Source: Terriglobia bacterium (lineage in GTDB: Bacteria > Acidobacteriota > Terriglobia > Acidiferrales > UBA7541). Taken from it: a stretch of 64,000 nt of DNA. The notes under the pieces were generated by a model that did not search any database, was not told the origin of the DNA, and saw only the letters and a program-made list of their open reading frames with translations. The position numbers were made by a program, and so were the translations under genes. Positions 1 to 64,000 of this stretch are shown one piece after another (the stretch's first letter is position 1; the number at the start of each line of letters is the position of its first letter). Location: the NCBI GenBank assembly GCA_020073485.1, contig JAIQFB010000002.1, positions 124,001-188,000 on the forward strand. The letters run 5' to 3'.

Positions 1-1382
1 AAGGCATGGGGTTGCGCGAGGCGCTGGCAACGTTGCGACTCTCGGTTCACAACGCGTTGGCCATTGGGGACGCGGAAAACGATCACGATCTTCTCGCTAC
101 GTGTGAGCTGGGAGTCGCAGTGAGCTGGGGCAGCCAGGTTCTGCAAAAAGTCGCGGATGAGGTCTTGCGGGGAGACGGTCCAACCGCAGTCGCCGGATAC
201 ATCCGGCGGGTAGCGTTGGAATTAAGGCTCCCGCCGGAACGCATCGGTCAACACCGGCTGTCGCTGGGAGTTGCGGAAGACGGACACGAATTGACGCTTG
301 CACTTCGTGGACGAAATATGCTCATTGCGGGTGATCCCCGGTCCGGAAAATCCTGGGTGACTGGGTTGGCCTGCGAGCAGTTGATTCTTCAGGGCTATTC
401 GGTTTTCGTGATCGATCCGGAGGGCGACTACCGCACGCTCGAAGCGCTGCCGGGAATCGTTGTCTTTGGGGGAGACGATCCTCCCCCGGAATTGCCGGTA
501 TTGGCTCGCGTGCTCCGGCATCCCGACATGAGTGTTGTGATGGATCTTTCGCACGCACCGTATCAGGAAAAAGTGAGTTATTTGAAATCTCTGCTTCCCA
601 TGCTGGCCGCGATCAGGAGAGCCACGGGCTTGCCGCACCGGATCGTGATCGATGAAGCGCATTATTTCCTGCACGAACCGAACGTGGGTGAATTGCTGGA
701 CCTCGCGCTGGGCGCATACACGCTGGTTACCTACCGCATGTCCGACCTGCACCCCAATCTACGCCGGGCGATTGAAGGCGTGATCATCAAGCGCACAACC
801 GAACCGCGAGAAATTCAGGCCCTGACCGATATTTTGGCTGCCAGAGGGACCGGAGCCGAGAGCATGAACATTCTCTCTTCACTGGGCATGGAGGAAGCTG
901 TTCTGCTCCCGGGGATTGAAGAATCCAGGAACAAACTGGTGAAATTCAAGCTGTTCCCGCGTTTGACGTCTCACGTCCGGCATAAAGCCAAATATCTCGA
1001 TGTGCAATTGCTCGTCGAGCAAGGATTTTCGTTTACGGATAAGGGGACGGTCCTTGATGGTCCCGCGCGAACGCTGAAGGAATTTGTCGGCCAATTGGTC
1101 ACTGCCCCGCCTGATGTGGTTGCCGAACATGCTCACCGCGGGGATTTTTCCAACTGGATCGGCGGTGTATTCCACGATCATGCGTTGGCTTCCGATGTCC
1201 GCAAGGTGGAACAACGGTTTCGCATCGGTCACATTCATGATCTCTCCGATTCCATCGCAAAATTGATCCGGGAAAGGTACGAATTTTCCGCAGAACAACT
1301 CCCCGTGGCCACGATGGATTCCGCTGCCTCGGCGTCCGACACAGAAAGCTCACGCATGGCCCGCGCCGGCAACGGCGGATGA
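1..1382 (+). CDS. HAD-phosphatase / HerA-like (DUF87) ATPase fusion, 5' partial
   Basis: The reading frame is open at the left window edge, so the N-terminus is missing. Counting from the first visible ATG at 6, residues 21-30 (GDAENDHDLL) match motif IV of Cof-type HAD phosphatases. Residues 109-116 (GDPRSGKS) are a Walker A motif, and residues 212-219 (RIVIDEAH) a Walker B motif. The ATPase part resembles DUF87/HerA-type DNA-translocating ATPases, with VIDPEGDY following the first strand as in that family. The C-terminal ~150 residues are unassigned. The HAD plus P-loop combination in one chain is unusual. A nucleic-acid or sugar-phosphate role is speculation. The gene ends 70 bp before the MFS gene on the same strand. 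Confidence 0.75.
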   Translation, partial: GMGLREALATLRLSVHNALAIGDAENDHDLLATCELGVAVSWGSQVLQKVADEVLRGDGPTAVAGYIRRVALELRLPPERIGQHRLSLGVAEDGHELTLALRGRNMLIAGDPRSGKSWVTGLACEQLILQGYSVFVIDPEGDYRTLEALPGIVVFGGDDPPPELPVLARVLRHPDMSVVMDLSHAPYQEKVSYLKSLLPMLAAIRRATGLPHRIVIDEAHYFLHEPNVGELLDLALGAYTLVTYRMSDLHPNLRRAIEGVIIKRTTEPREIQALTDILAARGTGAESMNILSSLGMEEAVLLPGIEESRNKLVKFKLFPRLTSHVRHKAKYLDVQLLVEQGFSFTDKGTVLDGPARTLKEFVGQLVTAPPDVVAEHAHRGDFSNWIGGVFHDHALASDVRKVEQRFRIGHIHDLSDSIAKLIRERYEFSAEQLPVATMDSAASASDTESSRMARAGNGG

Positions 1383-1452
1383 CTGGAATTCCAAAAAGCG
1401 ACCTTTGTCGAGTGTCTGAAACTCGGAACATCTGGGTTATGATGCCCCGCAC

Positions 1453-2697
1453 ATGCGAATGCGCTGGGTGATTGTCAGCCTGCTGTTTTTTGCAACGACC
1501 ATCAACTATCTGGACCGCGCGATTCTGGGCGTGATTCTTCCGGAGATTCGCGACAAATTTCATTTTGGACTGCCGGCCTACGGCACGATCCAGATGGTGT
1601 TCCAGCTGGCCTACGCCGGAGGGTCCTTGCTCGGCGGCAAATTGCTGGACCGCTATGGCACGCGCGTCGGGTACGGTCTCGCCGTGGCCGTATGGTCGTT
1701 GGCCGCGACGCTCAATGCGTTCGCGGGCAGCGCGTTGCAATTCGGATTATTCCGGACCGTGCTGGGCCTGGGCGAATCTGCTAATTTTCCCGCGTGCAGC
1801 AAAGCCACCGCGGAATGGTTTCCGCCCGAGGAACGCGCCACGTCCATGGGCATCGTGAATGCCGGCACGAACATCGCCAACATTGTGGGCCCGCCGCTGG
1901 TTATCCTGATCGCTCTGAAGCTCGGGTGGCAGTATTGTTTCGCGATCATGGGCGGCCTGGGCTTTCTGTGGCTGCCCTTCTGGCTGCTTACCTACCGGCT
2001 GCCGAAGGCGGCGGGAGCGGCCGCTGCGCCAACATCGAAGCTCACGATCAGGGCTGTGCTGAAGTACAAGCAAGCCTGGGGCTACGCCTGGGCGAAGTTT
2101 CTCACCGACCCGATCTGGTGGTTCTACTTGTTCTGGTTGCCGACGTATCTGACCGACGTGCGGCACTTCACGCCGTCGCAGCGCGGCACAGCGTTGACGA
2201 TCGTGTACAGCATCTCGGGACTCGGCGCGCTGGCCGGCGGAGTGGTTTCGAGTTTGCTCGTCAAACGCGGATGGACCGTCGGCAAAGCGCGCAAAAGGAC
2301 GCTGCTATTTTGCGCGGTGATCATGCCGGCGTGCAGCCTGGGTGTGATCGTGCAAGATGCGTGGTTCGCGGTGCTGCTCTTCGGCCTGGCCACGGCGGCG
2401 CACCAGGCGTGGATGACGAATCTTTTCACCACGCCCGCGGACGTATTTCCCGCAGAGGCCGTGGGCAGCGCCAATGGATTTGGCGTTTGTATCGGAGGCC
2501 TGGGAGGAGCGTTGTTTTCGGGAATTATTCCAGGATTGGTGATCCCGCACGTGGGCTATGTGCCGGTGCTGCTGGGCATGAGCTGTTTTTATGTTCCGGC
2601 CTGGTTCTTCGTGCACCGGTTGATGGGCGGTCTGGAGATGGTCACGCTGCGGGAAGAGGCGCCAAGCCCCGCACCACTGGCACACTCGCGCGTGTGA
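1453..2697 (+). CDS. MFS transporter, anion:cation symporter (ExuT-like) family
   Basis: A 414-residue polytopic membrane protein. The N-terminus (FFATTINYLDRAILGVILP) carries the NYLDR signature of the anion:cation symporter family, whose characterised members take up hexuronates, glucarate or other organic acids with protons. The loop after TM2 has the MFS motif A-like GGKLLDRYGTR. Twelve hydrophobic segments are apparent, and the length is normal for the family. No clear Shine-Dalgarno precedes the ATG. The substrate cannot be read from sequence. An organic or aromatic acid would fit the neighbouring catabolic genes, but that is inference. Confidence 0.85.
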   Translation: MRMRWVIVSLLFFATTINYLDRAILGVILPEIRDKFHFGLPAYGTIQMVFQLAYAGGSLLGGKLLDRYGTRVGYGLAVAVWSLAATLNAFAGSALQFGLFRTVLGLGESANFPACSKATAEWFPPEERATSMGIVNAGTNIANIVGPPLVILIALKLGWQYCFAIMGGLGFLWLPFWLLTYRLPKAAGAAAAPTSKLTIRAVLKYKQAWGYAWAKFLTDPIWWFYLFWLPTYLTDVRHFTPSQRGTALTIVYSISGLGALAGGVVSSLLVKRGWTVGKARKRTLLFCAVIMPACSLGVIVQDAWFAVLLFGLATAAHQAWMTNLFTTPADVFPAEAVGSANGFGVCIGGLGGALFSGIIPGLVIPHVGYVPVLLGMSCFYVPAWFFVHRLMGGLEMVTLREEAPSPAPLAHSRV

Positions 2698-2718
2698 TTC
2701 CGCGTGATTTCTTTTCAG

Positions 2719-4695
2719 TTAGGGCGCAGCCACCGCTGCAGCTTGTCCTTCGCCCCGGCTGCGGAGATACGCAACCACCAGGCGAATGTCATCGTAAGTA
2801 AATTCCGGAGGCAGGGCTTCTTTCAGCGGTGAAAGCTTTTCTAAACCAATTCTCGCGCAAGCCGCTTCGATGGCTGCCTGCCTTGCATGATCCACCCACG
2901 CCGATTGATATTCGACCATTCCCCGCTCGACCAGGTCCGAAACCATGCTGACGATTGTCGAACGCCGCCGCCCGCGAATCGTCGCGATTTCGTCCAGCGT
3001 GCGCCCCTCGGCAAGCAGGCGCATCGTTTCTTCCACGGGCTTTTCGCCTGTATCTTTCTGAACCGCGGCCCGCGCTCCCTCGCGAAAGCGTTTCAGCACG
3101 CTCAGGACCTGCTGGCCGTACAACTCGGCTTTGCGAGCGCCGATTCCTGTCACATGCAAAAGGTCCGCGATGGAAGCGGGGCGCACGCGGCAGATGTCTT
3201 CCAGCGTCGTGTCATGCATGACGACGTAAGCCGGAACATTTTGTTCATTGGAAGTTTCCCGCCGCCACTCGCGCAACAGCTCGCGCAAGGCCGGATCAAA
3301 ATCCATCGGTGGTTGCGGACTGGCAGGCGTGGCACGCGCATACACGATTGGCCCGGCGGCGGGTTGCGATGCCGGAGCAGGGCCTCGAGATTTACCTTTG
3401 CGCCGCTTGGTCTGCCGTTCCCCAACAGGCGCCACCAGCCATTCGGGCGTATATCCACACGCATCGCATGCTCCGCAAGACGCCCATTTTTTGTTTTCCC
3501 CAAAATGCCCGCAGATGCGCGCGTGGCGGCACGCGCTGGATTCCACGAACCCGCGAACTTCGCGATACCGCTGCCAGGCTCGTTTTTTTTCTTCCGGATC
3601 GGTGATCTGTTCGATGAAGTACGCCAGCAAACCGACGTCGCGTTTCTGCCAGAGCATCACGCAATCGGCGGGGAGGCCGTCGCGTCCCGCGCGGCCCGCC
3701 TCCTGGTAAAACTGCTCGATCGATTTCGGCAGGGAAAGATGGATTACGGCACGCACGGCGGCTTTATTGATGCCGAGCCCAAAGGCGATGGTGCCGACCA
3801 TCACGCGCGCATCGTCGGCCATCCAGCGCTCCTGATTCTTTCTGCGATCCGCGGCGCTCATCTGCCCGTGATAGGCCACGGCAGTAATTCCCTGCTCCTG
3901 CAGGAGATCGACAGTGGACTCGACTTTCGCGATCGTCGGCGCATACACGATGATGTTTTCGCTGCCATAACTGCGCAGGCCGCGCAGCAAGAGCTCGGTC
4001 TGCGAATGCGCGTCGCACTCGCGCATGACGTAGCGCAGGTTCGGCCGGTGAAAACTCGCGATGTACTTGTGCGGTTCGCGCAGCTTTAGCTGCCGGATGA
4101 TGTCATGCCGCACATGCTGCGTGGCGCTGGCCGTGAACGCGGCAATCGCGCAGTCCGGAAATTGCGCGCGCAGCCGGCTCAATTGCCGGTATTCCGGCCG
4201 GAACTCGTGGCCCCATTCGGAGATGCAGTGGGCCTCATCGATGGCGAAAAACACCAGTGGAACGCCCTGCAGCCAATCGTAGGTGTCCTCGCGCACCAGG
4301 CGCTCGGGCGAAAGGTATAGCAGACGATATTCCCCCGCCATGGCCTTCTCGATGATTTTGCTCTGCTGCGCCGGCGTCACCGAGCTGTTGAGCACACCCG
4401 AGGGAATTCCCATCAGGTCCAGCTGCGCCACCTGATCCTGCATCAGCGCAATTAACGGCGAAATGACCACGGCGGTTTTTCCGGCGGACATCGCCGCGGG
4501 CAATTGGTAGCAGAGCGATTTCCCTCCACCTGTGGGCATGACGACGCAAGTGTCGCGCCCGTCGAGCAGGCTGCGCACGATGCGCTCCTGCAAGGGGCGA
4601 AACGCGTCATAGCCCCAATAGCGGCGCAGCGGGCCAAGCAGATCCGGTTCGGAATTCACGCGTTGAGTATAGAACCCCGCGGTGCCGCGGTCCAC
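2719..4695 (-). CDS. recQ: ATP-dependent DNA helicase RecQ
   Basis: A 3'-5' DNA helicase of recombination and repair. Motif I (TGGGKS, about residues 55-60) and the DEAH box (153-156, AIDEAHCISEWGHEFRPEY) are clear. They are followed by the helicase C-terminal lobe with the arginine-finger motif (QEAGRAGRDG), a four-Cys zinc-binding subdomain (CRHARICGHF through CGACDAC), a low-complexity linker, an HRDC domain (about 470-545) and a C-terminal helix-turn-helix (GRTLDEIATIRGRRRSTI). The length of 658 aa is typical. The start shown is GTG at 4695. An in-frame GTG at 4659 is equally plausible because neither has a good ribosome binding site. It is divergent from the following TPR gene. Confidence 0.93.
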   Translation of the reverse strand: MDRGTAGFYTQRVNSEPDLLGPLRRYWGYDAFRPLQERIVRSLLDGRDTCVVMPTGGGKSLCYQLPAAMSAGKTAVVISPLIALMQDQVAQLDLMGIPSGVLNSSVTPAQQSKIIEKAMAGEYRLLYLSPERLVREDTYDWLQGVPLVFFAIDEAHCISEWGHEFRPEYRQLSRLRAQFPDCAIAAFTASATQHVRHDIIRQLKLREPHKYIASFHRPNLRYVMRECDAHSQTELLLRGLRSYGSENIIVYAPTIAKVESTVDLLQEQGITAVAYHGQMSAADRRKNQERWMADDARVMVGTIAFGLGINKAAVRAVIHLSLPKSIEQFYQEAGRAGRDGLPADCVMLWQKRDVGLLAYFIEQITDPEEKKRAWQRYREVRGFVESSACRHARICGHFGENKKWASCGACDACGYTPEWLVAPVGERQTKRRKGKSRGPAPASQPAAGPIVYARATPASPQPPMDFDPALRELLREWRRETSNEQNVPAYVVMHDTTLEDICRVRPASIADLLHVTGIGARKAELYGQQVLSVLKRFREGARAAVQKDTGEKPVEETMRLLAEGRTLDEIATIRGRRRSTIVSMVSDLVERGMVEYQSAWVDHARQAAIEAACARIGLEKLSPLKEALPPEFTYDDIRLVVAYLRSRGEGQAAAVAAP

Positions 4696-4808
4696 CTGGG
4701 CAGAGTGAAGGCATGGATCGTGCTGCGGAGAATGGACAAATGTTCTTACATCTGTTTGAGATCCTCTGTTCGGGGATAGCCCTGCTTCGGACGATTCAAC
4801 TTGATTCT

Positions 4809-5828
4809 ATGAAGAAAAGGACTACGATTCGAGATATGAAGGTTTTGCCCGAGCCGCCCGCCGAATACCGTTCCGAACGGATGACCGGCCCGCGAAATGG
4901 CCGCGCACTGGGAACCGCTCGCCGAAGCGCGTGCGCCATCCTGAACTGGAGGCAAGCGCTGCTGTGCGCCCTTGCCCTGGCGGTTTCAGCCGTTCCATTT
5001 TATGCGCAAAGAGCCGGGGGCGGAGGCGGAGGAACACATGGGACGGGCGGCAGGGGTGGAGGGGGTGGAGTTTATTACCCGCCGGTCTATACGAGGCCGA
5101 ATATCGATCCGACCATGCAACCGGTTCCGGATATTCCGCCGCTTCCGAAACCCACGATGCCCGATGACGAGAAATGCTTTCCGTGGAACCTGTCGGAAAA
5201 CCGTGCCGCTTCAGTGAGCGTCACGCGGTTGAAAATTCCGTCCAAGGCCCGCGGCGAGTACGAGAAAGCATGCGACGCCTCAAGCAAGAATAAGTTGCCG
5301 GAGGCGGAGCAGCATGTGCGCAAGGCGATCGAAAAATTTGAAAACTACTCCGCCGCCTGGGTGATGTTGGGGTTGACGCTCGAGCAGCAGCATAGGGTGC
5401 AGGAAGCCGGCGAAGCGTGTTCCCATGCCCTCACCATCGATGCCAAATACTTGCCGGCCTATCTCTGCCAGGCGGAGTTTGCCGTGCGCGACCAGGAATG
5501 GAAGCAGGTCCTGGATCTGGCGGACATGGCCCAGGGCATCAGTTCACAGGGAAATGCCTACATCCATTACTACCGCGGCGTTGCTTTCTTCCACATGAAT
5601 AATCTGGACGAGGCCAGGAAAAGCGCGCTTGCAGCCCAGCAAGCCGACGCCAACTATTCTGAACCGTTTATTTCCATGCTCCTTGCACAGATCTACGAGC
5701 GCCAGGGGAACAGGGCGAATGCCATTGCCGAGCTGCAGCAAATGCTGAAACACCACACCGACAAGGATCAAGAAGAGCAAGCCAAACAGTACCTGGCCAG
5801 GCTTGAATCGCAAGATTCCACGAAATAG
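4809..5828 (+). CDS. Exported tetratricopeptide-repeat protein
   Basis: An apparent signal sequence (WRQALLCALALAVSAVPFYAQ) is followed by a glycine-rich stretch (GGGGGGTHGTGGRGGGGG), a proline-rich linker and about five TPR-like helical repeats (for example AAWVMLGLTLEQQHRVQEAGEACSHALTIDAKYLPAY, split here over two repeats). The protein is probably periplasmic or lipid-anchored, with a protein-interaction role. The start is uncertain: ATGs at 4809, 4839 and 4881 are in frame, and the last would put the hydrophobic segment closest to the N-terminus. None has a convincing Shine-Dalgarno. No specific function is assignable. Confidence 0.7.
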   Translation: MKKRTTIRDMKVLPEPPAEYRSERMTGPRNGRALGTARRSACAILNWRQALLCALALAVSAVPFYAQRAGGGGGGTHGTGGRGGGGGVYYPPVYTRPNIDPTMQPVPDIPPLPKPTMPDDEKCFPWNLSENRAASVSVTRLKIPSKARGEYEKACDASSKNKLPEAEQHVRKAIEKFENYSAAWVMLGLTLEQQHRVQEAGEACSHALTIDAKYLPAYLCQAEFAVRDQEWKQVLDLADMAQGISSQGNAYIHYYRGVAFFHMNNLDEARKSALAAQQADANYSEPFISMLLAQIYERQGNRANAIAELQQMLKHHTDKDQEEQAKQYLARLESQDSTK

Positions 5829-5838
5829 CCCGAGGCAA

Positions 5839-5867
5839 CTTTCCAGCGGTATCCTTTCGGATATAAT
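5839..5867 (+). promoter_or_regulatory. Candidate sigma70-like promoter
   Basis: A perfect -10 hexamer TATAAT lies at 5862-5867, 17 bp after a poor -35 (CTTTCC, 5839-5844). The -10 overlaps a small dyad, TATCC-TTTC-GGATA (5850-5863), that could bind a regulator. It would drive the NTF2-like gene at 6005. This is based on motif matching only. Confidence 0.3.
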
Positions 5868-6004
5868 GCGGCCGGGGCTTTGCGGCGTTAACGCTGAAGT
5901 CATATTCCCCAACCCGAAATATTCTGGGCGGCGCACGCGGGCATTGGAGCGGTGACGCTCGCATGCACGGATCGCGTGAGGCCATTCACTGGAGGCAAAA
6001 CTCA

Positions 6005-6592
6005 ATGACAAAAATTCGCGTTTTGTTCGTCGTAGCGCTCATGGCCATTTCGTCGCTGGCCTCGGCGCAGGAAACCATGAAGAAGGGAGACAAAGCCTGG
6101 ACCGAATTGGAGGCCACGCTCAGGGACGCCAATCTCCAGTGGCTTTGCCAGGGAAAATACTACAAACCGAAGCGCCAGGATTGCGTGGATTCCCGCGCCA
6201 AGTTCTGGGCCGACCAGTTTTTTGAGATTAACCCGGGCACCGGCACGCAAACCAAGGCGGAGATGGTTAAGAGCCAGACCGAAGGCGCCAAGACCTACAA
6301 AGACGTCGTGCAGGGCGAAGGGCCCGTTCCGACGGATTTTAAGTTGATGGCGGTGTACGGAAACATTGCCCTCGCGGTCGATCACACGTCATTCAAAGTT
6401 CATCTCAATGCGCAAGGGAAACCCGACTTCGACCATGTTGCTCCCGCCTTTCGGTCGGATCACTGGTTCCTGGACGAAAGCGGCAAACTGGCGGTTACGC
6501 GGGAGGTGATCTACCTCCGTGAGTTCGTTAAGGAGAACGGAAAGTGGAGGCCGGCGGTTGGCGCGGCAGTTCCTCTTCCGCCGTCTAAGTAA
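6005..6592 (+). CDS. Secreted SnoaL/NTF2-like hypothetical protein
   Basis: The protein starts MTKIRVLFVVALMAISSLASAQ, a clean Sec signal peptide. GGAGG sits 8 bp upstream of this ATG and decides the start over an upstream in-frame ATG at 5963. The mature part of about 175 aa has the pattern of an NTF2-like (DUF4440/SnoaL) fold: an N-terminal helix (KAWTELEATLRDANLQWL), then alternating strands ending in RHW-like FRSDHWFLDESGKLAVTREV. Such domains bind small ligands or catalyse simple isomerisation or hydrolysis. No catalytic residues could be assigned. Confidence 0.7.
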   Translation: MTKIRVLFVVALMAISSLASAQETMKKGDKAWTELEATLRDANLQWLCQGKYYKPKRQDCVDSRAKFWADQFFEINPGTGTQTKAEMVKSQTEGAKTYKDVVQGEGPVPTDFKLMAVYGNIALAVDHTSFKVHLNAQGKPDFDHVAPAFRSDHWFLDESGKLAVTREVIYLREFVKENGKWRPAVGAAVPLPPSK

Positions 6593-6637
6593 ATCCGAAC
6601 CACCAGGACCGAATAGTCCGGCACCGTCTATTGGCGC

Positions 6638-7045
6638 CTATCGGATGCTCGCGGCCTTTTCGAGATCGGAGACCCTGAAAACAACAATGGCATTCCTGGT
6701 CCCCTTGGCCGCGGCTCCGTAAGCGATAGAAATATTGATATTTTCCGCTGCGAGCTTTCCGGTAAATTCGGCGAGTGCGCCGGGCATGTTCGGTATCTCC
6801 ACGTACAGAACATCATGCTCGGCGTAGGAAAGATGCTCGCGATCAAGGGCGCTCTTTGCGCGTGGAAAATCGTCGACAATCACTCGCACGGCTCCCTGTA
6901 CGCCTGCGGGAGTGCAACTCATTGCCACAATATTTACTTTGGCGTCGCCGAGCACCTTCGCAAGATGAGACAGCGTCCCTGGACGATCCTCGCAAATAAT
7001 GCTGAGTTCCCGTGCTCTGCTGGAGATTACGCGTGGCGTGGGCAT
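6638..7045 (-). CDS. Tandem ACT-domain protein
   Basis: A 135-aa protein made of two ACT modules: residues ~12-70 (ELSIICEDRPGTLSHLAKVLGDAKVNI) and ~75-130 (VLYVEIPNMPGALAEFTGKLAAENINI). Each has the ligand-binding loop after the first strand (DRPGTL; NMPGAL). Stand-alone ACT proteins sense amino acids or serve as regulatory partners. The ligand here is unknown. AGAGGA lies 8 bp before the ATG. A CRP-like dyad lies about 50 bp upstream. Confidence 0.85.
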   Translation of the reverse strand: MPTPRVISSRARELSIICEDRPGTLSHLAKVLGDAKVNIVAMSCTPAGVQGAVRVIVDDFPRAKSALDREHLSYAEHDVLYVEIPNMPGALAEFTGKLAAENINISIAYGAAAKGTRNAIVVFRVSDLEKAASIR

Positions 7046-7093
7046 ACCATTTTCCTCTTGACGCTAACCTAACAGGTTTGGATTCTATCGCGA

Positions 7094-7109
7094 TGTGATT
7101 CTGATCACA
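7094..7109. promoter_or_regulatory. CRP/FNR-family-like operator
   Basis: TGTGATTCTGATCACA is a perfect 5+6+5 match to the CRP half-site consensus (TGTGA-N6-TCACA). It lies in the divergent region between the ACT-domain gene (49 bp to its start) and the small gene at 7208. A second dyad, AACCT-AAC-AGGTT (7066-7078), lies next to it. No CRP homologue is in the window, so function is inferred from the motif alone. Confidence 0.4.
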
Positions 7110-7207
7110 GGGACATGTGCGCGGGCTCATCGCCGCGAAATGTGGAATGAACTACAAATCAAAGTGCCGGATGATATGGGGTCCCGGCAAAAGCGAGGTA
7201 TAAGGCC

Positions 7208-7471
7208 ATGAAAGCCAAAGTAGCGCGAAAAGCAACGCGGCATGCGAAACCCATGAGGAAACGCGCGCACGCAAGAGGGACTACCCACAGAGGCACGCGC
7301 TCAACCAAGAAAGAGACATTTGAGACCGTTGCAGCGGAACCCGTGCTGGCCGAATCGAGCGTGGCCGTCTTCGAGGCCCCCATTGATTTTGCCGAGGCTG
7401 AACAGGAATCGCCCGAGGATACAATTGAAGTCTACGAAATCACGTTCGTCCGCGACGAGAATGAAAGTTAA
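7208..7471 (+). CDS. Small bipolar-charge hypothetical protein
   Basis: An 87-aa frame with AAGG upstream of the ATG. The first ~37 residues are extremely basic (Lys/Arg/His-rich, MKAKVARKATRHAKPMRKR). The last ~45 are acidic (FAEAEQESPEDTIEVYE). The charge split resembles nucleic-acid-binding tails paired with an acidic interaction surface, but I recognise no family. It converges on the alcohol dehydrogenase, 7 bp from its stop. Confidence 0.45.
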   Translation: MKAKVARKATRHAKPMRKRAHARGTTHRGTRSTKKETFETVAAEPVLAESSVAVFEAPIDFAEAEQESPEDTIEVYEITFVRDENES

Positions 7472-7478
7472 GCGCCGA

Positions 7479-8501
7479 CTATAGACCGGTGGAAAGAACC
7501 ACGCGGAATCGGGCCTTCCCGCTCTGCATGCGTTCATACGCTTCGGGGGCGCGCTCCAGTGGATACACTTCGGTCATGGGCCGTATACCGGTGAGCGCGC
7601 AGAACGTCAGTGTGTCCTGCGAATCGATGGGAGAACCGGAAGGCCAACCGCTGATCGAACGGCGTCCCGCGATCAACAGGCGTCCGGTTGCTTCGATCGG
7701 CTGATCGGGATTGCCGACTAGTATAAGTTTTCCGTTGATGCCCAGGCCGGCGAGGACCGCGTTCACCGCTTTTCCACTGGTGACTGTGGAAAGGATGACC
7801 CTAGCGCCGCCTAATTTTTCCAGCTCCGCGGCCACATTTTGCGATTCGCTGTCGAGATAATGGTGCGCGCCAAGTTTTTTCGCGAACGCTTCCTTGTCTT
7901 TTCCTCGGGCAATGCCCACGGTTTCAAATCCCATGCGCGCGGCGAACTGAACGCCCAAATGCCCCAGCCCGCCGAGCCCGAGAATGGCGACCAGGTCTCC
8001 GGCGCGCGCACCGCTATTGCGCAGTGAATTAAACGTAGTGACACCGGCGCAAAGCAGCGGGCCCGCGTCGACGACGGAAATTTCCTTGGGAATCGCCGCG
8101 AGCGCCCCGGCCGACGCCAGCATGTATTCCGTGTAGCCACCGTCGCAAGTCAGGCCGGTGATCTGGCGGCCCTTGCTGCAAGTCACAAAATCGCCGCGGC
8201 GGCACGAATTGCAATACCCGCAATGCCCGCCGTGCCAGCCGACTCCAACTCGTTGCCCCACTTCCCACCCGGCAACGCCCGCGCCAATGGCGTCTATCAC
8301 GCCGGCAATTTCGTGCCCTGGAATTCGCGGGTAACTGATGCCCGGTCGTGAACCTTCCTTGACGTATTCGTCGCTGTGGCAAATGCCACAGGCCTGCACC
8401 TTGATGCGCACGGCGCCCGCGCCGGGTTCGGGAATTTCGCGTTCGATCAGTTGAAACGCCTGCTTCGCGTTGGGAACCTGGACGGCTCGCATTTTGGGCA
8501 T
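7479..8501 (-). CDS. Zinc-dependent alcohol dehydrogenase (MDR family)
   Basis: NAD(P)-dependent oxidation of alcohols, or reduction of aldehydes. The catalytic-zinc ligands are visible as CGICHSDE and GHEIAG. The structural-zinc cysteines cluster in HCGYCNSCRRGDFVTC, and the Rossmann motif is GLGGLGHLG. The length of 340 aa is normal. The ATG at 8501 has AGAGGA 5 bp upstream and is preferred over an upstream GTG at 8519. The upstream region is overlapped by a palindromic repeat. It lies downstream of the dioxygenase gene on the same strand, so it may be co-transcribed. Confidence 0.9.
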   Translation of the reverse strand: MPKMRAVQVPNAKQAFQLIEREIPEPGAGAVRIKVQACGICHSDEYVKEGSRPGISYPRIPGHEIAGVIDAIGAGVAGWEVGQRVGVGWHGGHCGYCNSCRRGDFVTCSKGRQITGLTCDGGYTEYMLASAGALAAIPKEISVVDAGPLLCAGVTTFNSLRNSGARAGDLVAILGLGGLGHLGVQFAARMGFETVGIARGKDKEAFAKKLGAHHYLDSESQNVAAELEKLGGARVILSTVTSGKAVNAVLAGLGINGKLILVGNPDQPIEATGRLLIAGRRSISGWPSGSPIDSQDTLTFCALTGIRPMTEVYPLERAPEAYERMQSGKARFRVVLSTGL

Positions 8502-8513
8502 GAGTCCTCTTGG

Positions 8514-8585
8514 TGGCACAGGCTTCGACCTGTGCGGTTTTGATTCTCCTGTGCCGAAAATTCACACAGGCGGAAGCCTGTGCCA
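8514..8585. repeat. Two-armed palindromic repeat, copy A
   Basis: The outer arms TGGCACAGGCTTC (8514-8526) and GAAGCCTGTGCCA (8573-8585) are exactly complementary over 13 bp. The left arm is itself a near palindrome and is followed by the family core CGGTTTTGATT. It sits between the alcohol dehydrogenase and dioxygenase genes. Confidence 0.75.
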
Positions 8586-8611
8586 ACGAGGGCAGGCCTT
8601 AGGCAATTCAT

Positions 8612-9811
8612 TTACTTCGTGGCGCTGGTTTTTTCCGCGGCCGATTGCGCGGCAGCGGCGCGAAGCCTGCGCAACTCCGCGTGAAACACGATCACGCTCA
8701 TCCACATTCCCAGCGGATGCGCGCCCGCTTCCACCAGCGGATGCACCTTGCCGTTGCGGAATTTCTCGATGTCTTCGTCCTGCAGCGTCTCCAGGACTTT
8801 CGCTTCCTCCATGGGCATCCCGTATTCCGCCGCGACCGAAGGAATGTCATTAATCAGGCGAACGCGCAGGCTCGGCTTGAATCGCAGATCGTAGAGAATC
8901 TTATTCAGCTTGTACGCGGAAGGAGAAGGATGCTTGTAAAATTCGTATCCCTCCGATGCTTTGAATTTATACGCGGCCGCGCCCTTCTTCCCTTCTTCGG
9001 AAACTTTCCCGGTCCTTTTGTCGGGCAAAAAACGCATGACGGCGTGGCCGTGGTGCCAGGTCGGCTGGTAGGTGATCAATTCGCCGGGCTGGTTGCCGAT
9101 CGCTCCGAACATGATCATCCACGAGAGCATTTCCGTATTGCCCACGACGTCCAGCTGCTCGGAAGTCAGATTCAACAGCGCGTCGTGGTTGCCCTTCTCC
9201 ATTTGTGCGATGGCCCAGTAGTCAAATTCAAAATCCGGCGCCGGATATTTCCATGTTCCTGGAAAATGAGACATTCCTCCGCTGGCAATGATCGCAACGC
9301 GCTCGGGCCGTGCGGCGATGACTTCGGCGATGGCCTTGCCCAGCTCCGCGCAGCGTCGCGCGGTGGGCAGCGGCGGCAGGTAGGCATTCACAAAAATCGG
9401 GACGACGGGAATCTTGCGGCCCTCAATGACCCATTCATACACGGCCGCGAAGGCGTGTCCGAGAACGGCGTCCTGCGAATAGGCCATGTCAAAATTGGAA
9501 TTCACCAGCTTATCGAGCAGATCTTCGGCGAGTCCCTGATGGACGGGAAGATCGTACTTTTTCCCCGCAAATTCAGCGCGCGCCCGCTCGCCGGCCATGA
9601 TGGCAAACGTCGGCACCGTGGAAAGAAAAAACGTTTCCATGTGATCGTTTCCGATCACGATGGCCACGTCGGGCTTGGATTCTTCCAGGTCCTTGCCGAT
9701 CAGGCGCATCGCGGCAATGTCCGCGTCCAGCTGCGCGGGATCCTCGCTCGGCGGCCGCACAAACAGCTGCGGCGCGTGCACCGTGCCCATCGCTGCTATG
9801 ATTTTTCCCAT
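8612..9811 (-). CDS. Fused LigB-LigA extradiol ring-cleavage dioxygenase (gallate/protocatechuate type)
   Basis: Fe(II)-dependent ring cleavage of a trihydroxy- or dihydroxybenzoate. Residues 1-~280 are the catalytic LigB domain, with putative iron ligands His12 (GTVHAPQ), His57 (GNDHMETF) and Glu227 (NTEMLS), and catalytic base His182 (SGGMSHFPG). Residues ~305-385 resemble the small LigA subunit (LNKILYDLRFKPSLRVR, AHPLGMW). This beta-then-alpha fusion and the ~400-aa length match gallate dioxygenases (GalA/DesB), which make 4-oxalomesaconate. The LigJ-type hydratase gene immediately upstream on the same strand supports that substrate. GAGGCG precedes the ATG. Protocatechuate or another catechol remains possible. 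Confidence 0.82.
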   Translation of the reverse strand: MGKIIAAMGTVHAPQLFVRPPSEDPAQLDADIAAMRLIGKDLEESKPDVAIVIGNDHMETFFLSTVPTFAIMAGERARAEFAGKKYDLPVHQGLAEDLLDKLVNSNFDMAYSQDAVLGHAFAAVYEWVIEGRKIPVVPIFVNAYLPPLPTARRCAELGKAIAEVIAARPERVAIIASGGMSHFPGTWKYPAPDFEFDYWAIAQMEKGNHDALLNLTSEQLDVVGNTEMLSWMIMFGAIGNQPGELITYQPTWHHGHAVMRFLPDKRTGKVSEEGKKGAAAYKFKASEGYEFYKHPSPSAYKLNKILYDLRFKPSLRVRLINDIPSVAAEYGMPMEEAKVLETLQDEDIEKFRNGKVHPLVEAGAHPLGMWMSVIVFHAELRRLRAAAAQSAAEKTSATK

Positions 9812-9892
9812 GTTGATTCGCCTCGATTTCTTCAGAACATGGCCGATGGCGCCATTTTGTAGCCACCACCGGACGGCGTCAAGGGAAACAAC

Positions 9893-9968
9893 CAGTAAAA
9901 CAGATTTCAGTTTGTTTAGTTTTGATCCCCGGACGAGAAATGCAAACAGACTGAGGTCTGTTCTACTG
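9893..9968. repeat. Two-armed palindromic repeat, copy B
   Basis: The outer arms CAGTAAAACAGATTTCAGT (9893-9911) and ACTGAGGTCTGTTCTACTG (9950-9968) pair at 16 of 19 positions. The core is GTTTTGAT, and TGAACCC follows the right arm. The arm sequence differs from the other copies while pairing is kept. It lies between ligJ and the dioxygenase gene. Confidence 0.65.
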
Positions 9969-9988
9969 AACCCGCGATCCCAACCGCT

Positions 9989-11023
9989 TCACGCATGCGA
10001 CGCAATTCCCTGCCGCTCCATTTGCTTGGCGAGCCGCGGATACACCTTCAGCGCGTTGGACTCGAAAATTTTCTTCTTGTCCGCGGCGCTCAAAATCGTC
10101 GATCCGTCGATGTACCGCCGCGTATCGTCGAAATAGTTCCCCGTCTCCGGATCGATGCCCTTGACCGCGCCGACCATTTCCGAGGCGAAGAGAATGTTGT
10201 CCGCCGGAATTACGCGTGTCATGCAATCGATACCCGGCTGGTGATACACGCAGGTATCGAAATAGACGTTGTGCAGCAGGAGTTCGGTGAGCGGCGGCCG
10301 CTTCATATCCTGCGCGATGCCACGATAGCGGCCCCAGTGAAACGGCACGGCGCCGCCGCCATGCGGGATGACGAACTTCAGCGTCGGAAAATCCTTAAAT
10401 AAATCGCCGAGCAGAAATTGCATGAACGCGGTCGTGTCCCCGTTGATGTAATGCGATCCGGTGGTGTGGAACGCGGGATTGCACGTGGCCGTCACGTGAA
10501 CCATCGCCGGCACTTCCAGCTCCACCATTTTTTCGTAAAGCGGATACCACCACTTGTCGGTCAGCGGCGGCTCTTTCCAGTAGCCGCCGGAAGGATCGGG
10601 ATTCAAGTTACAGCCGACAAACCCGAGTTCCTTGACACATCGTTCTAGTTCCGGGATGCAGTTTTCAGGCGGCCTTCCTGGCGATTGCGGCAACTGGCAA
10701 ACGCCGATGAATTTTTTAGGATACAGGCCGACGACGCGATGGATCATGTCGTTGCAGATTTTCGTCCAGGCCTTGCTCAAGGCCTCGTCGCCGACGTGAT
10801 GGCCCATGGCCGATGCGCGCGGCGAGAAGATCGTGACATCTGTTCCGCGCTCGCGCTGAAATTTCAGCTGCGCGGGCTCGAGCTTCGCGCGAATCTCATC
10901 GTCGCTGATGTCCGGAAACACGGGCGCTTTGGAAGGATCGCTGAACGCGGCAATTTGTTGCTTGCGGAAATCGGTAAACGCCGCCGGCTCGGACGTGTAA
11001 TGCCCGTGACAATCAATGATCAT
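9989..11023 (-). CDS. ligJ: 4-oxalomesaconate hydratase (LigJ-type amidohydrolase)
   Basis: A member of the amidohydrolase-2 superfamily. The N-terminus MIIDCHGHYTSEPAAF gives the HxH zinc motif (His6, His8) and closely resembles LigJ, which hydrates 4-oxalomesaconate to 4-carboxy-4-hydroxy-2-oxoadipate in the protocatechuate-4,5/gallate pathway. Further metal or substrate residues are plausible in MVHVTATCN and VIPHGGGAVPFHWGR. The 344 aa length fits. GGGAGA lies 6 bp before this ATG, so the upstream in-frame ATG at 11050 is rejected. It shares strand and order with the fused dioxygenase gene downstream, forming consecutive pathway steps. No LigK-type aldolase is in the window. Confidence 0.85.
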   Translation of the reverse strand: MIIDCHGHYTSEPAAFTDFRKQQIAAFSDPSKAPVFPDISDDEIRAKLEPAQLKFQRERGTDVTIFSPRASAMGHHVGDEALSKAWTKICNDMIHRVVGLYPKKFIGVCQLPQSPGRPPENCIPELERCVKELGFVGCNLNPDPSGGYWKEPPLTDKWWYPLYEKMVELEVPAMVHVTATCNPAFHTTGSHYINGDTTAFMQFLLGDLFKDFPTLKFVIPHGGGAVPFHWGRYRGIAQDMKRPPLTELLLHNVYFDTCVYHQPGIDCMTRVIPADNILFASEMVGAVKGIDPETGNYFDDTRRYIDGSTILSAADKKKIFESNALKVYPRLAKQMERQGIASHA

Positions 11024-11078
11024 CGCGATCTCCCGTGGGACATTGAACATCTGCCGGCCAGCGAAACTATTCAGTACT

Positions 11079-11483
11079 CTACTCGTCGGAAGCGTAGGTC
11101 TCTAGCATCAGCTCGGCACCGAAGTCAGCGAGAGCCTTCAGTACTTGCGGGGATAATGTTGGCCCGCCGCCGAAACTGCTCGAAAAATCCCCACACCACA
11201 AAAATACTTTGTATCGCTGCCGATAGTTCCACAATTCTCTTTTGCGTGAAGAAAAGGCCGAAATGAGGGTCCGCAACCCGTCTTCAAGCGAATCCCAGAC
11301 AGCCTTGCTCCCGCCCGATCGCACTTCATACTCCCACATTGACTCAGGCCAGACAAAGTTGGAGGAGTCACGAGGTTGCCCAATGACTCTGGTCTGCGTC
11401 GGCTTCAGTCTCAACGCGTCTGACACTTCAGCTAAATCTAGATCGGTCCCACTTATTCGCAGTGCCACGGAGTAGGTATGCAT
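11079..11483 (-). CDS. DUF4279 domain protein
   Basis: A 134-aa cytosolic protein matching DUF4279: an N-terminal strand pattern (YSVALRISGTDLDLAEVSDALRL), a WPESMWEY aromatic segment and a C-terminal FGAELMLETY strand. Family members are often found as solitary small genes or beside toxin systems, but no toxin is adjacent here. It lies 55 bp upstream of ligJ on the same strand. Confidence 0.75.
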   Translation of the reverse strand: MHTYSVALRISGTDLDLAEVSDALRLKPTQTRVIGQPRDSSNFVWPESMWEYEVRSGGSKAVWDSLEDGLRTLISAFSSRKRELWNYRQRYKVFLWCGDFSSSFGGGPTLSPQVLKALADFGAELMLETYASDE

Positions 11484-11685
11484 CGCCGAGAAATGAATTT
11501 TAGCATCAAACCGTGCTGCGTTTCCTGTATACCCGTCACCGGGAGGCTAATTCTGAGAAGGCTTTTTATCTGAAACCGCTCCATTCCTGCAACTCGGCAC
11601 GGATTGACATTACCGCCGCGACTCGCCAAAATTCACATCGCCAAATCCAGAAGCGCCCAACTCGCTGGCCAAAGGGAGAATCGAG

Positions 11686-12648
11686 ATGAAAGCCATCGTC
11701 GTACACGAATTCGGAGCGCCCGAAGTCCTGAAGCTGGAGGATATGCCGACTCCGAAACCCGGGCCCGGACAAGTGGTGGTGCGCATCCGCGCGGCGGGCG
11801 TGAATCCGTTCGACACGTACATGCGCGCGGGAGTCTACGCGATCAAGCCGCCGCTGCCGTACGTGCCGGGCGGCGAAGGCGCGGGCGTGGTGGATTCGGT
11901 GGGCGAAGGCGTGAAGAACGTAAAGGCAGGCGACCGCGTGTACGTGGCGCATCCGATCACGGGCACATACGCGGAGTACACGCTGGCGCTGGAATCGCAG
12001 GTGCACCGCTTACCCGAGCGCGTCTCGTTTCAGCAAGGCGCGGGCATCTACGTGGCCTGCGGCACGGCGTACCACGCGCTTTACCATCAGGCCAAGGCGC
12101 ACGCGTCGGAAACCCTGCTGGTCCACGGCGCGAGCGGCGGCGTAGGAATTGCCGCGGTGCAGATCGCGCGCGCCATGGGCATGACCGTGATCGGTACGGC
12201 GGGCACGGACAAAGGGCTGGAGCTGGTGCGGCGTGAAGGCGCGCATTTCGCCTTCAACCATCGGCATACCGGATATCACGAAGAGATTATGATCGCGACG
12301 CACGGGCGCGGCGTCGACGTGGTCCTCGAAATGCTCGCCAACGTCAATTTGGGGAACGACCTCAAGCTTCTGGCAAGATTCGGCCGCGTCATCATCATCG
12401 GCAGCCGAGGCGAAGTCAGCATCCTGCCGCGCGACCTGATGGCCCGCAGCGCTTCGGTGCGTGGTTTCACGCTGTGGAACATTTCCGACGCCCATGCCGC
12501 CGACGTTCACGCGGGCCTCGATGCCGCGCTCGAAGTCGGCACGGTTCGTCCCATCGTCGGCAAGGAATTGCCGCTCGGCGAAGCCGCGCGCGCGCATAAG
12601 GATGTGATGGAACCGGGGGCCTTCGGAAAAATTGTCCTGATTCCGTGA
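11686..12648 (+). CDS. NADPH:quinone reductase-like MDR protein (zeta-crystallin type)
   Basis: A 320-aa zinc-free medium-chain reductase. It starts MKAIVVHEFGAPEVLKLEDMP, typical of quinone oxidoreductases, with a nucleotide-binding GASGGVGIAAVQIA motif at about residues 145-160 and no zinc-ligand cluster. It probably reduces quinones or enones with NADPH. GGGAGA precedes the ATG. It is divergent from the DUF4279/ligJ/dioxygenase set and may help handle quinones formed from catechols (inference). Confidence 0.88.
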   Translation: MKAIVVHEFGAPEVLKLEDMPTPKPGPGQVVVRIRAAGVNPFDTYMRAGVYAIKPPLPYVPGGEGAGVVDSVGEGVKNVKAGDRVYVAHPITGTYAEYTLALESQVHRLPERVSFQQGAGIYVACGTAYHALYHQAKAHASETLLVHGASGGVGIAAVQIARAMGMTVIGTAGTDKGLELVRREGAHFAFNHRHTGYHEEIMIATHGRGVDVVLEMLANVNLGNDLKLLARFGRVIIIGSRGEVSILPRDLMARSASVRGFTLWNISDAHAADVHAGLDAALEVGTVRPIVGKELPLGEAARAHKDVMEPGAFGKIVLIP

Positions 12649-12654
12649 AGTTCG

Positions 12655-12735
12655 GTAGGACAGGCTTCAGCCTGTCTGGTTTTGATTTTCCTGATCGAAC
12701 ACCAAACCCGACAGGCTGAATGAAGCCTGTCCTAC
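12655..12735. repeat. Two-armed palindromic repeat, copy C
   Basis: The outer arms GTAGGACAGGCTTCA (12655-12669) and TGAAGCCTGTCCTAC (12721-12735) are perfectly complementary. The inner sequences GCCTGTC and GACAGGC extend the pairing. The core is GGTTTTGATT, and TTGAACCC follows the right arm. It lies just after the quinone reductase stop and could also terminate transcription. Confidence 0.75.
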
Positions 12736-12829
12736 TTGAACCCGATCGTTTCTCAATTTATGAAGATTGATGTAGTGTAGTCCCGGGCAGATCGAACGCA
12801 TCCAACCTTACTCAGGAGGGAATACTCAT

Positions 12830-13276
12830 ATGGTTCGCAAAGGCTCGGCAGTCTGGAACGGCTCGTTGAAGGAAGGCAAAGGAACGGTTTCCACCGAGAG
12901 CGGAGTTCTCTCGAACGCGCAATATTCGTTTTCCACGCGCTTTGAAAACGGGCGCGGCACCAATCCCGAGGAATTGATCGCGGCGGCGCATGCGGGCTGC
13001 TTCAGCATGGCGCTTTCGGCGCAACTCGGCAACGCGGGCATCACTCCGCAGAGCCTGGAGACGACAGCCGAGGTGACGCTGGAAAAACTGGATACCGGTT
13101 TCACGGTCACGAAGATCCATCTTGACCTTACCGCGCGCATCCCGGGCGTGGACAAGGCCGTATTCGACAAAGCGGCGGCGGACGCCAAGGCCGGCTGCCC
13201 GATTTCCAAGCTTCTGAAGGCCGCGGAGATTACGTTGACGACGAAACTGCTGACCGAAAGCGCCACCAGCGCGTAG
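12830..13276 (+). CDS. osmC: OsmC family peroxiredoxin
   Basis: A 148-aa thiol peroxidase of organic hydroperoxides. The two catalytic cysteines are Cys57 (AAHAGCFSMAL) and Cys123 (DAKAGCPISK), the classical OsmC pair. The N-terminus (RKGSAVWNGSLKEGKG) is also OsmC-like. A strong AGGAGGG lies 10 bp before the ATG. It probably protects against peroxides. It is flanked on both sides by palindromic repeats. Confidence 0.92.
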   Translation: MVRKGSAVWNGSLKEGKGTVSTESGVLSNAQYSFSTRFENGRGTNPEELIAAAHAGCFSMALSAQLGNAGITPQSLETTAEVTLEKLDTGFTVTKIHLDLTARIPGVDKAVFDKAAADAKAGCPISKLLKAAEITLTTKLLTESATSA

Positions 13277-13283
13277 GAATCAA

Positions 13284-13361
13284 GTAGCGTAGGCATCAGC
13301 CTCCGCGGTTTAGATTTTGCACAGCTACAATTTAAACCGTGGAATCTGAAGCCTACGCTAC
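13284..13361. repeat. Two-armed palindromic repeat, copy D
   Basis: The outer arms GTAGCGTAGGC..TCAG (from 13284) and CTGA..GCCTACGCTAC (to 13361) pair with one mismatch. The core is GCGGTTTAGATT. The arm sequence is unlike copies A and C, but the layout is the same. It lies 8 bp after the osmC stop. Confidence 0.7.
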
Positions 13362-13478
13362 AGTTGCCTCTGGAGACGTTTTCGATAGTTGCAGGCCAAA
13401 AAGCCTATTGGGATGGGCAGGGAAATTCGAGTCGAAGAAACGTAATCTCGCGGATAAAACCAGGAATTCAAATTAGCA

Positions 13479-14267
13479 TTACGTGGCGAACTGAACGTTT
13501 TCGATTTCCATGCGGCGTGAAATCTGCTGCGCGGCTTCCTTCACAGCGGTAGCGGCTGCCGCGAGCCTCACGTCGTCCAGTTCCCCAACCGTTCCGGTCA
13601 GGCACAAGGCGACGGTGCTCCTCCCCATCGGATCAAAAATGGGCGCGCCCACGCAGCGCCATCCGGGACGGCACTCCTCGTCGTCCACGGCATAGCCCTG
13701 CTTGCGAACCTCATCGAGTTTCGCCAAGAGACGGGGCAGTGTAGTAATCGTTCTCGGTCCGAATTTTTGAAGTTCCAGGTACGGAAGCAGCGAGTCCAGC
13801 GCCTGCCTGGGCCAGTACGCGAGCAGCGCCTTGCCCACGCTCGAGGAATGCAGGGCCACGCGCTCACCCACCGCGCGCGTCTTATCCGTGCGGTAATATT
13901 TTTGGGCGACGATCTTCTCGAAGTGCACGACCTCGTGATGGCCCAAAATCGCCAGATGGCAGGTCAAGTCCACCTGGTCGACCAGCACGCGCATAAACGG
14001 CAGAGCCAAATCGCGGATGTCGGAAGTTTCGATCACTTTCCGGCCCAGGGTCAGCAGATTGGGCCCGAGCTTGTAGCGTCCCGTATCCGAATAGCGGCTC
14101 AGGTATCCGCGCCCTTGCAGGATGCGCAGGATGGAACTTGCCGAACTTTTTGGAATTCCCAGCCGGCGGGAGAGAAACGCGTTGGTGACACCACCCTGGC
14201 GCCCGGAAATCGCTTCCAGGATATCCAGTGTCCGAACCACCGCGGGACTTACTTTTTTCCCAGCCAT
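13479..14267 (-). CDS. IclR family transcriptional regulator
   Basis: Residues ~10-70 form an N-terminal winged helix (VVRTLDILEAISGRQGGVTNAFLSRRLGIPKSSASSIL, in two runs). Residues ~85-255 are the IclR effector domain (HLAILGHHEVVHFEKI, GVGAPIFDPMGRSTVALCL-like). IclR proteins commonly control aromatic or organic-acid catabolic operons. Both neighbours, the gallate-type genes and the operon at 14.5-20.4 kb, are candidates. ATG at 14267 is chosen; a TTG at 14288 is also in frame. The gene follows the 14.5-20.4 kb operon on the same strand. Confidence 0.9.
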   Translation of the reverse strand: MAGKKVSPAVVRTLDILEAISGRQGGVTNAFLSRRLGIPKSSASSILRILQGRGYLSRYSDTGRYKLGPNLLTLGRKVIETSDIRDLALPFMRVLVDQVDLTCHLAILGHHEVVHFEKIVAQKYYRTDKTRAVGERVALHSSSVGKALLAYWPRQALDSLLPYLELQKFGPRTITTLPRLLAKLDEVRKQGYAVDDEECRPGWRCVGAPIFDPMGRSTVALCLTGTVGELDDVRLAAAATAVKEAAQQISRRMEIENVQFAT

Positions 14268-14326
14268 AGGACCCGTTAAAACACCCAAACGGTATTGCTC
14301 AAATCCTCAGTCCCTTAAAGTTACTC

Positions 14327-14354
14327 GAATCTCGTGCGATACTATACACGATTC
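14327..14354. promoter_or_regulatory. Imperfect dyad upstream of the IclR gene
   Basis: GAATC-T-CGTG (14327-14336) and CACGATTC (14347-14354) are complementary apart from one extra T, with a 10-bp A/T-containing spacer including ACTATA. The position about 60 bp upstream of the IclR start makes it a candidate autoregulatory operator. No other feature is seen between 14268 and 14491. Confidence 0.3.
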
Positions 14355-14491
14355 GCGTCTGACTGAAAAATGACTTTATGCGCGAAAGCATTCCAAGCCT
14401 TGAGACGGATTTCCTCCTGCCGCGGTTACAACCTTTTGCACGGAAGATCCGCGCGGGACTCATCCAGGGTTGTAAAGGGGGCTAAGGTTTT

Positions 14492-15784
14492 CTACAGCGA
14501 CATTTCCTTCGGCCGCAGCGCCAGCGCCAGCGCCGCTCCCACCAGCGAAAGCAGCGTGATCTGAATCTCGCTGGCCTGCAGCCAACCGCCACGATTGGCG
14601 AGGCCGCCGAGTAAATATCCGCCGAATGCCGCCCCGCCATACAGGCTGGTGACGAACATTCCGGAACCCTTGCTGGAAAGACTGCGCCGCAGCGCTTTCA
14701 CATGATAACCGGCCAGATTCACATAGAGCACGGCGCTCCCGGCCACTCCGTAGATGCAGGTAAGAAGTTCGCGAATCGCCATCGACGGCGACGGGAGGAA
14801 GAACAGGTAGCCGAGCACAGCGATGCACAACAACGATCCGCTGAGCACCAGTCTGGGCGAATAGCGGTCGCCAATCCAGCCGCAGGGGATGGAGGCTAGA
14901 GCGCCAATGCCGAAAAATCCGATGACTTTTCCGGCATCGGCCGGAGCGTAGTGCAGCACTTCCCGCAGGAACGTGGGATACAGGCCGAGAAACCCGTACA
15001 TTCCGAGGCCGTGGATCAGGCTCAGGATCGTAAGGATGACCGTGTTGCGGTTGGCGAGGCCTTCCGCGCCGCCGCTATCGGCTTTGGCGGCGGCCGCCTG
15101 GCGCGTTTCGCTGAACCACGCTCTCACCGCGGCGGCGATCAACACCACCATCACAAAACCGAACACGCCGAAATAAACCATTGGTGCGTGCCAGGTGCCG
15201 TAGGACTGGCGCAGCTTGCCGGCGATGAACGGCCCAAGGAATCCGCCGATCCCGTAGCAGAAATTCACCGAACCGATAGCTGCGGAGCGATTCTTCGCGA
15301 AATAACTGGCGGCCAGCGCGAACATGGACGTCGCCAGCATGGACATGCCGATGCCTTGCGCCGCAAGGCACACCAGCATGGTCCAGAATCCGGGGACCAC
15401 CGTGGTGAGCGCCGTGGCCGAGGAGAAGATGATGATCCCCGCCAGCAGAACCATTTTTCGCGAGTAGCGGGCAAGGAGATAGCCGGTGGGCAGGCCGCCG
15501 ATCCCCAAGCCCAAAGTGAAAATGGTTGCCAGCAGGCCAGTATTGGCGAGGGAAAATCCGAAAGCCTTGCGGATGTCGGGGGCCAGGACCGGAAACAGGT
15601 AGCGGTCCGCGGCCATCAGGATATAGGAAACCAGCAGGACGCAATACATCGCGATGGCGATGCCTTGCGCGCCCGAGGGCCGTTCCACAGCGCTTGCTTG
15701 CGTTGGTTCAGCTTGGTCCGGAATGGCCGTAACCTCCCGAATAACATGGGCCCAAACTTTAGGCGCTGATTTCCTGGGCCGCAT
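14492..15784 (-). CDS. MFS transporter
   Basis: A 430-residue, 12-TM major facilitator. TM1 (YCVLLVSYILMAADRYLFPVLAPDIRKAF) and the loop motif GYLLARYSRK are MFS-like, and the arrangement suggests an organic-acid or aromatic-acid proton symporter. It is the last gene of a five-gene leftward set, 31 bp after the preceding dehydrogenase stop. It is the likely uptake system for the operon's substrate (inference from position). Confidence 0.85.
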   Translation of the reverse strand: MRPRKSAPKVWAHVIREVTAIPDQAEPTQASAVERPSGAQGIAIAMYCVLLVSYILMAADRYLFPVLAPDIRKAFGFSLANTGLLATIFTLGLGIGGLPTGYLLARYSRKMVLLAGIIIFSSATALTTVVPGFWTMLVCLAAQGIGMSMLATSMFALAASYFAKNRSAAIGSVNFCYGIGGFLGPFIAGKLRQSYGTWHAPMVYFGVFGFVMVVLIAAAVRAWFSETRQAAAAKADSGGAEGLANRNTVILTILSLIHGLGMYGFLGLYPTFLREVLHYAPADAGKVIGFFGIGALASIPCGWIGDRYSPRLVLSGSLLCIAVLGYLFFLPSPSMAIRELLTCIYGVAGSAVLYVNLAGYHVKALRRSLSSKGSGMFVTSLYGGAAFGGYLLGGLANRGGWLQASEIQITLLSLVGAALALALRPKEMSL

Positions 15785-15815
15785 CGCTTGCCGTGGCCGG
15801 CCTTGCTATTTCATC

Positions 15816-16847
15816 TCAGGCATTTTCCAGAATGATCTTCATGCGCTGGTCTTCGTCGGTTTCCAGCATGCCCATGGCTTTTTCAAGATCCAGCAGGGAG
15901 AGGACATGCGTGACCAGCGGCTTGAGCTTGAGCACCCCGCGGGCCACCATGTCGATGGAGTCGGGAAAATCCTCACCCTTGGCCGCGCGGCTGTTCACGA
16001 TATTTAATTCCTTATAATATAATTGATAAAACGGTAATGATCCGCTGGTTGCCGAAGCGATTCCGAACAGCAGCATCGTGCCGCCCAGCCGCGCCATGCT
16101 GATCCCGTCGGACATGGCCGCCACCACGCCGGTTGATTCGATGACCACGTCGGCGCCCTGCCCCTTGGTCGCTTCCATCACGCCGCGCACGGCCTCTGGG
16201 CCACTGGGCAGCGTCACGTCCGCGCCCAACTCCTGCGCCAGCTTGCGCTTCCATGCGCTGCGCGTGATCCCGATGACCGGATGCGCTCCCCAGGCCTTGG
16301 CCAATTGCACGTGCACCTGTCCGACAACGCCCAGGCCCACGACCACGACGGCTTGCCCTGGAAAAACATGGAGCTTGCGTTGCGCGTGCATGCACGTGGT
16401 GACCACCTGGATGAGAGGCGCCGTCTGGTTGTCGATCGCGTCGGGCAAAGGATAGATGTGGGTGAGCGGAGCGACCAGATAATCCGCGAATCCGCCGTTC
16501 GAGTCGCGCCCCACCAGCGATCCATTGGGGCAAAGGCTGGTCTGCCCGGCGCGGCATTGCACGCACCTGCCGCAATAGAGACACGGATCGACGATGACGC
16601 GCTGGCCGGTCTTGAAAATGCCGCCACCACCCTCGGCTACCTCGCCGATCATTTCATGGCCCATGATCAGCGGGTGGCGGACCGGAATCGCGCCTTCGAA
16701 GATATGCAGGTCGGTGCCGCATACGCCCGCGTGAGTCAGGCGCACCAGGAACTGGTTATGTCCCGGCGTGGGCCGGCTAACCTGCGCGAGGCCCACTTTG
16801 CGCGGGCCTCGCAGCACCATGGCTTTCATTTGCGATGTTTCGGTCAA
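15816..16847 (-). CDS. Zinc-binding MDR dehydrogenase (threonine/sorbitol dehydrogenase-like)
   Basis: A 343-aa NAD(P)-dependent dehydrogenase. The zinc ligands are in VCGTDLHIFEG and GHEMIGE. The structural-zinc cysteines lie in CLYCGRCVQCRAGQTSLC, and the cofactor motif is GLGVVGQVH. The preferred start is TTG at 16847: GGAAGG lies 7 bp upstream and TTGA overlaps the preceding stop by 4 nt, implying translational coupling. An ATG at 16829 without ribosome binding site is the alternative. It probably oxidises a secondary alcohol intermediate. Confidence 0.87.
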   Translation of the reverse strand: MTETSQMKAMVLRGPRKVGLAQVSRPTPGHNQFLVRLTHAGVCGTDLHIFEGAIPVRHPLIMGHEMIGEVAEGGGGIFKTGQRVIVDPCLYCGRCVQCRAGQTSLCPNGSLVGRDSNGGFADYLVAPLTHIYPLPDAIDNQTAPLIQVVTTCMHAQRKLHVFPGQAVVVVGLGVVGQVHVQLAKAWGAHPVIGITRSAWKRKLAQELGADVTLPSGPEAVRGVMEATKGQGADVVIESTGVVAAMSDGISMARLGGTMLLFGIASATSGSLPFYQLYYKELNIVNSRAAKGEDFPDSIDMVARGVLKLKPLVTHVLSLLDLEKAMGMLETDEDQRMKIILENA

Positions 16848-18097
16848 TCGGCGGCCTTCCCACTGCTAACCGGTTTGCCCGGGAGTGTGGCGCTGACAAC
16901 GCTCTTGAATTCCGCGTCGGTCAGCAATCGTTTGTGGGTCAGCGAGAAATCCTTGACGGCGGCCACGACCTTCATGGCCTCTTCTTCATTGAACGGCACG
17001 CCAAGCTTCCTCAATCCCCACTTCACCGAATCGATGCCGCTGCCCTTGCCGAACACCACGCCGGCAGGAGACTGCCCGACCACGTCCCAGCGGAACGGGA
17101 AAAGTTCGGTGGCGTTTTCGACGCCGCAATTTTCAAACCAGCTGGCGATGATCCCGGACTCGATCTGGAAGAGCGCGTCGCCAACCACTGGCCGGTTCGA
17201 TGGAACGGCGTGGCCGGAGAGTGACGCCACCAGCTTGGAGAGGCCGTAGAACTTTTCGTACTTGAGGCCGGTATCGATTCCGTACAGCGTCAGCAGCGCC
17301 ATGGCCGTATCTTCCATGGGCACGTTTCCGGCGCGTTCGCCGAGTCCCAGGACGGTCGAATGAACCACTTCCACACCCTCGGCCAGGGCCATGATCGTGT
17401 TGGCCACGCCCATGCCGAAGTCCATGTGGAAGTGCGCTTCCAGGCGCTTGTTGATGCGCGCCTTCACCGAACGCACCAGGTATTGAATCGAATGCGGCGA
17501 GAGAACGCCGAAGGTATCGACCAGGGCAAGCGCGTCCATGTGTCCTTCGGTGGCGACGCGCAGGATCAGGTCAAGCACCCAGTTCATTTCCGCGCGCGAG
17601 AAGTCGATTGGGAAGAAAACGACTTCGAGTCCCTGCTCGTGCGCGTATTTCGTCGATTCGATCGAGAGGTCGATGGCCTTTTCCATCGACCACTTGTAGG
17701 CGTACTTGATGATGTGTTCGCTGGATGGCACTTCCATGACCACGCCCTTGACGCCGCAATCCACGGCGCGCTTCACGTCGTCCACCATGCAGCGCGAGAA
17801 CGCGAAGATTTTCGGGCCCAGGTTCCGCTTCACGATTTCCTTGATGGCCGCGGTGTCGCTGGGCGAGACCACGGGCATCCCGGCTTCGATACGGTGCACG
17901 CCGGCTTCGGCCAGTCCTTCGGCGATGCGGATCTTGTCGTCCTTGGTGAAGATGACGCCGGTTTGCTGCTCGCCGTCGCGCAGCGTGACATCATGGAACT
18001 GGATGTTTTTGGCAAACTTAAAGCCGCTGTTCACCGCAGGATTGAAATTCCACGGGCTTACGAACCACTTGTCTGTTTTCCATGGTGTAGATGACAT
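16844..18097 (-). CDS. DRE-TIM metallolyase (isopropylmalate/homocitrate synthase-like)
   Basis: A 417-aa pyruvate-carboxyltransferase-domain protein. The family signature is FHDVTLRDGEQQTGV near residue 35, with the metal-ligand HxH in LEAHFHMDFGMG and the TVLGLGERAGN motif. This fold catalyses Claisen-type condensations or aldol/lyase reactions with a divalent metal. It lacks the long LeuA regulatory domain. A GGAGGAAG ribosome binding site places the start at 18097, so the longer upstream frame is not used. It lies between a hydroxyacid dehydrogenase and a zinc dehydrogenase, so a catabolic lyase is as likely as a biosynthetic synthase. Confidence 0.82.
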   Translation of the reverse strand: MSSTPWKTDKWFVSPWNFNPAVNSGFKFAKNIQFHDVTLRDGEQQTGVIFTKDDKIRIAEGLAEAGVHRIEAGMPVVSPSDTAAIKEIVKRNLGPKIFAFSRCMVDDVKRAVDCGVKGVVMEVPSSEHIIKYAYKWSMEKAIDLSIESTKYAHEQGLEVVFFPIDFSRAEMNWVLDLILRVATEGHMDALALVDTFGVLSPHSIQYLVRSVKARINKRLEAHFHMDFGMGVANTIMALAEGVEVVHSTVLGLGERAGNVPMEDTAMALLTLYGIDTGLKYEKFYGLSKLVASLSGHAVPSNRPVVGDALFQIESGIIASWFENCGVENATELFPFRWDVVGQSPAGVVFGKGSGIDSVKWGLRKLGVPFNEEEAMKVVAAVKDFSLTHKRLLTDAEFKSVVSATLPGKPVSSGKAAD

Positions 18098-18125
18098 GAT
18101 GACTTCCTCCGAAAGATTTGAATTT

Positions 18126-19106
18126 TCAGGTACGCGCCGACGCGAGCGCTTCCGGATTGACCGGATTGAGCGGCGCCTGGCCGGATAAAACTCGCACAAC
18201 TTCCTCGGCTGCCTTGGTCTGCAGTTCTTCGAGGGCTTCCACCGAATAGAAACTCGTATGCGGCGTGAGAATCACGTTTTCACGCCCGAATAGCGGCGAA
18301 CTCGTAGGAGGCTCCTGTTCAAGCACATCGAGCGCCGCGCCCGCAAGCTTCTTGGCATCGAGCGCCGCGGCCAGCGCCGCTTCGTCCACCACCGGGCCGC
18401 GGGACGTATTCACAATCACCGACCCGGGCTTCATTTTATTGAATGCGTCCGTGCTGAACAAATGGTGCGTCTCGGGCAGCAGCGGCGTGTGGATGGAAAT
18501 GTAATCCGACACTTTCAGCAGGTCCGCGAATTCCACGCGCTCGACTCCGGCTTGGTCCAGCACCGTTTGCGGCACATAAGGATCGAACGTAACCACGCGC
18601 AGGCCGAACGATTTCGCTTTGGGAGCCACCAATTGCGGAATCCTTCCGAACCCCACAAGGCCCAGTACCGTGCCCCGCAGCCGGTGAATCGGTACCACCG
18701 CCGGCATTTCCCACCGTCCGGCGTGGGCGCGCGCACTGGAAGCCGGAATTTTGCGGACCAACGAGAGCAACAGCGCCATCGCGTGATCGGAAACTTCATC
18801 AATGCAATAGTCGGGAACTTTCGTCACCACGATGCCCGCAGCCGTGGCCGCTGCCAGATCGACATTGTCCACGCCGATCCCGAACCGCGAAATGATGCGG
18901 ACTTTTTTCATCTGCGCAATCATGTCCGCGGTGATTTTCGCGTAGGTCACGAGCAACGCGTCCGCGTTCCGCGCCACGTCCATGATTTCTGGCGGCGCGG
19001 GCTTCGCGGCCAATTGCAAGTCGGCCCCGACCCGCGCCACCACGGCGCGGGCCAGGTCCAGGTTGGGAAATACAGAGTCCGATACTCCGACCAGTCGTTG
19101 AGCCAT
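18126..19106 (-). CDS. D-2-hydroxyacid dehydrogenase (phosphoglycerate dehydrogenase/CtBP-like)
   Basis: A 326-aa NAD-dependent enzyme with the D-isomer-specific 2-hydroxyacid dehydrogenase layout. The Rossmann motif is LGLVGFGRIPQ, and the signature region is MKPGSVIVNTSRGPVVDE. The catalytic Arg, Glu and His are likely in NTSRG, LEQEPP and LTPHTSFYS. No ACT domain is present, so it is not a full-length SerA. The start is 2 bp after the M24 gene stop, which indicates an operon. Confidence 0.87.
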   Translation of the reverse strand: MAQRLVGVSDSVFPNLDLARAVVARVGADLQLAAKPAPPEIMDVARNADALLVTYAKITADMIAQMKKVRIISRFGIGVDNVDLAAATAAGIVVTKVPDYCIDEVSDHAMALLLSLVRKIPASSARAHAGRWEMPAVVPIHRLRGTVLGLVGFGRIPQLVAPKAKSFGLRVVTFDPYVPQTVLDQAGVERVEFADLLKVSDYISIHTPLLPETHHLFSTDAFNKMKPGSVIVNTSRGPVVDEAALAAALDAKKLAGAALDVLEQEPPTSSPLFGRENVILTPHTSFYSVEALEELQTKAAEEVVRVLSGQAPLNPVNPEALASART

Positions 19107-19108
19107 GG

Positions 19109-20398
19109 CTACTTTTTCATCGCCTCTTCCATGTGCTCCATCAACGTGAACACCACGGGACCCTTGCCGGAAACGAGAACATTTTCCTCAAGCCGGCAGG
19201 TCTGCTGCAACCCCGGATGCCCCGCGAAGGTTTCGATGGCAAAGTACATGTTTTCCTTAATCTCGGCGGGGTACTTCAGCGAATACGCGCGTGACATCCA
19301 CATGCCCTCGTACAGCGTGATGCCAATGCTGTGCGCGAACTGCTGCAGCGTCACGGTGCCGAACTTGTCGTCGTCGTATTCCGGGAAAGCCTTGGCCACG
19401 TCCGCGGTGGTGTTGCCCGGCTTCAACTGTTCGATGCCCGCGTACATGGAATCGTACACTTCCTTGTACAGGTCGATTTCCTTCGGGGTCATCTTCATGC
19501 CCTGCGCGCCGCCGCACTTGAAGCAGCGCACGAAGTCGATGAAGTATCCGGAAGGCCCGACCGCGTTAATGTCCACGATCACCAGATCGCCCTGGCGGAT
19601 CAGCTTGTCGGTGGCCCAACGGCGATACGGGCTGGTGTTTCCGCCGGAGGCAACGATGATGTCATAGATGATTTCGCAGCCGCGCTCGAGCATGAACTCG
19701 TGCACCTTGGCTTCGATTTCACGCTCGCGCACGCCGGGCTTCAGCCATTCGTACTTGATTTTCCACATGGCCGCATCGCCAATGCTGGAGGCCTGCTTGA
19801 GCAGTTCGATTTCATCGATGGTCTTGACCACGCGCGCCGCCGACACCGCCGGCCAGCCGTTGACGATCTTCAGGCCCGTCTTCTGGAACGCTTCCAGAGC
19901 AGGCATGTCGAAGTTGTCGACGCCGATCTTTTCCTTGGTTACGCCGGCTTCCTTCAGCACTTCCATCACGCTCTCGGCCATGCGTCCGGCCATGTACGGC
20001 ACGGCGCCTTCGGCCCACTGCCAGGTGATTGCCGGACGAATCTTCCCTTCCATCCAGGGCAGGTCGATTTCCGCGCAATGCAAATCCGATCCCGCAGTCT
20101 CAAACAGCACGGGGTCGCCGCTGTGCGTGACCACCGCGTAGCGAATATTGATGTTGTACTTCCAATTGCCCTGGTAAGACGCCGTGGCGTAGCGAATATT
20201 GGCCCCGGCAAACAGCACCAGCGCGCCCAGATCGTGCGCCTTCATTGACGCGCGCAGCTTCTGCAGACGCTCCTTGCGCAACCTGTCAAAATCCACCCGG
20301 TGCTGCCAGTCCGCTCCGGTCTGGCTATAAAGGCGGCGTGGATCCCATGAATGTGGCTGGCCGATAAATCGTGTGTCCATAAGTTGGGGAAAAAACAT
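19109..20398 (-). CDS. M24 family metallopeptidase-like (creatinase/Xaa-Pro peptidase fold)
   Basis: A 429-aa pita-bread-fold protein. The N-terminal creatinase domain (~50-190) is followed by the M24 catalytic domain, with dinuclear metal ligands Asp276 (VIVDINAV), Asp288 (FIDFVR), His356 (FAHSIG), Glu389 (AIETF) and Glu404 (RLEENVL), all present. M24 members include prolidases, creatinase, ectoine hydrolase and the DMSP lyase DddP, so the substrate is open. It is the first gene of the leftward operon. Start ATG 20398, or 20380. An operator-like dyad lies about 150 bp upstream. Confidence 0.82.
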   Translation of the reverse strand: MFFPQLMDTRFIGQPHSWDPRRLYSQTGADWQHRVDFDRLRKERLQKLRASMKAHDLGALVLFAGANIRYATASYQGNWKYNINIRYAVVTHSGDPVLFETAGSDLHCAEIDLPWMEGKIRPAITWQWAEGAVPYMAGRMAESVMEVLKEAGVTKEKIGVDNFDMPALEAFQKTGLKIVNGWPAVSAARVVKTIDEIELLKQASSIGDAAMWKIKYEWLKPGVREREIEAKVHEFMLERGCEIIYDIIVASGGNTSPYRRWATDKLIRQGDLVIVDINAVGPSGYFIDFVRCFKCGGAQGMKMTPKEIDLYKEVYDSMYAGIEQLKPGNTTADVAKAFPEYDDDKFGTVTLQQFAHSIGITLYEGMWMSRAYSLKYPAEIKENMYFAIETFAGHPGLQQTCRLEENVLVSGKGPVVFTLMEHMEEAMKK

Positions 20399-20533
20399 CC
20401 TTTCGTGATCGATGTGAGGTACGTTACAGCATCATACAAGACGGACTGCCTGTACGCAAAATCCCACCCTGCGCATCCGGATTGTTTCTTTTATAGCAGA
20501 TTCGGATGGTCCGATTCCATTTAGTTTAGCATT

Positions 20534-20565
20534 GAACACAAGCCCATGTTCAGCCCACTGAACAG
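20534..20565. promoter_or_regulatory. Triple half-site operator candidate
   Basis: Three alternating copies of one half-site occur within 32 bp: TGAACA (20534-20539), TGTTCAG (20548-20554) and CTGAACA (20559-20565). The last two form a perfect 7+4+7 palindrome. It lies in the 408-bp divergent region (20399-20806) between the M24 operon and the LVIVD gene, where I see no gene. It is a plausible binding site for a dimeric regulator such as the IclR protein encoded at 13479-14267. Confidence 0.45.
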
Positions 20566-20806
20566 ATCAAGCATCCGCGCGCCGATCGCGAAATCGCGCG
20601 GCCGGAAGCCCTTTCCGCAGGGTCATGCGGCGCAACGGGCCCCTCGGGCAAGCACAATTTTTGCGGGTCCCCTTCGCCCAAATGAAAAATTGGCGTATGA
20701 TTCGCCGCAATGGGCGCTGGGTGCGAGGTGAAGGTTCGGCCGCGGGCAGGCCCGCGGCTCGCGAGGCGCCCCCAAACAGCCCAAATCAATCTGGATGAGG
20801 TGCCGC

Positions 20807-22492
20807 ATGACGAAGAATCGCGAGGCTTCCGTTTTGGCCGGGCAGTCCACTGAAAGAACCGCAAGAAAACATGACGAACTCTCCCGTAGAAATTTGCTGA
20901 AGAAAACGGCGGGCGTCGTGCTCGGCGCGGCCGCCGCGAGCGTCACCGGAGCGCTCGATGCGCGGGCGCAGGTCGCAGGACTCTACACATCCAATACGCC
21001 GCCCGAACTCCCTCTGCCCCTGGGATCGCTGACGTACCTGGACCAGAAACAGTACATCCACAACATGGAAATCATCTCGCACCTGCCCGGCTCAACGATC
21101 AGCGGCGGCGAACCGCTGATGGCCATGTGGGCCAAGGGCAAGCAGCGTCTGCTTCCCGCCGGCGGAGATTTCGTGAACGTGAGCGAAGCAAAAAATCCCG
21201 TGACCCTGAACAAGAAGCGTGTGATCCAGGGCAACGGGCCCGTCGTGTACAACACGAAACTGAAAAAATGGATCATGATGTGCACCGCGGCGCAGCCCCT
21301 GACCGGCGCCGTGCCGGCATTTCCCCACGGGCAATACGATCCGGAACTCCGCGCAAAAGTTCTGGCCTACAAAGGGCTGCGGGGAATTCGCAATTACGAT
21401 ATCAGCGATCCCGCCAAGCCGAACATGCTGCAGGAATACAACACGGGAGAAAAAGGCAACGGCACGCACCACAACTTTTATGACGGCGGCAAGTACGCCT
21501 ACCTCGATTGCGGCTGGGACGAAACCTTGCGCCTCGAAAATCACCAGCGCCCGTACAGCAACGCCCTCATGATCGTCGACATGTCCGATCCCGCGAACGT
21601 GCAGGAAGTCTCGCGCTGGTGGGTACCCGGGCAAAAATTCGGCGAGGAAGAGGAATACAAGAAGTATAGATTCGCGGGAGACCACACTTCGTGGACCGGA
21701 AATCACGGCGCCCTCACCGTTCCCAAGCGCGTCGAGGACGGCGGCACCATCGGCTACGGTGGCTTCGGGGCGTTCGGCATGTACGTCATGGACTTGTCCG
21801 ACATCAAGCACCCGAAACCCTACGGCCATGTGCAATACGAATTCGACAACTTCGGCACAATCCCCTTCCACACCTGTTACCCGGTGATCGCCGATGCCGC
21901 GCATCCGCAGCTGCAGAATAAAATCGTGGCTCTGCACGAAGCCCTGGAAGCGGATTGCCGGGAGAACTACCACACGCCGTATATAGTCGACGTCAAAGAC
22001 CCGAAAAACCCCAAAATCGTCGGCCTCTTCCCTCGCCCGGCGGCGCCCCCCGACGCTCCCTACAACGATTTCTGCATGGCGCGCGGGCGTTTCGGTTCGC
22101 ACAACACGCAATGCTGGCTGGCGCCCGGAACGTCGAATCCGGCCATCGTCGTGGTGTCCTGGTTCAATGCCGGCGTGCGCGTGTTTGACATCTCCAACCC
22201 CACCGCCCCCAAGGAGGTCGCCTATTTTGTTCCGCCGCGCGACGGCGACATGAATAAGTACGAAACCTGGTGGCGCGGCACAACCGAAAACGTCTTCGTC
22301 GAGTTCGACCGCAAATTGATCTGGATCGGCACGCACGAAGGAACATACTGTTTGTCCTGCCCCGCGCTAGGCAAACCCATGACCGAACCGGCAAAGGTTG
22401 CGAACTGGTCGATTCCCCACTGCAACGTCGGCTGGGACGATCAGACCGCGCGCAGTTTTTACTTCGGCAGATCGCTCAGCCAGATGGGTTAG
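20807..22492 (+). CDS. Tat-exported LVIVD-repeat beta-propeller protein
   Basis: A 561-aa protein with a Tat signal (SRRNLLKKTAGVVLGAAAASVTG) followed by repeats of the LVIVD type (for example RNYDISDPAKPNMLQEYN, MIVDMSDPANVQEVSRW, VFDISNPTAPKEVAYF), predicting an exported beta-propeller. A GAGG 6 bp before the ATG at 20807 favours it over 20795. LVIVD proteins are mostly uncharacterised surface or periplasmic proteins. A His-rich HHNFYDGGKYAYLDCGWD segment could bind metal. It is followed directly by a palindromic repeat. Confidence 0.8.
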   Translation: MTKNREASVLAGQSTERTARKHDELSRRNLLKKTAGVVLGAAAASVTGALDARAQVAGLYTSNTPPELPLPLGSLTYLDQKQYIHNMEIISHLPGSTISGGEPLMAMWAKGKQRLLPAGGDFVNVSEAKNPVTLNKKRVIQGNGPVVYNTKLKKWIMMCTAAQPLTGAVPAFPHGQYDPELRAKVLAYKGLRGIRNYDISDPAKPNMLQEYNTGEKGNGTHHNFYDGGKYAYLDCGWDETLRLENHQRPYSNALMIVDMSDPANVQEVSRWWVPGQKFGEEEEYKKYRFAGDHTSWTGNHGALTVPKRVEDGGTIGYGGFGAFGMYVMDLSDIKHPKPYGHVQYEFDNFGTIPFHTCYPVIADAAHPQLQNKIVALHEALEADCRENYHTPYIVDVKDPKNPKIVGLFPRPAAPPDAPYNDFCMARGRFGSHNTQCWLAPGTSNPAIVVVSWFNAGVRVFDISNPTAPKEVAYFVPPRDGDMNKYETWWRGTTENVFVEFDRKLIWIGTHEGTYCLSCPALGKPMTEPAKVANWSIPHCNVGWDDQTARSFYFGRSLSQMG

Positions 22493-22500
22493 GTGAGAAT

Positions 22501-22583
22501 CAGGTGGCACAGGCTTCAGCCTGTGCGGTTTAAATCAAGCACGTGTAAAATCTAAACCACACAGGCTGAAGCCCGTGCCACTG
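22501..22583. repeat. Two-armed palindromic repeat, copy E
   Basis: The outer arms starting CAGGTGGCAC (22501) and ending GTGCCACTG (22583) pair almost throughout, including a 14-bp perfect block GGCTTCAGCCTGTG / CACAGGCTGAAGCC. The core is GCGGTTTAAAT, and TGAACC overlaps the right edge. It lies 8 bp after the LVIVD stop. Confidence 0.75.
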
Positions 22584-22639
22584 AACCATCACCGCGCGGC
22601 TCTCGCATGAATATGGGCACCGCCCTGGAGGAATGCTCG

Positions 22640-23668
22640 ATGTCTCGAAAGATAGCGCGCAAGATATCGCGAAGGGCATTCACGAAAGGCGCGCTGGCCG
22701 CCGGCGGGCTGCTGCTGGTAAGCCGTCGATCTCTCGCTGCGGATTTCGACCTGCGGCAATACCACAACCAGCCCGCGGATAGCCCGCTGCACAAACGCCT
22801 GGTGGAAATGTGGGCTGCTGTAAAGGACGAAACCGGCGGCCGCGTCCAGGTCCAGACCTTCCCCGAAAATAATAAAATTCCGGGAGGCGATCCCGCCGCG
22901 CTGGATATGGTGGTCAGCGGCGAGCTCGATTTCTTCACGCTGAACGGCGGCTCGATCGGCAACCTGGTTCCGGCATCGAACGTTCAGGGTTTGCTGTTCG
23001 CGTATCACTCCTCCGAGCAAGTGTTCAGCGCGCTCGACGGCGACCTGGGCGATTATCTCCGTCAGGAGATGATGTCCAAGGGCCTCTACGCCGTGCCGCG
23101 CGGCTGCTTTGACAACGGCATGCACCAGATCACCTGCTCCACCCGGCCCATCCGTTCGGCGGACGATTTGCAGGGCCTGAAGATCCGCACACCGGACGCG
23201 CCCATCTATGTGGAAGCGTGGAAAGCGCTGGGCGCCGCGCCCGTCGTCGCCAATATCAACAAGTTGTACGAAACGCTGAAGAGCGGCGCGGCCGAAGCGC
23301 AAACCAACCCGCTGGCCATCGCCGAATTCATGAAGCTCTACGAAGTGCAGAGATACATCAGCATGACCAATCACGGCTGGTCCGGGTTCAATCTGCTGGC
23401 CAGCATGAAACTGTGGTCGCGACTGCCCGCGGACCTGAAGCAGGTGATCGAGCGCAACGCCGTGAAATACGTGCGCCTGCAGCGCGCCGACAACGCCGCG
23501 CTGAATGCGGAATTCCGCACCAGGCTGGCCGGGCAGGGCATGATTTTCAACGAGGCGGATACTTCGTCATTCCGCGGCCGGCTGGCGCCCTATTATTCCC
23601 GCTGGAAGGACACCATTGGCGCGCAGGCCTGGAGCCTGCTCGAGGCCCATGTAGGAAAGCTGGCGTGA
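22640..23668 (+). CDS. TRAP transporter substrate-binding protein (DctP-like)
   Basis: A 342-aa periplasmic binding protein with a Tat-like leader ([25 protein letters not shown]). The TRAP DctP fold shows in SGELDFFTLNGG, GLKIRTPDAPIYVEAWKALGA and ETLKSGAAEAQTNPLA, with the conserved arginine in LKIRTP expected to bind a carboxylate. GGAGG lies 8 bp upstream of this ATG, so the in-frame ATG at 22607 is rejected. No DctQ/DctM membrane genes are nearby, so it is an orphan. Confidence 0.87.
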   Translation: MSRKIARKISRRAFTKGALAAGGLLLVSRRSLAADFDLRQYHNQPADSPLHKRLVEMWAAVKDETGGRVQVQTFPENNKIPGGDPAALDMVVSGELDFFTLNGGSIGNLVPASNVQGLLFAYHSSEQVFSALDGDLGDYLRQEMMSKGLYAVPRGCFDNGMHQITCSTRPIRSADDLQGLKIRTPDAPIYVEAWKALGAAPVVANINKLYETLKSGAAEAQTNPLAIAEFMKLYEVQRYISMTNHGWSGFNLLASMKLWSRLPADLKQVIERNAVKYVRLQRADNAALNAEFRTRLAGQGMIFNEADTSSFRGRLAPYYSRWKDTIGAQAWSLLEAHVGKLA

Positions 23669-23884
23669 ATGCGGCCAGTTCGGGTGAAGGCGCGGCCGGG
23701 GAACTCAAAATTTCGAAACCTGTTTCCCCGTTAGTACGTCTTTTGGATATCTAGATTCCCTCATGCGGACGGGCACGCGGCCGAATGGCTGGCCGGCGCC
23801 GCCTGTAAGCGCCGATCGGTTTATCGTCGGAATGATAATTCACGCGCGGCGACGCGGTCCTCGCCGCAAAGGAAAGGGTCATCG

Positions 23885-24304
23885 ATGAAATTCAAATCGC
23901 TAGCCTCGTGTTTACTTCCCGTTGCCGGGTTGTTCGTGTTTGCCATCCCGGCGCTCGCGCACCACGGATTCGCGGGTCGTTATGACGAGGAACATCCCTA
24001 CACGGTGCAAGGGACGGTGCTGGAATTCGATTTTGAAAACCCCCATTCCGCGATTGTCTTCGAAACGAAAGACAAGAGTGGCGCCGCGCAACGCTGGCAC
24101 GCCGAACTTGCCGGCGCCAACGCGCTGCGCCGGGCCGATGGCTGGGACCGGGACGCGCTCAAGCCCGGCGACAAAATCACCATCATCGGGCCGCGCAACA
24201 AAAACGGCTCCAACGACATGAATCTCTCGCACGAAAGCAAGATCACGCTCACCGATAGCGGCAAAGTCATCCACAACAGCTTCAAGAGCGAAACAGGCCA
24301 ATAG
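23885..24304 (+). CDS. DUF6152 family exported protein, copy 1
   Basis: A 139-aa protein with a Sec signal peptide (LLPVAGLFVFAIPALA) directly followed by the HHGFAGRYDEEHPYTVQGTV start that defines DUF6152. An OB-like beta pattern ends with LKPGDKITIIGPRNKNGSNDM. The mature N-terminus begins with two His residues, as in the other two copies in this window, and could bind metal. Unlike them, this copy lacks the partner gene downstream. Function is unknown. Confidence 0.85.
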   Translation: MKFKSLASCLLPVAGLFVFAIPALAHHGFAGRYDEEHPYTVQGTVLEFDFENPHSAIVFETKDKSGAAQRWHAELAGANALRRADGWDRDALKPGDKITIIGPRNKNGSNDMNLSHESKITLTDSGKVIHNSFKSETGQ

Positions 24305-24433
24305 GCGGTTCTTGAGAACCACGGGGCCCCGCGCGACGCCGCGGCTGCAATCGGCCACGCTTCTGCCGTGTTACCGTGCGACTGCGGAAAACTGTTTGGC
24401 CGTGTATTTCGATGGCCATCAACGGAGGCCGGA

Positions 24434-26008
24434 ATGAATTTGGGGAAGAAGATTTTCGCGGTAGCCGCGTTCAGCTTGACGCTTTCCGGGCTGTCTCTTG
24501 GCGCAATATCGGCCTATGGCCAGGCGGCCACTCCACAACCTGCTGCGGTTCCGCGCGGGACGCCGCTCAAGCCATCGGCGAATGCCTGGGCTCCGAAGTC
24601 GATCACGGCCATAAAAGCCTCCAACGCGAAAAAAGACGACCAGTTCGGATCGGCCGTGGCCATGAGCGCCGACGGCAACACGATGGCCGTAAGCTCGACG
24701 CAGGAAGACAGCGCGGCCAAAGGCGTCAACGGGAATCAGTCGGATGTTTCCGCGCTCAGCGCTGGCGCGGTTTATGTTTTCGTCCGCAACGGCAGCAGCT
24801 GGGTCCAGCAGGCGTACGTAAAGGCGTCCAACTCAAAAGCGAAGGACCAGTTCGGATCCTCCCTGGCGCTGAGCAACGACGGGAACACGCTGGCCGTCGG
24901 CGCCGTCGGCGAAGCGAGTTCCGCTACGGGCGTGAACGGCGATCAGAATGACACCTCGATGCCGGGCGCTGGCGCGGTCTATGTCTTCATGCGAACCGGC
25001 ACTACTTGGGCGCAGCAAGCTTATGTGAAGGCCTCCAACACAGGCGAAAAAGCGGTGGGTGACCAGTTCGGCTACTCCATCGCCCTGAGCGGGGACGGCA
25101 ACACGCTGGCCACCGGCGCCATCGGCGAAAGCAGCGCGGCCATGGGAATTAACGGCAATCAGGCCGATAATTCCGCCGACGGTTCCGGCGCCGTTTATGT
25201 TTATGCCCGGAGCGGCAGTTCTTGGTCGCAGCAAGCCTACGTAAAGCCATGGAACACCACGGTCCGCGGGGGCCTGTTCGGATATTCCGTCGGACTCAGC
25301 GGCAATGGAAACACGATGGCCGTGGGCGCTTACGACGAGGATCGCGGAAGAGGCGCAGCCTACATTTTCACGCGCAACGGGAGCGTCTGGATGCAGCAGA
25401 ATCGGCTCACCGCGATCAACGCGGAACAGGGCGATTCGCTCGGTTGCTCGATCTCCATCAGCGAAGACGGCAACACCGTTGTCGCGGGCGCCTTCGACGA
25501 AGACAGCCTGCTGCGCGGAATCCAGCCGCCAACCGAAGGCTCCAACGACGCCACTTTTGACGTCTCCACCGGCGCGGCCTACGTCTTCGTTCGAAACGGC
25601 GCGGCGTGGTCCCAGCAAGCTTTTATCAAGGCCACCAATACGCGCCTCAATGACCAGTTCGCCTGGGCTTTGTCGCTAAGCCGCGACGGCAACACACTGG
25701 CCGTGGGCGCGCACCTCGAAGATAGCGGCGCTTCCGGCCTCAACGGGAACCAGGAAGACTCCTCGTCCGAGGACTCCGGCGCTGTCTACGTCTACTCCCG
25801 CACGGGCGCCACCTGGGCGCCGGTATCCTACGTCAAAGCATCGACCCCACGGCCTGCGGCCGAATTCGGCATCGCCCTGGCTCTGAGCGGCGACGGCAAA
25901 GAACTCGTAGTGGGCGCGTTCAAGGATAGCGGCGGCGGGACCGGCATCAATCCTGCCAAAACCCCCAAGCCGGCACAGGAATCGGGCGCGGCCTATATCT
26001 ATTACTGA
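24434..26008 (+). CDS. Exported FG-GAP repeat protein
   Basis: A 524-aa secreted protein: signal peptide (FAVAAFSLTLSGLSLGAISAYGQ), then about seven FG-GAP/integrin-alpha-like repeats of the pattern DQFGSAVAMSADGNTMAVSS...GAVYVF, predicting a seven-bladed beta-propeller. The DxDGN-like loops (SADGNT, SNDGNT, SGDGNT, SEDGNT) are typical calcium sites. GGAGG lies 5 bp before this ATG, so the upstream ATG at 24368 is not used. It may act in adhesion or extracellular binding. Confidence 0.87.
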   Translation: MNLGKKIFAVAAFSLTLSGLSLGAISAYGQAATPQPAAVPRGTPLKPSANAWAPKSITAIKASNAKKDDQFGSAVAMSADGNTMAVSSTQEDSAAKGVNGNQSDVSALSAGAVYVFVRNGSSWVQQAYVKASNSKAKDQFGSSLALSNDGNTLAVGAVGEASSATGVNGDQNDTSMPGAGAVYVFMRTGTTWAQQAYVKASNTGEKAVGDQFGYSIALSGDGNTLATGAIGESSAAMGINGNQADNSADGSGAVYVYARSGSSWSQQAYVKPWNTTVRGGLFGYSVGLSGNGNTMAVGAYDEDRGRGAAYIFTRNGSVWMQQNRLTAINAEQGDSLGCSISISEDGNTVVAGAFDEDSLLRGIQPPTEGSNDATFDVSTGAAYVFVRNGAAWSQQAFIKATNTRLNDQFAWALSLSRDGNTLAVGAHLEDSGASGLNGNQEDSSSEDSGAVYVYSRTGATWAPVSYVKASTPRPAAEFGIALALSGDGKELVVGAFKDSGGGTGINPAKTPKPAQESGAAYIYY

Positions 26009-26027
26009 GGCAGGGAGGCAAACGCAA

Positions 26028-26660
26028 ATGCGAAAAGGCACATTTTTCTTATTGAGCGCGGTAGTTGTTTTGGGTGCGTCTGGTCTTGCGGCTGCTCCGC
26101 AGAACGCGCCCATGCCTGCCGGTGCCCCTGCAGGTGGTGCCGCTGCGCAGCGCCAGGCGCCTCCGCCCATGAGGCTCGTTAGCACGGATATCGCCGACGG
26201 AAAGCAGCTCCCGGCCAAGTTCACTTGCTCCGCGGGTAACGATGCCGTGTCCCCCGCCTTGCTGTGGATGCAGCCGCCGCGAGGCACCGTAAGCTTCGCC
26301 CTGATCGTTCATGACATGGAACCGCGCCCGCGTAAAGGCGTCGAGGACATCCTGCACTGGATGGTGTGGAACATGCCGGCAATCGCCAGTGCCCTGCCCC
26401 AAGGCGTCTCTCCGGCAAGCGGAGATTTGCCCGACGGCAGCCATCAAACCAACGGCTTCGCCGGACAAGGCGGAAATTTCGGCTACCGTCCGCCGTGCCC
26501 CCCGCAGGACGTCCCGGTTGCGCACCACTACGCATTTGAACTGTTTGCGCTGGACCAGATGATGGATTTGCCGGACAAAGCCACTCGCGCCGATTTGATG
26601 AAGGCCATGGACGGGCACATCGCGGGCCACGCTTCGCTAGTGGCGCCGTTTAACCGTTAG
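26028..26660 (+). CDS. YbhB/YbcL (PEBP/Raf kinase inhibitor-like) family protein
   Basis: A 210-aa exported member of the phosphatidylethanolamine-binding protein family. It has a signal peptide (FFLLSAVVVLGASGLAAA), then the PEBP ligand-pocket motifs FTCSAGNDAVSPALLW, SFALIVHDMEPR (family consensus DPDAP-like) and GYRPPCPPQ. AGGGAGG precedes the ATG. It lies 19 bp after the FG-GAP gene, so probably the same transcript. The precise role of bacterial PEBP proteins is unclear. Confidence 0.9.
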   Translation: MRKGTFFLLSAVVVLGASGLAAAPQNAPMPAGAPAGGAAAQRQAPPPMRLVSTDIADGKQLPAKFTCSAGNDAVSPALLWMQPPRGTVSFALIVHDMEPRPRKGVEDILHWMVWNMPAIASALPQGVSPASGDLPDGSHQTNGFAGQGGNFGYRPPCPPQDVPVAHHYAFELFALDQMMDLPDKATRADLMKAMDGHIAGHASLVAPFNR

Positions 26661-26777
26661 GCTGAAGCCCACCGATTTATTCACCGTGCCGGATAACCGA
26701 GTGCCTTCGCGCTGGAGTCCCGGCGCTGTTGAAACCGGAAATCGCCGTGCTGCTTTCCGGCACAGGGTTCAATTGCA

Positions 26778-28496
26778 TTACAGAACCGAATTAGGCACAG
26801 GGGCATCACAATTCGATTCTGATGTACGGGGCGACAAATCAGAACCTACCACGAAGGGAATCACGGTAAGATTCTCTCCATAATTTTTCGGCGTAAGGCA
26901 GCGGTACTTTGGATAATCCTGTTGAAGCTCCCCCGTGAGAGTTTTTCCCCAACCATTTTGGAATAACCAAACATGATCCCCGGCCTTCAGGCCATAGTGA
27001 CGTGCCATCTTTTCAAACTGAACCGGGAAACTGACGGGACTCAGCTTCCACAGTAGCAGTGAGACGATGGTGTTCCCGCCGCAGGTAAAATCACGATACC
27101 CCACACCCGACGAACGCATCGCGATGGTTTCCCTCGGACCGCAGAAATAATAGGCAAGCGGAAAACTGCTTTGCATATCCACCAGAATCAGATCGCCCCG
27201 CGCAATGGACTCCCGCATCTGTTTGATGGCGGCGGTCATCTGCGCCCGGCTCTGATTTTCATTGGTGATTTCCCGCTCCCTGGAGTCCGCGGTGGCATTC
27301 GACGCTCCCATCAAGAGGATTGCGATCACCAGCCCCGCCCAGAGTTTCTGCCGGCAAATGGCTGCGAGCAGGAAGCTCACAGCCGCGATCGCAAACGGAG
27401 CAAGAAACACCGTGTGGCGGCTGCCAACATATGGATATTTTCCGGCGATGGCCGTGCCCCAGACGGCGATAAAAGGGAGCACGATTAAAACTCCCGAATG
27501 GCTGGACCGAGGTTTGCCTTGGCGGGATGTTAAATCCCCGGCAATGAGAACCAAAACGCCGCCGACGAAAAACAGTAGCATAGCCAGCGAAACGTGCGGT
27601 TGCTCGTACATGTATAGAAAAATTTTCGATGTGTTCTTCCACGTAAAAGTGAATATGTCCTCGCCAGCCGTTTGGAAATAGGACTGGCTGAACCCGGCCC
27701 CCCAAACTCCAATAGCAGTTTTGAGCTTTGACACCTGGGTCACATAAAGAAACACATAAATCGCAAGCGCCACCGCTTGCCCGCTGGCCCATGCAACAAG
27801 AATTCTTCGCGGAAAATGAGAATCAGAGATTCGTGTTAGAGCATATATGCCAATGGCCGCGGTAAAAAAAAGCGCCGAGTAATGCGTAAGAATTGCCAGG
27901 TAAAGAAAAAAAGAGAAATACCACATTTGGGAGACGGACTCCTCCCGAAAAGCCCGCTCCAGAAAATACAGGGCGGCCGCGATGCAGCACAGCAGCAGAG
28001 CATACTCCCGCACTTCGGCCGAGAGGGCGATCATCGCCGGTGAAAATGTGACCGTAATCACGCCGATTAAGCCGGCCGTCCTGCCGAGAACCATTCCAAT
28101 CCATTGGAAGAGCATCCAACATAGGGCCGTTCCCACAAACACCGAAGGCAGGCGAAGCATCAGCTCGGATCGGCCCAGGAAATGCCAGAAGTAGAGCAGA
28201 AGATAAAGAAGCGGAGGATGCGCGATCCCCACGCTGGCCTTGTAGGCAATAAAAGCGGAAGGCTGATTGATCCACATGTAGTGCATGGCCTCGTCCGGAT
28301 TCAAATAACTTCTGCTTGCGACGAATACCCTGACTGCAAAACCGGCGGCAACCACCGCAAGCGCGAGAGCATTGAGATGATCGCCAAGCCATGTCTCGAC
28401 GAGGTTGTGCCGGATGCTCGTGTCGAGCTGGATTGCTGCGGGCGCAATTTCCTGGGCCGAATTCGGCGCCACGTCGACCTCGATTTTGACGTTCAC
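26778..28496 (-). CDS. GT39-type (ArnT/PMT-like) membrane glycosyltransferase
   Basis: A 572-aa polytopic membrane protein of GT-C fold. The first periplasmic loop carries the catalytic acidic motif in SYLNPDEAMHYMWIN, followed by HPPLLYLLLYFW, as in dolichol/undecaprenol-phosphate-sugar-dependent transferases. About 11 transmembrane helices are predicted, with a ~150-aa soluble C-terminal domain. It probably adds a sugar to lipid or protein in the periplasm. The acceptor is unknown. Confidence 0.82.
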   Translation of the reverse strand: MNVKIEVDVAPNSAQEIAPAAIQLDTSIRHNLVETWLGDHLNALALAVVAAGFAVRVFVASRSYLNPDEAMHYMWINQPSAFIAYKASVGIAHPPLLYLLLYFWHFLGRSELMLRLPSVFVGTALCWMLFQWIGMVLGRTAGLIGVITVTFSPAMIALSAEVREYALLLCCIAAALYFLERAFREESVSQMWYFSFFLYLAILTHYSALFFTAAIGIYALTRISDSHFPRRILVAWASGQAVALAIYVFLYVTQVSKLKTAIGVWGAGFSQSYFQTAGEDIFTFTWKNTSKIFLYMYEQPHVSLAMLLFFVGGVLVLIAGDLTSRQGKPRSSHSGVLIVLPFIAVWGTAIAGKYPYVGSRHTVFLAPFAIAAVSFLLAAICRQKLWAGLVIAILLMGASNATADSREREITNENQSRAQMTAAIKQMRESIARGDLILVDMQSSFPLAYYFCGPRETIAMRSSGVGYRDFTCGGNTIVSLLLWKLSPVSFPVQFEKMARHYGLKAGDHVWLFQNGWGKTLTGELQQDYPKYRCLTPKNYGENLTVIPFVVGSDLSPRTSESNCDAPVPNSVL

Positions 28497-28887
28497 TGGT
28501 GTGTATTCAACTCCATCCCCGTGCGGGAATATCCATTAGGCTCGCAAGCGTCCCGGTGTGTCTAGATGCGCCTGAATTGCATCGCCTTAAGGGGTAATAG
28601 CCGTTACTCTAACGAGGAGTTGAAATTCCAAACACCTGGATTTGGCGCGCGTGGCGATTCCCGATTCTCCGTCCTTATTCCCTTTCCATTCATTAGATTG
28701 GAGGAGTGACGACTTGCCGGACTCGCCCGGAACTGCACGAATGCCAGGGTGCCGCGAAGGAGTGAAGCAGGACGGTGCTTTTCTGTTGTCCGAGAGTGTA
28801 TCAATGAAGGAGCGGCTCGCTGCAAAGCAGGAAAAACACTTCGCGCCGCGACCGCTCCCTGCGTCCGTGCCTGCGTTCGTGCCCGCC
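28497..28887. other. Intergenic region without a recognised gene
   Basis: 391 bp between the glycosyltransferase start and the methyltransferase stop. I see short direct repeats of CGTGCC(T/C)GCGTTCG type near 28865-28890 but no credible gene, RNA or operator. A frame at 28642-29016 on the plus strand runs antisense into the methyltransferase and is not supported. Confidence 0.4.
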
Positions 28888-29604
28888 TTACGGCGCGACC
28901 TCCGCGACGGCCACAAATCCCAGCGCAAAATCCTTCTTGCGATCCAGCTTATCCAGGTAGTAACAAATGAGGGGAATCAAAAAACCGAAGAGCGGCGCCA
29001 GCAGAATGAACAATAGAAATCCCAAGCCGCCTTCAAAAAACGACAAAAAATCAATGGATAGCTTGCCTAACAACTGGAAATAACCGCCTGTGGGTTCCAA
29101 TGACACAACCCGAAGTCCCGCCGAGGTCATCAGATGCTCGAGCCCGTGGCGCGTGTAGCGGAAGAAATCGTGCGGCGCCTGGTGCAATTCCCAGATCTGG
29201 GGGACGGCCACGAAGCAACGCCCCTGAGGCGCAAGAACGCGCCGAAATTCCCGGAACGCGGTCGCAGGATCCGAGACGTGCTCCAAAACTACAACACAGA
29301 TGATAGCGGAGAAACTTGCGTCGGGGAACGGCAGGGCGGTAAGGTCGGCGACAATCGTGAGGTGGCTATAATCCCAGGAAGGGTCTCCCACGGCGCTATC
29401 GACAGCCACGTACTCCTGCTTGGAAAACAGGGGCCGAAATGGACATTCACCCGCGCCGGCGTCGAGAACGCGCCCACCCGGCGGAAGCGCCGCGGCAAAC
29501 TCTTGTAATTTTTCCTCGATAACCCAATGGAAAGGATCCAATCGCTTTCGTAAGAACTCGGGAAGAATTTTCCGCGCAAACTTCAGGGTTCCAGGGTTGT
29601 GCAT
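28888..29604 (-). CDS. Class I SAM-dependent methyltransferase
   Basis: A 238-aa protein with a methyltransferase-11 core: the SAM motif I is GRVLDAGAGECPF, the acidic strand-2 loop is EYVAVDSAVGD, and ADLTALPFPDASFSAIICVVVLEHV is split over motifs II-III. A C-terminal hydrophobic pair (GFLLFILLAPLFGFLIPLICYYL) suggests membrane association. The start is ATG 29604 with GAGGT upstream; the frame upstream of it to 29991 is Arg/Pro-rich and probably non-coding. 241 bp up to 29845 hold nothing I recognise. Confidence 0.82.
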   Translation of the reverse strand: MHNPGTLKFARKILPEFLRKRLDPFHWVIEEKLQEFAAALPPGGRVLDAGAGECPFRPLFSKQEYVAVDSAVGDPSWDYSHLTIVADLTALPFPDASFSAIICVVVLEHVSDPATAFREFRRVLAPQGRCFVAVPQIWELHQAPHDFFRYTRHGLEHLMTSAGLRVVSLEPTGGYFQLLGKLSIDFLSFFEGGLGFLLFILLAPLFGFLIPLICYYLDKLDRKKDFALGFVAVAEVAP

Positions 29605-29845
29605 TGACACCTCAGATTGGCCATTTGCTCTCGGAGCATTTTCTCGATTTGCCCTGTGTGCGGCCCGGACTTTCCGCCTTTTTTGATTCAGCGAACTCGC
29701 GCGTTCGAATGATATCACCGCGAACAGTCCGGCCTGAGCTATTGGTTTGAGTCTTGTATGGGAATGAGCAAACAGGCGAGGCAAGCGCCGATGGAATTTC
29801 GTCAGGCTTTTCCCCATTGTCCCGCTTGCACGCTTTTTAGAAAAT

Positions 29846-30697
29846 TCAGCGGCTGGATCCGGCGACGTCTCCGGCTTGCGGCGCCACTTGAGGGCTGGCT
29901 TCCACGGTGCGAAGCGATGCAGGCGCGGGTACCGCGGCTCGGCTCGTGATAAAAGAACGCGCGCCGCCCCAGATGAGTTGCGTGCCCGCAAACATGGCGA
30001 TCAGGGCGATGGCCATCTTTAATTTTTGCGCGGGAACTTTTCGGGCCAGGACGCAGCCCAGCAGGACGCCGGGAATCCCGCCCTTCAGCAATTCCAGCAG
30101 GATGCCGTTGTGGATCGAGCCAAAGCTCCAGTGGAAGGCGGCCCCGATCACCGACAGCACCAGGCCGAAAACCAGGTCCGTGCCCACCACTTCCGCGGGC
30201 GTCATTTCCGAAAAATTCAGCAGCAGCACGGTTCCCAGCGCTCCGGCGCCGGCTGAGGAAAATCCGGATTCGATTCCAATCGGAACCGCGAGCCAAGGAA
30301 GCCAGCCGCTGTTCTTTTTCGCAAAGCGCGGATTCTGCAAGCGCTGGGCGAAGCTGATGCCCGACGAAGCCGCCAGCAGCAGGCCGATCAGGATCACGAC
30401 GATGGGCGTCCAGGAAGCGTTGCTCATCAGCCGCAGCAGGTAAGTGCCGATCAGCAGGCCGGGAATCGCTCCCTGCAACAGAAATTTCAAATATCGCCCG
30501 TGAAAATGTTTCCCGTACAGATAGAACGGAGCCGCGATCAATCGCAATACGCCCGTAAAGATGAAGGCCGTCCCCACCGCTGCCGCCGCCGGAAGTCCCG
30601 CGATCAGAATCAGCGCGGGAGTCGTGAAGCTGCCCCCGCCGATTCCCGTCAATCCCACAGCCAGGGCGATGAGGAATCCGATGATCGATAGCATCAT
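29846..30697 (-). CDS. TSUP (TauE/SafE) family permease in the cys operon
   Basis: A 283-aa membrane protein with about eight TM segments and the TSUP hallmark repeats (ALAVGLTGIGGGSFTTPALIL and, in the second half, GIESGFSSAGAGALGTVLLL). Family members move sulfite, sulfonates, sulfoacetate or sulfate across the inner membrane. Its ATG overlaps the cysH stop by 4 nt (ATGA), so it is translated with the sulfate-reduction genes. Sulfate import is the natural guess, with sulfite export the alternative. The C-terminal ~25 residues are Ala/Pro-rich. Confidence 0.87.
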   Translation of the reverse strand: MMLSIIGFLIALAVGLTGIGGGSFTTPALILIAGLPAAAAVGTAFIFTGVLRLIAAPFYLYGKHFHGRYLKFLLQGAIPGLLIGTYLLRLMSNASWTPIVVILIGLLLAASSGISFAQRLQNPRFAKKNSGWLPWLAVPIGIESGFSSAGAGALGTVLLLNFSEMTPAEVVGTDLVFGLVLSVIGAAFHWSFGSIHNGILLELLKGGIPGVLLGCVLARKVPAQKLKMAIALIAMFAGTQLIWGGARSFITSRAAVPAPASLRTVEASPQVAPQAGDVAGSSR

Positions 30698-31392
30698 TCC
30701 GTCCGTTCCGAAAACGTATGAATTCCGCACTCGAGTTTCTGTCCGCCCCAGCGGCCCGATCGCGGATTCTTCGGATCATCGGGGATGGCCGTGCACGGTT
30801 CGCAGCCGATGCTCAGGTAACCCTGATCGTACTGCGGCAGATAGCTCATTTGTTTTGAGCCGACGTAGCCCCACACGTCGGCCCAGGTCCAGTCGGCCAG
30901 CAGGCTCACCTTCAGTAGCGTCTTTCCGCCCGGCGTGCGGTGTTCCTCGGCCTTCTTCAGATTTTTGCGGGTGGGCGATTGCTCCCGCCGCAGTCCGGTG
31001 AACCAAACATCGTAGGGTTCGAGCGATTGCATCAGCGGCTCGACTTTTCGGAGCCGGCAGCACTCAGTGGGGTTCGTGCGGTTGAGGATCCCGAATTGCG
31101 ATTCCTGCTGCGCGACGGTTTGCTTGGGCAGCACGTTAACCAGGTTGAGCGACCATTCTTTCGCCATGCGGTCGCGGTATTCATAAGTGCCGGCGAAGTG
31201 GTATCCGGTGTCGAGAAACAACACCGGAATCTCCGGGATTTTTTTTCGCAGCAGGTCCAGCACGATCATGTCCTCGGCTTGAAAGCTGCAAGTGATACAC
31301 GCCCGCGAAGGATCGGTCGAGGCCAGCAAATATTCCAGGCCTTGCTCGGCGGAAAGCGTTTCCACGGTGCGGGAAATTTGCTCGTGATTCAT
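30694..31392 (-). CDS. cysH: Assimilatory APS reductase (CysH family, 4Fe-4S type)
   Basis: A 232-aa thioredoxin-dependent reductase that makes sulfite. The four iron-sulfur cysteines (Cys111-Cys112 in TECCRLRK, Cys197 and Cys200 in IGCEPCT) mark it as an adenylyl-sulfate reductase rather than a PAPS reductase. Cys222 in KLECGIHT is the catalytic cysteine. The substrate-binding loop is ITCSFQAEDMIVLDLL. The ATG overlaps the cysN stop by 1 nt (TGATG) with GAGGTG upstream. A TTG at 31395 is a less likely start. Confidence 0.93.
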   Translation of the reverse strand: MNHEQISRTVETLSAEQGLEYLLASTDPSRACITCSFQAEDMIVLDLLRKKIPEIPVLFLDTGYHFAGTYEYRDRMAKEWSLNLVNVLPKQTVAQQESQFGILNRTNPTECCRLRKVEPLMQSLEPYDVWFTGLRREQSPTRKNLKKAEEHRTPGGKTLLKVSLLADWTWADVWGYVGSKQMSYLPQYDQGYLSIGCEPCTAIPDDPKNPRSGRWGGQKLECGIHTFSERTE

Positions 31393-33119
31393 CAATTCAC
31401 CTCGCCGGCATCGGCCGGCCCCGCAACGATTCTGAGAGACTGCAGCGCCGCGATCGCGGGCGAAACTGCGGCCTCATCGTCCGCAGGCAAATCCATCGAC
31501 GCCAGATCAATCGTGCGAAGCGCCGCGCCCCCGCTCAGTGCCTGTTTCTCCGCGGATGAAATCGCGTTCGTCGAGTAAATCAGGACCAGGCCTGCCGATT
31601 GCGAGAGCGCGAGGAGTTCGCCTAAACGGCCGGCGGAAACCTCTTCGCCCGACACCAGCGCCACCTCGAAGCCCTGCGCGAACAGAGCTCGCTCCAGGTA
31701 CTGCGCCACGAGCGGCCTGCCTTCGACCAGCACCAGGGCGGGAGCATGACCATGCCGCCGGTACTTCTCTTCGGCGGCCACCGGCGTGTTCCAGTCAGTG
31801 TCAAGGCCTGCAGCCTCGGGAAGCGCCGCGCGAATAATGGCCGCGCCCAGCGTCGCGTTGGACAGCGGATCGATCAGAATAAAACTTCCGGTGGTGCGGT
31901 TGCGCTCGTACGGGTCGAAGAAAAGCGGCTTCGCCACTTCAAATTGAACGGCGGCGATGTCGTTCATCTTCAGTTCATACGCGGGCTCCTGCTCGAGCGT
32001 GTTCATGTTCACGCGATAGTCGATGGCGGTCGCTTTTGCCCGCGACGTGCGCACGGAATGTTTGATCAGGTACGTTCGGCCCGGCACCAGAGGCTCGGCA
32101 TCGAACCAGACCACCATGGCTTCGAGCCGGCTGGCAACGGTCGGCGGATTTTCGGGAGTAACCAGCATGTCGCCGCGGCTGAGGTCGATCTCATCTTCCA
32201 GCGTGAGCGTCACGGACATGGGAGAAAAAGCTTCCGCCGCGGTTTCGTCGTACGTGACGATCGATCGCACTCGCGACTTCTGCTGCGACGGCAAGGCCAT
32301 CACCGCATCGCCGGGACGAATCGTGCCGCTGGCCACGCGCCCTGCAAACCCGCGAAAGTCCGCGTCCGGCCGCACCACGTACTGCACCGGAAATCGCATC
32401 GCTTCCTGCATCACTTCCGAGCGGACCGGCACCGTCTCCAGATGTTCGAGAAGCGTGGGGCCCTGGTACCACAGCATGCGGTCGGTGGCGTTCACCAGGT
32501 TGCCGCCCTCCAGCGCGCTGATCGGTATGCCCACCACGTTCTCAAGATTCAGTTGCCCGGCGAGCGCCAGAAAATCGTCGTACAGGCGCCGGAAGACGTC
32601 TTCGCGATAGCCGAGCAGGTCCATCTTATTGATCGCCGCCACGATGTTTCGGATCCCCAGCAGCGAGGAGATGTACGCGTGGCGCCGCGTCTGCGCCAGC
32701 ACGCCGCGCGTCGCGTCGATCAGGATCACCGCAAGATCGGCGGTCGACGCCCCGGTGGCCATGTTGCGCGTGTACTGCTCGTGGCCGGGCGTATCCGCAA
32801 TAATGAATTTCCGGCGCGGCGTCTCGAAATACCGGTAGGCGACGTCGATGGTAATTCCCTGCTCGCGTTCGGCCCGAAGCCCATCGGTCAGCAATGAAAA
32901 ATCAATGGGACCGGAGGACCGGTTCACGCGGCTCTTGCTCACCGAAGCCAGCTGGTCTTCGTAAACGGATTTAGAATCGTGCAGCAGCCGCCCGATCAGC
33001 GTGGATTTGCCGTCGTCCACGCTGCCCGCGGTCGTGAAGCGAAGCATGTCTTTGTGCAGGTGGTGATCCAGCAGCGTGCTGAATCCGTCCTTCTGCTCGT
33101 TGGCCGCGTGAAGACTCAC
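31392..33119 (-). CDS. cysN: Sulfate adenylyltransferase subunit 1 (CysN) with degenerate CysC-like tail
   Basis: A 575-aa GTPase subunit of ATP sulfurylase. G1 is GSVDDGKS (32-39), G3 is DTPGHEQ and G4 is NKMD. The GTG start at 33119 overlaps the cysD stop (TAGTG), with GGGAGGG upstream. The open frame continues further upstream to 33461 but only antisense-like sequence shadowing cysD. Residues ~448-575 resemble an APS kinase by pattern (RRHGHAPALVLVEG, LERALFAQGFEVALVSGEEV, SAGLVLIYSTNAISSAEKQ). The P-loop expected after VLVEG is absent, so kinase activity is unlikely. Confidence 0.92.
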   Translation of the reverse strand: MSLHAANEQKDGFSTLLDHHLHKDMLRFTTAGSVDDGKSTLIGRLLHDSKSVYEDQLASVSKSRVNRSSGPIDFSLLTDGLRAEREQGITIDVAYRYFETPRRKFIIADTPGHEQYTRNMATGASTADLAVILIDATRGVLAQTRRHAYISSLLGIRNIVAAINKMDLLGYREDVFRRLYDDFLALAGQLNLENVVGIPISALEGGNLVNATDRMLWYQGPTLLEHLETVPVRSEVMQEAMRFPVQYVVRPDADFRGFAGRVASGTIRPGDAVMALPSQQKSRVRSIVTYDETAAEAFSPMSVTLTLEDEIDLSRGDMLVTPENPPTVASRLEAMVVWFDAEPLVPGRTYLIKHSVRTSRAKATAIDYRVNMNTLEQEPAYELKMNDIAAVQFEVAKPLFFDPYERNRTTGSFILIDPLSNATLGAAIIRAALPEAAGLDTDWNTPVAAEEKYRRHGHAPALVLVEGRPLVAQYLERALFAQGFEVALVSGEEVSAGRLGELLALSQSAGLVLIYSTNAISSAEKQALSGGAALRTIDLASMDLPADDEAAVSPAIAALQSLRIVAGPADAGEVN

Positions 33120-34093
33120 TAGAAGTAGCCCTCCCGCTTCTTCAATTCCATCGAGCCTTCTTCGTCGTGATCGATGACGCGGTTTTCCCGCTCCGACCGC
33201 TTGAATCCAAGGAGTTCCCGGATGATTTTCGGCAGCGTGTCCGCCTCGGACCGAATCGCGCCCGTGCACGGCATGCAGCCGAGCGACCTCATGCGGCAGG
33301 AAATGCGCTGCGATTTTTCTCCCGGCAACAAATCGCTCTGGGAATAGATCGGCACGATGGAGGCGCCGCGCAGCACCACTTCGCGCTCTCGCGCGAAGTA
33401 CAGCGGCACGATGGGAATGTTCTCCATGTGGATGTAGAGCCAGATATCCAGCTCGGTCCAATTCGACAGCGGAAACACGCGAATGCTTTCACCCTTGTTG
33501 AGGCGCGAATTGAAAATGTTCCACAGCTCCGGGCGCTGGTTCTTGGGATCCCACTGTCCCAGGGAATCGCGGAAGGAATAGATGCGCTCCTTGGCGCGCG
33601 ATTTTTCCTCGTCGCGGCGGGCCCCGCCGAAAGCGGCGTCGAATCCCCCCTCGGTCAGTGCGTCGAGCAGCGATTTCGTCTTGAGCAGGCCGCAGCATTT
33701 CTGCGTGCCGAGCGCGAAGGGGTTCGCGCCCTGGTCCAGCGCTTCCTGATTCTTGTGCACGATAAGATCCGCGCCGATTTCGCGCGTATAGGAATCGCGG
33801 AACGCGATCATCTCCGGAAATTTGTAACTGGTGTCGACGTGCAGCAGGGGAAACGGAAACTTCGCCGGAAAGAAAGCCTTCTGCGCCAGCCGCAGCATCA
33901 CCGAAGAATCCTTGCCGATGGAATAGAGCATCACCGGGCGCGCAAATTCCGCCACCGCTTCCCGCAGAATGTAGATGCTCTCCGCCTCCAGAGTTTTGAG
34001 GTGGTTGAGACGTTTGGGCGCGGCAAATTCCCCCGCGTTTTGCAGCCCTGCGGCGGCGGCTTGTTGTATTGCACCTTGAATTGCGTAGGCCAT
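33119..34093 (-). CDS. cysD: Sulfate adenylyltransferase subunit 2 (CysD)
   Basis: A 324-aa ATP-pyrophosphatase subunit of ATP sulfurylase. The PP-loop is [20 protein letters not shown], and the CysD motifs [16 protein letters not shown] and [17 protein letters not shown] are intact. The ATG at 34093 has AGGGGA 9 bp upstream. An upstream GTG at 34126 lies inside the terminator stem and is rejected. It is the first enzyme gene of the cysD-cysN-cysH-TSUP operon. Expression is predicted to depend on the upstream attenuator. Confidence 0.95.
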
Positions 34094-34109
34094 ATTTGTT
34101 CGGTCCCCT

Positions 34110-34149
34110 AAAAACAAAAAACCCACCTTCCGGGTCTTCCGGAGGTGGG
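34110..34149 (-). terminator. Attenuator terminator hairpin upstream of cysD
   Basis: Read on the minus strand, CCCACC-TCCGG (34149-34139), loop AAGAC, then CCGGA-A-GGTGGG (34133-34122) form 11 bp with one bulged A. It is followed at once by TTTTTTGTTTTT (34121-34110). This is a canonical intrinsic terminator placed 16 bp before the cysD ATG, so without antitermination it should stop transcription before the operon. The U tract is followed by the cysD ribosome binding site. Confidence 0.88.
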
Positions 34150-34228
34150 CTAGTTACTTTGCGTGCTTGAGGCTTTTAGCTAGATCAGGGCCCTCGCACT
34201 CACCCACTCGCCTGGAAGACAGGCTTCC
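34136..34228 (-). promoter_or_regulatory. Mutually exclusive antiterminator / protector RNA structures
   Basis: Minus-strand segment 2, CTTCCAGGCGAGTGGG (34218-34203, inside the leader reading frame), can pair with segment 3, CCCACCTCCGGAAG (34149-34136, the terminator 5' arm and loop). The pairs are CTTCC/GGAAG, GG/CC, G/C and GTGGG/CCCAC: 13 in all, with two bulged A and one mismatch. Segment 2 can instead pair with segment 1, GGAAG (34228-34224) or GCCTG (34224-34220), just after the Cys run. This is the 1-2-3-4 layout of trp/his-type attenuators. Relative stabilities need to be computed. Confidence 0.75.
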
Positions 34229-34284
34229 GCCGCACAACAACAACAGCAGCTACACATGGAAGTCGTCAGCGAGTGAGTACTCAT
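34180..34284 (-). CDS. Poly-cysteine leader peptide of the cys operon
   Basis: A 34-residue frame with seven Cys: residues 10-22 read MCSCCCCCAAEAC. The five-Cys run uses TGT-TGT-TGT-TGT after TGC (34234-34248), flanked by Cys at 34252-34254 and 34219-34221. It stops at TAG 34180-34182, 87 bp before cysD. The ATG at 34284 has no Shine-Dalgarno but lies just 12 bp after a candidate -10, so translation may be nearly leaderless. ATG 34257 is an alternative start (25 aa). Ribosome stalling at Cys codons when Cys-tRNA is scarce would free segment 2 to form the antiterminator. The peptide itself probably has no function. Confidence 0.82.
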   Translation of the reverse strand: MSTHSLTTSMCSCCCCCAAEACLPGEWVSARALI

Positions 34285-34296
34285 AATGACAGGCCG

Positions 34297-34325
34297 AGGA
34301 TACTCGAAAATACTCCGCCACACAA
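34297..34325 (-). promoter_or_regulatory. Candidate promoter of the cys leader
   Basis: On the minus strand, TTGTGT (34325-34320), a 17-bp spacer and TATCCT (34302-34297) form a fair sigma70-like promoter. A start 7-10 bp downstream would begin the RNA at most a few bases before the leader ATG. It lies in the 97-bp gap after the winged-helix/PD40 gene, which points the same way, so read-through from that gene cannot be excluded. Confidence 0.45.
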
Positions 34326-34381
34326 GCACCAACTGCATTTCCTCAGCTGCGAAGAAAATTTTTAGCCGCACGGGGGTGGGC

Positions 34382-36562
34382 TTACTTAAACTGAAGCATC
34401 CAGATATTGCCCGTGGTTTCCGTATATTCGTACACCACCTGGTCGCCGCGGGGAGACGCGGCGGGATAGCGGACGAATGCGTTCGTCTTCGTATAGTGCG
34501 TAAGCTGCTTTTCGATTTTTGTTGAGCGCGAAACCGACCAGACGTTCCAGATCAGATCCTCCGCCTGCTTGGCGTAAAAAATTTTGTCGCCATCGGAGGA
34601 CCAGCTGTGCAGCCACTGCCGCCCGTGGTACGGCGTCAGCTGCGTGATCGGGCCGCCGGCGCTCGGCAAGATCCCAATGCTGTTGTCCGAACCGCGCTGC
34701 AATTCCACGGCAATGAATTTTCCATCCGGCGACCATTCCGGGAAGCCAGCCATTTCCTTCTCAAATGTAAGTTGCCTCATGTTCCCGTTGGCCATGTCCA
34801 TGATCCAAGTGTTGATCACGCCGTCGGTCTGCATATTTACGGCCAGTTGGGCGCCATCGGGGGAGAGCTCAATCCTGGAGAACCTCAGCGCATTTTTGTT
34901 GACGGTTTTTTCCTGCAACGTCTCCGTATCCACGGAGAGCAAATCCACGGTGGGCCTGATCAGAGAAGCAAAGAGGATATGGCGGCTGTCCGGGTACCAT
35001 GTCGGGGTTACCATGGGATCGTGGCCCAGGGTCAGTTGATGCAGGCTGCTTCCGTCCGGGTTCATCATCCAGATCTGCGCCGTCATGCCGGGACGGGACA
35101 GGCAGGATTCAAACGCGATGTGAGACCCGTCCGGCGAGAATGATGGCTCGGAGTTTCTGCACCCGACGCTGCTGGTGAGCTCGACGATATCGCCTGCCGG
35201 GTCGCCCGCCTTGGAAATCGGGAGCGATTCCAGTCGGCCGGTCATGCCCATAGCGGCGTAAATAAGCTTTTTTCCATCGGCGGAGAACGCCAGATTCTTG
35301 ATGTTGAACCCATTGGAATCCATGACCCGCACGGGTGGCCCAAGAGGGGCGGAAATATCCGGAGAAACGCGAACCTGAAATAATCCAAGCGTGGGCTCCA
35401 TGTTCCCGCTGGCCGCGTCGGCTCCATAAAAAATACTGTTCCCATCGGGCGAATAGACCGGATCGTAGAAGAAATACGCCAGGTCTGTCAGCTGTGCGAG
35501 CCCGGTTCCGTCCGCAGCAATGGACCACACGGCGCTCGGAGCCTGCGAGACAAATGTGATGTGCCTGGAGTCGGGAGACCAGGACGGCGCACCATGGCCT
35601 CCCGTAGGTTTGCCCGGCATGGTAATTTGCCTGGCCCCGGTACCATCCGGGTGAATCGCCCAGATTATGGAAGGCGGATAGGCTCCCATGCTGTCGGCGC
35701 CAAAGTCGTTTACGGGACTGGACTGAAAAGCGATCCACTGGCCATCCCGCGACCACGCCGGATGCGAGCCGAACTCGGTCAACCGCCGGGCCTGCCCTCC
35801 CAGGGCGGGCAGAAGCCATATCCCGCCGCGGCGGTTGGAATAGTAGGCGATGAGGCTGCCGTCGGGCGACCACGCCGGCTGTATGTTTTGCTCCCCGTCC
35901 GAGGTGAGCTGAAATTCCTTGCCACCGGGCGCAAGCTGCCGCCGGAAAATCTCAAACCCCTTGCCGCGATCCGCGCAATACGCAATTTCGGTCGCGTCGG
36001 GTGAGAAAGTCGGGAAAAACGTGAGCCCGCCAGACGTGGTTAGCTGCGTACTGGATGCAATCTGAAAAGTTTGCGGGATCGAACGCGTTCGGTAAACGAG
36101 AAAAAGCATGGTCACGGCGCTGGCGACTGCAATCAAGGCAACGACGGCGATCCCATACCGGCGCAGATGCGACTTCGTGGCTTCGACCTCTGCAAATGGA
36201 GGCTCGCCGGATGGCGGCAGGGTTGCAGCCACAGGCTTGCCGTTTTCCTCCACCCGCAAATCGGCGATGAAACGGTAACCGCGCGTGGGAACCGTCTCGA
36301 TATAGCGGGCGTCCTTGGCGTCATCTTCCAGCGCCTTGCGAAGCTGGCCGATGGCCCGGGTCAGTACGTTTTCCGTGACGTAGGCATCGCCCCAAACCCC
36401 ATCGATCAGCTCTCGCTTTTCAATCAGCCGGCCGCGGTTCTCAACCAGAAAAATCAATAGATTCAACGCCTTAGGCTCAATCGGCAGCACCTTTCCCGTC
36501 TTCAGAACCCGGAAGTTTCCCCGGTCGATTTCCACGTCGTCGAAGCGGTAAACCCGTGCCAC
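34382..36562 (-). CDS. Membrane-anchored winged-helix / TolB-type propeller regulator (CadC/ToxR-like)
   Basis: A 726-aa protein. Residues 1-~102 form an OmpR/CadC-type winged helix (VENRGRLIEKRELIDGVWGD, ENVLTRAIGQLRKAL, VPTRGYRFIADL). One TM helix lies at ~135-157 (YGIAVVALIAVASAVTMLFLVY, split around the charged edge). The outside carries about ten PD40/WD40-like blades (FSPDATEIAYCADRG, WSPDGSLIAYYSNR, YSPDGNSIFYG, ESPDG-type). It is a one-component sensor with an extracytoplasmic propeller, common in Acidobacteriota. Its targets are unknown. The gene lies directly upstream of the cys leader on the same strand. Confidence 0.88.
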   Translation of the reverse strand: MARVYRFDDVEIDRGNFRVLKTGKVLPIEPKALNLLIFLVENRGRLIEKRELIDGVWGDAYVTENVLTRAIGQLRKALEDDAKDARYIETVPTRGYRFIADLRVEENGKPVAATLPPSGEPPFAEVEATKSHLRRYGIAVVALIAVASAVTMLFLVYRTRSIPQTFQIASSTQLTTSGGLTFFPTFSPDATEIAYCADRGKGFEIFRRQLAPGGKEFQLTSDGEQNIQPAWSPDGSLIAYYSNRRGGIWLLPALGGQARRLTEFGSHPAWSRDGQWIAFQSSPVNDFGADSMGAYPPSIIWAIHPDGTGARQITMPGKPTGGHGAPSWSPDSRHITFVSQAPSAVWSIAADGTGLAQLTDLAYFFYDPVYSPDGNSIFYGADAASGNMEPTLGLFQVRVSPDISAPLGPPVRVMDSNGFNIKNLAFSADGKKLIYAAMGMTGRLESLPISKAGDPAGDIVELTSSVGCRNSEPSFSPDGSHIAFESCLSRPGMTAQIWMMNPDGSSLHQLTLGHDPMVTPTWYPDSRHILFASLIRPTVDLLSVDTETLQEKTVNKNALRFSRIELSPDGAQLAVNMQTDGVINTWIMDMANGNMRQLTFEKEMAGFPEWSPDGKFIAVELQRGSDNSIGILPSAGGPITQLTPYHGRQWLHSWSSDGDKIFYAKQAEDLIWNVWSVSRSTKIEKQLTHYTKTNAFVRYPAASPRGDQVVYEYTETTGNIWMLQFK

Positions 36563-36671
36563 GGGCGGCCCTCACAAATCCATCACACAATCTCGCCTAA
36601 AACATCAGCCTGCCCTCAATACCTCAAGGGCCTCTTGAACCTAAGGTCCTCCCCGAAACGGGGAGGACCTA

Positions 36672-37565
36672 ATGAAAAACACACTCAGTTCAAAAATGGT
36701 AATCGCAGCCGCGGTATTCTATTGCACATTCGCCGGATTTTGCCAAAGTATTCACGCCCAGTCGCTGGTGAAGCTTCGCCTGGTGCATGACACGGTGGTA
36801 ATCGTCTCCCTATCCGCCAACGACCAGGGCCCCTTCGATTTCGTTCTGGATACGGGAACCGACACCACCATCGTGGACCAGGCGTTGGCGGGACGGCTGT
36901 CGCTGGCCGCTCTGGATCGCATCCAGATCAGCACGCTGGGCGGGACGCAAACCGTGGTTCGCAGTTCCCTGCGCGCGCTGGCCGTCGGCCCTGCCCGCGT
37001 GGAAAACGTCGAAGTCCTGGTCCAGGACCTATCCGAGTTGCGCGCCATCGACTCCCACATCCAGGGCATCGTCGGGCAGAACTTCATGTCGCACTTTAAC
37101 TACCTGCTCGACTACCGGAATCGTTCCTTGCGGATCGAAACGGCCGGAGAAATCCGGGACGCCGTTGTCGGCGTTCCGGTTCGCATCGAGGTGAGTGAGG
37201 ACAAAATGCTGGTGGCCTCGGAGATTCAATCGCGAGGCGAGGTGAATCTGCGCTTGCTGCTCGACTCCGGCGCAAACATGGTCACGCTGGTCCACAAACC
37301 CGCGCTCCCGCTGGACGGTGCGGCGCGGCAGAGCTGGCTGGAGCTGACCGCTTCCGGCCAGGCGGGATGGAAGGTTGGACGCGTCCGCTCGTTGCAGGTC
37401 GGATCGGAAAAATTCCATGACGTGGACGTTGCGCTGCCGGACGCGCAGCCCACCGACGCCGACCGAATCGAAGACGGGGTTTTGCCCACGGCGCTATTCA
37501 AGGCCGTCTACTTCAATAATCGCGAAGGCTTTGTCGTGTTCAATCCGCGATTGAAGAAAAACTAG
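36672..37565 (+). CDS. Exported protein with two retropepsin-like aspartic protease domains
   Basis: A 297-aa protein with a signal peptide ending near IHAQ. It carries two clan AA half-domains: DTG at 60-62 (FDFVLDTGTDTTIVD) with GIVGQNFMSHFNYLLDY, and DSG at 198-200 (LRLLLDSGANMVTLV) with VLPTALFKAVYFNN. Each module has its own D-T/S-G and a hydrophobic-hydrophobic-Gly flap-like element. The pair could fold as a pepsin-like intramolecular dimer. GGGGAGG precedes the ATG. Retroviral-type proteases in bacteria are mostly uncharacterised. Confidence 0.82.
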   Translation: MKNTLSSKMVIAAAVFYCTFAGFCQSIHAQSLVKLRLVHDTVVIVSLSANDQGPFDFVLDTGTDTTIVDQALAGRLSLAALDRIQISTLGGTQTVVRSSLRALAVGPARVENVEVLVQDLSELRAIDSHIQGIVGQNFMSHFNYLLDYRNRSLRIETAGEIRDAVVGVPVRIEVSEDKMLVASEIQSRGEVNLRLLLDSGANMVTLVHKPALPLDGAARQSWLELTASGQAGWKVGRVRSLQVGSEKFHDVDVALPDAQPTDADRIEDGVLPTALFKAVYFNNREGFVVFNPRLKKN

Positions 37566-37589
37566 CGCTGGATGCGCCGCCGGCAAAAT

Positions 37590-38615
37590 CTATGGCACCA
37601 CGCGGTATACCTGGACCACCGCGTCGGTCGTGCCGTGGTGATTGACGGCCAAATAGTAGCGGTTCATTTCCGGGATCAGGAACGCCGTGATCGAGTGAAA
37701 GCCTGTGGGCACTTGCCCGAGCAGGTCGTAGCGGTCGCCCTCGTCGCTCTTCTCAAACACGTTGATGAAAGGAACCCCCGTCACGTACAGGCGCCGCAAT
37801 TTGGGATCGAAAACCGCGTCGTCCACCATACCTCCGGACACCATCGTCGTGACAACCTTCCCGGTTTCCGTATCGAGGACGACGACTTTTCCGGGCTCGC
37901 GCGCGTGCACGAACAAGCGATGGTCGGCTTCGTCAAAGGCCATCGACCCATTGTTGCGGCCTTCCTGCGCGATCGACCAGGTTGCGATCACCGTGCGTTT
38001 TGCGCGGTCAATCACGGCCACGGCGCCCTTGTTGTAAAGATTGACGAACATTCGCGTGCCGGACTTCTCGATGGCCATGGCCTCGACGCGGTCGGCATCG
38101 ATTTTAATATCGCCAACCTTCGTGCCGCTCTTGGTGTCCACAACGCTGATGTTCAGGAAATCTTCCTTTTGCGCTTTGCCGCCGTTGCCGACGTAATACA
38201 AATGATTCGCGGCATCGAAAATACTGGCGTCCGCATGAGCCCCCATGGGAATGGCTCCCACTTGCCTGTAGGTAGTCCCATCGAAAATTTCCACCTGGTT
38301 CGGCCCGCCATCATCCACGACGAACAGCTTCTTGGACTCGGTATCGTAGGCCATCGAGTGCGGCGCCTTGGGGCCGGTGATCTTGTGGATCACTTTGTTA
38401 GTGTTCAGATCGATCACTTCCACGGCCGAGTTATCCTCGGCACATAGAAATAAGCGCTTGCCGGGAAGGTCCACCTGAAAATGATCGAAATCGCCGTCCT
38501 TCAGGCCGGGCAGCGGAATCGTTTGCACCAACTGCAACGGCCCGGGAACTTGCGCCTGCGCTTTGGGGACAAATAGAACGGCTAGAGACAACACAAGGAC
38601 TATCCGATTTTTCAA
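37590..38615 (-). CDS. Exported YncE-like seven-bladed beta-propeller
   Basis: A 341-aa protein with a signal peptide (IVLVLSLAVLFVPKAQAQ) and YVTN/YncE-type repeats (KRLFLCAEDNSAVEVIDLNTNKV in parts, KKLFVVDDGGPNQVEIFDG, VVVLDTETGKVVTTM, LRRLYVTGVPFINVFEK). It is predicted to be a secreted propeller with a binding role. It converges on the retropepsin gene. Confidence 0.85.
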   Translation of the reverse strand: MKNRIVLVLSLAVLFVPKAQAQVPGPLQLVQTIPLPGLKDGDFDHFQVDLPGKRLFLCAEDNSAVEVIDLNTNKVIHKITGPKAPHSMAYDTESKKLFVVDDGGPNQVEIFDGTTYRQVGAIPMGAHADASIFDAANHLYYVGNGGKAQKEDFLNISVVDTKSGTKVGDIKIDADRVEAMAIEKSGTRMFVNLYNKGAVAVIDRAKRTVIATWSIAQEGRNNGSMAFDEADHRLFVHAREPGKVVVLDTETGKVVTTMVSGGMVDDAVFDPKLRRLYVTGVPFINVFEKSDEGDRYDLLGQVPTGFHSITAFLIPEMNRYYLAVNHHGTTDAVVQVYRVVP

Positions 38616-38729
38616 TTCGGCCTCCGAGAGTCTGTGGTTCGTGCTTTACTGGTGCTTGAAACCATACCATCAGAATCGCGAAGCAGAGACCAGATATTTC
38701 AAAAAAACGGGCGTGTGGCACAGCCTTTG

Positions 38730-38786
38730 AACTTCCGGGTGGCCGACTCTTCGTGGTTTTCGAAGGGTCGGTGGGTTTGACTTTTG
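38730..38786 (+). repeat. REP element, left of RAYT
   Basis: It contains TTCCGGGTGGCC followed by the hairpin CCGACTCTTCG / CGAAGGGTCGG (one G-T pair) and then GGGTTTGACTTTT. The element at 39343-39398 is the same motif in inverted orientation. The two bracket the RAYT transposase gene, which marks them as its cognate REP sequences. Confidence 0.75.
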
Positions 38787-38799
38787 TTTCCTTGTGGCC

Positions 38800-39330
38800 T
38801 TATCCACGGATGGGATCGACACGGATCAGAGCTTGCTTTGGGTTCGCGTAGAAAGCAAAGCTGCTCCAGGGCCAGTCTTTGGGGTGATCGACCAGCTTTC
38901 TTTTCAGTGGATTCATGTGCATGTAATGGAGCTTTTCAACTCTCTTCTTCAAACTCCACACGTTGAAATCGTAGAAGCGGCGCTGCCAAAAACGCGGCAG
39001 CGAATCGTTGCCATGTGCAAACATCAGATTCAATTGTCGTGTTGGCCCTCGCTTTTTGCGACGTAAGCGCCTTGAAACGCGCTGCTTCAGAATCTGGATC
39101 ACCGTGGAAGGCGTACCTGCTGCGGGCTCACTGATTAGCAAGTGGATGTGCTCGGGCATGACCACGTAGCCCACTAGCGAGAAACCGTGTCGGTCGCGCT
39201 CTTCCCCAAGAATCTGGACAAACATATTTCTAGCTCGAACCGAGCGCAGCAGGGGCAATCGACGATAACAAGTGAACGTAATGAAATGCAGATGCCCGCG
39301 TCCGTAGTGTCGAATGAGTTTGTTGGCCAT
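38800..39330 (-). CDS. REP-associated tyrosine transposase (Y1, RAYT)
   Basis: A 176-aa single-copy HUH-family nuclease related to IS200/IS605 TnpA. The HUH motif is MPEHIHLL (His61, His63), and the catalytic Tyr is probably Tyr119 in QRRFYDFNVW. The N-terminal GRGHLHFITFTCYRRLPLL is typical of RAYTs. The ATG at 39330 is used rather than a TTG at 39339. Flanking inverted REP elements support a domesticated REP-dispersing role rather than an ordinary insertion sequence. Confidence 0.9.
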   Translation of the reverse strand: MANKLIRHYGRGHLHFITFTCYRRLPLLRSVRARNMFVQILGEERDRHGFSLVGYVVMPEHIHLLISEPAAGTPSTVIQILKQRVSRRLRRKKRGPTRQLNLMFAHGNDSLPRFWQRRFYDFNVWSLKKRVEKLHYMHMNPLKRKLVDHPKDWPWSSFAFYANPKQALIRVDPIRG

Positions 39331-39342
39331 GGAACGCAAGAA

Positions 39343-39398
39343 AAGTCAAAGCCCCGACCCTTTGAAAGAGCCGCAAAGGGTCGGCCACCCGGAAAAGC
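39343..39398 (-). repeat. REP element, right of RAYT
   Basis: On the minus strand, TTTTCCGGGTGGCC precedes a perfect 11-bp hairpin CCGACCCTTTG / CAAAGGGTCGG, then GGGCTTTGACTTTT. It is the inverted counterpart of the left element, so the RAYT gene is framed by a head-to-head REP pair. Confidence 0.78.
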
Positions 39399-39603
39399 TA
39401 AACCTATAGCTCGGCGTGGACGTGCTGGAGTGATATCATCTAAACCTGTGGATTCGTCAACAGAAAAATTTGCGATAGGGTGTGCCACCCGCCAAGCCAG
39501 GAGGACCATATTACGACCGCGATTATCCAAATAATCCTAATCCCTAGAACAAACAGGTAATAGGCACCTTAGTTTTTTGGAGGCAACCCATCCGAGGGAA
39601 GCG

Positions 39604-39867
39604 ATGAGTCAACGAACGCTGAAATGGTGGCATTGGTTCCTAATTGGACTCTTGTGCCTTATCTTCGCGATGGTCACAGGGCCAATCGCTGATAGGCACG
39701 GGTACGGCACATTCCCAAGCTTTATAGTTTCCATTCTCGCCGATGTAGCATGGGCGGTCTGCTGGGTCATTGCTGTAATTCGTTTCTGGAAGTGGGTCTG
39801 GTCTTTAAGGAAACCGATTAGAAACGCAGCAGGGCGGCCCGGTAGTGGGGTGGCAGGCCCTCCGTGA
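39604..39867 (+). CDS. Small two-TM membrane protein
   Basis: An 87-aa frame with GAGGGAAG before the ATG. It has two hydrophobic helices (WHWFLIGLLCLIFAMVTGPIA and FIVSILADVAWAVCWVIAVI) and a basic C-terminal tail. I recognise no family. It is a plausible real gene in a region of repeats and mobile remnants. Confidence 0.5.
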   Translation: MSQRTLKWWHWFLIGLLCLIFAMVTGPIADRHGYGTFPSFIVSILADVAWAVCWVIAVIRFWKWVWSLRKPIRNAAGRPGSGVAGPP

Positions 39868-39873
39868 ATTAGT

Positions 39874-39925
39874 CCTTGAATTTCCGGGTGGCCCTCTATC
39901 ACGCCGCGTGACAGGCGGGGCGCGT
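39874..39925 (+). repeat. Divergent third REP-like copy
   Basis: TCCTTGAATTTCCGGGTGGCC repeats the conserved head of the two RAYT-flanking elements. The following dyad is different (CACGCCGCGTGA region), so this is a diverged or recombined copy. Confidence 0.5.
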
Positions 39926-40058
39926 TACGCGGGGTTGAACTTGAGAGTGGCTGTCCCGGGCAATCAATCTGGTAGTCGTGAACCCTGAAATCGCCTGTGA
40001 TTCGAAGCCATGAAAGGCGCGGCACCGGGAGGGGGTATGACACGTCACCCCAAGTTGG

Positions 40059-40150
40059 GCGCTGTAGAGCGCCGGAAAGCGCTCTCGGTGAACCATCGAG
40101 AAATCAGGAACTTAGAAAAACTGCGGCGCTCTGGAGCGCTCCAGGGCGCT
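40059..40150. repeat. Cluster of GCGCT/AGCGC dyads next to mobilisation remnant
   Basis: Six GCGCT/AGCGC motifs occur in 92 bp, arranged as small palindromes (GCGCT-GTAG-AGCGC, AAGCGCT, GGAGCGCTCC, CCAGGGCGCT). They lie in the 364-bp gap 39868-40231 just upstream of the MobC-like fragment. Such repeats could be an oriT or accessory-protein binding relic. I see no nic-site consensus. Confidence 0.35.
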
Positions 40151-40231
40151 CTCCGTTAACTTGTTGATTTTCCTCACCAATTAGCCAACCATCTGTCTTT
40201 CGCAGGAAACGATCCCCGGAGGCCCTCTTCC

Positions 40232-40519
40232 ATGCCCGCCGACCAAATCCGCAATCGAACCGTAGGCTGCAAGATGACAGACAGTGAGTACGAGAGGCTG
40301 TCCGCCGTGGTGGAAAGCGAAGGCATGACGCTGGGCGAGTGGTGCCGCGAGGTGCTGCTGGAACGTGCGGACGGTCGCAAGCCGAGCGCCATCGAAGAGA
40401 CGCTGCTGGCCGAAGTGCTGGCGTTGAACTTGTGGGTATCGCAGCCCTTCACGGCGGGTGAGCAAGGCTTAGTGTGGTGTGAAATTTCGGATACCGCAGC
40501 AAATTTCCACGGGCCCTGA
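40232..40519 (+). pseudogene. MobC/ribbon-helix-helix mobilisation protein, 3' end lost
   Basis: The first ~65 residues (NRTVGCKMTDSEYERLSAVV, MTLGEWCREVLLERADG, EETLLAEVLALN) match plasmid-mobilisation/RHH accessory proteins. After LALN the sequence no longer resembles the family (SQPFTAGEQGLVWCEISDT), and the frame stops at TGA 8 bp before the IS3-family element. It is read as a remnant truncated by deletion or insertion. GGAGG lies about 9 bp before the ATG. Confidence 0.6.
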
Positions 40520-40555
40520 TTGCAGGTGATCTGCCCCCTAGCTCCGCGCACGGAA

Positions 40556-41458
40556 TCATACGACACCAGAATCCCTTGACGGCATAGTTTTTGCGCACGG
40601 CAGGGGAGCGAGTTGCGGCTCGCAGGGAGCCGTAGGCGACCGGAGAGCCGCAACTCGTCGCGCGAACTCGCTCGGCGTCAGATAGCCTAAGCTGCTGTGC
40701 GGCCGTTCTTCGTTGTACTGCTTTCTCCAGGCGCCGATCTTGGCCCGCGCGTCAAACAGATTCGCGAACCAGCTCGCATTCAAGCATTCGTCCCGCAACT
40801 TGCCGTGAAAACTTTCCACATGTCCGTTCTGCATCGGACGCCCCGGCTCGATGTACACCAGCTCGATCTTGTTTTCCAGGCACCAAGCCTGAAAATGACG
40901 GCTCGTCAATTCCGGGCCATTGTCGCAGCGAATGGCGAGTGGTCTTCCTCGCTGCGCCACGATCGCCTCCAGCACGCGCGTCACTCTGCGGCTGGCGAAA
41001 CTGGTATCGACTTCCAGCGCCAGACACTCTCGCGTGTATACGTCAATCACGCTCAGAGCGCGGAACTTTCGCCCACTCTGGGCCGCGTCATGCACAAAAT
41101 CCAGCGCCCATTCCTGATTCGCTGCGGTCACTTTGGGGGGCACCGCGCCCGCCCGCAGCAGCCGTTTCCGCTTCTTGCGCCGGATCATCAGCCCCGCCTG
41201 CCGGTATACGCGGTACACCCGCTTGTGGTTCACGTGCATCCCGATCTCCTCCAGCTTGATTTGCAATCGCCGGTATCCCCAGCGCGGATTCTCCCGCGCC
41301 GCTTCCAACAAGCGCTCCCGCAGCACCTGGTCGCTGTGCCGGCTCACATAGCGCTGGCTGGACTCCGCTACTCCCAACAGCCCGCAGATCCGGCGCTGGC
41401 TGACCAGAAACTTTCCCCACAGCCAACGCACTTGCTCCCGCCGCTCTACGAGCTCCAT
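40556..41458 (-). CDS. IS3-family transposase OrfB (DDE integrase)
   Basis: A 300-aa product with an N-terminal HTH_21-like region (ENPRWGYRRLQIKLEEIGMHV) and the rve core: catalytic Asp in WALDFVHDAAQ, Asp in IRCDNGPEL and Glu in NGHVESFHGKLRDE. All three residues are intact, so it could be active. It is expected to be made as an OrfAB fusion by -1 frameshifting at 41462-41468 (seven A on the coding strand). Confidence 0.92.
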   Translation of the reverse strand: MELVERREQVRWLWGKFLVSQRRICGLLGVAESSQRYVSRHSDQVLRERLLEAARENPRWGYRRLQIKLEEIGMHVNHKRVYRVYRQAGLMIRRKKRKRLLRAGAVPPKVTAANQEWALDFVHDAAQSGRKFRALSVIDVYTRECLALEVDTSFASRRVTRVLEAIVAQRGRPLAIRCDNGPELTSRHFQAWCLENKIELVYIEPGRPMQNGHVESFHGKLRDECLNASWFANLFDARAKIGAWRKQYNEERPHSSLGYLTPSEFARRVAALRSPTAPCEPQLAPLPCAKTMPSRDSGVV

Positions 41459-41721
41459 CCGTTTTTTTCGATCACCGCTTTCAGCATGTCTTTGTCCAGA
41501 CTCAGGTCCGCCACCAGCTTTTTCAACCGCTGGTTCTCATCCTCCAGTTGCCGCAACCGCTGCGCTTCGCCCACGCTCATCCCGCCGTACTTGGCCTTCC
41601 ACGCATACAGGGTGTGCTTGGAAACGCCTAGCTCCCGGCCCACGTCCGCCGCCGTGCGCCCCGCCTCCATCTGCTTGAGCGCCCCGATCATTTCCACTTC
41701 GCTGTACTTCCTGTTGGCCAT
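41446..41721 (-). CDS. IS3-family transposase OrfA
   Basis: A 91-aa HTH_8/HTH_Tnp_1 protein (EVEMIGALKQMEAGRTAADV, LGVSKHTLYAWKAKYGGM) with a C-terminal leucine-zipper-like helix (RLRQLEDENQRLKKLVADL). It binds the terminal repeats. A run of seven A near its end is the probable programmed -1 frameshift site into OrfB. Confidence 0.92.
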   Translation of the reverse strand: MANRKYSEVEMIGALKQMEAGRTAADVGRELGVSKHTLYAWKAKYGGMSVGEAQRLRQLEDENQRLKKLVADLSLDKDMLKAVIEKNGWSS

Positions 41722-41842
41722 GACTGCTCCTCTCCGTGGAATGCGATTTGTCCGCCGTGGCGGAAAATCATAGATGCTGCTGCGCGGAATTGGGGGTGAA
41801 GGTCAGCGGGACGAGGGGGGCTTAGCAATCGCAGCAAAACAT

Positions 41843-41885
41843 AACCACCGCCATGTCCTGCTTTGTGCGGGACATGGCGGCGGTT
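41843..41885. terminator. Strong hairpin after the NHL-propeller gene
   Basis: AACC-A-CCGCCATGTCC (41843-41858) pairs with GGACATGGCGG-C-GGTT (41871-41885) with a single A-C mismatch. It stands 59 bp downstream of the minus-strand NHL gene stop and shields it from the insertion sequence. The T-run on the minus strand is weak (GGTTATGTTTTG). Confidence 0.55.
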
Positions 41886-41943
41886 TCAACTCGGATTTGA
41901 AAACTTTGGCTGCACGGCGAACCGGGCAATCAACCCGATCGGC

Positions 41944-43254
41944 TTACTTCCACGCCGAATAAATCGGCTTGCTGACCAGGTACGCCGGGTTGGCTCCGGG
42001 ACGCGGAGTAAATTTCATGGCGCGCCCGTTGTCCACTTCGGCGGTATAAAAATTGCCGTCCTGATCGACGCTGAATCCGTGCACGCCCCAGAACCCGCCG
42101 GGGAAATCTCCCCAGGTGCCCCAGGAGTACAGGAAATGGCCATCCTGATCGTACTTCAGCATTTTGGAAGTGCCGCGGTCAAACGCCCAAATCATGCGAT
42201 CGGCGCCCATGTAAAGCAGGTGGACGTCGGACGGGCCACCGCCCATGCTCCAGGAGTACAGATACTTGCCGTTCTCGTCGAACACCTGGACGCGGTGGTT
42301 ACCGCGATCATTGACGAATAGGTGCTTGGTCACAGGGTCCACAGCAATGCCGTGGACGTTGTTGAAGTAGGAAGGCCGCTTGTCGTTCGGAGGAGTTCCC
42401 TTCGTGCCCCAATCCATCAGGAATTTTCCGGTTTTGTCGAATTTTGCGACGCGCGTGCCGTTGTAGCCATCGGCCACGTACAGCGTGCTGTCGGGAAGCC
42501 AGGCAAGAAACGTCGGCCGGTTGAAATGCGAGCCGTCCGCACCTTTCACGGTGGGCGTGCCGATCGTCTGCACCAATTCCTTCATGTCATGCGTGAAAAC
42601 ATAGATAGCATGCATGTGATCGTCCACGATCCAGACGTGCTTTTCCGGATCGTAGGGGTTGATGGTCACATAGTGGGGACGCTTGAACAGGTGGTCGTAT
42701 TGCGGAAATGTCTCGATGATTTTTCCCGAGGCGTCCACGATGGTCAGGCAGTGTTCCCACTTGGCATCGACTCCTAGTTGTCCTTGCCCTTCCATCCAGA
42801 GCTTCATGCCGTCCTCAGGCTCTTGACCGGTGCCGCCGGCCCCGGGCAGCGCCGATATGGTGGCGTCGCGCCAGGGCAACCGGCCGATCGGAAACACCAG
42901 ACTGGGCCCGAAATCCCGGAGGAGTTTTGCGTTGGGCCGCTTGATATTGGGAAGTTCGCCGCGAAACAGCATGAACACGCGGTTCGGGTTTTCCGCGTAG
43001 ATGCCCTGTCCCGCTCCCCAGGTCCACGCGTCATTTCCGGGCAGAGTGCTTACGTTTTGGGGCCAATCCGGAACCACATCATAGGGGCCAAAGGTGTCCT
43101 GGCCGCCCACCTGGCCCGGGACCGCCGCGATGCTGGCTGGACCGCCTTGTCCCAACACAGTGACCGGATGGTTCGCGAGCAGAAAACCAACCAGGCAACC
43201 CAGACCGATTGCCAAAACCGCAAATGCCGTTCGACGCATCTCCGTTCTACGCAT
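41944..43254 (-). CDS. Exported NHL-type six-bladed beta-propeller
   Basis: A 436-aa protein with an N-terminal signal anchor (FAVLAIGLGCLVGFLLA) and NHL repeats (STLYVADGYNGTRVAKFDKTG, KHLFVNDRGNHRVQVFDENG, MIWAFDRGTSKMLKYDQDG, HGFSVDQDGNFYTAEVDNG). It resembles the peptidylglycine amidating-lyase-like propellers. The catalytic function is uncertain. GGAGG lies before the ATG at 43254. The first codons are a near-direct repeat (ATGCGTAGAACGGAG / ATGCGTCGAACGG). Confidence 0.82.
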   Translation of the reverse strand: MRRTEMRRTAFAVLAIGLGCLVGFLLANHPVTVLGQGGPASIAAVPGQVGGQDTFGPYDVVPDWPQNVSTLPGNDAWTWGAGQGIYAENPNRVFMLFRGELPNIKRPNAKLLRDFGPSLVFPIGRLPWRDATISALPGAGGTGQEPEDGMKLWMEGQGQLGVDAKWEHCLTIVDASGKIIETFPQYDHLFKRPHYVTINPYDPEKHVWIVDDHMHAIYVFTHDMKELVQTIGTPTVKGADGSHFNRPTFLAWLPDSTLYVADGYNGTRVAKFDKTGKFLMDWGTKGTPPNDKRPSYFNNVHGIAVDPVTKHLFVNDRGNHRVQVFDENGKYLYSWSMGGGPSDVHLLYMGADRMIWAFDRGTSKMLKYDQDGHFLYSWGTWGDFPGGFWGVHGFSVDQDGNFYTAEVDNGRAMKFTPRPGANPAYLVSKPIYSAWK

Positions 43255-43543
43255 CCATGTCCTCCAGGAAATCTCGATTCCGGAACTTTTTCGACGGGAT
43301 ATAGAAGTAGTGTTCGATCAGTCTGCGATTTTATACGCCCGGGTTGTGCGGCGGGTCAATCCCCTTGTTCCGTTTGTTCAGCGGATCGCACACTTTCTTG
43401 GGATTCGCGAATAATTATTCATGACGCAGGGCGAATTCTTTGCTAAATTTGTAATAAGAATTGGGTGCAGACCATATCGGCTTGTCCGGGCACAGGACCC
43501 GGAGCGCACCTGCAACTCAACACTTGCACCAGGGAGGATTCGC

Positions 43544-43930
43544 TTGAAAAACATGCGAACAACTTGTATCGCTTTGCTTGCGGGAGTTCTTTTATTTGCC
43601 GGCGCGGCATTCGCGCATCACGGCACGGCAAACTACGACACTGGCAAAATGATCAGTGTGAAGGGCGTTGTCACCGATTTCCAGTTTGTGAATCCGCACG
43701 TTCAGATCGTGATCGATGTGAAAGACGATAACGGAAAAGTAAAGAGCTGGGCGGGCGAACTCACCAGCCCCAACCGGCTGTCCCGGCTGGGCTGGACCAA
43801 GAGTTCCATCAAACCGGGAGACATCATCACCATCGGCGGGTATCCCACCAAGAGCGGTTCACCGGAGATCTGGATTCAGAAGGTGACGCTGGCAAGCGGT
43901 GAAGATCTCGCCACCGGCGGCGGAAACTAG
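43544..43930 (+). CDS. DUF6152 family exported protein, copy 2
   Basis: A 128-aa protein, starting at TTG 43544, which has GGGAGG 6 bp upstream; the ATG at 43553 would be too far. The signal peptide (IALLAGVLLFAGAAFA) is followed by HHGTANYDTGKMISVKGVV, the DUF6152 core with LTSPNRLSRLGW and IKPGDIITIGGYPTKSG. It lies 75 bp upstream of its partner gene, the same arrangement as the copy at 56873. Confidence 0.85.
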   Translation: MKNMRTTCIALLAGVLLFAGAAFAHHGTANYDTGKMISVKGVVTDFQFVNPHVQIVIDVKDDNGKVKSWAGELTSPNRLSRLGWTKSSIKPGDIITIGGYPTKSGSPEIWIQKVTLASGEDLATGGGN

Positions 43931-44005
43931 TAACCGTCCGGCCGCCGCGAACGTCTTGTCATCAGACCTCGCTCGTGGATTTCTGGCTTCACGGAGGATT
44001 TCAGG

Positions 44006-44770
44006 ATGGGAAATACCTTGAAGTATTTGGCCCTTGCCGGCTTCGCTGTGCTGGCGTGCTCTTCCGGTTTGCGGGCCCAGATGGGGAAAGAAGACGCCGC
44101 GCCAAAGGCGGCGCCGGCGCCCGCTCCTGTTCACGACCTGTCAGGCGTATGGAATATGCGCGCCACCCCCGCCCAGCGCAAGTACCTCGGCAGCACCTAC
44201 ACGGCGGAGGAACCTGCGCAGACTCCCTGGGCCAAGGCGAAATACGATGCCGCCAAGCCCTCCAACGGCCCGCGCAGTAATCCGCTGACCGTCACGGACG
44301 ATCCCGTACTCAAGCTCTGCTTTCCGCCGGGGACTCCCCGCATCTATCTGCAGCCATTCCCCCTGCAGATTGTGCAGACCCCCAAGGAAATCATCATGAT
44401 TTTCGAGTACGACCACACCGTGCGCTACATCTTTACCGATGGCCGCGAACATCCCGCGGATGTCACGCCCACATACATGGGTCACTCCATCGGCAAGTGG
44501 GATGGGGATACACTGGTCGTCGATACCGTGGGATTCAACGAAAAAACCTGGCTGGACCGCGACGGCCATCAACACAGCGATCAATTGCATGTCGTCGAGC
44601 GTTTCCACCGGCTCAATATGGACAATATGCAGATTGATATCACCATGGAAGATCCCAAAGCCCTCGCCAAGCCGTGGGTGACCCAATTGAACTTCCAGTT
44701 GAGGCCCACCTGGGACATCCAGGAATTGGCCTGCACGGACAACGTCGATTTCATGAACTTTGAGAAATAA
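44006..44770 (+). CDS. Exported partner protein of DUF6152, copy A
   Basis: A 254-aa protein with signal peptide (YLALAGFAVLACSSGLRAQ) and a single globular region: DLSGVWNM, QTPWAKAKYD, CFPPGTPRIYLQPFPLQIVQ, MIFEYDHTVRYIFTDGREHP, WDGDTLVVDTVGFNEKTWLD and QLHVVERFHRL. The same block order recurs in the protein encoded at 57389, so the two are paralogues. Strongly conserved Asp, His and Trp suggest a ligand- or metal-binding lipocalin-like fold. I do not know a function. GGAGG precedes the ATG. Confidence 0.8.
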   Translation: MGNTLKYLALAGFAVLACSSGLRAQMGKEDAAPKAAPAPAPVHDLSGVWNMRATPAQRKYLGSTYTAEEPAQTPWAKAKYDAAKPSNGPRSNPLTVTDDPVLKLCFPPGTPRIYLQPFPLQIVQTPKEIIMIFEYDHTVRYIFTDGREHPADVTPTYMGHSIGKWDGDTLVVDTVGFNEKTWLDRDGHQHSDQLHVVERFHRLNMDNMQIDITMEDPKALAKPWVTQLNFQLRPTWDIQELACTDNVDFMNFEK

Positions 44771-44785
44771 GCTGACCGCATTCTC

Positions 44786-44819
44786 GGCAAGGAGCCTGCC
44801 AGGCTCCTTGCCGGTTTTT
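44786..44819 (+). terminator. Intrinsic terminator
   Basis: GGCAAGGAGCCTG and CAGGCTCCTTGCC (44786-44812) form a near-perfect hairpin with a minimal loop, followed by GGTTTTT. It stands 16 bp after the partner gene stop. Confidence 0.85.
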
Positions 44820-45501
44820 CCCACCCTAGTTCTGCCTCCCCCCCCGGTTTGCTCCCTCCTGCCATACCTTTCGCGTCGGTCGTTGCAGATAGCTAGTTTG
44901 CCGGGTTCGGCCAAAATTCCTTGCCCGGTGGCTAGATTGGCTCCCCGCACGGTAGTAATTCCCTGGTGAATCACGCCTGCCGGGGAATGGCGGAATGGTT
45001 CGCAAGAAAGGGCCAATTTCCTCAAAGCGTCGTCCGGTACGAAACAGTTAAGACGACAGCCATTTTCAGCTCGTTATAACCCCGAAAATAAAAAACAAAT
45101 GAACAGCAATAGATCTACAATAAAAGGCTGATCCGCGCTCCTGGAAAACCGGCCGGCGCGGCACAAATTCGCCCGTTTCCGGCGCGTTTTTGCCCCGTTA
45201 CCGGATACGTTGCAGGTGTTCAGCTAATCGTACGAAATCGCCCCTCCTTAAGGTTCCCTTAATGTTGAACGGCATACGTTCCACGAAGCAATTTATCCTA
45301 CGCTCAGCAGAACTTAAGGGACCCGCGCGCGAAACTCAGACAGTTTCGTCGCGGTCTTTATTTTGTGTTGGATGGGTGGAGTCGGGCGTTCCGCGAAGCG
45401 GTGCAACTTGCCGTTTTGCAGCGCCAGCATAGGGTAAACAAATCGTGGTCAATTCGCAGGCAAAATGGTTGGGGTTTTTGCCTGCGCATAGGAGGGGTGG
45501 A
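44820..45501 (+). other. Long upstream region of the TonB receptor, with hairpin next to the ribosome binding site
   Basis: About 680 bp without a gene. TTAAGGTTCCCTTAA (45248-45262) is a small palindrome, and its right half can also pair with AACTTAAGGGAC near 45311. GCAGGCAAAA / TTTTGCCTGC (45456-45465 with 45476-45485) forms a 10-bp hairpin ending 5 bp before the GGAGGGG ribosome binding site of the receptor. I looked for a cobalamin riboswitch and saw no B12-box-like sequence. Confidence 0.4.
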
Positions 45502-48500
45502 ATGGCAATAGAATTACGCAGTAACACGAGTTGTCCCGGAATTGGGACCGGGCCATCGCAGTCAGCAAGTTCTTCCTTCAAATCCGCAATACAGCGCAAC
45601 GCCGGAAAAGCGTTGCAAATTCTGGCAACCGCTTTCATGGTGCTTCTGCTTTGCGTCCCGGCCTTTTCGCAGGGCAGCGCAGGGCGCATTGCGGGAACGA
45701 TTACAGACTCTAACGGCGGCGCCATCGCCGGCGCCACGGTGACCATCACCGACGTGGCCAGAGGTACAACAAGAACTCTGGTGACTGATGATTCCGGAGC
45801 CTACAGCGCTCCAAACCTTCTGACCGGCCAATATAAAGTTCGCGCCGAATTCAAAGGGTTCAAGGCCGTCGAGCGCCAGAATATTACCTTGGAAGTCGCT
45901 CAAGAGCTTCGCATCGACCTCGCCCTGCAACCCGGCGAGCAGGCGCAGACGATTACCGTAACCGAAGAAATTCCGCTGATGAACACCACCAACGCGGAAC
46001 TCGGCGGCACGATTCAAAATGCGACCATCAACGATTTGCCTTTGAACGGACGCAACTTCCAAAACCTCCTGGATCTGCGCCCCGGCGTCACGAAATACGT
46101 GGGCAATTCCGGATGGACACAAAGCTCCAACGGCATGCGCCCCCACGACAATTTCTATATGGTGGAAGGCGTCAACAGTAATGATCCCTGGATGGCACAG
46201 AGCATGATGAACGCGGTCATGGCCGCCGGCGACGCCGGAACCATGCTGCCCATCGACGCCATCGACGAATTCAAGACCCAGCAGAATCCCCGCGCCGAAT
46301 TCGGCTGGAAGCCCGGCGCCGTGGTTAACGTCGGCGTCAAGTCGGGAACCAATACGTTTCACGGTTCCGCTTATGCCTACGGCCGTACAACCGCTTTCGA
46401 TGCTCGCAACTACTTCAACACGGACATCAAGGGCAACCCGGGCTGCGCCTCTGATCCGGTGCCTTGCATCAAGACGCCTGTGGAACTCGAGCAATACGGC
46501 GCCAGCGTGGGCGGACCGATTGTGAAAGACAAACTGTTCTTTTTTGCGAATTACGAGACGCAAAATTACGCTGTGGGTAACCCTATCACCCATACTGTTC
46601 CCAACACCTCCCCTACTGCGGCGGCGACGGACACCAGCAGCCTAGTCGGGGCTTGCCAGTCAATTCTGAACGGCGGAGGAACAGTCACGGCACTCAGTGC
46701 GCGCTTGGCGGGAATCACTGTTGCGGGCGGAACCTGTACAATGGGATCAACTCCCGGCGTATTCCCCGTCAGCAATGGCAGCAATAACCTTACGACTGCC
46801 CTAAACAGCGCGGACAAGATCTACTCCGGCGTAGCAAAAATTGACTATCACTTGAACGACAAGAACTCCTTGAGCGGCATGTTCTTTATAAGTCCAGGAA
46901 GCGGCTCATTTGTGGACGATCCGGGTCGCCAAGTCCTGGCATACCAGGAGACGACTCAATATGCCCGTTCGATTGTAGGGTCTGTGGGCTGGACCTACGT
47001 ACCGAACTCAAACTGGGTGAATTCCGCCCGGTTTGGAATATCCCACTACTACCAGACGTTCATTAGCGGGGATAGCACTGTGGATCCCGCCACATACGGA
47101 ATCTTTACCGGGGTGACAAATAAGGCCAGCTTTGGATTGCCCAGAATTCGAATCTCGGGTTTTAATTCCTTCCAGTTGGGAGCGAGTTGGCCCAAGACGG
47201 TCGGACCGGACAGCGTCTGGCAATTCAGCGACAGCGTCTCCTATTTGCACGGCAACCACTCGTTCAAATTCGGCGGTGAAGTGCTGATCAATCAAAGCAC
47301 GAACATCGTCACGAACAACACCAAGGGCCCGGTTAACTTCTCAAGCCTGGTGAATTTCTTCACCGGCACGATCAAGAGCGCAAACATCACCGTTGGCGAT
47401 TTCACGCGGCACATGCAGGCCGAGGGTTATGCGGCGTTTTTGCAGGATGACTGGCGTGTGACTCCACGGCTCACCGTGAACCTGGGTGTGCGCTACGAGA
47501 TCAACACAGTTATACACGAAAAGAACAACCTGATCGGCAACTTCGACCCGACCAAAGGACTGATCCAGGATGGGGTTGGAGGCGTGTCCGGCGTGTATAA
47601 CGGCGATCACAACAATTTCAGCCCGCGCGTAGGTTTTGCGTGGGATGTCGCCGGCGATGGCAAGACCGTGGTCCGTGGCGGAGCCGGCGTCCTGTACGAG
47701 CAAGGCAGCTTTGACGCGTTGAATGCCCTCGGCAACCTGCTCGGCTTGCGCACGGAACCCACGGGCGTCCCGCTCTATACGAACGGGAATCTTACGCCAA
47801 CGACTGCAGGCGGAACCATTAACCTCGGTGCCGTTAGCTTCTCCGGTGGCGCGTTGAAGGGACCTAATGGTCTCAACGCCAGGTGGGCTAATAACACGTC
47901 CAATAACCCTCTGTACTCGGCTTCGCCGGCCTGCGGAGACGGTTCAGTTACCCTTGCCAATGGTATAAGTCCGCAACCATGCACCGTGTTGGGCGTGGAT
48001 CGTAAACTGCGCACTCCCTATGTATCTACTTGGAGTTTGGGCATCCAGCGTGCCCTCACCAATAACCTATCTCTCGATGTTAGCTATGTCGGCAACCACG
48101 CCACAAAGCTGCTCGGGTTGGGCGACTTGAATCAACCGGCGGTCGGGTCCGGGTGGACGCCAGCGGCCCTCGCGGGTTGCATTGGTATCCCCTCCACGGA
48201 TAATTGCGCACCTGATGCCGGCGCGCAGGTGAGTTCGGAGCCGTTTAGCACGAAATTTCCGTACCTCGGCTACATTATGTGGCTTTCCAACGACAACCAT
48301 TCCAATTACAACAGCCTGCAGGTATCGATGACCCAACACGAAATACACGGGCTATCCTACGTCCTCGGCTACACGTGGTCTCACTCCCTTGCTGAGTCTC
48401 CCGACAATTGGAGCTTCATCAGCCCCATTAACAGCGCCAATCCTAAGGAGATCTACGGAACCACCGAGTTTGACGTGCGGCACCGGTTCACGTTCTCGAC

Positions 48501-49308
48501 GACGTACAATGTCCCCGGCATCAATGCGCCGGCTCAACTCCTCAAGGGCTGGTCAATCAATTCCATCATTTCGCTCCAGAGCGCCACACCGTGGGGCGTC
48601 AATGACATCACGTCCGACTTCAGCGGAACCAATGAGATTAATTCCCCATCTCCCAACGGAGAGCAGTGGAATTTCTTCGGCAATCCCTCTGACTTCACGA
48701 CGACAAAAGCTCTGATCAACACCAATGGGGGAGGCGGAGGAATTCCGTATTTCGCTGGTGCCTGCTCTGCCGTGGCCAGTGATCCAAGTGCCCCATTTGG
48801 GAATACGAATCCGAAAAACCCTGGCTGCAATGTTTCACTCGCCACAATTGGCGTTGCGAATCTGACGCCCAATCAAACCTGCAATGCCAAAGCTGCTGCG
48901 ATGGGTCCGGCTGCCGAGGCGTCGCTTGCTTTCCTAGGCTGCTACGTATCCTCGAACGGCAAATCAATGTTATTGCCGCCAGCCTTCGGAACGCTCGGTA
49001 ACACTGCTCCCAACATGTTCCGGAGCTTCCCTTACTACAACGTGGACTTGAACGTGACGAAGCAGTTCAAGGTCAAAGAGCGCCTGACGTTCCAGTTCCG
49101 GGCCGAATTCTTCAATATCTTTAACCGCCCCGAAATCGCCAACGTATTTGGCGGCCCGGGTGGCGATAACAGCTTCACCGATCCTACCGCGGGCGCAGGC
49201 GCAAGCTTCGGCTTCCGTAACACGACGCCGGACGTGCTCAGTTCCAACCCCGTGCTTGGATCGGGCGGGGCCCGCGCCATGCAGTTGGGGTTGAAGATTC
49301 TCTTCTAA
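45502..49308 (+). CDS. Oar-like TonB-dependent receptor with carboxypeptidase-regulatory domain, copy 1
   Basis: A 1268-aa outer-membrane protein. It has a signal peptide (ILATAFMVLLLCVPAFSQ), a carboxypeptidase-regulatory-like beta-sandwich (~45-125, GRIAGTITDSNGGAIAGATV, LQPGEQAQTITV), a plug domain (INDLPLNGRNFQNLLDLRPGV) and a long beta-barrel ending ARAMQLGLKILF with terminal Phe. AGGAGGGG lies 5 bp before the ATG. It probably imports or binds large carbohydrate or protein-derived ligands in a TonB-dependent way, but the substrate is unknown. It is the paralogue of the receptor at 50749-54504. Confidence 0.92.
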   Translation: MAIELRSNTSCPGIGTGPSQSASSSFKSAIQRNAGKALQILATAFMVLLLCVPAFSQGSAGRIAGTITDSNGGAIAGATVTITDVARGTTRTLVTDDSGAYSAPNLLTGQYKVRAEFKGFKAVERQNITLEVAQELRIDLALQPGEQAQTITVTEEIPLMNTTNAELGGTIQNATINDLPLNGRNFQNLLDLRPGVTKYVGNSGWTQSSNGMRPHDNFYMVEGVNSNDPWMAQSMMNAVMAAGDAGTMLPIDAIDEFKTQQNPRAEFGWKPGAVVNVGVKSGTNTFHGSAYAYGRTTAFDARNYFNTDIKGNPGCASDPVPCIKTPVELEQYGASVGGPIVKDKLFFFANYETQNYAVGNPITHTVPNTSPTAAATDTSSLVGACQSILNGGGTVTALSARLAGITVAGGTCTMGSTPGVFPVSNGSNNLTTALNSADKIYSGVAKIDYHLNDKNSLSGMFFISPGSGSFVDDPGRQVLAYQETTQYARSIVGSVGWTYVPNSNWVNSARFGISHYYQTFISGDSTVDPATYGIFTGVTNKASFGLPRIRISGFNSFQLGASWPKTVGPDSVWQFSDSVSYLHGNHSFKFGGEVLINQSTNIVTNNTKGPVNFSSLVNFFTGTIKSANITVGDFTRHMQAEGYAAFLQDDWRVTPRLTVNLGVRYEINTVIHEKNNLIGNFDPTKGLIQDGVGGVSGVYNGDHNNFSPRVGFAWDVAGDGKTVVRGGAGVLYEQGSFDALNALGNLLGLRTEPTGVPLYTNGNLTPTTAGGTINLGAVSFSGGALKGPNGLNARWANNTSNNPLYSASPACGDGSVTLANGISPQPCTVLGVDRKLRTPYVSTWSLGIQRALTNNLSLDVSYVGNHATKLLGLGDLNQPAVGSGWTPAALAGCIGIPSTDNCAPDAGAQVSSEPFSTKFPYLGYIMWLSNDNHSNYNSLQVSMTQHEIHGLSYVLGYTWSHSLAESPDNWSFISPINSANPKEIYGTTEFDVRHRFTFSTTYNVPGINAPAQLLKGWSINSIISLQSATPWGVNDITSDFSGTNEINSPSPNGEQWNFFGNPSDFTTTKALINTNGGGGGIPYFAGACSAVASDPSAPFGNTNPKNPGCNVSLATIGVANLTPNQTCNAKAAAMGPAAEASLAFLGCYVSSNGKSMLLPPAFGTLGNTAPNMFRSFPYYNVDLNVTKQFKVKERLTFQFRAEFFNIFNRPEIANVFGGPGGDNSFTDPTAGAGASFGFRNTTPDVLSSNPVLGSGGARAMQLGLKILF

Positions 49309-49336
49309 CTCGATCCTGACGGATCGACCGTAGTTC

Positions 49337-49375
49337 GAAAAGGGCCGTCCCGATGTACTCGGGGCGGCCCTTTTC
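49337..49375. terminator. Intrinsic terminator after TonB receptor 1
   Basis: GAAAAGGGCCGTCCC (from 49337) and GGGGCGGCCCTTTTC (to 49375) form 15 bp including one G-T pair, with flanking A and T runs, so it can act in both directions. The arm sequence is nearly shared with the terminators at 50681 and 55131. Confidence 0.88.
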
Positions 49376-49531
49376 ATTTCCGCCGCAATCAAAATTGGGG
49401 ATATCTGCAAGTCCGGGTTTCTCAACAGCGCGGGTTGGCGACTCGCTGCGAAACATGCGCGTCTCGCATCTTCGCAGTCCATGCCACCATTTGTTGACGT
49501 CGGCGTTCCAGGTTGCGATAAGAAGAAAAAT

Positions 49532-49632
49532 ACCGTCATTCCGAGGCAAGCCTTTTGCCGAGGAATCCCTCTTCGGTTTTCATTCAAGAAAAGAGGGATT
49601 CCTCGGCGGAAATCGTGCCTCGGAATGACGGT
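49532..49632. repeat. 101-bp nested-hairpin MITE-like element
   Basis: The outer arms ACCGTCATTCCGAGGCA and TGCCTCGGAATGACGGT (17 bp, perfect) enclose inner arms GCCGAGGAATCCCTCTT and AAGAGGGATTCCTCGGC (17 bp, perfect). The whole element could be extruded as a long hairpin. It has no coding capacity. It may be a small non-autonomous mobile element. Confidence 0.7.
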
Positions 49633-49705
49633 TTATTGAGTTTTTCCGCAACCTCTTCAGCCGCTGACGTGCTTCAACGACTGTTTCCACCCTGAGTCCA
49701 AAGCC

Positions 49706-49766
49706 AGTGGGCCGTTCCAGCCGGCTGAAAATCGAAACCGCACGGGCTGAGGCATGTGCCATTGAA
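49706..49766. repeat. Degenerate two-armed palindromic repeat, copy G
   Basis: A worn copy of the family seen at 22501 and elsewhere: CAGCCGGCTG, then AAACCGCACGGGCTGAGGCA, then GTGCCATTGAACC. The right half keeps the family pattern, but outer-arm complementarity is poor. Confidence 0.45.
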
Positions 49767-49895
49767 CCTCACGCGCATGACTCTTGCGAAAAATGCGGGT
49801 AAATCAACATCGATTCAAGGAAGCAAAAACCGCATTTCCCACGTATCATCTGTGGCTATGAACAGAGCTTCGTGGTTGCGGGGCCGGAGGGACCT

Positions 49896-50411
49896 ATGAA
49901 TATTACTCGGACAATCGCGATGCTGGCGGTTTCGCTGATCGTTGCCTTCTCACTTGTCGTGGCGCGGGCGCGCAGCCAATCGGCCGACGACGATCCGAAC
50001 GCCGTTGCGGTCCAGCGCATCGTCAACGATTATTCCGAGCGCATGAACCGGCACGACGCGCATGACGTTGCGTCTCTGTTCGCCGAGGACGCCGATTTCA
50101 CCAACATGCGCGGCGACAGCCACCATGGCCGCAAGGAAATCGAGGCGTTCTACGCGAAGCTCTTCGACGGCCCGCTGAAAGAGGTCTACCGCACGGACAC
50201 CGTGAAAAGTATCCGCATCCTGAGCCCGGAAATTGCCGCCGTGGATGGTCTCTGGCAGATGCGATTTACCCTGGCCGCCAACGGGACGAGGGGGCCGGTT
50301 CGCGACGGCCTGTTCGATTACGTCCTCACCAAGCAGAACGGCCGCTGGTTCATCACTATTTTTCACGAATCGGAGTTCGCGCCGCCTCCGGCCGATCCCG
50401 CTGCAAAATAG
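49896..50411 (+). CDS. Exported SnoaL/DUF4440-like (SgcJ/EcaC) protein
   Basis: A 171-aa protein with a signal peptide (IAMLAVSLIVAFSLVVARARS) and an NTF2-like domain: VQRIVNDYSERMNRHDAHDVASLFAEDADFTNMRGD in two runs, HGRKEIEAFYAKLF, and a C-terminal strand NGRWFITIFHES. This fits the SgcJ/EcaC group. GGAGGG lies 5 bp before the ATG at 49896, so the earlier ATG at 49872 is rejected. It lies between the two convergent TonB receptors. Confidence 0.85.
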   Translation: MNITRTIAMLAVSLIVAFSLVVARARSQSADDDPNAVAVQRIVNDYSERMNRHDAHDVASLFAEDADFTNMRGDSHHGRKEIEAFYAKLFDGPLKEVYRTDTVKSIRILSPEIAAVDGLWQMRFTLAANGTRGPVRDGLFDYVLTKQNGRWFITIFHESEFAPPPADPAAK

Positions 50412-50469
50412 TGCGAGCGTTGTTTCCCGGGAGCCAGGAGAGAGTACAAACCGCGCGGAAAGATTCCTG

Positions 50470-50570
50470 GTAGCACAGCCACTCCTGGCTGTGCGGTTTT
50501 CGCAATCATGGCGGAATGAGTGACGCATGTTTTGTCACCAAAAGCACACAGCCAGGAGTGGCTGTGCTAC
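50470..50570. repeat. Two-armed palindromic repeat, copy F
   Basis: The arms are perfectly complementary over 24 bp, 50470-50493 (GTAGCACAGCCACTCCTGGC...) with 50547-50570. The core is GCGGTTTTCG, and AAACCCGC follows the right arm. The arm is built on CACAGCCA..TGGCTGTG rather than CACAGGCT..AGCCTGTG, so the sequence differs but the layout is the same. Confidence 0.78.
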
Positions 50571-50674
50571 TCAAACCCGCTGCGAATCGGCTCTTTCCGC
50601 CGCACAGCGGCATGTGCGTCTTAATGCATCTTTAGAAATCAAGGCGCGGAAAATGCCGGAGCCTTGAGAAAGAA

Positions 50675-50715
50675 AAAACAAAAGGGCCGTCCCGATTTCA
50701 TCGGGACGGCCCTTT
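50675..50715 (-). terminator. Intrinsic terminator after TonB receptor 2
   Basis: AAAGGGCCGTCCCGA and TCGGGACGGCCCTTT (50681-50715) are perfectly complementary over 15 bp. On the minus strand they are followed by TTTTGTTTTTTC. It stands 34 bp after the receptor stop. Confidence 0.9.
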
Positions 50716-50748
50716 CTGCATGACCTTTCTGTTTCTGTTTCCGCTGCG

Positions 50749-53700
50749 TTAGAAGCTTAGCCGCAGGCCCAACTGAAACTCGCGCGGGCCGCCGCTTCCA
50801 AGCGCGGGGTTGTTGTTGGCCACGTCCGGCGTGCTGCTTGAGTTACCGAAACCGGAACTTGGCGTGAAAGGATCGGTGTTGCCGCCGCCGTTGAAGGTCG
50901 GGTTGCCGAAGTTGGTGTGGTTGAGGACGTTGAAGATCTCGAAACGGAACTCCGCCGAGAACCGCTCTCCGATCTTCGTTTCCTTGATGACGGAGCCGTC
51001 CCAGGCCGAGAAGGTGTTTCCGAAGAAGAAGTTCCTTCTCAGGTTGCCGTACGTGCCGAGGGCGGGCGGAGTCATCACCGAGTTTCCAACAGCGTAGCAG
51101 CCGTAGGTCGTAAGCGTTTGCAGGCTAGCGGCCTTGGCTACGCAAGCAGGATTGCTCTGTCCAGGAAAGAAGGGAATGGAGGTCGTGCCGAAGGCACTGA
51201 AGTCGTGAGGATTGCCGGAGAAGTTCCAGCGATCCACGTTTTCAGCCTGACCCGTCAGGTCGATGCCGCTGTCACCCGCGGCGCCCCAGGGAAGCCCGTT
51301 TTGGACGGTGACGATGGAGGTAACCTTCCAGCCTTCCATCAAGTGGGCAAAGCCCTTCTTGCTGGGAAGCTCGTAGGTGATCGTGGCGGTTAGCCGCTTG
51401 CGGATGTCGAAGCCGCTGTTGGAGTAATCCGATCCGAAGTTGTAGGGCGTGTTGTTCGGTCCGCCACGCTCTCCGTTCGTATCCATGTCCAAAGCGTGTG
51501 CCCACGTAAATCCGAGCGTGTAGCTCAGACCATGGATTGCGCGCTGGGTCAGTGTGGCCTGCATCCCGTTGTAGTTCGAGTGGTCCGGGTTCCCTACTGT
51601 GTAGATGTACGAATAGTAGGGATACTTTGTGTAGAGCGGCCGGGAATGAGTGATCGCCGTCGCGCTCGGTTTCGTATTACCCGGGTACGGGGTTGTAGCC
51701 AAGGTGGAGAATCCATTCGGGCAGTTCGCAGAGGTTAAAGTGAATGCCGCGAGCTGCGCCGCTGAGTAAGGGGTGCCATCGGGATTGAGGCAAAAGCCCG
51801 CGCCGGCCAGCGGCGTGTTCGTGTACTGCATGCCGATGAGACCGGTGCCGTGGTTGCCCACATAATCGAGCTGCAGGGAGAGATTATTTGTGAAGGAGTG
51901 CTGGATGCCGAGCGACCAGGCGGTCACATAGGGAACCTTCAGGTTCTGGTCCGTGGCCTGAATGGTGCAAGGCTTGGTCGGTGTGCAAGTGAACACGGCG
52001 GCAGCGTCGACCTGTCCGGGGTAGATGTTCCCGTTGTAGAGTGCCCCTGACGTGTTCCAATTGACCAACCCTGCTACGAGTCCCTCAGCTGCAGTCTGTG
52101 CTGGTCTTGCCGTAGGTCCGCTCCCTACCAAAGGCGCCCGACCCAGCACGATACCTGAGGATGTGATGTTGCCAACCCCCGGAGAGCAGACTCCTGCCAA
52201 GTTGCAGGTCGAATATCCGCTGGCATTGCCGTTCAGGCCCGTGGTGGGATCCTTCGTATTCTGCTGGAACATTTGGTCCCACAACGCCGGAGTCGCGTAA
52301 ATCAGGTTGGCGCCAGCACGCACGACGGTTTTGCCATTGCCGCGCACGTCCCAGGCGATGCCCAGGCGCGGGGAGAAGTTGTTGTAGTCGCCGTTCCACA
52401 TCTTGCTGGTCTGAAGACCCAACTGCTGCAGGCCAAGACCCGGATCGAAGTTCGCCAAACGGTTGAATTTTTCTTGCACGGGGGTGACGTACTCATAGCG
52501 CACCCCGAGGTTAAGCATCAGCCTTTGGGTGACGCGATAGTCGTCCTGGAAAAACAGCGAATATGCTTGCTCACTGATGTAGCGCCGCGGTTCCCCGATA
52601 AAGATCTGTCCCAGCGCGGAACTGGCCGACGCGGCGGTATTCCCGCGCATGAAGTTCTCGAGCGCGGTGTCACCGTCGACTGGGTTAGAAAGTGTTCCTC
52701 TAAATTGCACCTGGCCGCGGCCGCGGTTGAAGGTGCCGGTATTGGTCAGGGTGCTCAGGCGGATCTCGCCCCCGAGCTTGTAGGAATGCTTCCCATGCAG
52801 AATGGAGACGTTCTCGATGAACTCATTTATGTGGTCGGGTCCATAGAACTTGGGAAAGCTGGAGCAGCAACCCGGGCTGGAACTAAACCCCTGGAGCGTG
52901 ATGTTGGTCATGCCGCAGTTGGGTTTCGTGTCGTTGTTCGGTCCGCCAAATCCGAACGCGATGCCGTAGTTGGGCTGGCCGTTGGCCTGGTTTGAGCAGT
53001 CTGATGTATTGAACTGCTGGCTAAAGTAGTTTGACCCGAAGCGGAAAGTATTGACTACGGACGAACTTGGGATGTAGCTCCACTGCGCCCCGAGGAACAG
53101 CGCGTAGGCCTGAACGGAAGGCCGCCAGTAGGGCTGAATGATCGTGGCGCTGTTGGCGACCAAGCCGCTGTCATGACCGATGAACATCTTCCCATTGATG
53201 ATGTTCTTGTCGCTTAGGTGATAATCAACCTTTGCCAGCCCGTTGTCCGTGCTGAAATTCGTGTTGAGGCTGCCAGCAAGACAGCTTGGGCACGCCGCGC
53301 CGCCATTGCGCGCGTAGATGTTCGGATCGAGGTTGAAAATCGAGTAGGCTCCGGGCGCTGTATTCACCGTGCAGTCCGGGTTGAGTCCCGCAAGCTTCAG
53401 GCTGGTGGGGCTCAGCGTCGAGTTAAGCAACACTGATTGGCAGGCGGCGATAATGTTGTTCGCCCGATCTCCGGGCGCTACGGTTGTACTCTCGACCGGG
53501 TATTGCATGGTGCCCGGGTTGCCGACCGAGTAGCGCTGCCCTTCATAGCCCAGGAAGAAGAACGCCTTGTCCTTCTTGATTGGTCCGCCTGCAGTGGCCC
53601 CGAAGTTTTCCAGGGCGATTTGCTGATGCAGCGGATTCCCGTTCGCGTCGGTGGAGCCAATCAGGAAATGGTTCGTTGCGTCCAGCGCGCTGGTGCGGCC

Positions 53701-54504
53701 GAAGGCATTGGCCGTTCCGTGGAGGGTGTTGGTGCCCGACTTCAAACCGATGTTCGTAATCGAGCCCGGCTTCCAGCCGAATTCAGCCTTGGGATTTTGT
53801 TGCGTGTTGAACTCTTGAATGGAGTCGACCGGCAGCAGCGTGGCGGCGTCGCCCGCGAGGCTGACCGAATTGATGGTGCTTTGCCCTCCCAGGGGCTCCA
53901 TCGCGGTGATTCCGTCCAGGATGTAGACGTTATGCTCGGGGCGCAGGCCGTTGGTGCTTTGCGTCCAGGCGCCGCCGCCGATGTAGACCGTTACGCCGGG
54001 CCGCAGTTGCAGCAAGTTCATGAAGTTGCGGCCGTTGAGCGGAAGGTCCTGGATCGTGCCGGGCTGCAGCGTTCCGCCCAGTACGGCGTTGCTTGTTTCC
54101 ACCAGCGGAATGGATTCCGTGACGGTGATCATCTGTGCCTGGTCGCCGGGTTGCAGCGCCAAGTCGACTCGAACTTCCTTGCCGACTTCCAGCACGATAT
54201 TCTGCCGTTCCACCGACTTGAAACCCTGATATTCGACCTTAACCACGTAAGAGCCCGGAGTCAGGTTCGGTGCGCTGTACGCGCCCGCATCGTCCGTGGT
54301 GAGGGTACGCGTCGTGCCTCTTTCCGGGTCCCTGACGGTCACAGTTGCGCCGGTGATGACGGCGCCGCTTTGGTCCGTAATGCTCCCTGAAATGCGGCCG
54401 CTATTCGCTTGGGAAAAAGCGGACAAGCTCAGCAGCAGCACCCCCAAACACCCCCCAAAAAATTGAAGCGTTTTCCTGGAACACACCCACATCGGAATAG
54501 TCAT
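50749..54504 (-). CDS. Oar-like TonB-dependent receptor with carboxypeptidase-regulatory domain, copy 2
   Basis: A 1251-aa outer-membrane protein paralogous to the one at 45502. It has a signal peptide (FFGGCLGVLLLSLSAFSQ), a regulatory domain (GRISGSITDQSGAVITGATV, LQPGDQAQMITV), a plug (IQDLPLNGRNFMNLLQLRPGV) and a barrel ending PREFQLGLRLSF. GGAGGGCC lies 3-4 bp before the ATG at 54504, and the upstream in-frame start at 54540 is not needed. It faces receptor 1 tail-to-tail, with an NTF2-like gene between. The ligand is unknown. Confidence 0.92.
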   Translation of the reverse strand: MTIPMWVCSRKTLQFFGGCLGVLLLSLSAFSQANSGRISGSITDQSGAVITGATVTVRDPERGTTRTLTTDDAGAYSAPNLTPGSYVVKVEYQGFKSVERQNIVLEVGKEVRVDLALQPGDQAQMITVTESIPLVETSNAVLGGTLQPGTIQDLPLNGRNFMNLLQLRPGVTVYIGGGAWTQSTNGLRPEHNVYILDGITAMEPLGGQSTINSVSLAGDAATLLPVDSIQEFNTQQNPKAEFGWKPGSITNIGLKSGTNTLHGTANAFGRTSALDATNHFLIGSTDANGNPLHQQIALENFGATAGGPIKKDKAFFFLGYEGQRYSVGNPGTMQYPVESTTVAPGDRANNIIAACQSVLLNSTLSPTSLKLAGLNPDCTVNTAPGAYSIFNLDPNIYARNGGAACPSCLAGSLNTNFSTDNGLAKVDYHLSDKNIINGKMFIGHDSGLVANSATIIQPYWRPSVQAYALFLGAQWSYIPSSSVVNTFRFGSNYFSQQFNTSDCSNQANGQPNYGIAFGFGGPNNDTKPNCGMTNITLQGFSSSPGCCSSFPKFYGPDHINEFIENVSILHGKHSYKLGGEIRLSTLTNTGTFNRGRGQVQFRGTLSNPVDGDTALENFMRGNTAASASSALGQIFIGEPRRYISEQAYSLFFQDDYRVTQRLMLNLGVRYEYVTPVQEKFNRLANFDPGLGLQQLGLQTSKMWNGDYNNFSPRLGIAWDVRGNGKTVVRAGANLIYATPALWDQMFQQNTKDPTTGLNGNASGYSTCNLAGVCSPGVGNITSSGIVLGRAPLVGSGPTARPAQTAAEGLVAGLVNWNTSGALYNGNIYPGQVDAAAVFTCTPTKPCTIQATDQNLKVPYVTAWSLGIQHSFTNNLSLQLDYVGNHGTGLIGMQYTNTPLAGAGFCLNPDGTPYSAAQLAAFTLTSANCPNGFSTLATTPYPGNTKPSATAITHSRPLYTKYPYYSYIYTVGNPDHSNYNGMQATLTQRAIHGLSYTLGFTWAHALDMDTNGERGGPNNTPYNFGSDYSNSGFDIRKRLTATITYELPSKKGFAHLMEGWKVTSIVTVQNGLPWGAAGDSGIDLTGQAENVDRWNFSGNPHDFSAFGTTSIPFFPGQSNPACVAKAASLQTLTTYGCYAVGNSVMTPPALGTYGNLRRNFFFGNTFSAWDGSVIKETKIGERFSAEFRFEIFNVLNHTNFGNPTFNGGGNTDPFTPSSGFGNSSSTPDVANNNPALGSGGPREFQLGLRLSF

Positions 54505-55124
54505 ACGGCCCTCCAAATCATACGATTTAGAAACCAGCATCTAGACTGCAAAATGCCATTGGCCCGTATTATTCTTTTCCTCTATGAATGGAGAGCAATC
54601 CTGCTCACGGAAACGGAGATGGACGTCGTAGTCCAGCCGAATCAGGAGCATGATTGTGGGCGTGTGTTCACAGTTTGGACCGGAAAAACGCGAACGGAAA
54701 TCATCGTCGATTCCCTTCCGGCTTTGCCGTTCCCCAACCCTTGCGTAACACACACCCTTGTTCAGCGCAGTGGAACACCACCCCAAGTGAGGGTCAAGTA
54801 ATGATGTTGTAAATTCTTTGCATGTCCTCACGGAGTCAGCCGGGCGGGCACCTCTAATTCCTTCCCCAGCAAGATGATTCCCCCAAAAGGCCACCGTTCA
54901 CTGAAGTTTGCCTGTTCAGCCATTTGAATACTTTTTCTCCCCCCTTAATCTCTTCTTCAGATTTTCCGGTAAAGTTAAATTGTTGCCCCTCAAGATTGAT
55001 TCTCGAAGCGGGCATTTTGCATGACAGCCAGACAAGGTCGGCCCATTGGGATGTCACGTTGACCCAAGCGCGAGGTTAGTTTTGAAGATTTACTCCTGAC
55101 ATTCTCATAGCGAAAATCTCATAA
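54505..55124. other. Intergenic region upstream of TonB receptor 2
   Basis: About 620 bp between the receptor start and the terminator of the alpha/beta hydrolase gene. The frame at 54541-54894 on the minus strand lacks a ribosome binding site and family features, and I do not call it. No riboswitch motif or clear promoter was recognised. Confidence 0.35.
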
Positions 55125-55164
55125 AAAACAAAAGGGCCGGTCCCAAATGTGGGACCAGCCCTTT
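55119..55164 (-). terminator. Intrinsic terminator after the alpha/beta hydrolase gene
   Basis: AAAGGGC-C-GGTCCCA and TGGGACC-A-GCCCTTT (55131-55164) form 14 bp with one mismatch. On the minus strand they are followed by TTTTGTTTTTTATGAG. It stands 28 bp after the gene's stop. Confidence 0.88.
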
Positions 55165-55192
55165 CCACTTTTCCAGCGTATCTTGGAAGAGG

Positions 55193-56455
55193 CTACGTAT
55201 CCGCCCGCAGCGTCTTGGCCGCCCAATCCGGGAACACCACCGGCCGCGCCGAACGCGGTCCTCCCGCGTTCGAGGCCTGGGCGTGGCCTGTGCCTTCGAC
55301 CATGTCGCGTTTGGAGTTGGTGGCGGCCTCGTAGAGCCGCAGAGCGCCGGCCGGATCCATGATGCGGTCATCCTTGCTGTAACCGATCAGCATGGGAGCT
55401 TCGATTTTTGCCGCGCGTCCTTCGCCCATGTTGTATTCGTTGAGCTGCTTGCGGGCGTCGGCCAGATCTTTTGCGCCGATAATCCAGCGCACGCGCTCCT
55501 GAATCGGCGGATAGTATTCAAACAGGTCCGACTTCAGATCGTAGGACCCGCTGCTCATCATCGCGGCCTTGATTCTCTTTTCGCCGCTGGCAGCGCGCGG
55601 GACGCCGTAGCCGCCCATGCTGATTCCCTGCATCCCGACGCGCGTGGCATCGACGTCCGGGCGAGTCTCGAGGTAATCGATCATGGCCTTGGCGATGCGT
55701 TCGGTGTCCGGCGGCAGGTGCAGGTCGTGCAAGCGCATGGCGCCACCCTGTCCCGGGAAATCCACGGCCAGGTAAGCCATGCCTCGGGCATTATAGGCCG
55801 CGCCGCCCATGATGGTGGCCTCGGCCATGGTGTCCGCGCCCTGGAACGGAATGACCACCGGGAATTTCTTGCCTTGCGGATTGTTCGGCTTGCGGAAATA
55901 TCCGTCCAACATTTTGCCTTCGTAGGGGATCTGCACGCGCTCAAAGGGGGCGCGCGTCATCTTCCAGGCACTCTCGAACGCGGCGCGCATTTTCTTGTAG
56001 GTGGGCAGCATGCGCGGCTCGTCCACCGGCATGGGCCAGCAGGCCTCGCGATAAAAAGTGGAAGCGCGGAGATAGTATTCGTTCGCGGTGACTTTGTAGC
56101 CTTCGCCCGCGAGCCTTTCGGCCTCCTCCGCATTGCGGTCCGCAACGCGCGTCCACTCCGTGATCCAGGACTCCAGATTAAAGGGCTTCATGCGCTGCGC
56201 CACTTCCAGCGCATCGGGATCGCTGGTGAACATCGACTGCGTGAGACGAATCTCCAGCTGCCCGCCTCCCGGCAGACCTTTTCCGGGATAGAGTTCCTCC
56301 TCCGATCGCCCGCCGACGGCGCCCTTCTTTCCGGCTTCCGAGCCCGCATCCTGGGCAAAAGCGGAAACGCCGAGGGCACCCAGCGCAGGAATTCCCGCGG
56401 CCGCCAGGCCCATCTTGACCAAACTTCTCCGGCTAACGTTCAGCAGCGAATCCAT
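55193..56455 (-). CDS. Tat-exported alpha/beta hydrolase (FrsA/DUF1100-like esterase)
   Basis: A 420-aa protein with Tat signal (SRRSLVKMGLAAAGIPALG), a helical N-terminal lid region (~90-180) and an alpha/beta hydrolase domain. The triad is Ser279 in GISMGGYG, Asp363 in YSKDDRI and His391 in GTGHAQ; the oxyanion strand is PVVIPFQGAD. It probably hydrolyses an ester, amide or C-C bond in the periplasm. It resembles the 2,6-dihydroxypseudooxynicotine-hydrolase/FrsA group. GGAGG lies 8 bp before the ATG at 56455. Confidence 0.83.
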   Translation of the reverse strand: MDSLLNVSRRSLVKMGLAAAGIPALGALGVSAFAQDAGSEAGKKGAVGGRSEEELYPGKGLPGGGQLEIRLTQSMFTSDPDALEVAQRMKPFNLESWITEWTRVADRNAEEAERLAGEGYKVTANEYYLRASTFYREACWPMPVDEPRMLPTYKKMRAAFESAWKMTRAPFERVQIPYEGKMLDGYFRKPNNPQGKKFPVVIPFQGADTMAEATIMGGAAYNARGMAYLAVDFPGQGGAMRLHDLHLPPDTERIAKAMIDYLETRPDVDATRVGMQGISMGGYGVPRAASGEKRIKAAMMSSGSYDLKSDLFEYYPPIQERVRWIIGAKDLADARKQLNEYNMGEGRAAKIEAPMLIGYSKDDRIMDPAGALRLYEAATNSKRDMVEGTGHAQASNAGGPRSARPVVFPDWAAKTLRADT

Positions 56456-56872
56456 CGTCTTGCCTCCTTCAACAATTTTTTTGAGTTCCGTGGCAAACGT
56501 TCGCGCAGCAGGAATATGCACCGTTGGACTGCGCCATATGGGAAATGGGTTTCAACAAATTTATGCCCCGCGCACCGGACGTTCACCCTTTCCGCGCGCA
56601 GGGGCAGATCTTGGGAGAAGATAGGCCAGTGTGATATTCAAGTCAAGCAAAGGCTGATCTGCAACGATCTCGAGAAATTATCGGTTTGTTTAACGCATCC
56701 ATAACAAAAAATGATTCCGCGGGTCAGGCCGTGGAATTCGCTGCTCCAAAGATTTTCACGTGAAATGCCGTGCTTACCGCGAAGGCAAGTCCCGTGCCGC
56801 TTGTGTCGCGTTAACTATTGACATATCTCATATAACGATGGCAAACTCCGCGGCAACGGGAGGCACTCACTC
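56456..56872. promoter_or_regulatory. Divergent intergenic region with candidate promoter
   Basis: 417 bp between the hydrolase and DUF6152 copy 3. On the plus strand, TTGTGT (56801-56806), a 17-bp spacer and TATCTC (56824-56829) match the layout of the cys leader promoter. A TTGACA (56818-56823) overlaps it but has no good -10 at the right distance. The GGGAGG ribosome binding site lies downstream. Nothing else was recognised. Confidence 0.3.
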
Positions 56873-57274
56873 ATGAGGAATCGACTGCTGGAGGTTTGTT
56901 TGGGGGCCGTATGCGCGCTGGTGCTTGCCGGTCCGGCGCTTGCCCATCACGGCGGCTCGGCGTACGACACGTCCCATCCGCTCACGCTGACGGGGACGGT
57001 GAAGGAATTTCAATTCATCCAGCCGCACCCGCTCATCACTCTGGAAGCGAAGGACGACCAGGGCGTCGTCACCGAATGGTCCGTGGAAATGACGGCGCCG
57101 AACCATTTGGTTCATTTCGGCTGGAGTGGGAAGAAACTGAAACCCGGCGACCAGATCACCGTTATCGGCTCGCCTTCCAAGAACGGCCTGAAAGTTTTGA
57201 ATCTCCGGAAAATTTCGTACACCAACGGCGCGGAAATTCCGCTTGGCCCGCCGCCCGAACCCGGCCAGTACTAG
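56873..57274 (+). CDS. DUF6152 family exported protein, copy 3
   Basis: A 133-aa protein with signal peptide (LGAVCALVLAGPALA) then HHGGSAYDTSHPLTLTGTVK, the DUF6152 start. The core is MTAPNHLVHFGWSGKKLKPG and ITVIGSPSKNGLKVLNL. All three copies in the window expose HHG at the predicted mature N-terminus. It is followed by its partner gene after 114 bp, the same order as copy 2. Confidence 0.87.
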   Translation: MRNRLLEVCLGAVCALVLAGPALAHHGGSAYDTSHPLTLTGTVKEFQFIQPHPLITLEAKDDQGVVTEWSVEMTAPNHLVHFGWSGKKLKPGDQITVIGSPSKNGLKVLNLRKISYTNGAEIPLGPPPEPGQY

Positions 57275-57388
57275 GCCCGGACTACTCAGGCAAATTGTGT
57301 GGCCGCCCTGCCCCGTCTCGCGGGCGAGGCAAGGCGGAGCGTTTCGCCGTGAATGGATTCGATCCGAACGATGGGAGGAGTTTCAGAT

Positions 57389-58201
57389 ATGCGCAACAAT
57401 CGGGTGAGCCGGGGTCTTGTTTTCGCCGCCGCTGTGATCTTCTCGTCCGGATTGCACGCACAGACCGCTCCGAAACCAGGCGCGAAGGCCGCAGCGACTG
57501 CGGCACTCCCCAGAACCTCTGACGGCGTGCCCGATTTCTCCGGCGTTTGGGAAGGGCACATGCCGCCCAGCGCGCGCAAGTATGCCGGATATTCCTTCAC
57601 CGGGGATATCCCTGAGATGACGCCCTGGGGCAAAGCGCAATACGAACAGACCAAACCGTCCTGGGGCCCGCGCGCGGTTGTCGATTCCACAGATCTCGTG
57701 AATCCGACGACCGGAAATGAGATCGGATGCTTCCCGACGGGCGTACCGCGAATTTACGTGCACCCATTTCCCATGGAGATTATTCAAATCCCCAGCCGCG
57801 TCGTTCAGTTGTTCGAGTTCAATCACTTCGTCCGGCAGATTTACACCACCACCGGCTCCCACGAACATGCCAAGGACCTGGATCCGACATGGATGGGCGA
57901 TTCGGTGGGCTGGTGGGAGGGAGATACGCTGGTCATCGATTCGGTCGGGTTCAATGATAAGACCTGGCTGGACCGCGCCGGCCTTCCGCATTCCGACCAG
58001 TTGCACGTGGTCGAACGCATCACGCGCCCCAAGCACGATACCCTGGTTGTGCATATCGTGATCGATGACCCGAAAGCCTATACGCACACCTGGGAAGGCG
58101 AGCGCGTCTACGTACTCGAACCGGACTGGAAGCTGACGGAAATGATCTGCGAAGATAACATCACGTTTAACGATCTCAAGAAGGCGGGCAAAGAGCAGTA
58201 A
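57389..58201 (+). CDS. Exported partner protein of DUF6152, copy B
   Basis: A 270-aa protein with a signal peptide (LVFAAAVIFSSGLHAQ). The same block order as the 44006 protein is present: DFSGVWEGHMPP, MTPWGKAQYEQTKP, CFPTGVPRIYVHPFPMEIIQ, LFEFNHFVRQIYTTTGSHE, WEGDTLVIDSVGFNDKTWLD and QLHVVERITRP. The paralogy is clear by eye. GGAGGAG lies about 10 bp before the ATG at 57389. Function is unknown. Confidence 0.8.
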   Translation: MRNNRVSRGLVFAAAVIFSSGLHAQTAPKPGAKAAATAALPRTSDGVPDFSGVWEGHMPPSARKYAGYSFTGDIPEMTPWGKAQYEQTKPSWGPRAVVDSTDLVNPTTGNEIGCFPTGVPRIYVHPFPMEIIQIPSRVVQLFEFNHFVRQIYTTTGSHEHAKDLDPTWMGDSVGWWEGDTLVIDSVGFNDKTWLDRAGLPHSDQLHVVERITRPKHDTLVVHIVIDDPKAYTHTWEGERVYVLEPDWKLTEMICEDNITFNDLKKAGKEQ

Positions 58202-58441
58202 AGATCCACCAAGCAATTTTTGGCAAACCGTGATTTCTCAACATGGAGCAGCGTTGTCTCCATGATTTTTTGTCTCCTTGCCCACTGGCCACTCTGCCCC
58301 CATGCCACTTTTCTTCCTTGCCTCCCTGCCCCAAGTAACTGCCTGAAACCTTTTGATTAATGAGATAATCCAATCTGACGTGGGATCCCGTAGCCTAGCG
58401 CCCCAGTTTGCCTACCCGGCACGGCACCCAAGGGAAAAAAC

Positions 58442-61168
58442 GTGCCCAAAATCCATTTCAGCCTGAACGGTAAGCCTGCCGAGGCTTCCTACGAGCCGGG
58501 GATGAACTTCCTCGACGTGTTGCGCGAGGAGTGCGGCATCACTTCCGCGAAAAACGGCTGCGCCCCGGAAGGCACTTGCGGCTGCTGCACGGTGATGGTG
58601 GATGGACGCCCGGCCATGGCCTGCCTGCGCAAGCCGGAGCAGATGGCGGGCCGCGAAGTAGTGACCCTGGAAGGACTTCCAGAGGACATGCGCAAGGTGC
58701 TGGGCGACGCATTTGTGCTCGAAGGCGGCGTGCAGTGCGGTTTCTGCATTCCCGGGATCGTGGTGCGGGCGGCATCCCTTGTAGAACAGGGCACGGCGGA
58801 TAACCGCGAGGCCGTGGCCAAGTCGCTGGATGCTCATGTGTGCCGCTGCACGGGATATGGGCGGATCATGGACGCGATTCAGACCGCCGGCGAAGCCTGG
58901 AAAAACGGCAAGCAACTGGCGAGCGACCAGCCGAGGCGGCATAACTTCTTCGGCGAGGAATTTGGAATGAGCCGCGATCCGGAATTCGCGCTGGCCAATC
59001 CGGGAAAAGCTGCATCTGGAAATGGAATCGGCATGTCGCCGCTGCGCCTGGGCGGACTCGACCAAACGCTGGGCAAGAAATCGTTCGTGGATGATATGAG
59101 CGTGCCGGGAATGCTGCACGGAGCAATGGTGCTGAGCGAGCATCCGCGCGCGAAGGTTCTGGCGATCCACACCGAAAAGGCGGCCGCGATGCCCGGCGTG
59201 GTTAGAATTTTTACGGCGGCGGATGCGTTCGCGGAAAGAGGAACGGGGATCGCCGTTCCCGACCTGCCGATCTTCGTGGCCGTGGGCGAGAGCACCTGCT
59301 GCGTGGGAGATTTCCTGGCCATGGTGGTGGCCGATACGCAGCATCACGCGCGCATGGCGGCCAGCGAAGTAAAAGTCGATTACGAAGTGCTCACGCCGCT
59401 GACCGATCCGTTCGAGGCGTTGAAGCCCGGCGCGATACAGGTGCACACGCCGGACACTCTGCGGCCCGCACCGAATCTGGTGGGCACCACGGCGTTTTCG
59501 CGCGGCGACGTGGACGCGGCGCTGGCCACTGCCGCGCACGTCATCGATCGCACCTGGCAAACGCAGGCGATCGACCCGGCATTCCTCGAGCCTGAGGCGT
59601 GCCTTGCATTGCCGCAAGGCAAGGGCGTCAAAATTCATACCGAGAGCCAGGGTTCCATTCACGATCAGGATCAGATTGCCAGGATTTTGAGTATTCCAAT
59701 TGAGGAAGTGGAAATTGCGCTGTCGGCCAGCGGCGGAGCATTCGGCGCCAAGGAAGAATTGTCAATCCAGGCGCAGACGGCGCTGGCCGCGTTTCTGCTG
59801 CAGCGCCCGGTGAAGACGGTCCTCACGCGCAAGCAATCCACGCAGCATCACGTGAAGCGCCACCCCATCAACGTGCACCTGACTATCGGCGCGGACGCCG
59901 AAGGACACTTGCTCGCCGTACGAGCGCGCATTTTGGGCGACGCGGGAGGCTACGCGGGCACCAGCGCGAAATGTCTGTTGCGCGCGGCGTGCCACGCCTG
60001 CGGCCCGTACCGCGTGCCCCACGTGGACGTCGAATCAAAAGCCGTGTACACCAATAATCCGACCAGCGGCGCCATGCGCGGCTTCGGCAGCAACCAAGCT
60101 CAATTCGCCATGGAAGGGGCCATGGATTTGCTCGCCGAAAAAGTGGGCGTCGACGGCTACGAAATCCGAATCCGGAATATCCTGAATCCCGGCGATGCAT
60201 TCGCCACCGGCCAGATCATGAGAGAGAGCGTGCTGGGCCTGCGGCGCTCGCTCGAAGCCGTGAAGGACACTTATAAAAACGCGAAATATGCCGGCATCGG
60301 CTGCGGGATCAAGAGCACCGGCATCGGCAACGGCACGATCGACAGCGGGTACATCACCATCCGCGTGCTCGAAGGGCCGCGCGTGGAAATTCTCACCGGC
60401 TACACGGAAATGGGGCAAGGCATATACACGGCGACGCGCCAGGCCGTGTGCGAGGAGACGGGCCTGCCCGCCGGGATCATGACCGTCCTGTGGGACAAGG
60501 AACTCGGCAGAAAGTGCGGGGAAACCTGGGCCTCGCGCGGCACCACGCTGAGTTGCGCGGCCGCACAAAAGGCGGCGCAGAAATTTGCCGCCGATCTGAA
60601 GGAGCACAAGCTCGAGGAACTCGTGGGGCGCGAGTATGAAGGCGAATATGTCTGCGACTTCACCACGCGGCCCGGCACTCCCGAATCGAAAACGAACCCG
60701 ACGACGCACCTGACGTTCAGTTATGCGACCCAAGTGGTAATTCTCAATGACGAGGGCAGAATCGAACGCGTGGTTGCCGCGCATGATGTGGGCCGAGCGC
60801 TGAATCCGCGTCTCTGCGCCGAGCAGATGGAGGGCGGAGTGCACATGGGGCTGGGGTACGCCCTCAGCGAAAATTTTCCGTACAAAGATGGGCGACCCGA
60901 TTCCCTGCTGATGCGCGATTTCGGCATCGTCCGCGCCAAGGACACGCCGAAGATCGACGTCATCCTGATCGAAGTGCCCGATGAAATCGGCGGCTACGGC
61001 TCCAAGGGCGTGGGCGAGATCGGATGCGTGCCTACCACCGGCGCGGTCGCTTCCGCGCTCTACTCCTACGACGGAATCCGCCGGTTTAAGCTGCCAATGC
61101 AGGATGCGCAGGCCGCCGCGCCTTCAGTTCCCAAATCAAGGAAGAAGACCGCCGTCGCGGCTGATTGA
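58442..61168 (+). CDS. Fused molybdenum hydroxylase (Mop-type aldehyde oxidoreductase / xanthine dehydrogenase family)
   Basis: A 908-aa cytosolic enzyme. The first ~160 residues bind two [2Fe-2S] clusters: Cys40, Cys46, Cys49 and Cys61 (NGCAPEGTCGCC), then Cys99, Cys102, Cys134 and Cys136 (QCGFCIPG, HVCRCTGYG). The rest is the molybdopterin domain (SGGAFGAKEELSIQAQ, AMRGFGSNQ, and the active-site Glu in KGVGEIGCVP). No FAD domain is present, and the length equals that of the Desulfovibrio gigas Mop enzyme (907 aa). It begins with GTG. It probably oxidises an aldehyde or N-heterocycle. Confidence 0.92.
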   Translation: MPKIHFSLNGKPAEASYEPGMNFLDVLREECGITSAKNGCAPEGTCGCCTVMVDGRPAMACLRKPEQMAGREVVTLEGLPEDMRKVLGDAFVLEGGVQCGFCIPGIVVRAASLVEQGTADNREAVAKSLDAHVCRCTGYGRIMDAIQTAGEAWKNGKQLASDQPRRHNFFGEEFGMSRDPEFALANPGKAASGNGIGMSPLRLGGLDQTLGKKSFVDDMSVPGMLHGAMVLSEHPRAKVLAIHTEKAAAMPGVVRIFTAADAFAERGTGIAVPDLPIFVAVGESTCCVGDFLAMVVADTQHHARMAASEVKVDYEVLTPLTDPFEALKPGAIQVHTPDTLRPAPNLVGTTAFSRGDVDAALATAAHVIDRTWQTQAIDPAFLEPEACLALPQGKGVKIHTESQGSIHDQDQIARILSIPIEEVEIALSASGGAFGAKEELSIQAQTALAAFLLQRPVKTVLTRKQSTQHHVKRHPINVHLTIGADAEGHLLAVRARILGDAGGYAGTSAKCLLRAACHACGPYRVPHVDVESKAVYTNNPTSGAMRGFGSNQAQFAMEGAMDLLAEKVGVDGYEIRIRNILNPGDAFATGQIMRESVLGLRRSLEAVKDTYKNAKYAGIGCGIKSTGIGNGTIDSGYITIRVLEGPRVEILTGYTEMGQGIYTATRQAVCEETGLPAGIMTVLWDKELGRKCGETWASRGTTLSCAAAQKAAQKFAADLKEHKLEELVGREYEGEYVCDFTTRPGTPESKTNPTTHLTFSYATQVVILNDEGRIERVVAAHDVGRALNPRLCAEQMEGGVHMGLGYALSENFPYKDGRPDSLLMRDFGIVRAKDTPKIDVILIEVPDEIGGYGSKGVGEIGCVPTTGAVASALYSYDGIRRFKLPMQDAQAAAPSVPKSRKKTAVAAD

Positions 61169-61332
61169 ACGTCGCACATATTTGCAGAGCTTGATCCCGG
61201 GTAGCAATTTTCAAACGACCCATCAGTCCAAATTTCCGGCAGCGGGCACTAGAATGCCATGCAAAAAGAGACCATATTTTTCCTGATTGATTATCTATCA
61301 TACAAAGAATGGGCATCACTTGGTTGATCGAA

Positions 61333-62115
61333 ATGTACGAAGCCTACCTTGATGACAGTGGAACAAATACACAGTCAGCGATTGCGATTGCGGGTTGTTA
61401 TGTCTCTACTGAAGCGGGGTGGAGGAAATTTACAAAAGAATGGGATCAAGCTAGAGACGAAGAAGGATTTGATGTTTTTCATATGGCGGAATTTCTTGCC
61501 CCTAGGGATCAAGGACATGAGCCGTGGTGCAATTGGGATGATGCAAAAAGGGATCGTGTTTATCGAAGGCTCGCAGGGATAATCAATGACAACAAAAGAA
61601 TTGGCATAGGGGTTGCAGTCCCCAAGTCAGTGTACAACAGCGTCCCGCAGCGGATCCGTGACCATTATGGCAACGAGCATTACACTTTTGCTGTCAGAAT
61701 GTGCCTAATGCAAATTTCCGAGTGGCGTGCAAAGAGCCTCATTTCCCTTCCCATGCAATATATCTTTGATTGGGAAACGCCTGGTAGTCCAAAGCACGCT
61801 GAGATTTCTGCCATGATGAGCAATGTTCATGAACGCCTAAGACCACTCTTCGGTCTAGATGCAGGTGGATTTAGCTTTCAGCGCAGACAATTTTCTAAGC
61901 CGCTTCAAGCCGCCGATATTCTGGCATGGCAGATGAATAGGTATATTCCTAGGATTTATCCGCAAGGAGAAATCAATTTCGATGCGCTTCATGCTGGTTT
62001 CAGGATCCTTAGAAAAGACCAAGAGATGAACATAGGTTATTTCAGCGAATCAAATATGCAGGCATGGATCAACAGGATTCTTGGTTACGAAGAAAAATAT
62101 GGAGTTATTTATTGA
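61333..62115 (+). CDS. DUF3800 domain protein in an AT-rich patch
   Basis: A 260-aa protein. The N-terminus YEAYLDDSGTN is the DUF3800 signature (acidic residues of an RNase H-like nuclease fold), followed by IAIAGCYVSTEAGW and, near the end, KPLQAADILAWQMNR, which is also conserved in the family. The start is placed at ATG 61333 because the family motif begins there; ATG 61309 is also possible. Codon use is clearly more AT-rich than that of its neighbours, so it was probably acquired horizontally. Family members occur with phages and defence islands. Confidence 0.82.
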   Translation: MYEAYLDDSGTNTQSAIAIAGCYVSTEAGWRKFTKEWDQARDEEGFDVFHMAEFLAPRDQGHEPWCNWDDAKRDRVYRRLAGIINDNKRIGIGVAVPKSVYNSVPQRIRDHYGNEHYTFAVRMCLMQISEWRAKSLISLPMQYIFDWETPGSPKHAEISAMMSNVHERLRPLFGLDAGGFSFQRRQFSKPLQAADILAWQMNRYIPRIYPQGEINFDALHAGFRILRKDQEMNIGYFSESNMQAWINRILGYEEKYGVIY

Positions 62116-62188
62116 CCGCCTCCATAAAATGGAAGCATTGCACTGCCCGCTGGTTGCGGCCGCTTGGTCTGAACCACCCTGAAATCAA

Positions 62189-63205
62189 TCAGGCCGTAAT
62201 CTGTTTTGGTTCCGCTTCGCGCTTCGCCTGAATCGCGTTGAATACTTTTTCCGCGGTGGCCGGCAGCGAAGTGATGCGCACGCCGACGGCGTTGTAGATG
62301 GCGTTCAGGATGGCCGCCGCCGTGGGCACCAGCGTGGGCTCGCCGACGCCCTTCGCGCCGAACGGACCCGTCGGATCGTAATTGTCCACGATATCGACTT
62401 CGATTTCGGGCATGTCGAGTGAAGTCGGCATGATGTAGTTGGTGAGATTCGGATTGATCTGCACGCCCTGCGCGTTGAACAGAATTTCCTCCTGCAGCGC
62501 GAATCCGACCCCCATGGAAATTCCGCCCTCCACCTGGCCTTCGACCAGCATAGGGTTGATGGGCGTGCCGCAATCGTGCGAGGCGACCATGCGGATCACT
62601 TCCACTTCGCCGGTTTCGTCGTCCACGTCCACTTCGGCGATCTGCGTGGCATAAACATAGGTGCCGAACGGCTTGCCTTGTCCGGTTTCTGGATCAAGCG
62701 CGACGGTTGCGGGGTTAAACGAAGCGCTGCCGATGGGCGGCTCTCCAGTGACTACGCGCGCGTGGTTGGCCACGTCGGCGATATGCATATTGCGCTGCGG
62801 GTACCCCTTGACCACTATCTTGTGGTCCTTGGCTTCGAGCTGGTGGGGCTTCACGCCGAGCATTGGCGCCGCCACGTCGAACAGCATCAGCTTGACCTTC
62901 TCCGCAGCCATTCGGGCGGCGTTCCCGGTCACGTACGTGGTGCGGCTGGCGATCGCTCCGGTGTCCATCGGGGTGGCATCGGTGTCGGCGGAAACAACGA
63001 CAACGTCATCGGTAGCGATGCCGAGTTCCTGCGCGACTATTTGCGCCAGAATGGTGAGCGAACCCTGGCCGGTTTCCACCGTGCCGGTCAGCAGCGTCGC
63101 CGTTCCGTCCTCGTCCATCTTCACCACGGCCGAGCTAGGGTTCGCCGCCACGGTGAACCCGATCGGATACCACATGCAGGCCATGCCACGTCCGCGACGC
63201 TTCAT
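62189..63205 (-). CDS. Molybdenum hydroxylase large subunit, C-terminal half (separate ORF)
   Basis: A 338-aa protein covering the second half of a xanthine-dehydrogenase-family molybdopterin subunit: GMACMWYPIGFT, LLTGTVETGQGSLTILAQIVAQEL in parts, SHDCGTPINPMLVEGQVEGG and the active-site Glu loop FGAKGVGEPTLVPTAAA. The ATG at 63205 overlaps the stop of the N-terminal-half gene by ATGA, so the two are probably translationally coupled. Split large subunits are known in Eubacterium barkeri nicotinate dehydrogenase. Confidence 0.85.
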   Translation of the reverse strand: MKRRGRGMACMWYPIGFTVAANPSSAVVKMDEDGTATLLTGTVETGQGSLTILAQIVAQELGIATDDVVVVSADTDATPMDTGAIASRTTYVTGNAARMAAEKVKLMLFDVAAPMLGVKPHQLEAKDHKIVVKGYPQRNMHIADVANHARVVTGEPPIGSASFNPATVALDPETGQGKPFGTYVYATQIAEVDVDDETGEVEVIRMVASHDCGTPINPMLVEGQVEGGISMGVGFALQEEILFNAQGVQINPNLTNYIMPTSLDMPEIEVDIVDNYDPTGPFGAKGVGEPTLVPTAAAILNAIYNAVGVRITSLPATAEKVFNAIQAKREAEPKQITA

Positions 63206-64000
63206 ACGCGCACCGTATTCCCGTTGACGTTTTCTTTCTCCAGCAATTTCGCCCCGCCGTTCGTCCCGCCGTTCGTGCTTCCCTTGCCGTTGCTGTGCCA
63301 ACCGAAACGCTCGGCTGCGCGCAACAGCGACTCCTTGACCACCACGCTTTGCAGCGTCTGCCCGGTGGGGCTGAGCGATCCTTCGTTAAACGCGTTGATC
63401 AGGCGAATGTCCAGAGGGTCCATCTTGAGCAAGTGGGCGATGTCGTCCATGTGAGACTCGTAGGCGAAGCAAACTTGCGGGGCTCCGAATCCGCGCATTG
63501 CGCCGGTCATGGTCTTGTTCGTGTAGACGACGTGGGCTTCGGCATAGAGGTTGTCGATGTTGTAAGGCCCCGCGGACAGAATGCAGGCCTTGCCGAGCGT
63601 CGTTTCGCTCCAGGAGCAGTACGCGCCGCCATCGAGGATAAGGCGAATTTTCCGCGCCTGGATTCGGCCGTCCTTGGTCACGCCGGTCTTGTAATCCATG
63701 ATCAGCGGGTGGCGCGTAGTCGAGGCGATGAACTCATCCGGGCGGGTAAACACGCTCTTGACCGGGCGGCCCGATTTTTTCGAAAGCAGAGCCAGCACCG
63801 GCTCGGTGGTGATTTCGTTCTTGCCGCCGAAATTTCCACCGACGATGGTGGCCACGATGCGGATGCGGCTGATAGGGATGGCCAGGGTGCGCGCGACGTC
63901 CGCGCGGCCCAGCGTGATTCTGCCGAGCGTGGAATGAATGGTCACGCGCCCGTTGGCATCCCACATGGCGATCGTGGCATGAGGCTCCAGAGGCACGTGC
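63202..64000 (-). CDS. Molybdenum hydroxylase large subunit, N-terminal half, partial at window edge
   Basis: The frame is open at the right edge, so the true start lies outside. The visible part (>265 aa) contains VGGNFGGKNEITTEPVLALL (the Moco-binding Gly loop), FTRPDEFIASTTRHP, GAMRGFGAPQVCFAYE and a low-complexity tail (NGKGSTNGGTNGGAKLLEK) before TGA. The tail is encoded by an in-frame duplication of a 12-bp unit (ACGAACGGCGGG type). Together with the next gene it makes one molybdopterin subunit. Confidence 0.85.
   Translation of the reverse strand, partial: HVPLEPHATIAMWDANGRVTIHSTLGRITLGRADVARTLAIPISRIRIVATIVGGNFGGKNEITTEPVLALLSKKSGRPVKSVFTRPDEFIASTTRHPLIMDYKTGVTKDGRIQARKIRLILDGGAYCSWSETTLGKACILSAGPYNIDNLYAEAHVVYTNKTMTGAMRGFGAPQVCFAYESHMDDIAHLLKMDPLDIRLINAFNEGSLSPTGQTLQSVVVKESLLRAAERFGWHSNGKGSTNGGTNGGAKLLEKENVNGNTVRV

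Follow-up and report, generated by a model that had tools for sequence, protein, structure and literature searches.

The region upstream of cysD in a soil acidobacterium is very probably a transcription attenuator of the ribosome-mediated kind, with charged cysteinyl-tRNA as the signal that it senses. It was analysed within a 64,000-nucleotide stretch of DNA (the window), which is part of a 5.05 Mb genome (G000). The sequence parts of the element, their conservation and covariation, a repeated association with sulfur genes and a bias in codon choice were obtained directly. The initial annotation had read the region as a cysteine-responsive attenuator; our comparative test supported this reading and, beyond it, we found the element recurring across the phylum, predicted its leader frames to be nearly leaderless, and identified versions with threonine or branched-chain codons.

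All features of the locus are on the minus strand. Downstream of the element lie cysD, encoding sulfate adenylyltransferase subunit 2 (33119-34093; NF009214, 453.6 bits with a cut-off of 413; TIGR02039), with its ATG at 34093 (NCBIfam CysD); cysN, encoding subunit 1 (31392-33083; NF003478, 625.8 bits, cut-off 590; TIGR02034); cysH, encoding a (phospho)adenylylsulfate reductase (30694-31395; NF002537, 231.3 bits, cut-off 154; TIGR00434); and, as the last gene of the cluster, a TauE/SafE family permease (29846-30730; PF01925). The leader was placed between cysD and the end, at 34382, of a regulator-like gene (34382-36562). The C-terminus of CysN extends past the CysN family model (31392-31800); the protein does not reach the cut-off set for the bifunctional CysN/APS kinase model, and the extension is possibly a degenerate kinase domain.

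The leader ORF (34180-34284, minus; MSTHSLTTSMCSCCCCCAAEACLPGEWVSARALI*) is a 34-codon frame without a Shine-Dalgarno sequence, and most of the family's cysD loci have homologous Cys-rich frames. Translation of 34284-34180 confirmed the seven Cys codons, five of them consecutive, that had been described in it. They are codons 11, 13-17 and 22; the run of five control codons occupies 34234-34248 and the two single ones 34254-34252 and 34221-34219. The 64 kb was scanned on both strands, in 1212 overlapping windows, for short Cys-dense frames with a terminator after them; the strict setting returned this locus only. The loose setting gave one additional, unconvincing match at window position 63429 (plus), which was rejected for its dispersed Cys codons in a long frame. 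Genome-wide, a simple pattern search over all frames counted 44 runs of four Cys codons.

The 11-bp hairpin reported before cysD was confirmed as an intrinsic terminator (34149-34110, minus; -20.3 kcal/mol), a role also backed by covariation. Its stem joins 34149-34139 to 34133-34122, the 3' arm being segment 4, with one bulged A; the T tract, TTTTTTGTTTTT, follows at 34121-34110, and the whole structure lies upstream of the cysD ribosome binding site. The 5' arm and loop of the terminator are shared with segment 3 (34134-34150), the 3' side of an antiterminator identified by duplex computation, folding and covariation. Its 5' side, segment 2 (34202-34220; duplex z -4.0, with covariation), is within the leader ORF. 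The 13 pairs of the initial annotation were borne out as the core of this antiterminator, while the true pairing is longer, with 16 pairs between 34220-34202 and 34150-34134 at -24.0 kcal/mol, a value that none of 300 dinucleotide shuffles reached. A further segment able to sequester segment 2 had been proposed next to the Cys run; by minimum free energy (MFE) and partition function such a segment exists, and it is located upstream of the run at 34279-34264, over leader codons 2-7 (segment 1). In the MFE structure of the full leader without a ribosome, segments 1 and 2 form a long hairpin (34279-34264 with 34221-34218 and 34212-34201) next to the terminator. Segments 1-2-3-4 of the window leader are, as modelled, the full attenuator layout, with 1:2 as a predicted pairing.

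To represent a stalled ribosome in the folding, we removed the sequence upstream of its leading edge with the stall at Cys 11 or 13, a crude model of the geometry. Folded by transcript length, the free leader kept the 1:2 hairpin until segment 3 emerged, and with the ribosome stalled at either codon the 2:3 pairing formed once segment 3 was out. At equilibrium the terminator was more stable in every state as soon as segment 4 had been made, so the switch must be kinetic; classical attenuators likewise decide kinetically. From the layout we infer where transcription starts, that the leader is translated, that ribosomes stall on it and that read-through responds to cysteine. RNA polymerase would start a few bases upstream of the leader ATG, and a ribosome would load at or near the 5' end and translate the Cys-rich leader. 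With ample Cys-tRNA, the ribosome would reach the stop codon and 1:2 would pair behind it, as it would without any ribosome, leaving segment 3 free for segment 4 and ending transcription before cysD. With scarce Cys-tRNA, the ribosome would stall at the UGU run and stop 1:2 pairing; segment 2, about one ribosome footprint downstream, would then capture the emerging segment 3, no terminator would form, and cysD-cysN-cysH-TauE would be transcribed. In the window, segment 1 is only partly covered by a ribosome stalled at Cys 13-17, and the block of 1:2 would therefore be partly steric. The leader stop codon is downstream of segment 2, and the non-starved outcome would therefore rely on 1:2 re-forming behind the ribosome.

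Comparing the regions upstream of cysD among relatives, as had been suggested in the initial annotation, we found that homologous loci retain the Cys run together with the terminator and the two alternative pairings, with covariation. In the family sample cysD was matched in 43 of 89 genomes, and 42 cysD loci were examined. Of these, 40 have a Cys leader followed by a terminator built in the same way, with Cys patterns such as CCCLCC, CCMCC, CCTCC and CCACC, the Cys cluster 79-100 nt before the terminator and segment 2 beginning 15-41 nt after the first Cys pair. The leader-terminator (2:3) duplex fell more than one standard deviation below shuffles in 36 of the 40 loci, with a mean z of -2.3 over all 40; the four loci without a significant duplex are L005, L006, L008 and L022. 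Locus L004 has no leader directly before cysD. No cysD locus that clearly keeps the terminator and lacks Cys codons was found in the family, the weakest being L008 with CC and one more Cys. At cysD the element is carried by, among others, Granulicella sp. dw_53, Acidobacterium sp. S8 and a gp6 MAG. Outside Acidobacteriota, the upstream regions of about 45 cysD loci yielded no convincing combination of Cys leader and terminator.

The regulator-like gene ends at 34382 on the same strand as the leader, and the hairpin could merely terminate that gene, with the Cys frame as a chance ORF. We regard this as extremely unlikely. A joint rule, at least three Cys within nine codons of a short frame and then a terminator, called 35 of 41 real upstream regions; it was met by 1 of 1025 dinucleotide shuffles and by essentially no other region of the window. 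Moreover, many genomes have the element before sulfur genes, at a wide variety of loci, and a promoter-like site separates the upstream gene from the leader.

We examined both pairings in a MAFFT alignment of 36 related sequences. For the terminator, 95.7% of the cells were paired and 40 were double-changed, with 12.3 expected (0 of 500 shuffles); in slid alignments pairing dropped to 57% or less. For the antiterminator, 81% were paired and 27 double-changed, with 8.6 expected (0 of 500 shuffles), and sliding brought pairing to about 50% or less. Alignment columns 148-152 covary with both partners, for example at columns 69/148/171, where C-G-C is replaced by G-C-G, as expected of mutually exclusive alternatives. 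Shared ancestry inflates such covariation counts, hence we also compared cognate with non-cognate pairings over 72 non-redundant elements. Cognate 2:3 duplexes averaged -20.4 kcal/mol versus -16.8 for non-cognate ones, and 1:2 duplexes -31.8 versus -27.3 kcal/mol, differences that 0 of 5000 permutations reproduced in either case. Judged by this comparative evidence, the terminator and the antiterminator are mutually exclusive and both covary.

These results also bear on a mechanism in which the Cys leader would still be the sensor, with translational or Rho-dependent attenuation as the outcome: the stalled ribosome would unmask a downstream ribosome binding site or block Rho, and the hairpin would be secondary. 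There are precedents for it. Poly-Cys leaderless frames of M. smegmatis are reported to act on translation (Canestrari et al. 2020, cited in PMC9031893), and Cys leaders in Actinobacteria have been described without terminators (PMC1262725). In addition, four Acidobacteriaceae cysD loci (L131, L151, L155, L156) have a Cys leader or a Cys-rich start and no evident intrinsic terminator; they are possibly a translational or Rho-dependent variant, and such a branch may exist in the phylum. For the element studied here we consider this mechanism unlikely, given that the terminator and its T tract are conserved in the window and in nearly all family homologues, covary with a competing antiterminator, and end before the cysD ribosome binding site begins.

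Next to the leader, a sigma-70 promoter is predicted at 34297-34325 (minus), with a -35 box TTGTGT (34325-34320), a 17-nt spacer and a -10 box TATCCT (34302-34297). The -10 box ends 12 nt before the leader ATG, and the 5' UTR in the window would be about 4-7 nt long. We searched 141 leaders for sigma-70-like promoters with a -10 box ending 3-14 nt before a start codon, picking the start codon by the best promoter score and maximising the shifted control likewise. A score of at least 10 was obtained in 124 of the 141 leaders compared with 43 of 139 control windows shifted by 33 nt. The distance from the end of the -10 box to the chosen start codon was 6-14 nt in nearly all leaders, mostly 6-13 nt, and an SD-like motif was seen in 3 of the 141. 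The leader frames are thus predicted to be leaderless or nearly so.

In Firmicutes, sulfur genes are controlled by cysteine T-boxes, and a T-box or another known riboswitch might sense the tRNA or a metabolite here, with the ORF being incidental. Rfam gave no curated RNA family match to sustain this: the window had none at gathering score, the surroundings of the element none that was meaningful at E 5, and twelve related loci none apart from tRNAs. The probability of such a sensor is close to nil.

The attenuator layout resembles the trp, his, thr, leu and ilv attenuators of Enterobacteria (PMC1183508) in its end-product control codons within a leader ORF, its 1:2, 2:3 and 3:4 pairings, its intrinsic terminator and its codon bias. 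It differs from them in having cysteine as its amino acid, in a stop codon beyond segment 2, in a predicted leaderless frame, in the many copies per genome that would form a regulon, and in its phylum, Acidobacteriota. With the mycobacterial polycysteine leaderless sORFs (Canestrari et al. 2020, as cited in PMC9031893, PMC9094748 and PMC13236596), of which M. tuberculosis has six copies (PMC9094748), it shares the poly-Cys frame before sulfur and cysteine operons and the several copies per genome, the leaderless start being only a prediction here. Those sORFs are described as acting on translation, whereas the acidobacterial element has an intrinsic terminator and a covarying antiterminator. 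Translation-level regulation without an intrinsic terminator is not what we found, as the terminator is conserved and covaries. The Cys leader peptides predicted in Actinobacteria likewise have Cys codons in runs and precede cys operons and cbs, but no terminator hairpins were found for them and Rho was suggested (PMC1262725), unlike the element described here. A survey of premature terminators with predicted attenuators likewise reported intrinsic terminators upstream of metabolic genes, among them acidobacterial attenuators without assigned functions (PMC2965389). In the literature covered, poly-Cys leaders turned up for Actinobacteria only (PMC1262725, PMC9094748, PMC13236596), and nothing on cysteine attenuation in Acidobacteriota came to light. 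The class of mechanism is known; for its Cys version with intrinsic terminators in Acidobacteriota we found no description.

To look for further copies, we built a covariance model of the element (R1), which was searched without using the downstream genes. Three copies were found in G000: the cysD leader, a second, with leader MIHRSKHEVRACCCCNRTPVCGENA*, upstream of a NIR_SIR sulfite/nitrite reductase-type gene, and a third, with leader MNRDVRKTMQGCLCCSCCMCVSSGAGRLTF*, upstream of an outer-membrane beta-barrel gene. A plus-strand match in the window's own contig (C45) is the reverse of the palindromic terminator and not a second element. The model matched 76 of 95 genomes of the order (E 1 or better), 157 of 399 of the class (E 0.01) and 49 of 396 in a sample of the phylum, the weak matches being unreliable. 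As the best match in 36 genomes of other phyla reached 26.8 bits (E 2e-4), only matches at about E 1e-5 or better are reliable without inspection. Model matches at L316 and L319, with no convincing Cys leader and terminator, were discarded.

Sulfur or cysteine genes accounted for 92 of 119 genes linked to R1 matches, the 119 having been chosen by hand from the listed matches and annotated by profile on cluster representatives only. They comprise NIR_SIR reductases (42), rhodanese-type sulfurtransferases (25), siroheme synthesis (6), TauE (5), family 2A encapsulin (4), sulfonate-binding protein (3), sulfate-binding protein (2), and one each of TusE/DsrC, ATP sulfurylase, cysD, cysH and cysK. 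Cys leaders before family 2A encapsulin shell genes (L274, L276, L281, L286, L322) are followed by a gene for a cysteine desulfurase, the encapsulin's cargo, for which SufS scored above its cut-off and NF041166 just under (the protein is truncated); the Terriglobus albidus encapsulin is likewise preceded by an R1 match (L330, the same place as L286). Sulfur starvation induces a family 2A encapsulin shell in Synechococcus (PMC8049743). The element reaches further, into other classes of the phylum, which have an SCCCCCMC leader before a cysM-type cysteine synthase, a CCCCCC leader before a cysH-like gene and an MCSMCCCCCMC leader before a uroporphyrinogen methyltransferase. Taken together, the copies most likely form a dispersed cysteine/sulfur regulon, which would link cysteine shortage to the compartment of encapsulin and cysteine desulfurase. 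In soil, Acidobacteriota belong to the most abundant bacteria, and to our knowledge little is known of their metabolic regulation; the distribution of the element suggests that they sense cysteine shortage through stalled ribosomes.

The same scaffold also carries other control codons. A Thr-rich leader, MMTTFTKRITSTKSMSTTSTTTTSTILASGAWRNS*, and its relatives precede a terminator and aspartokinase in six genomes of family relatives (L217, L237, L244, L246, L250, L265), apparently a threonine attenuator. LEIVVVRLV frames were found before acetolactate synthase (ilvB) in three genomes and a Leu/Ile/Val-rich frame before dihydroxy-acid dehydratase (ilvD), at loci L211, L213, L228 and L325; these are apparently branched-chain attenuators in Acidobacteriota. 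The control codons match the downstream pathway, as an attenuator predicts, and these elements would extend ribosome-mediated attenuation for Cys, Thr and branched-chain amino acids to Acidobacteriota, with a natural case of leader codons swapped on one scaffold. Codon choice is biased as well: TGT makes up 549 of 734 leader Cys codons (75%) versus 83 of 641 (13%) in downstream genes (Fisher p 2e-126), and in the window 6 of 7 versus 3 of 24. Biased control codons aid the sensitivity of attenuators (PMC1183508).

Both the sister elements and the codon bias speak to the idea that the Cys-rich frame encodes a functional metal- or redox-binding small peptide, with the terminator being unrelated. 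Cys-rich small peptides do exist in general, and in relatives some targets are redox genes such as peroxiredoxin (L324, L327). Nevertheless, a functional peptide is very unlikely here: the leader peptide is poorly conserved among homologues beyond the Cys run, its shared SGAGRL-like tail corresponds to the segment-2 RNA and is in another reading frame in L281, L286 and L322, the scaffold bears Thr or branched-chain codons before other pathways, and the strong TGT bias concerns codons and not residues. The chance ORF, the upstream-gene terminator and the functional peptide were all rejected on the shuffle, conservation and codon controls.

A broader reading, to which we give an even chance, is that a modular cassette with a leaderless leader, swappable control codons and a shared 2-3-4 scaffold was copied before many operons, so that Cys stalling in cis, not a transcription factor, would largely run the sulfur regulon, and the Thr and branched-chain versions would derive from the same scaffold. 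In this cassette reading the regulon would span sulfate reduction, siroheme, sulfonate and sulfate uptake, sulfurtransferase, the family 2A encapsulin with its cysteine desulfurase, and outer-membrane barrels. If such a dispersed cysteine regulon can be read from sequence alone, dozens of sulfur genes would gain an annotation, outer-membrane barrels and porins among them.

Cys leaders were also observed at outer-membrane beta-barrel genes (PF25183 together with a carboxypeptidase-regulatory domain) and at Porin_5 genes (L106, L109, L113, L116, L219, L257; L112, L209). The barrels and Porin_5 proteins under Cys leaders are candidate uptake routes for sulfur compounds. Finally, Cys leaders (CCCCCC; CTCCPCCMGTCCCC) precede a 1-Cys peroxiredoxin (L324, L327) and a PF03601 (YeiH-like) membrane protein (L326, L329).
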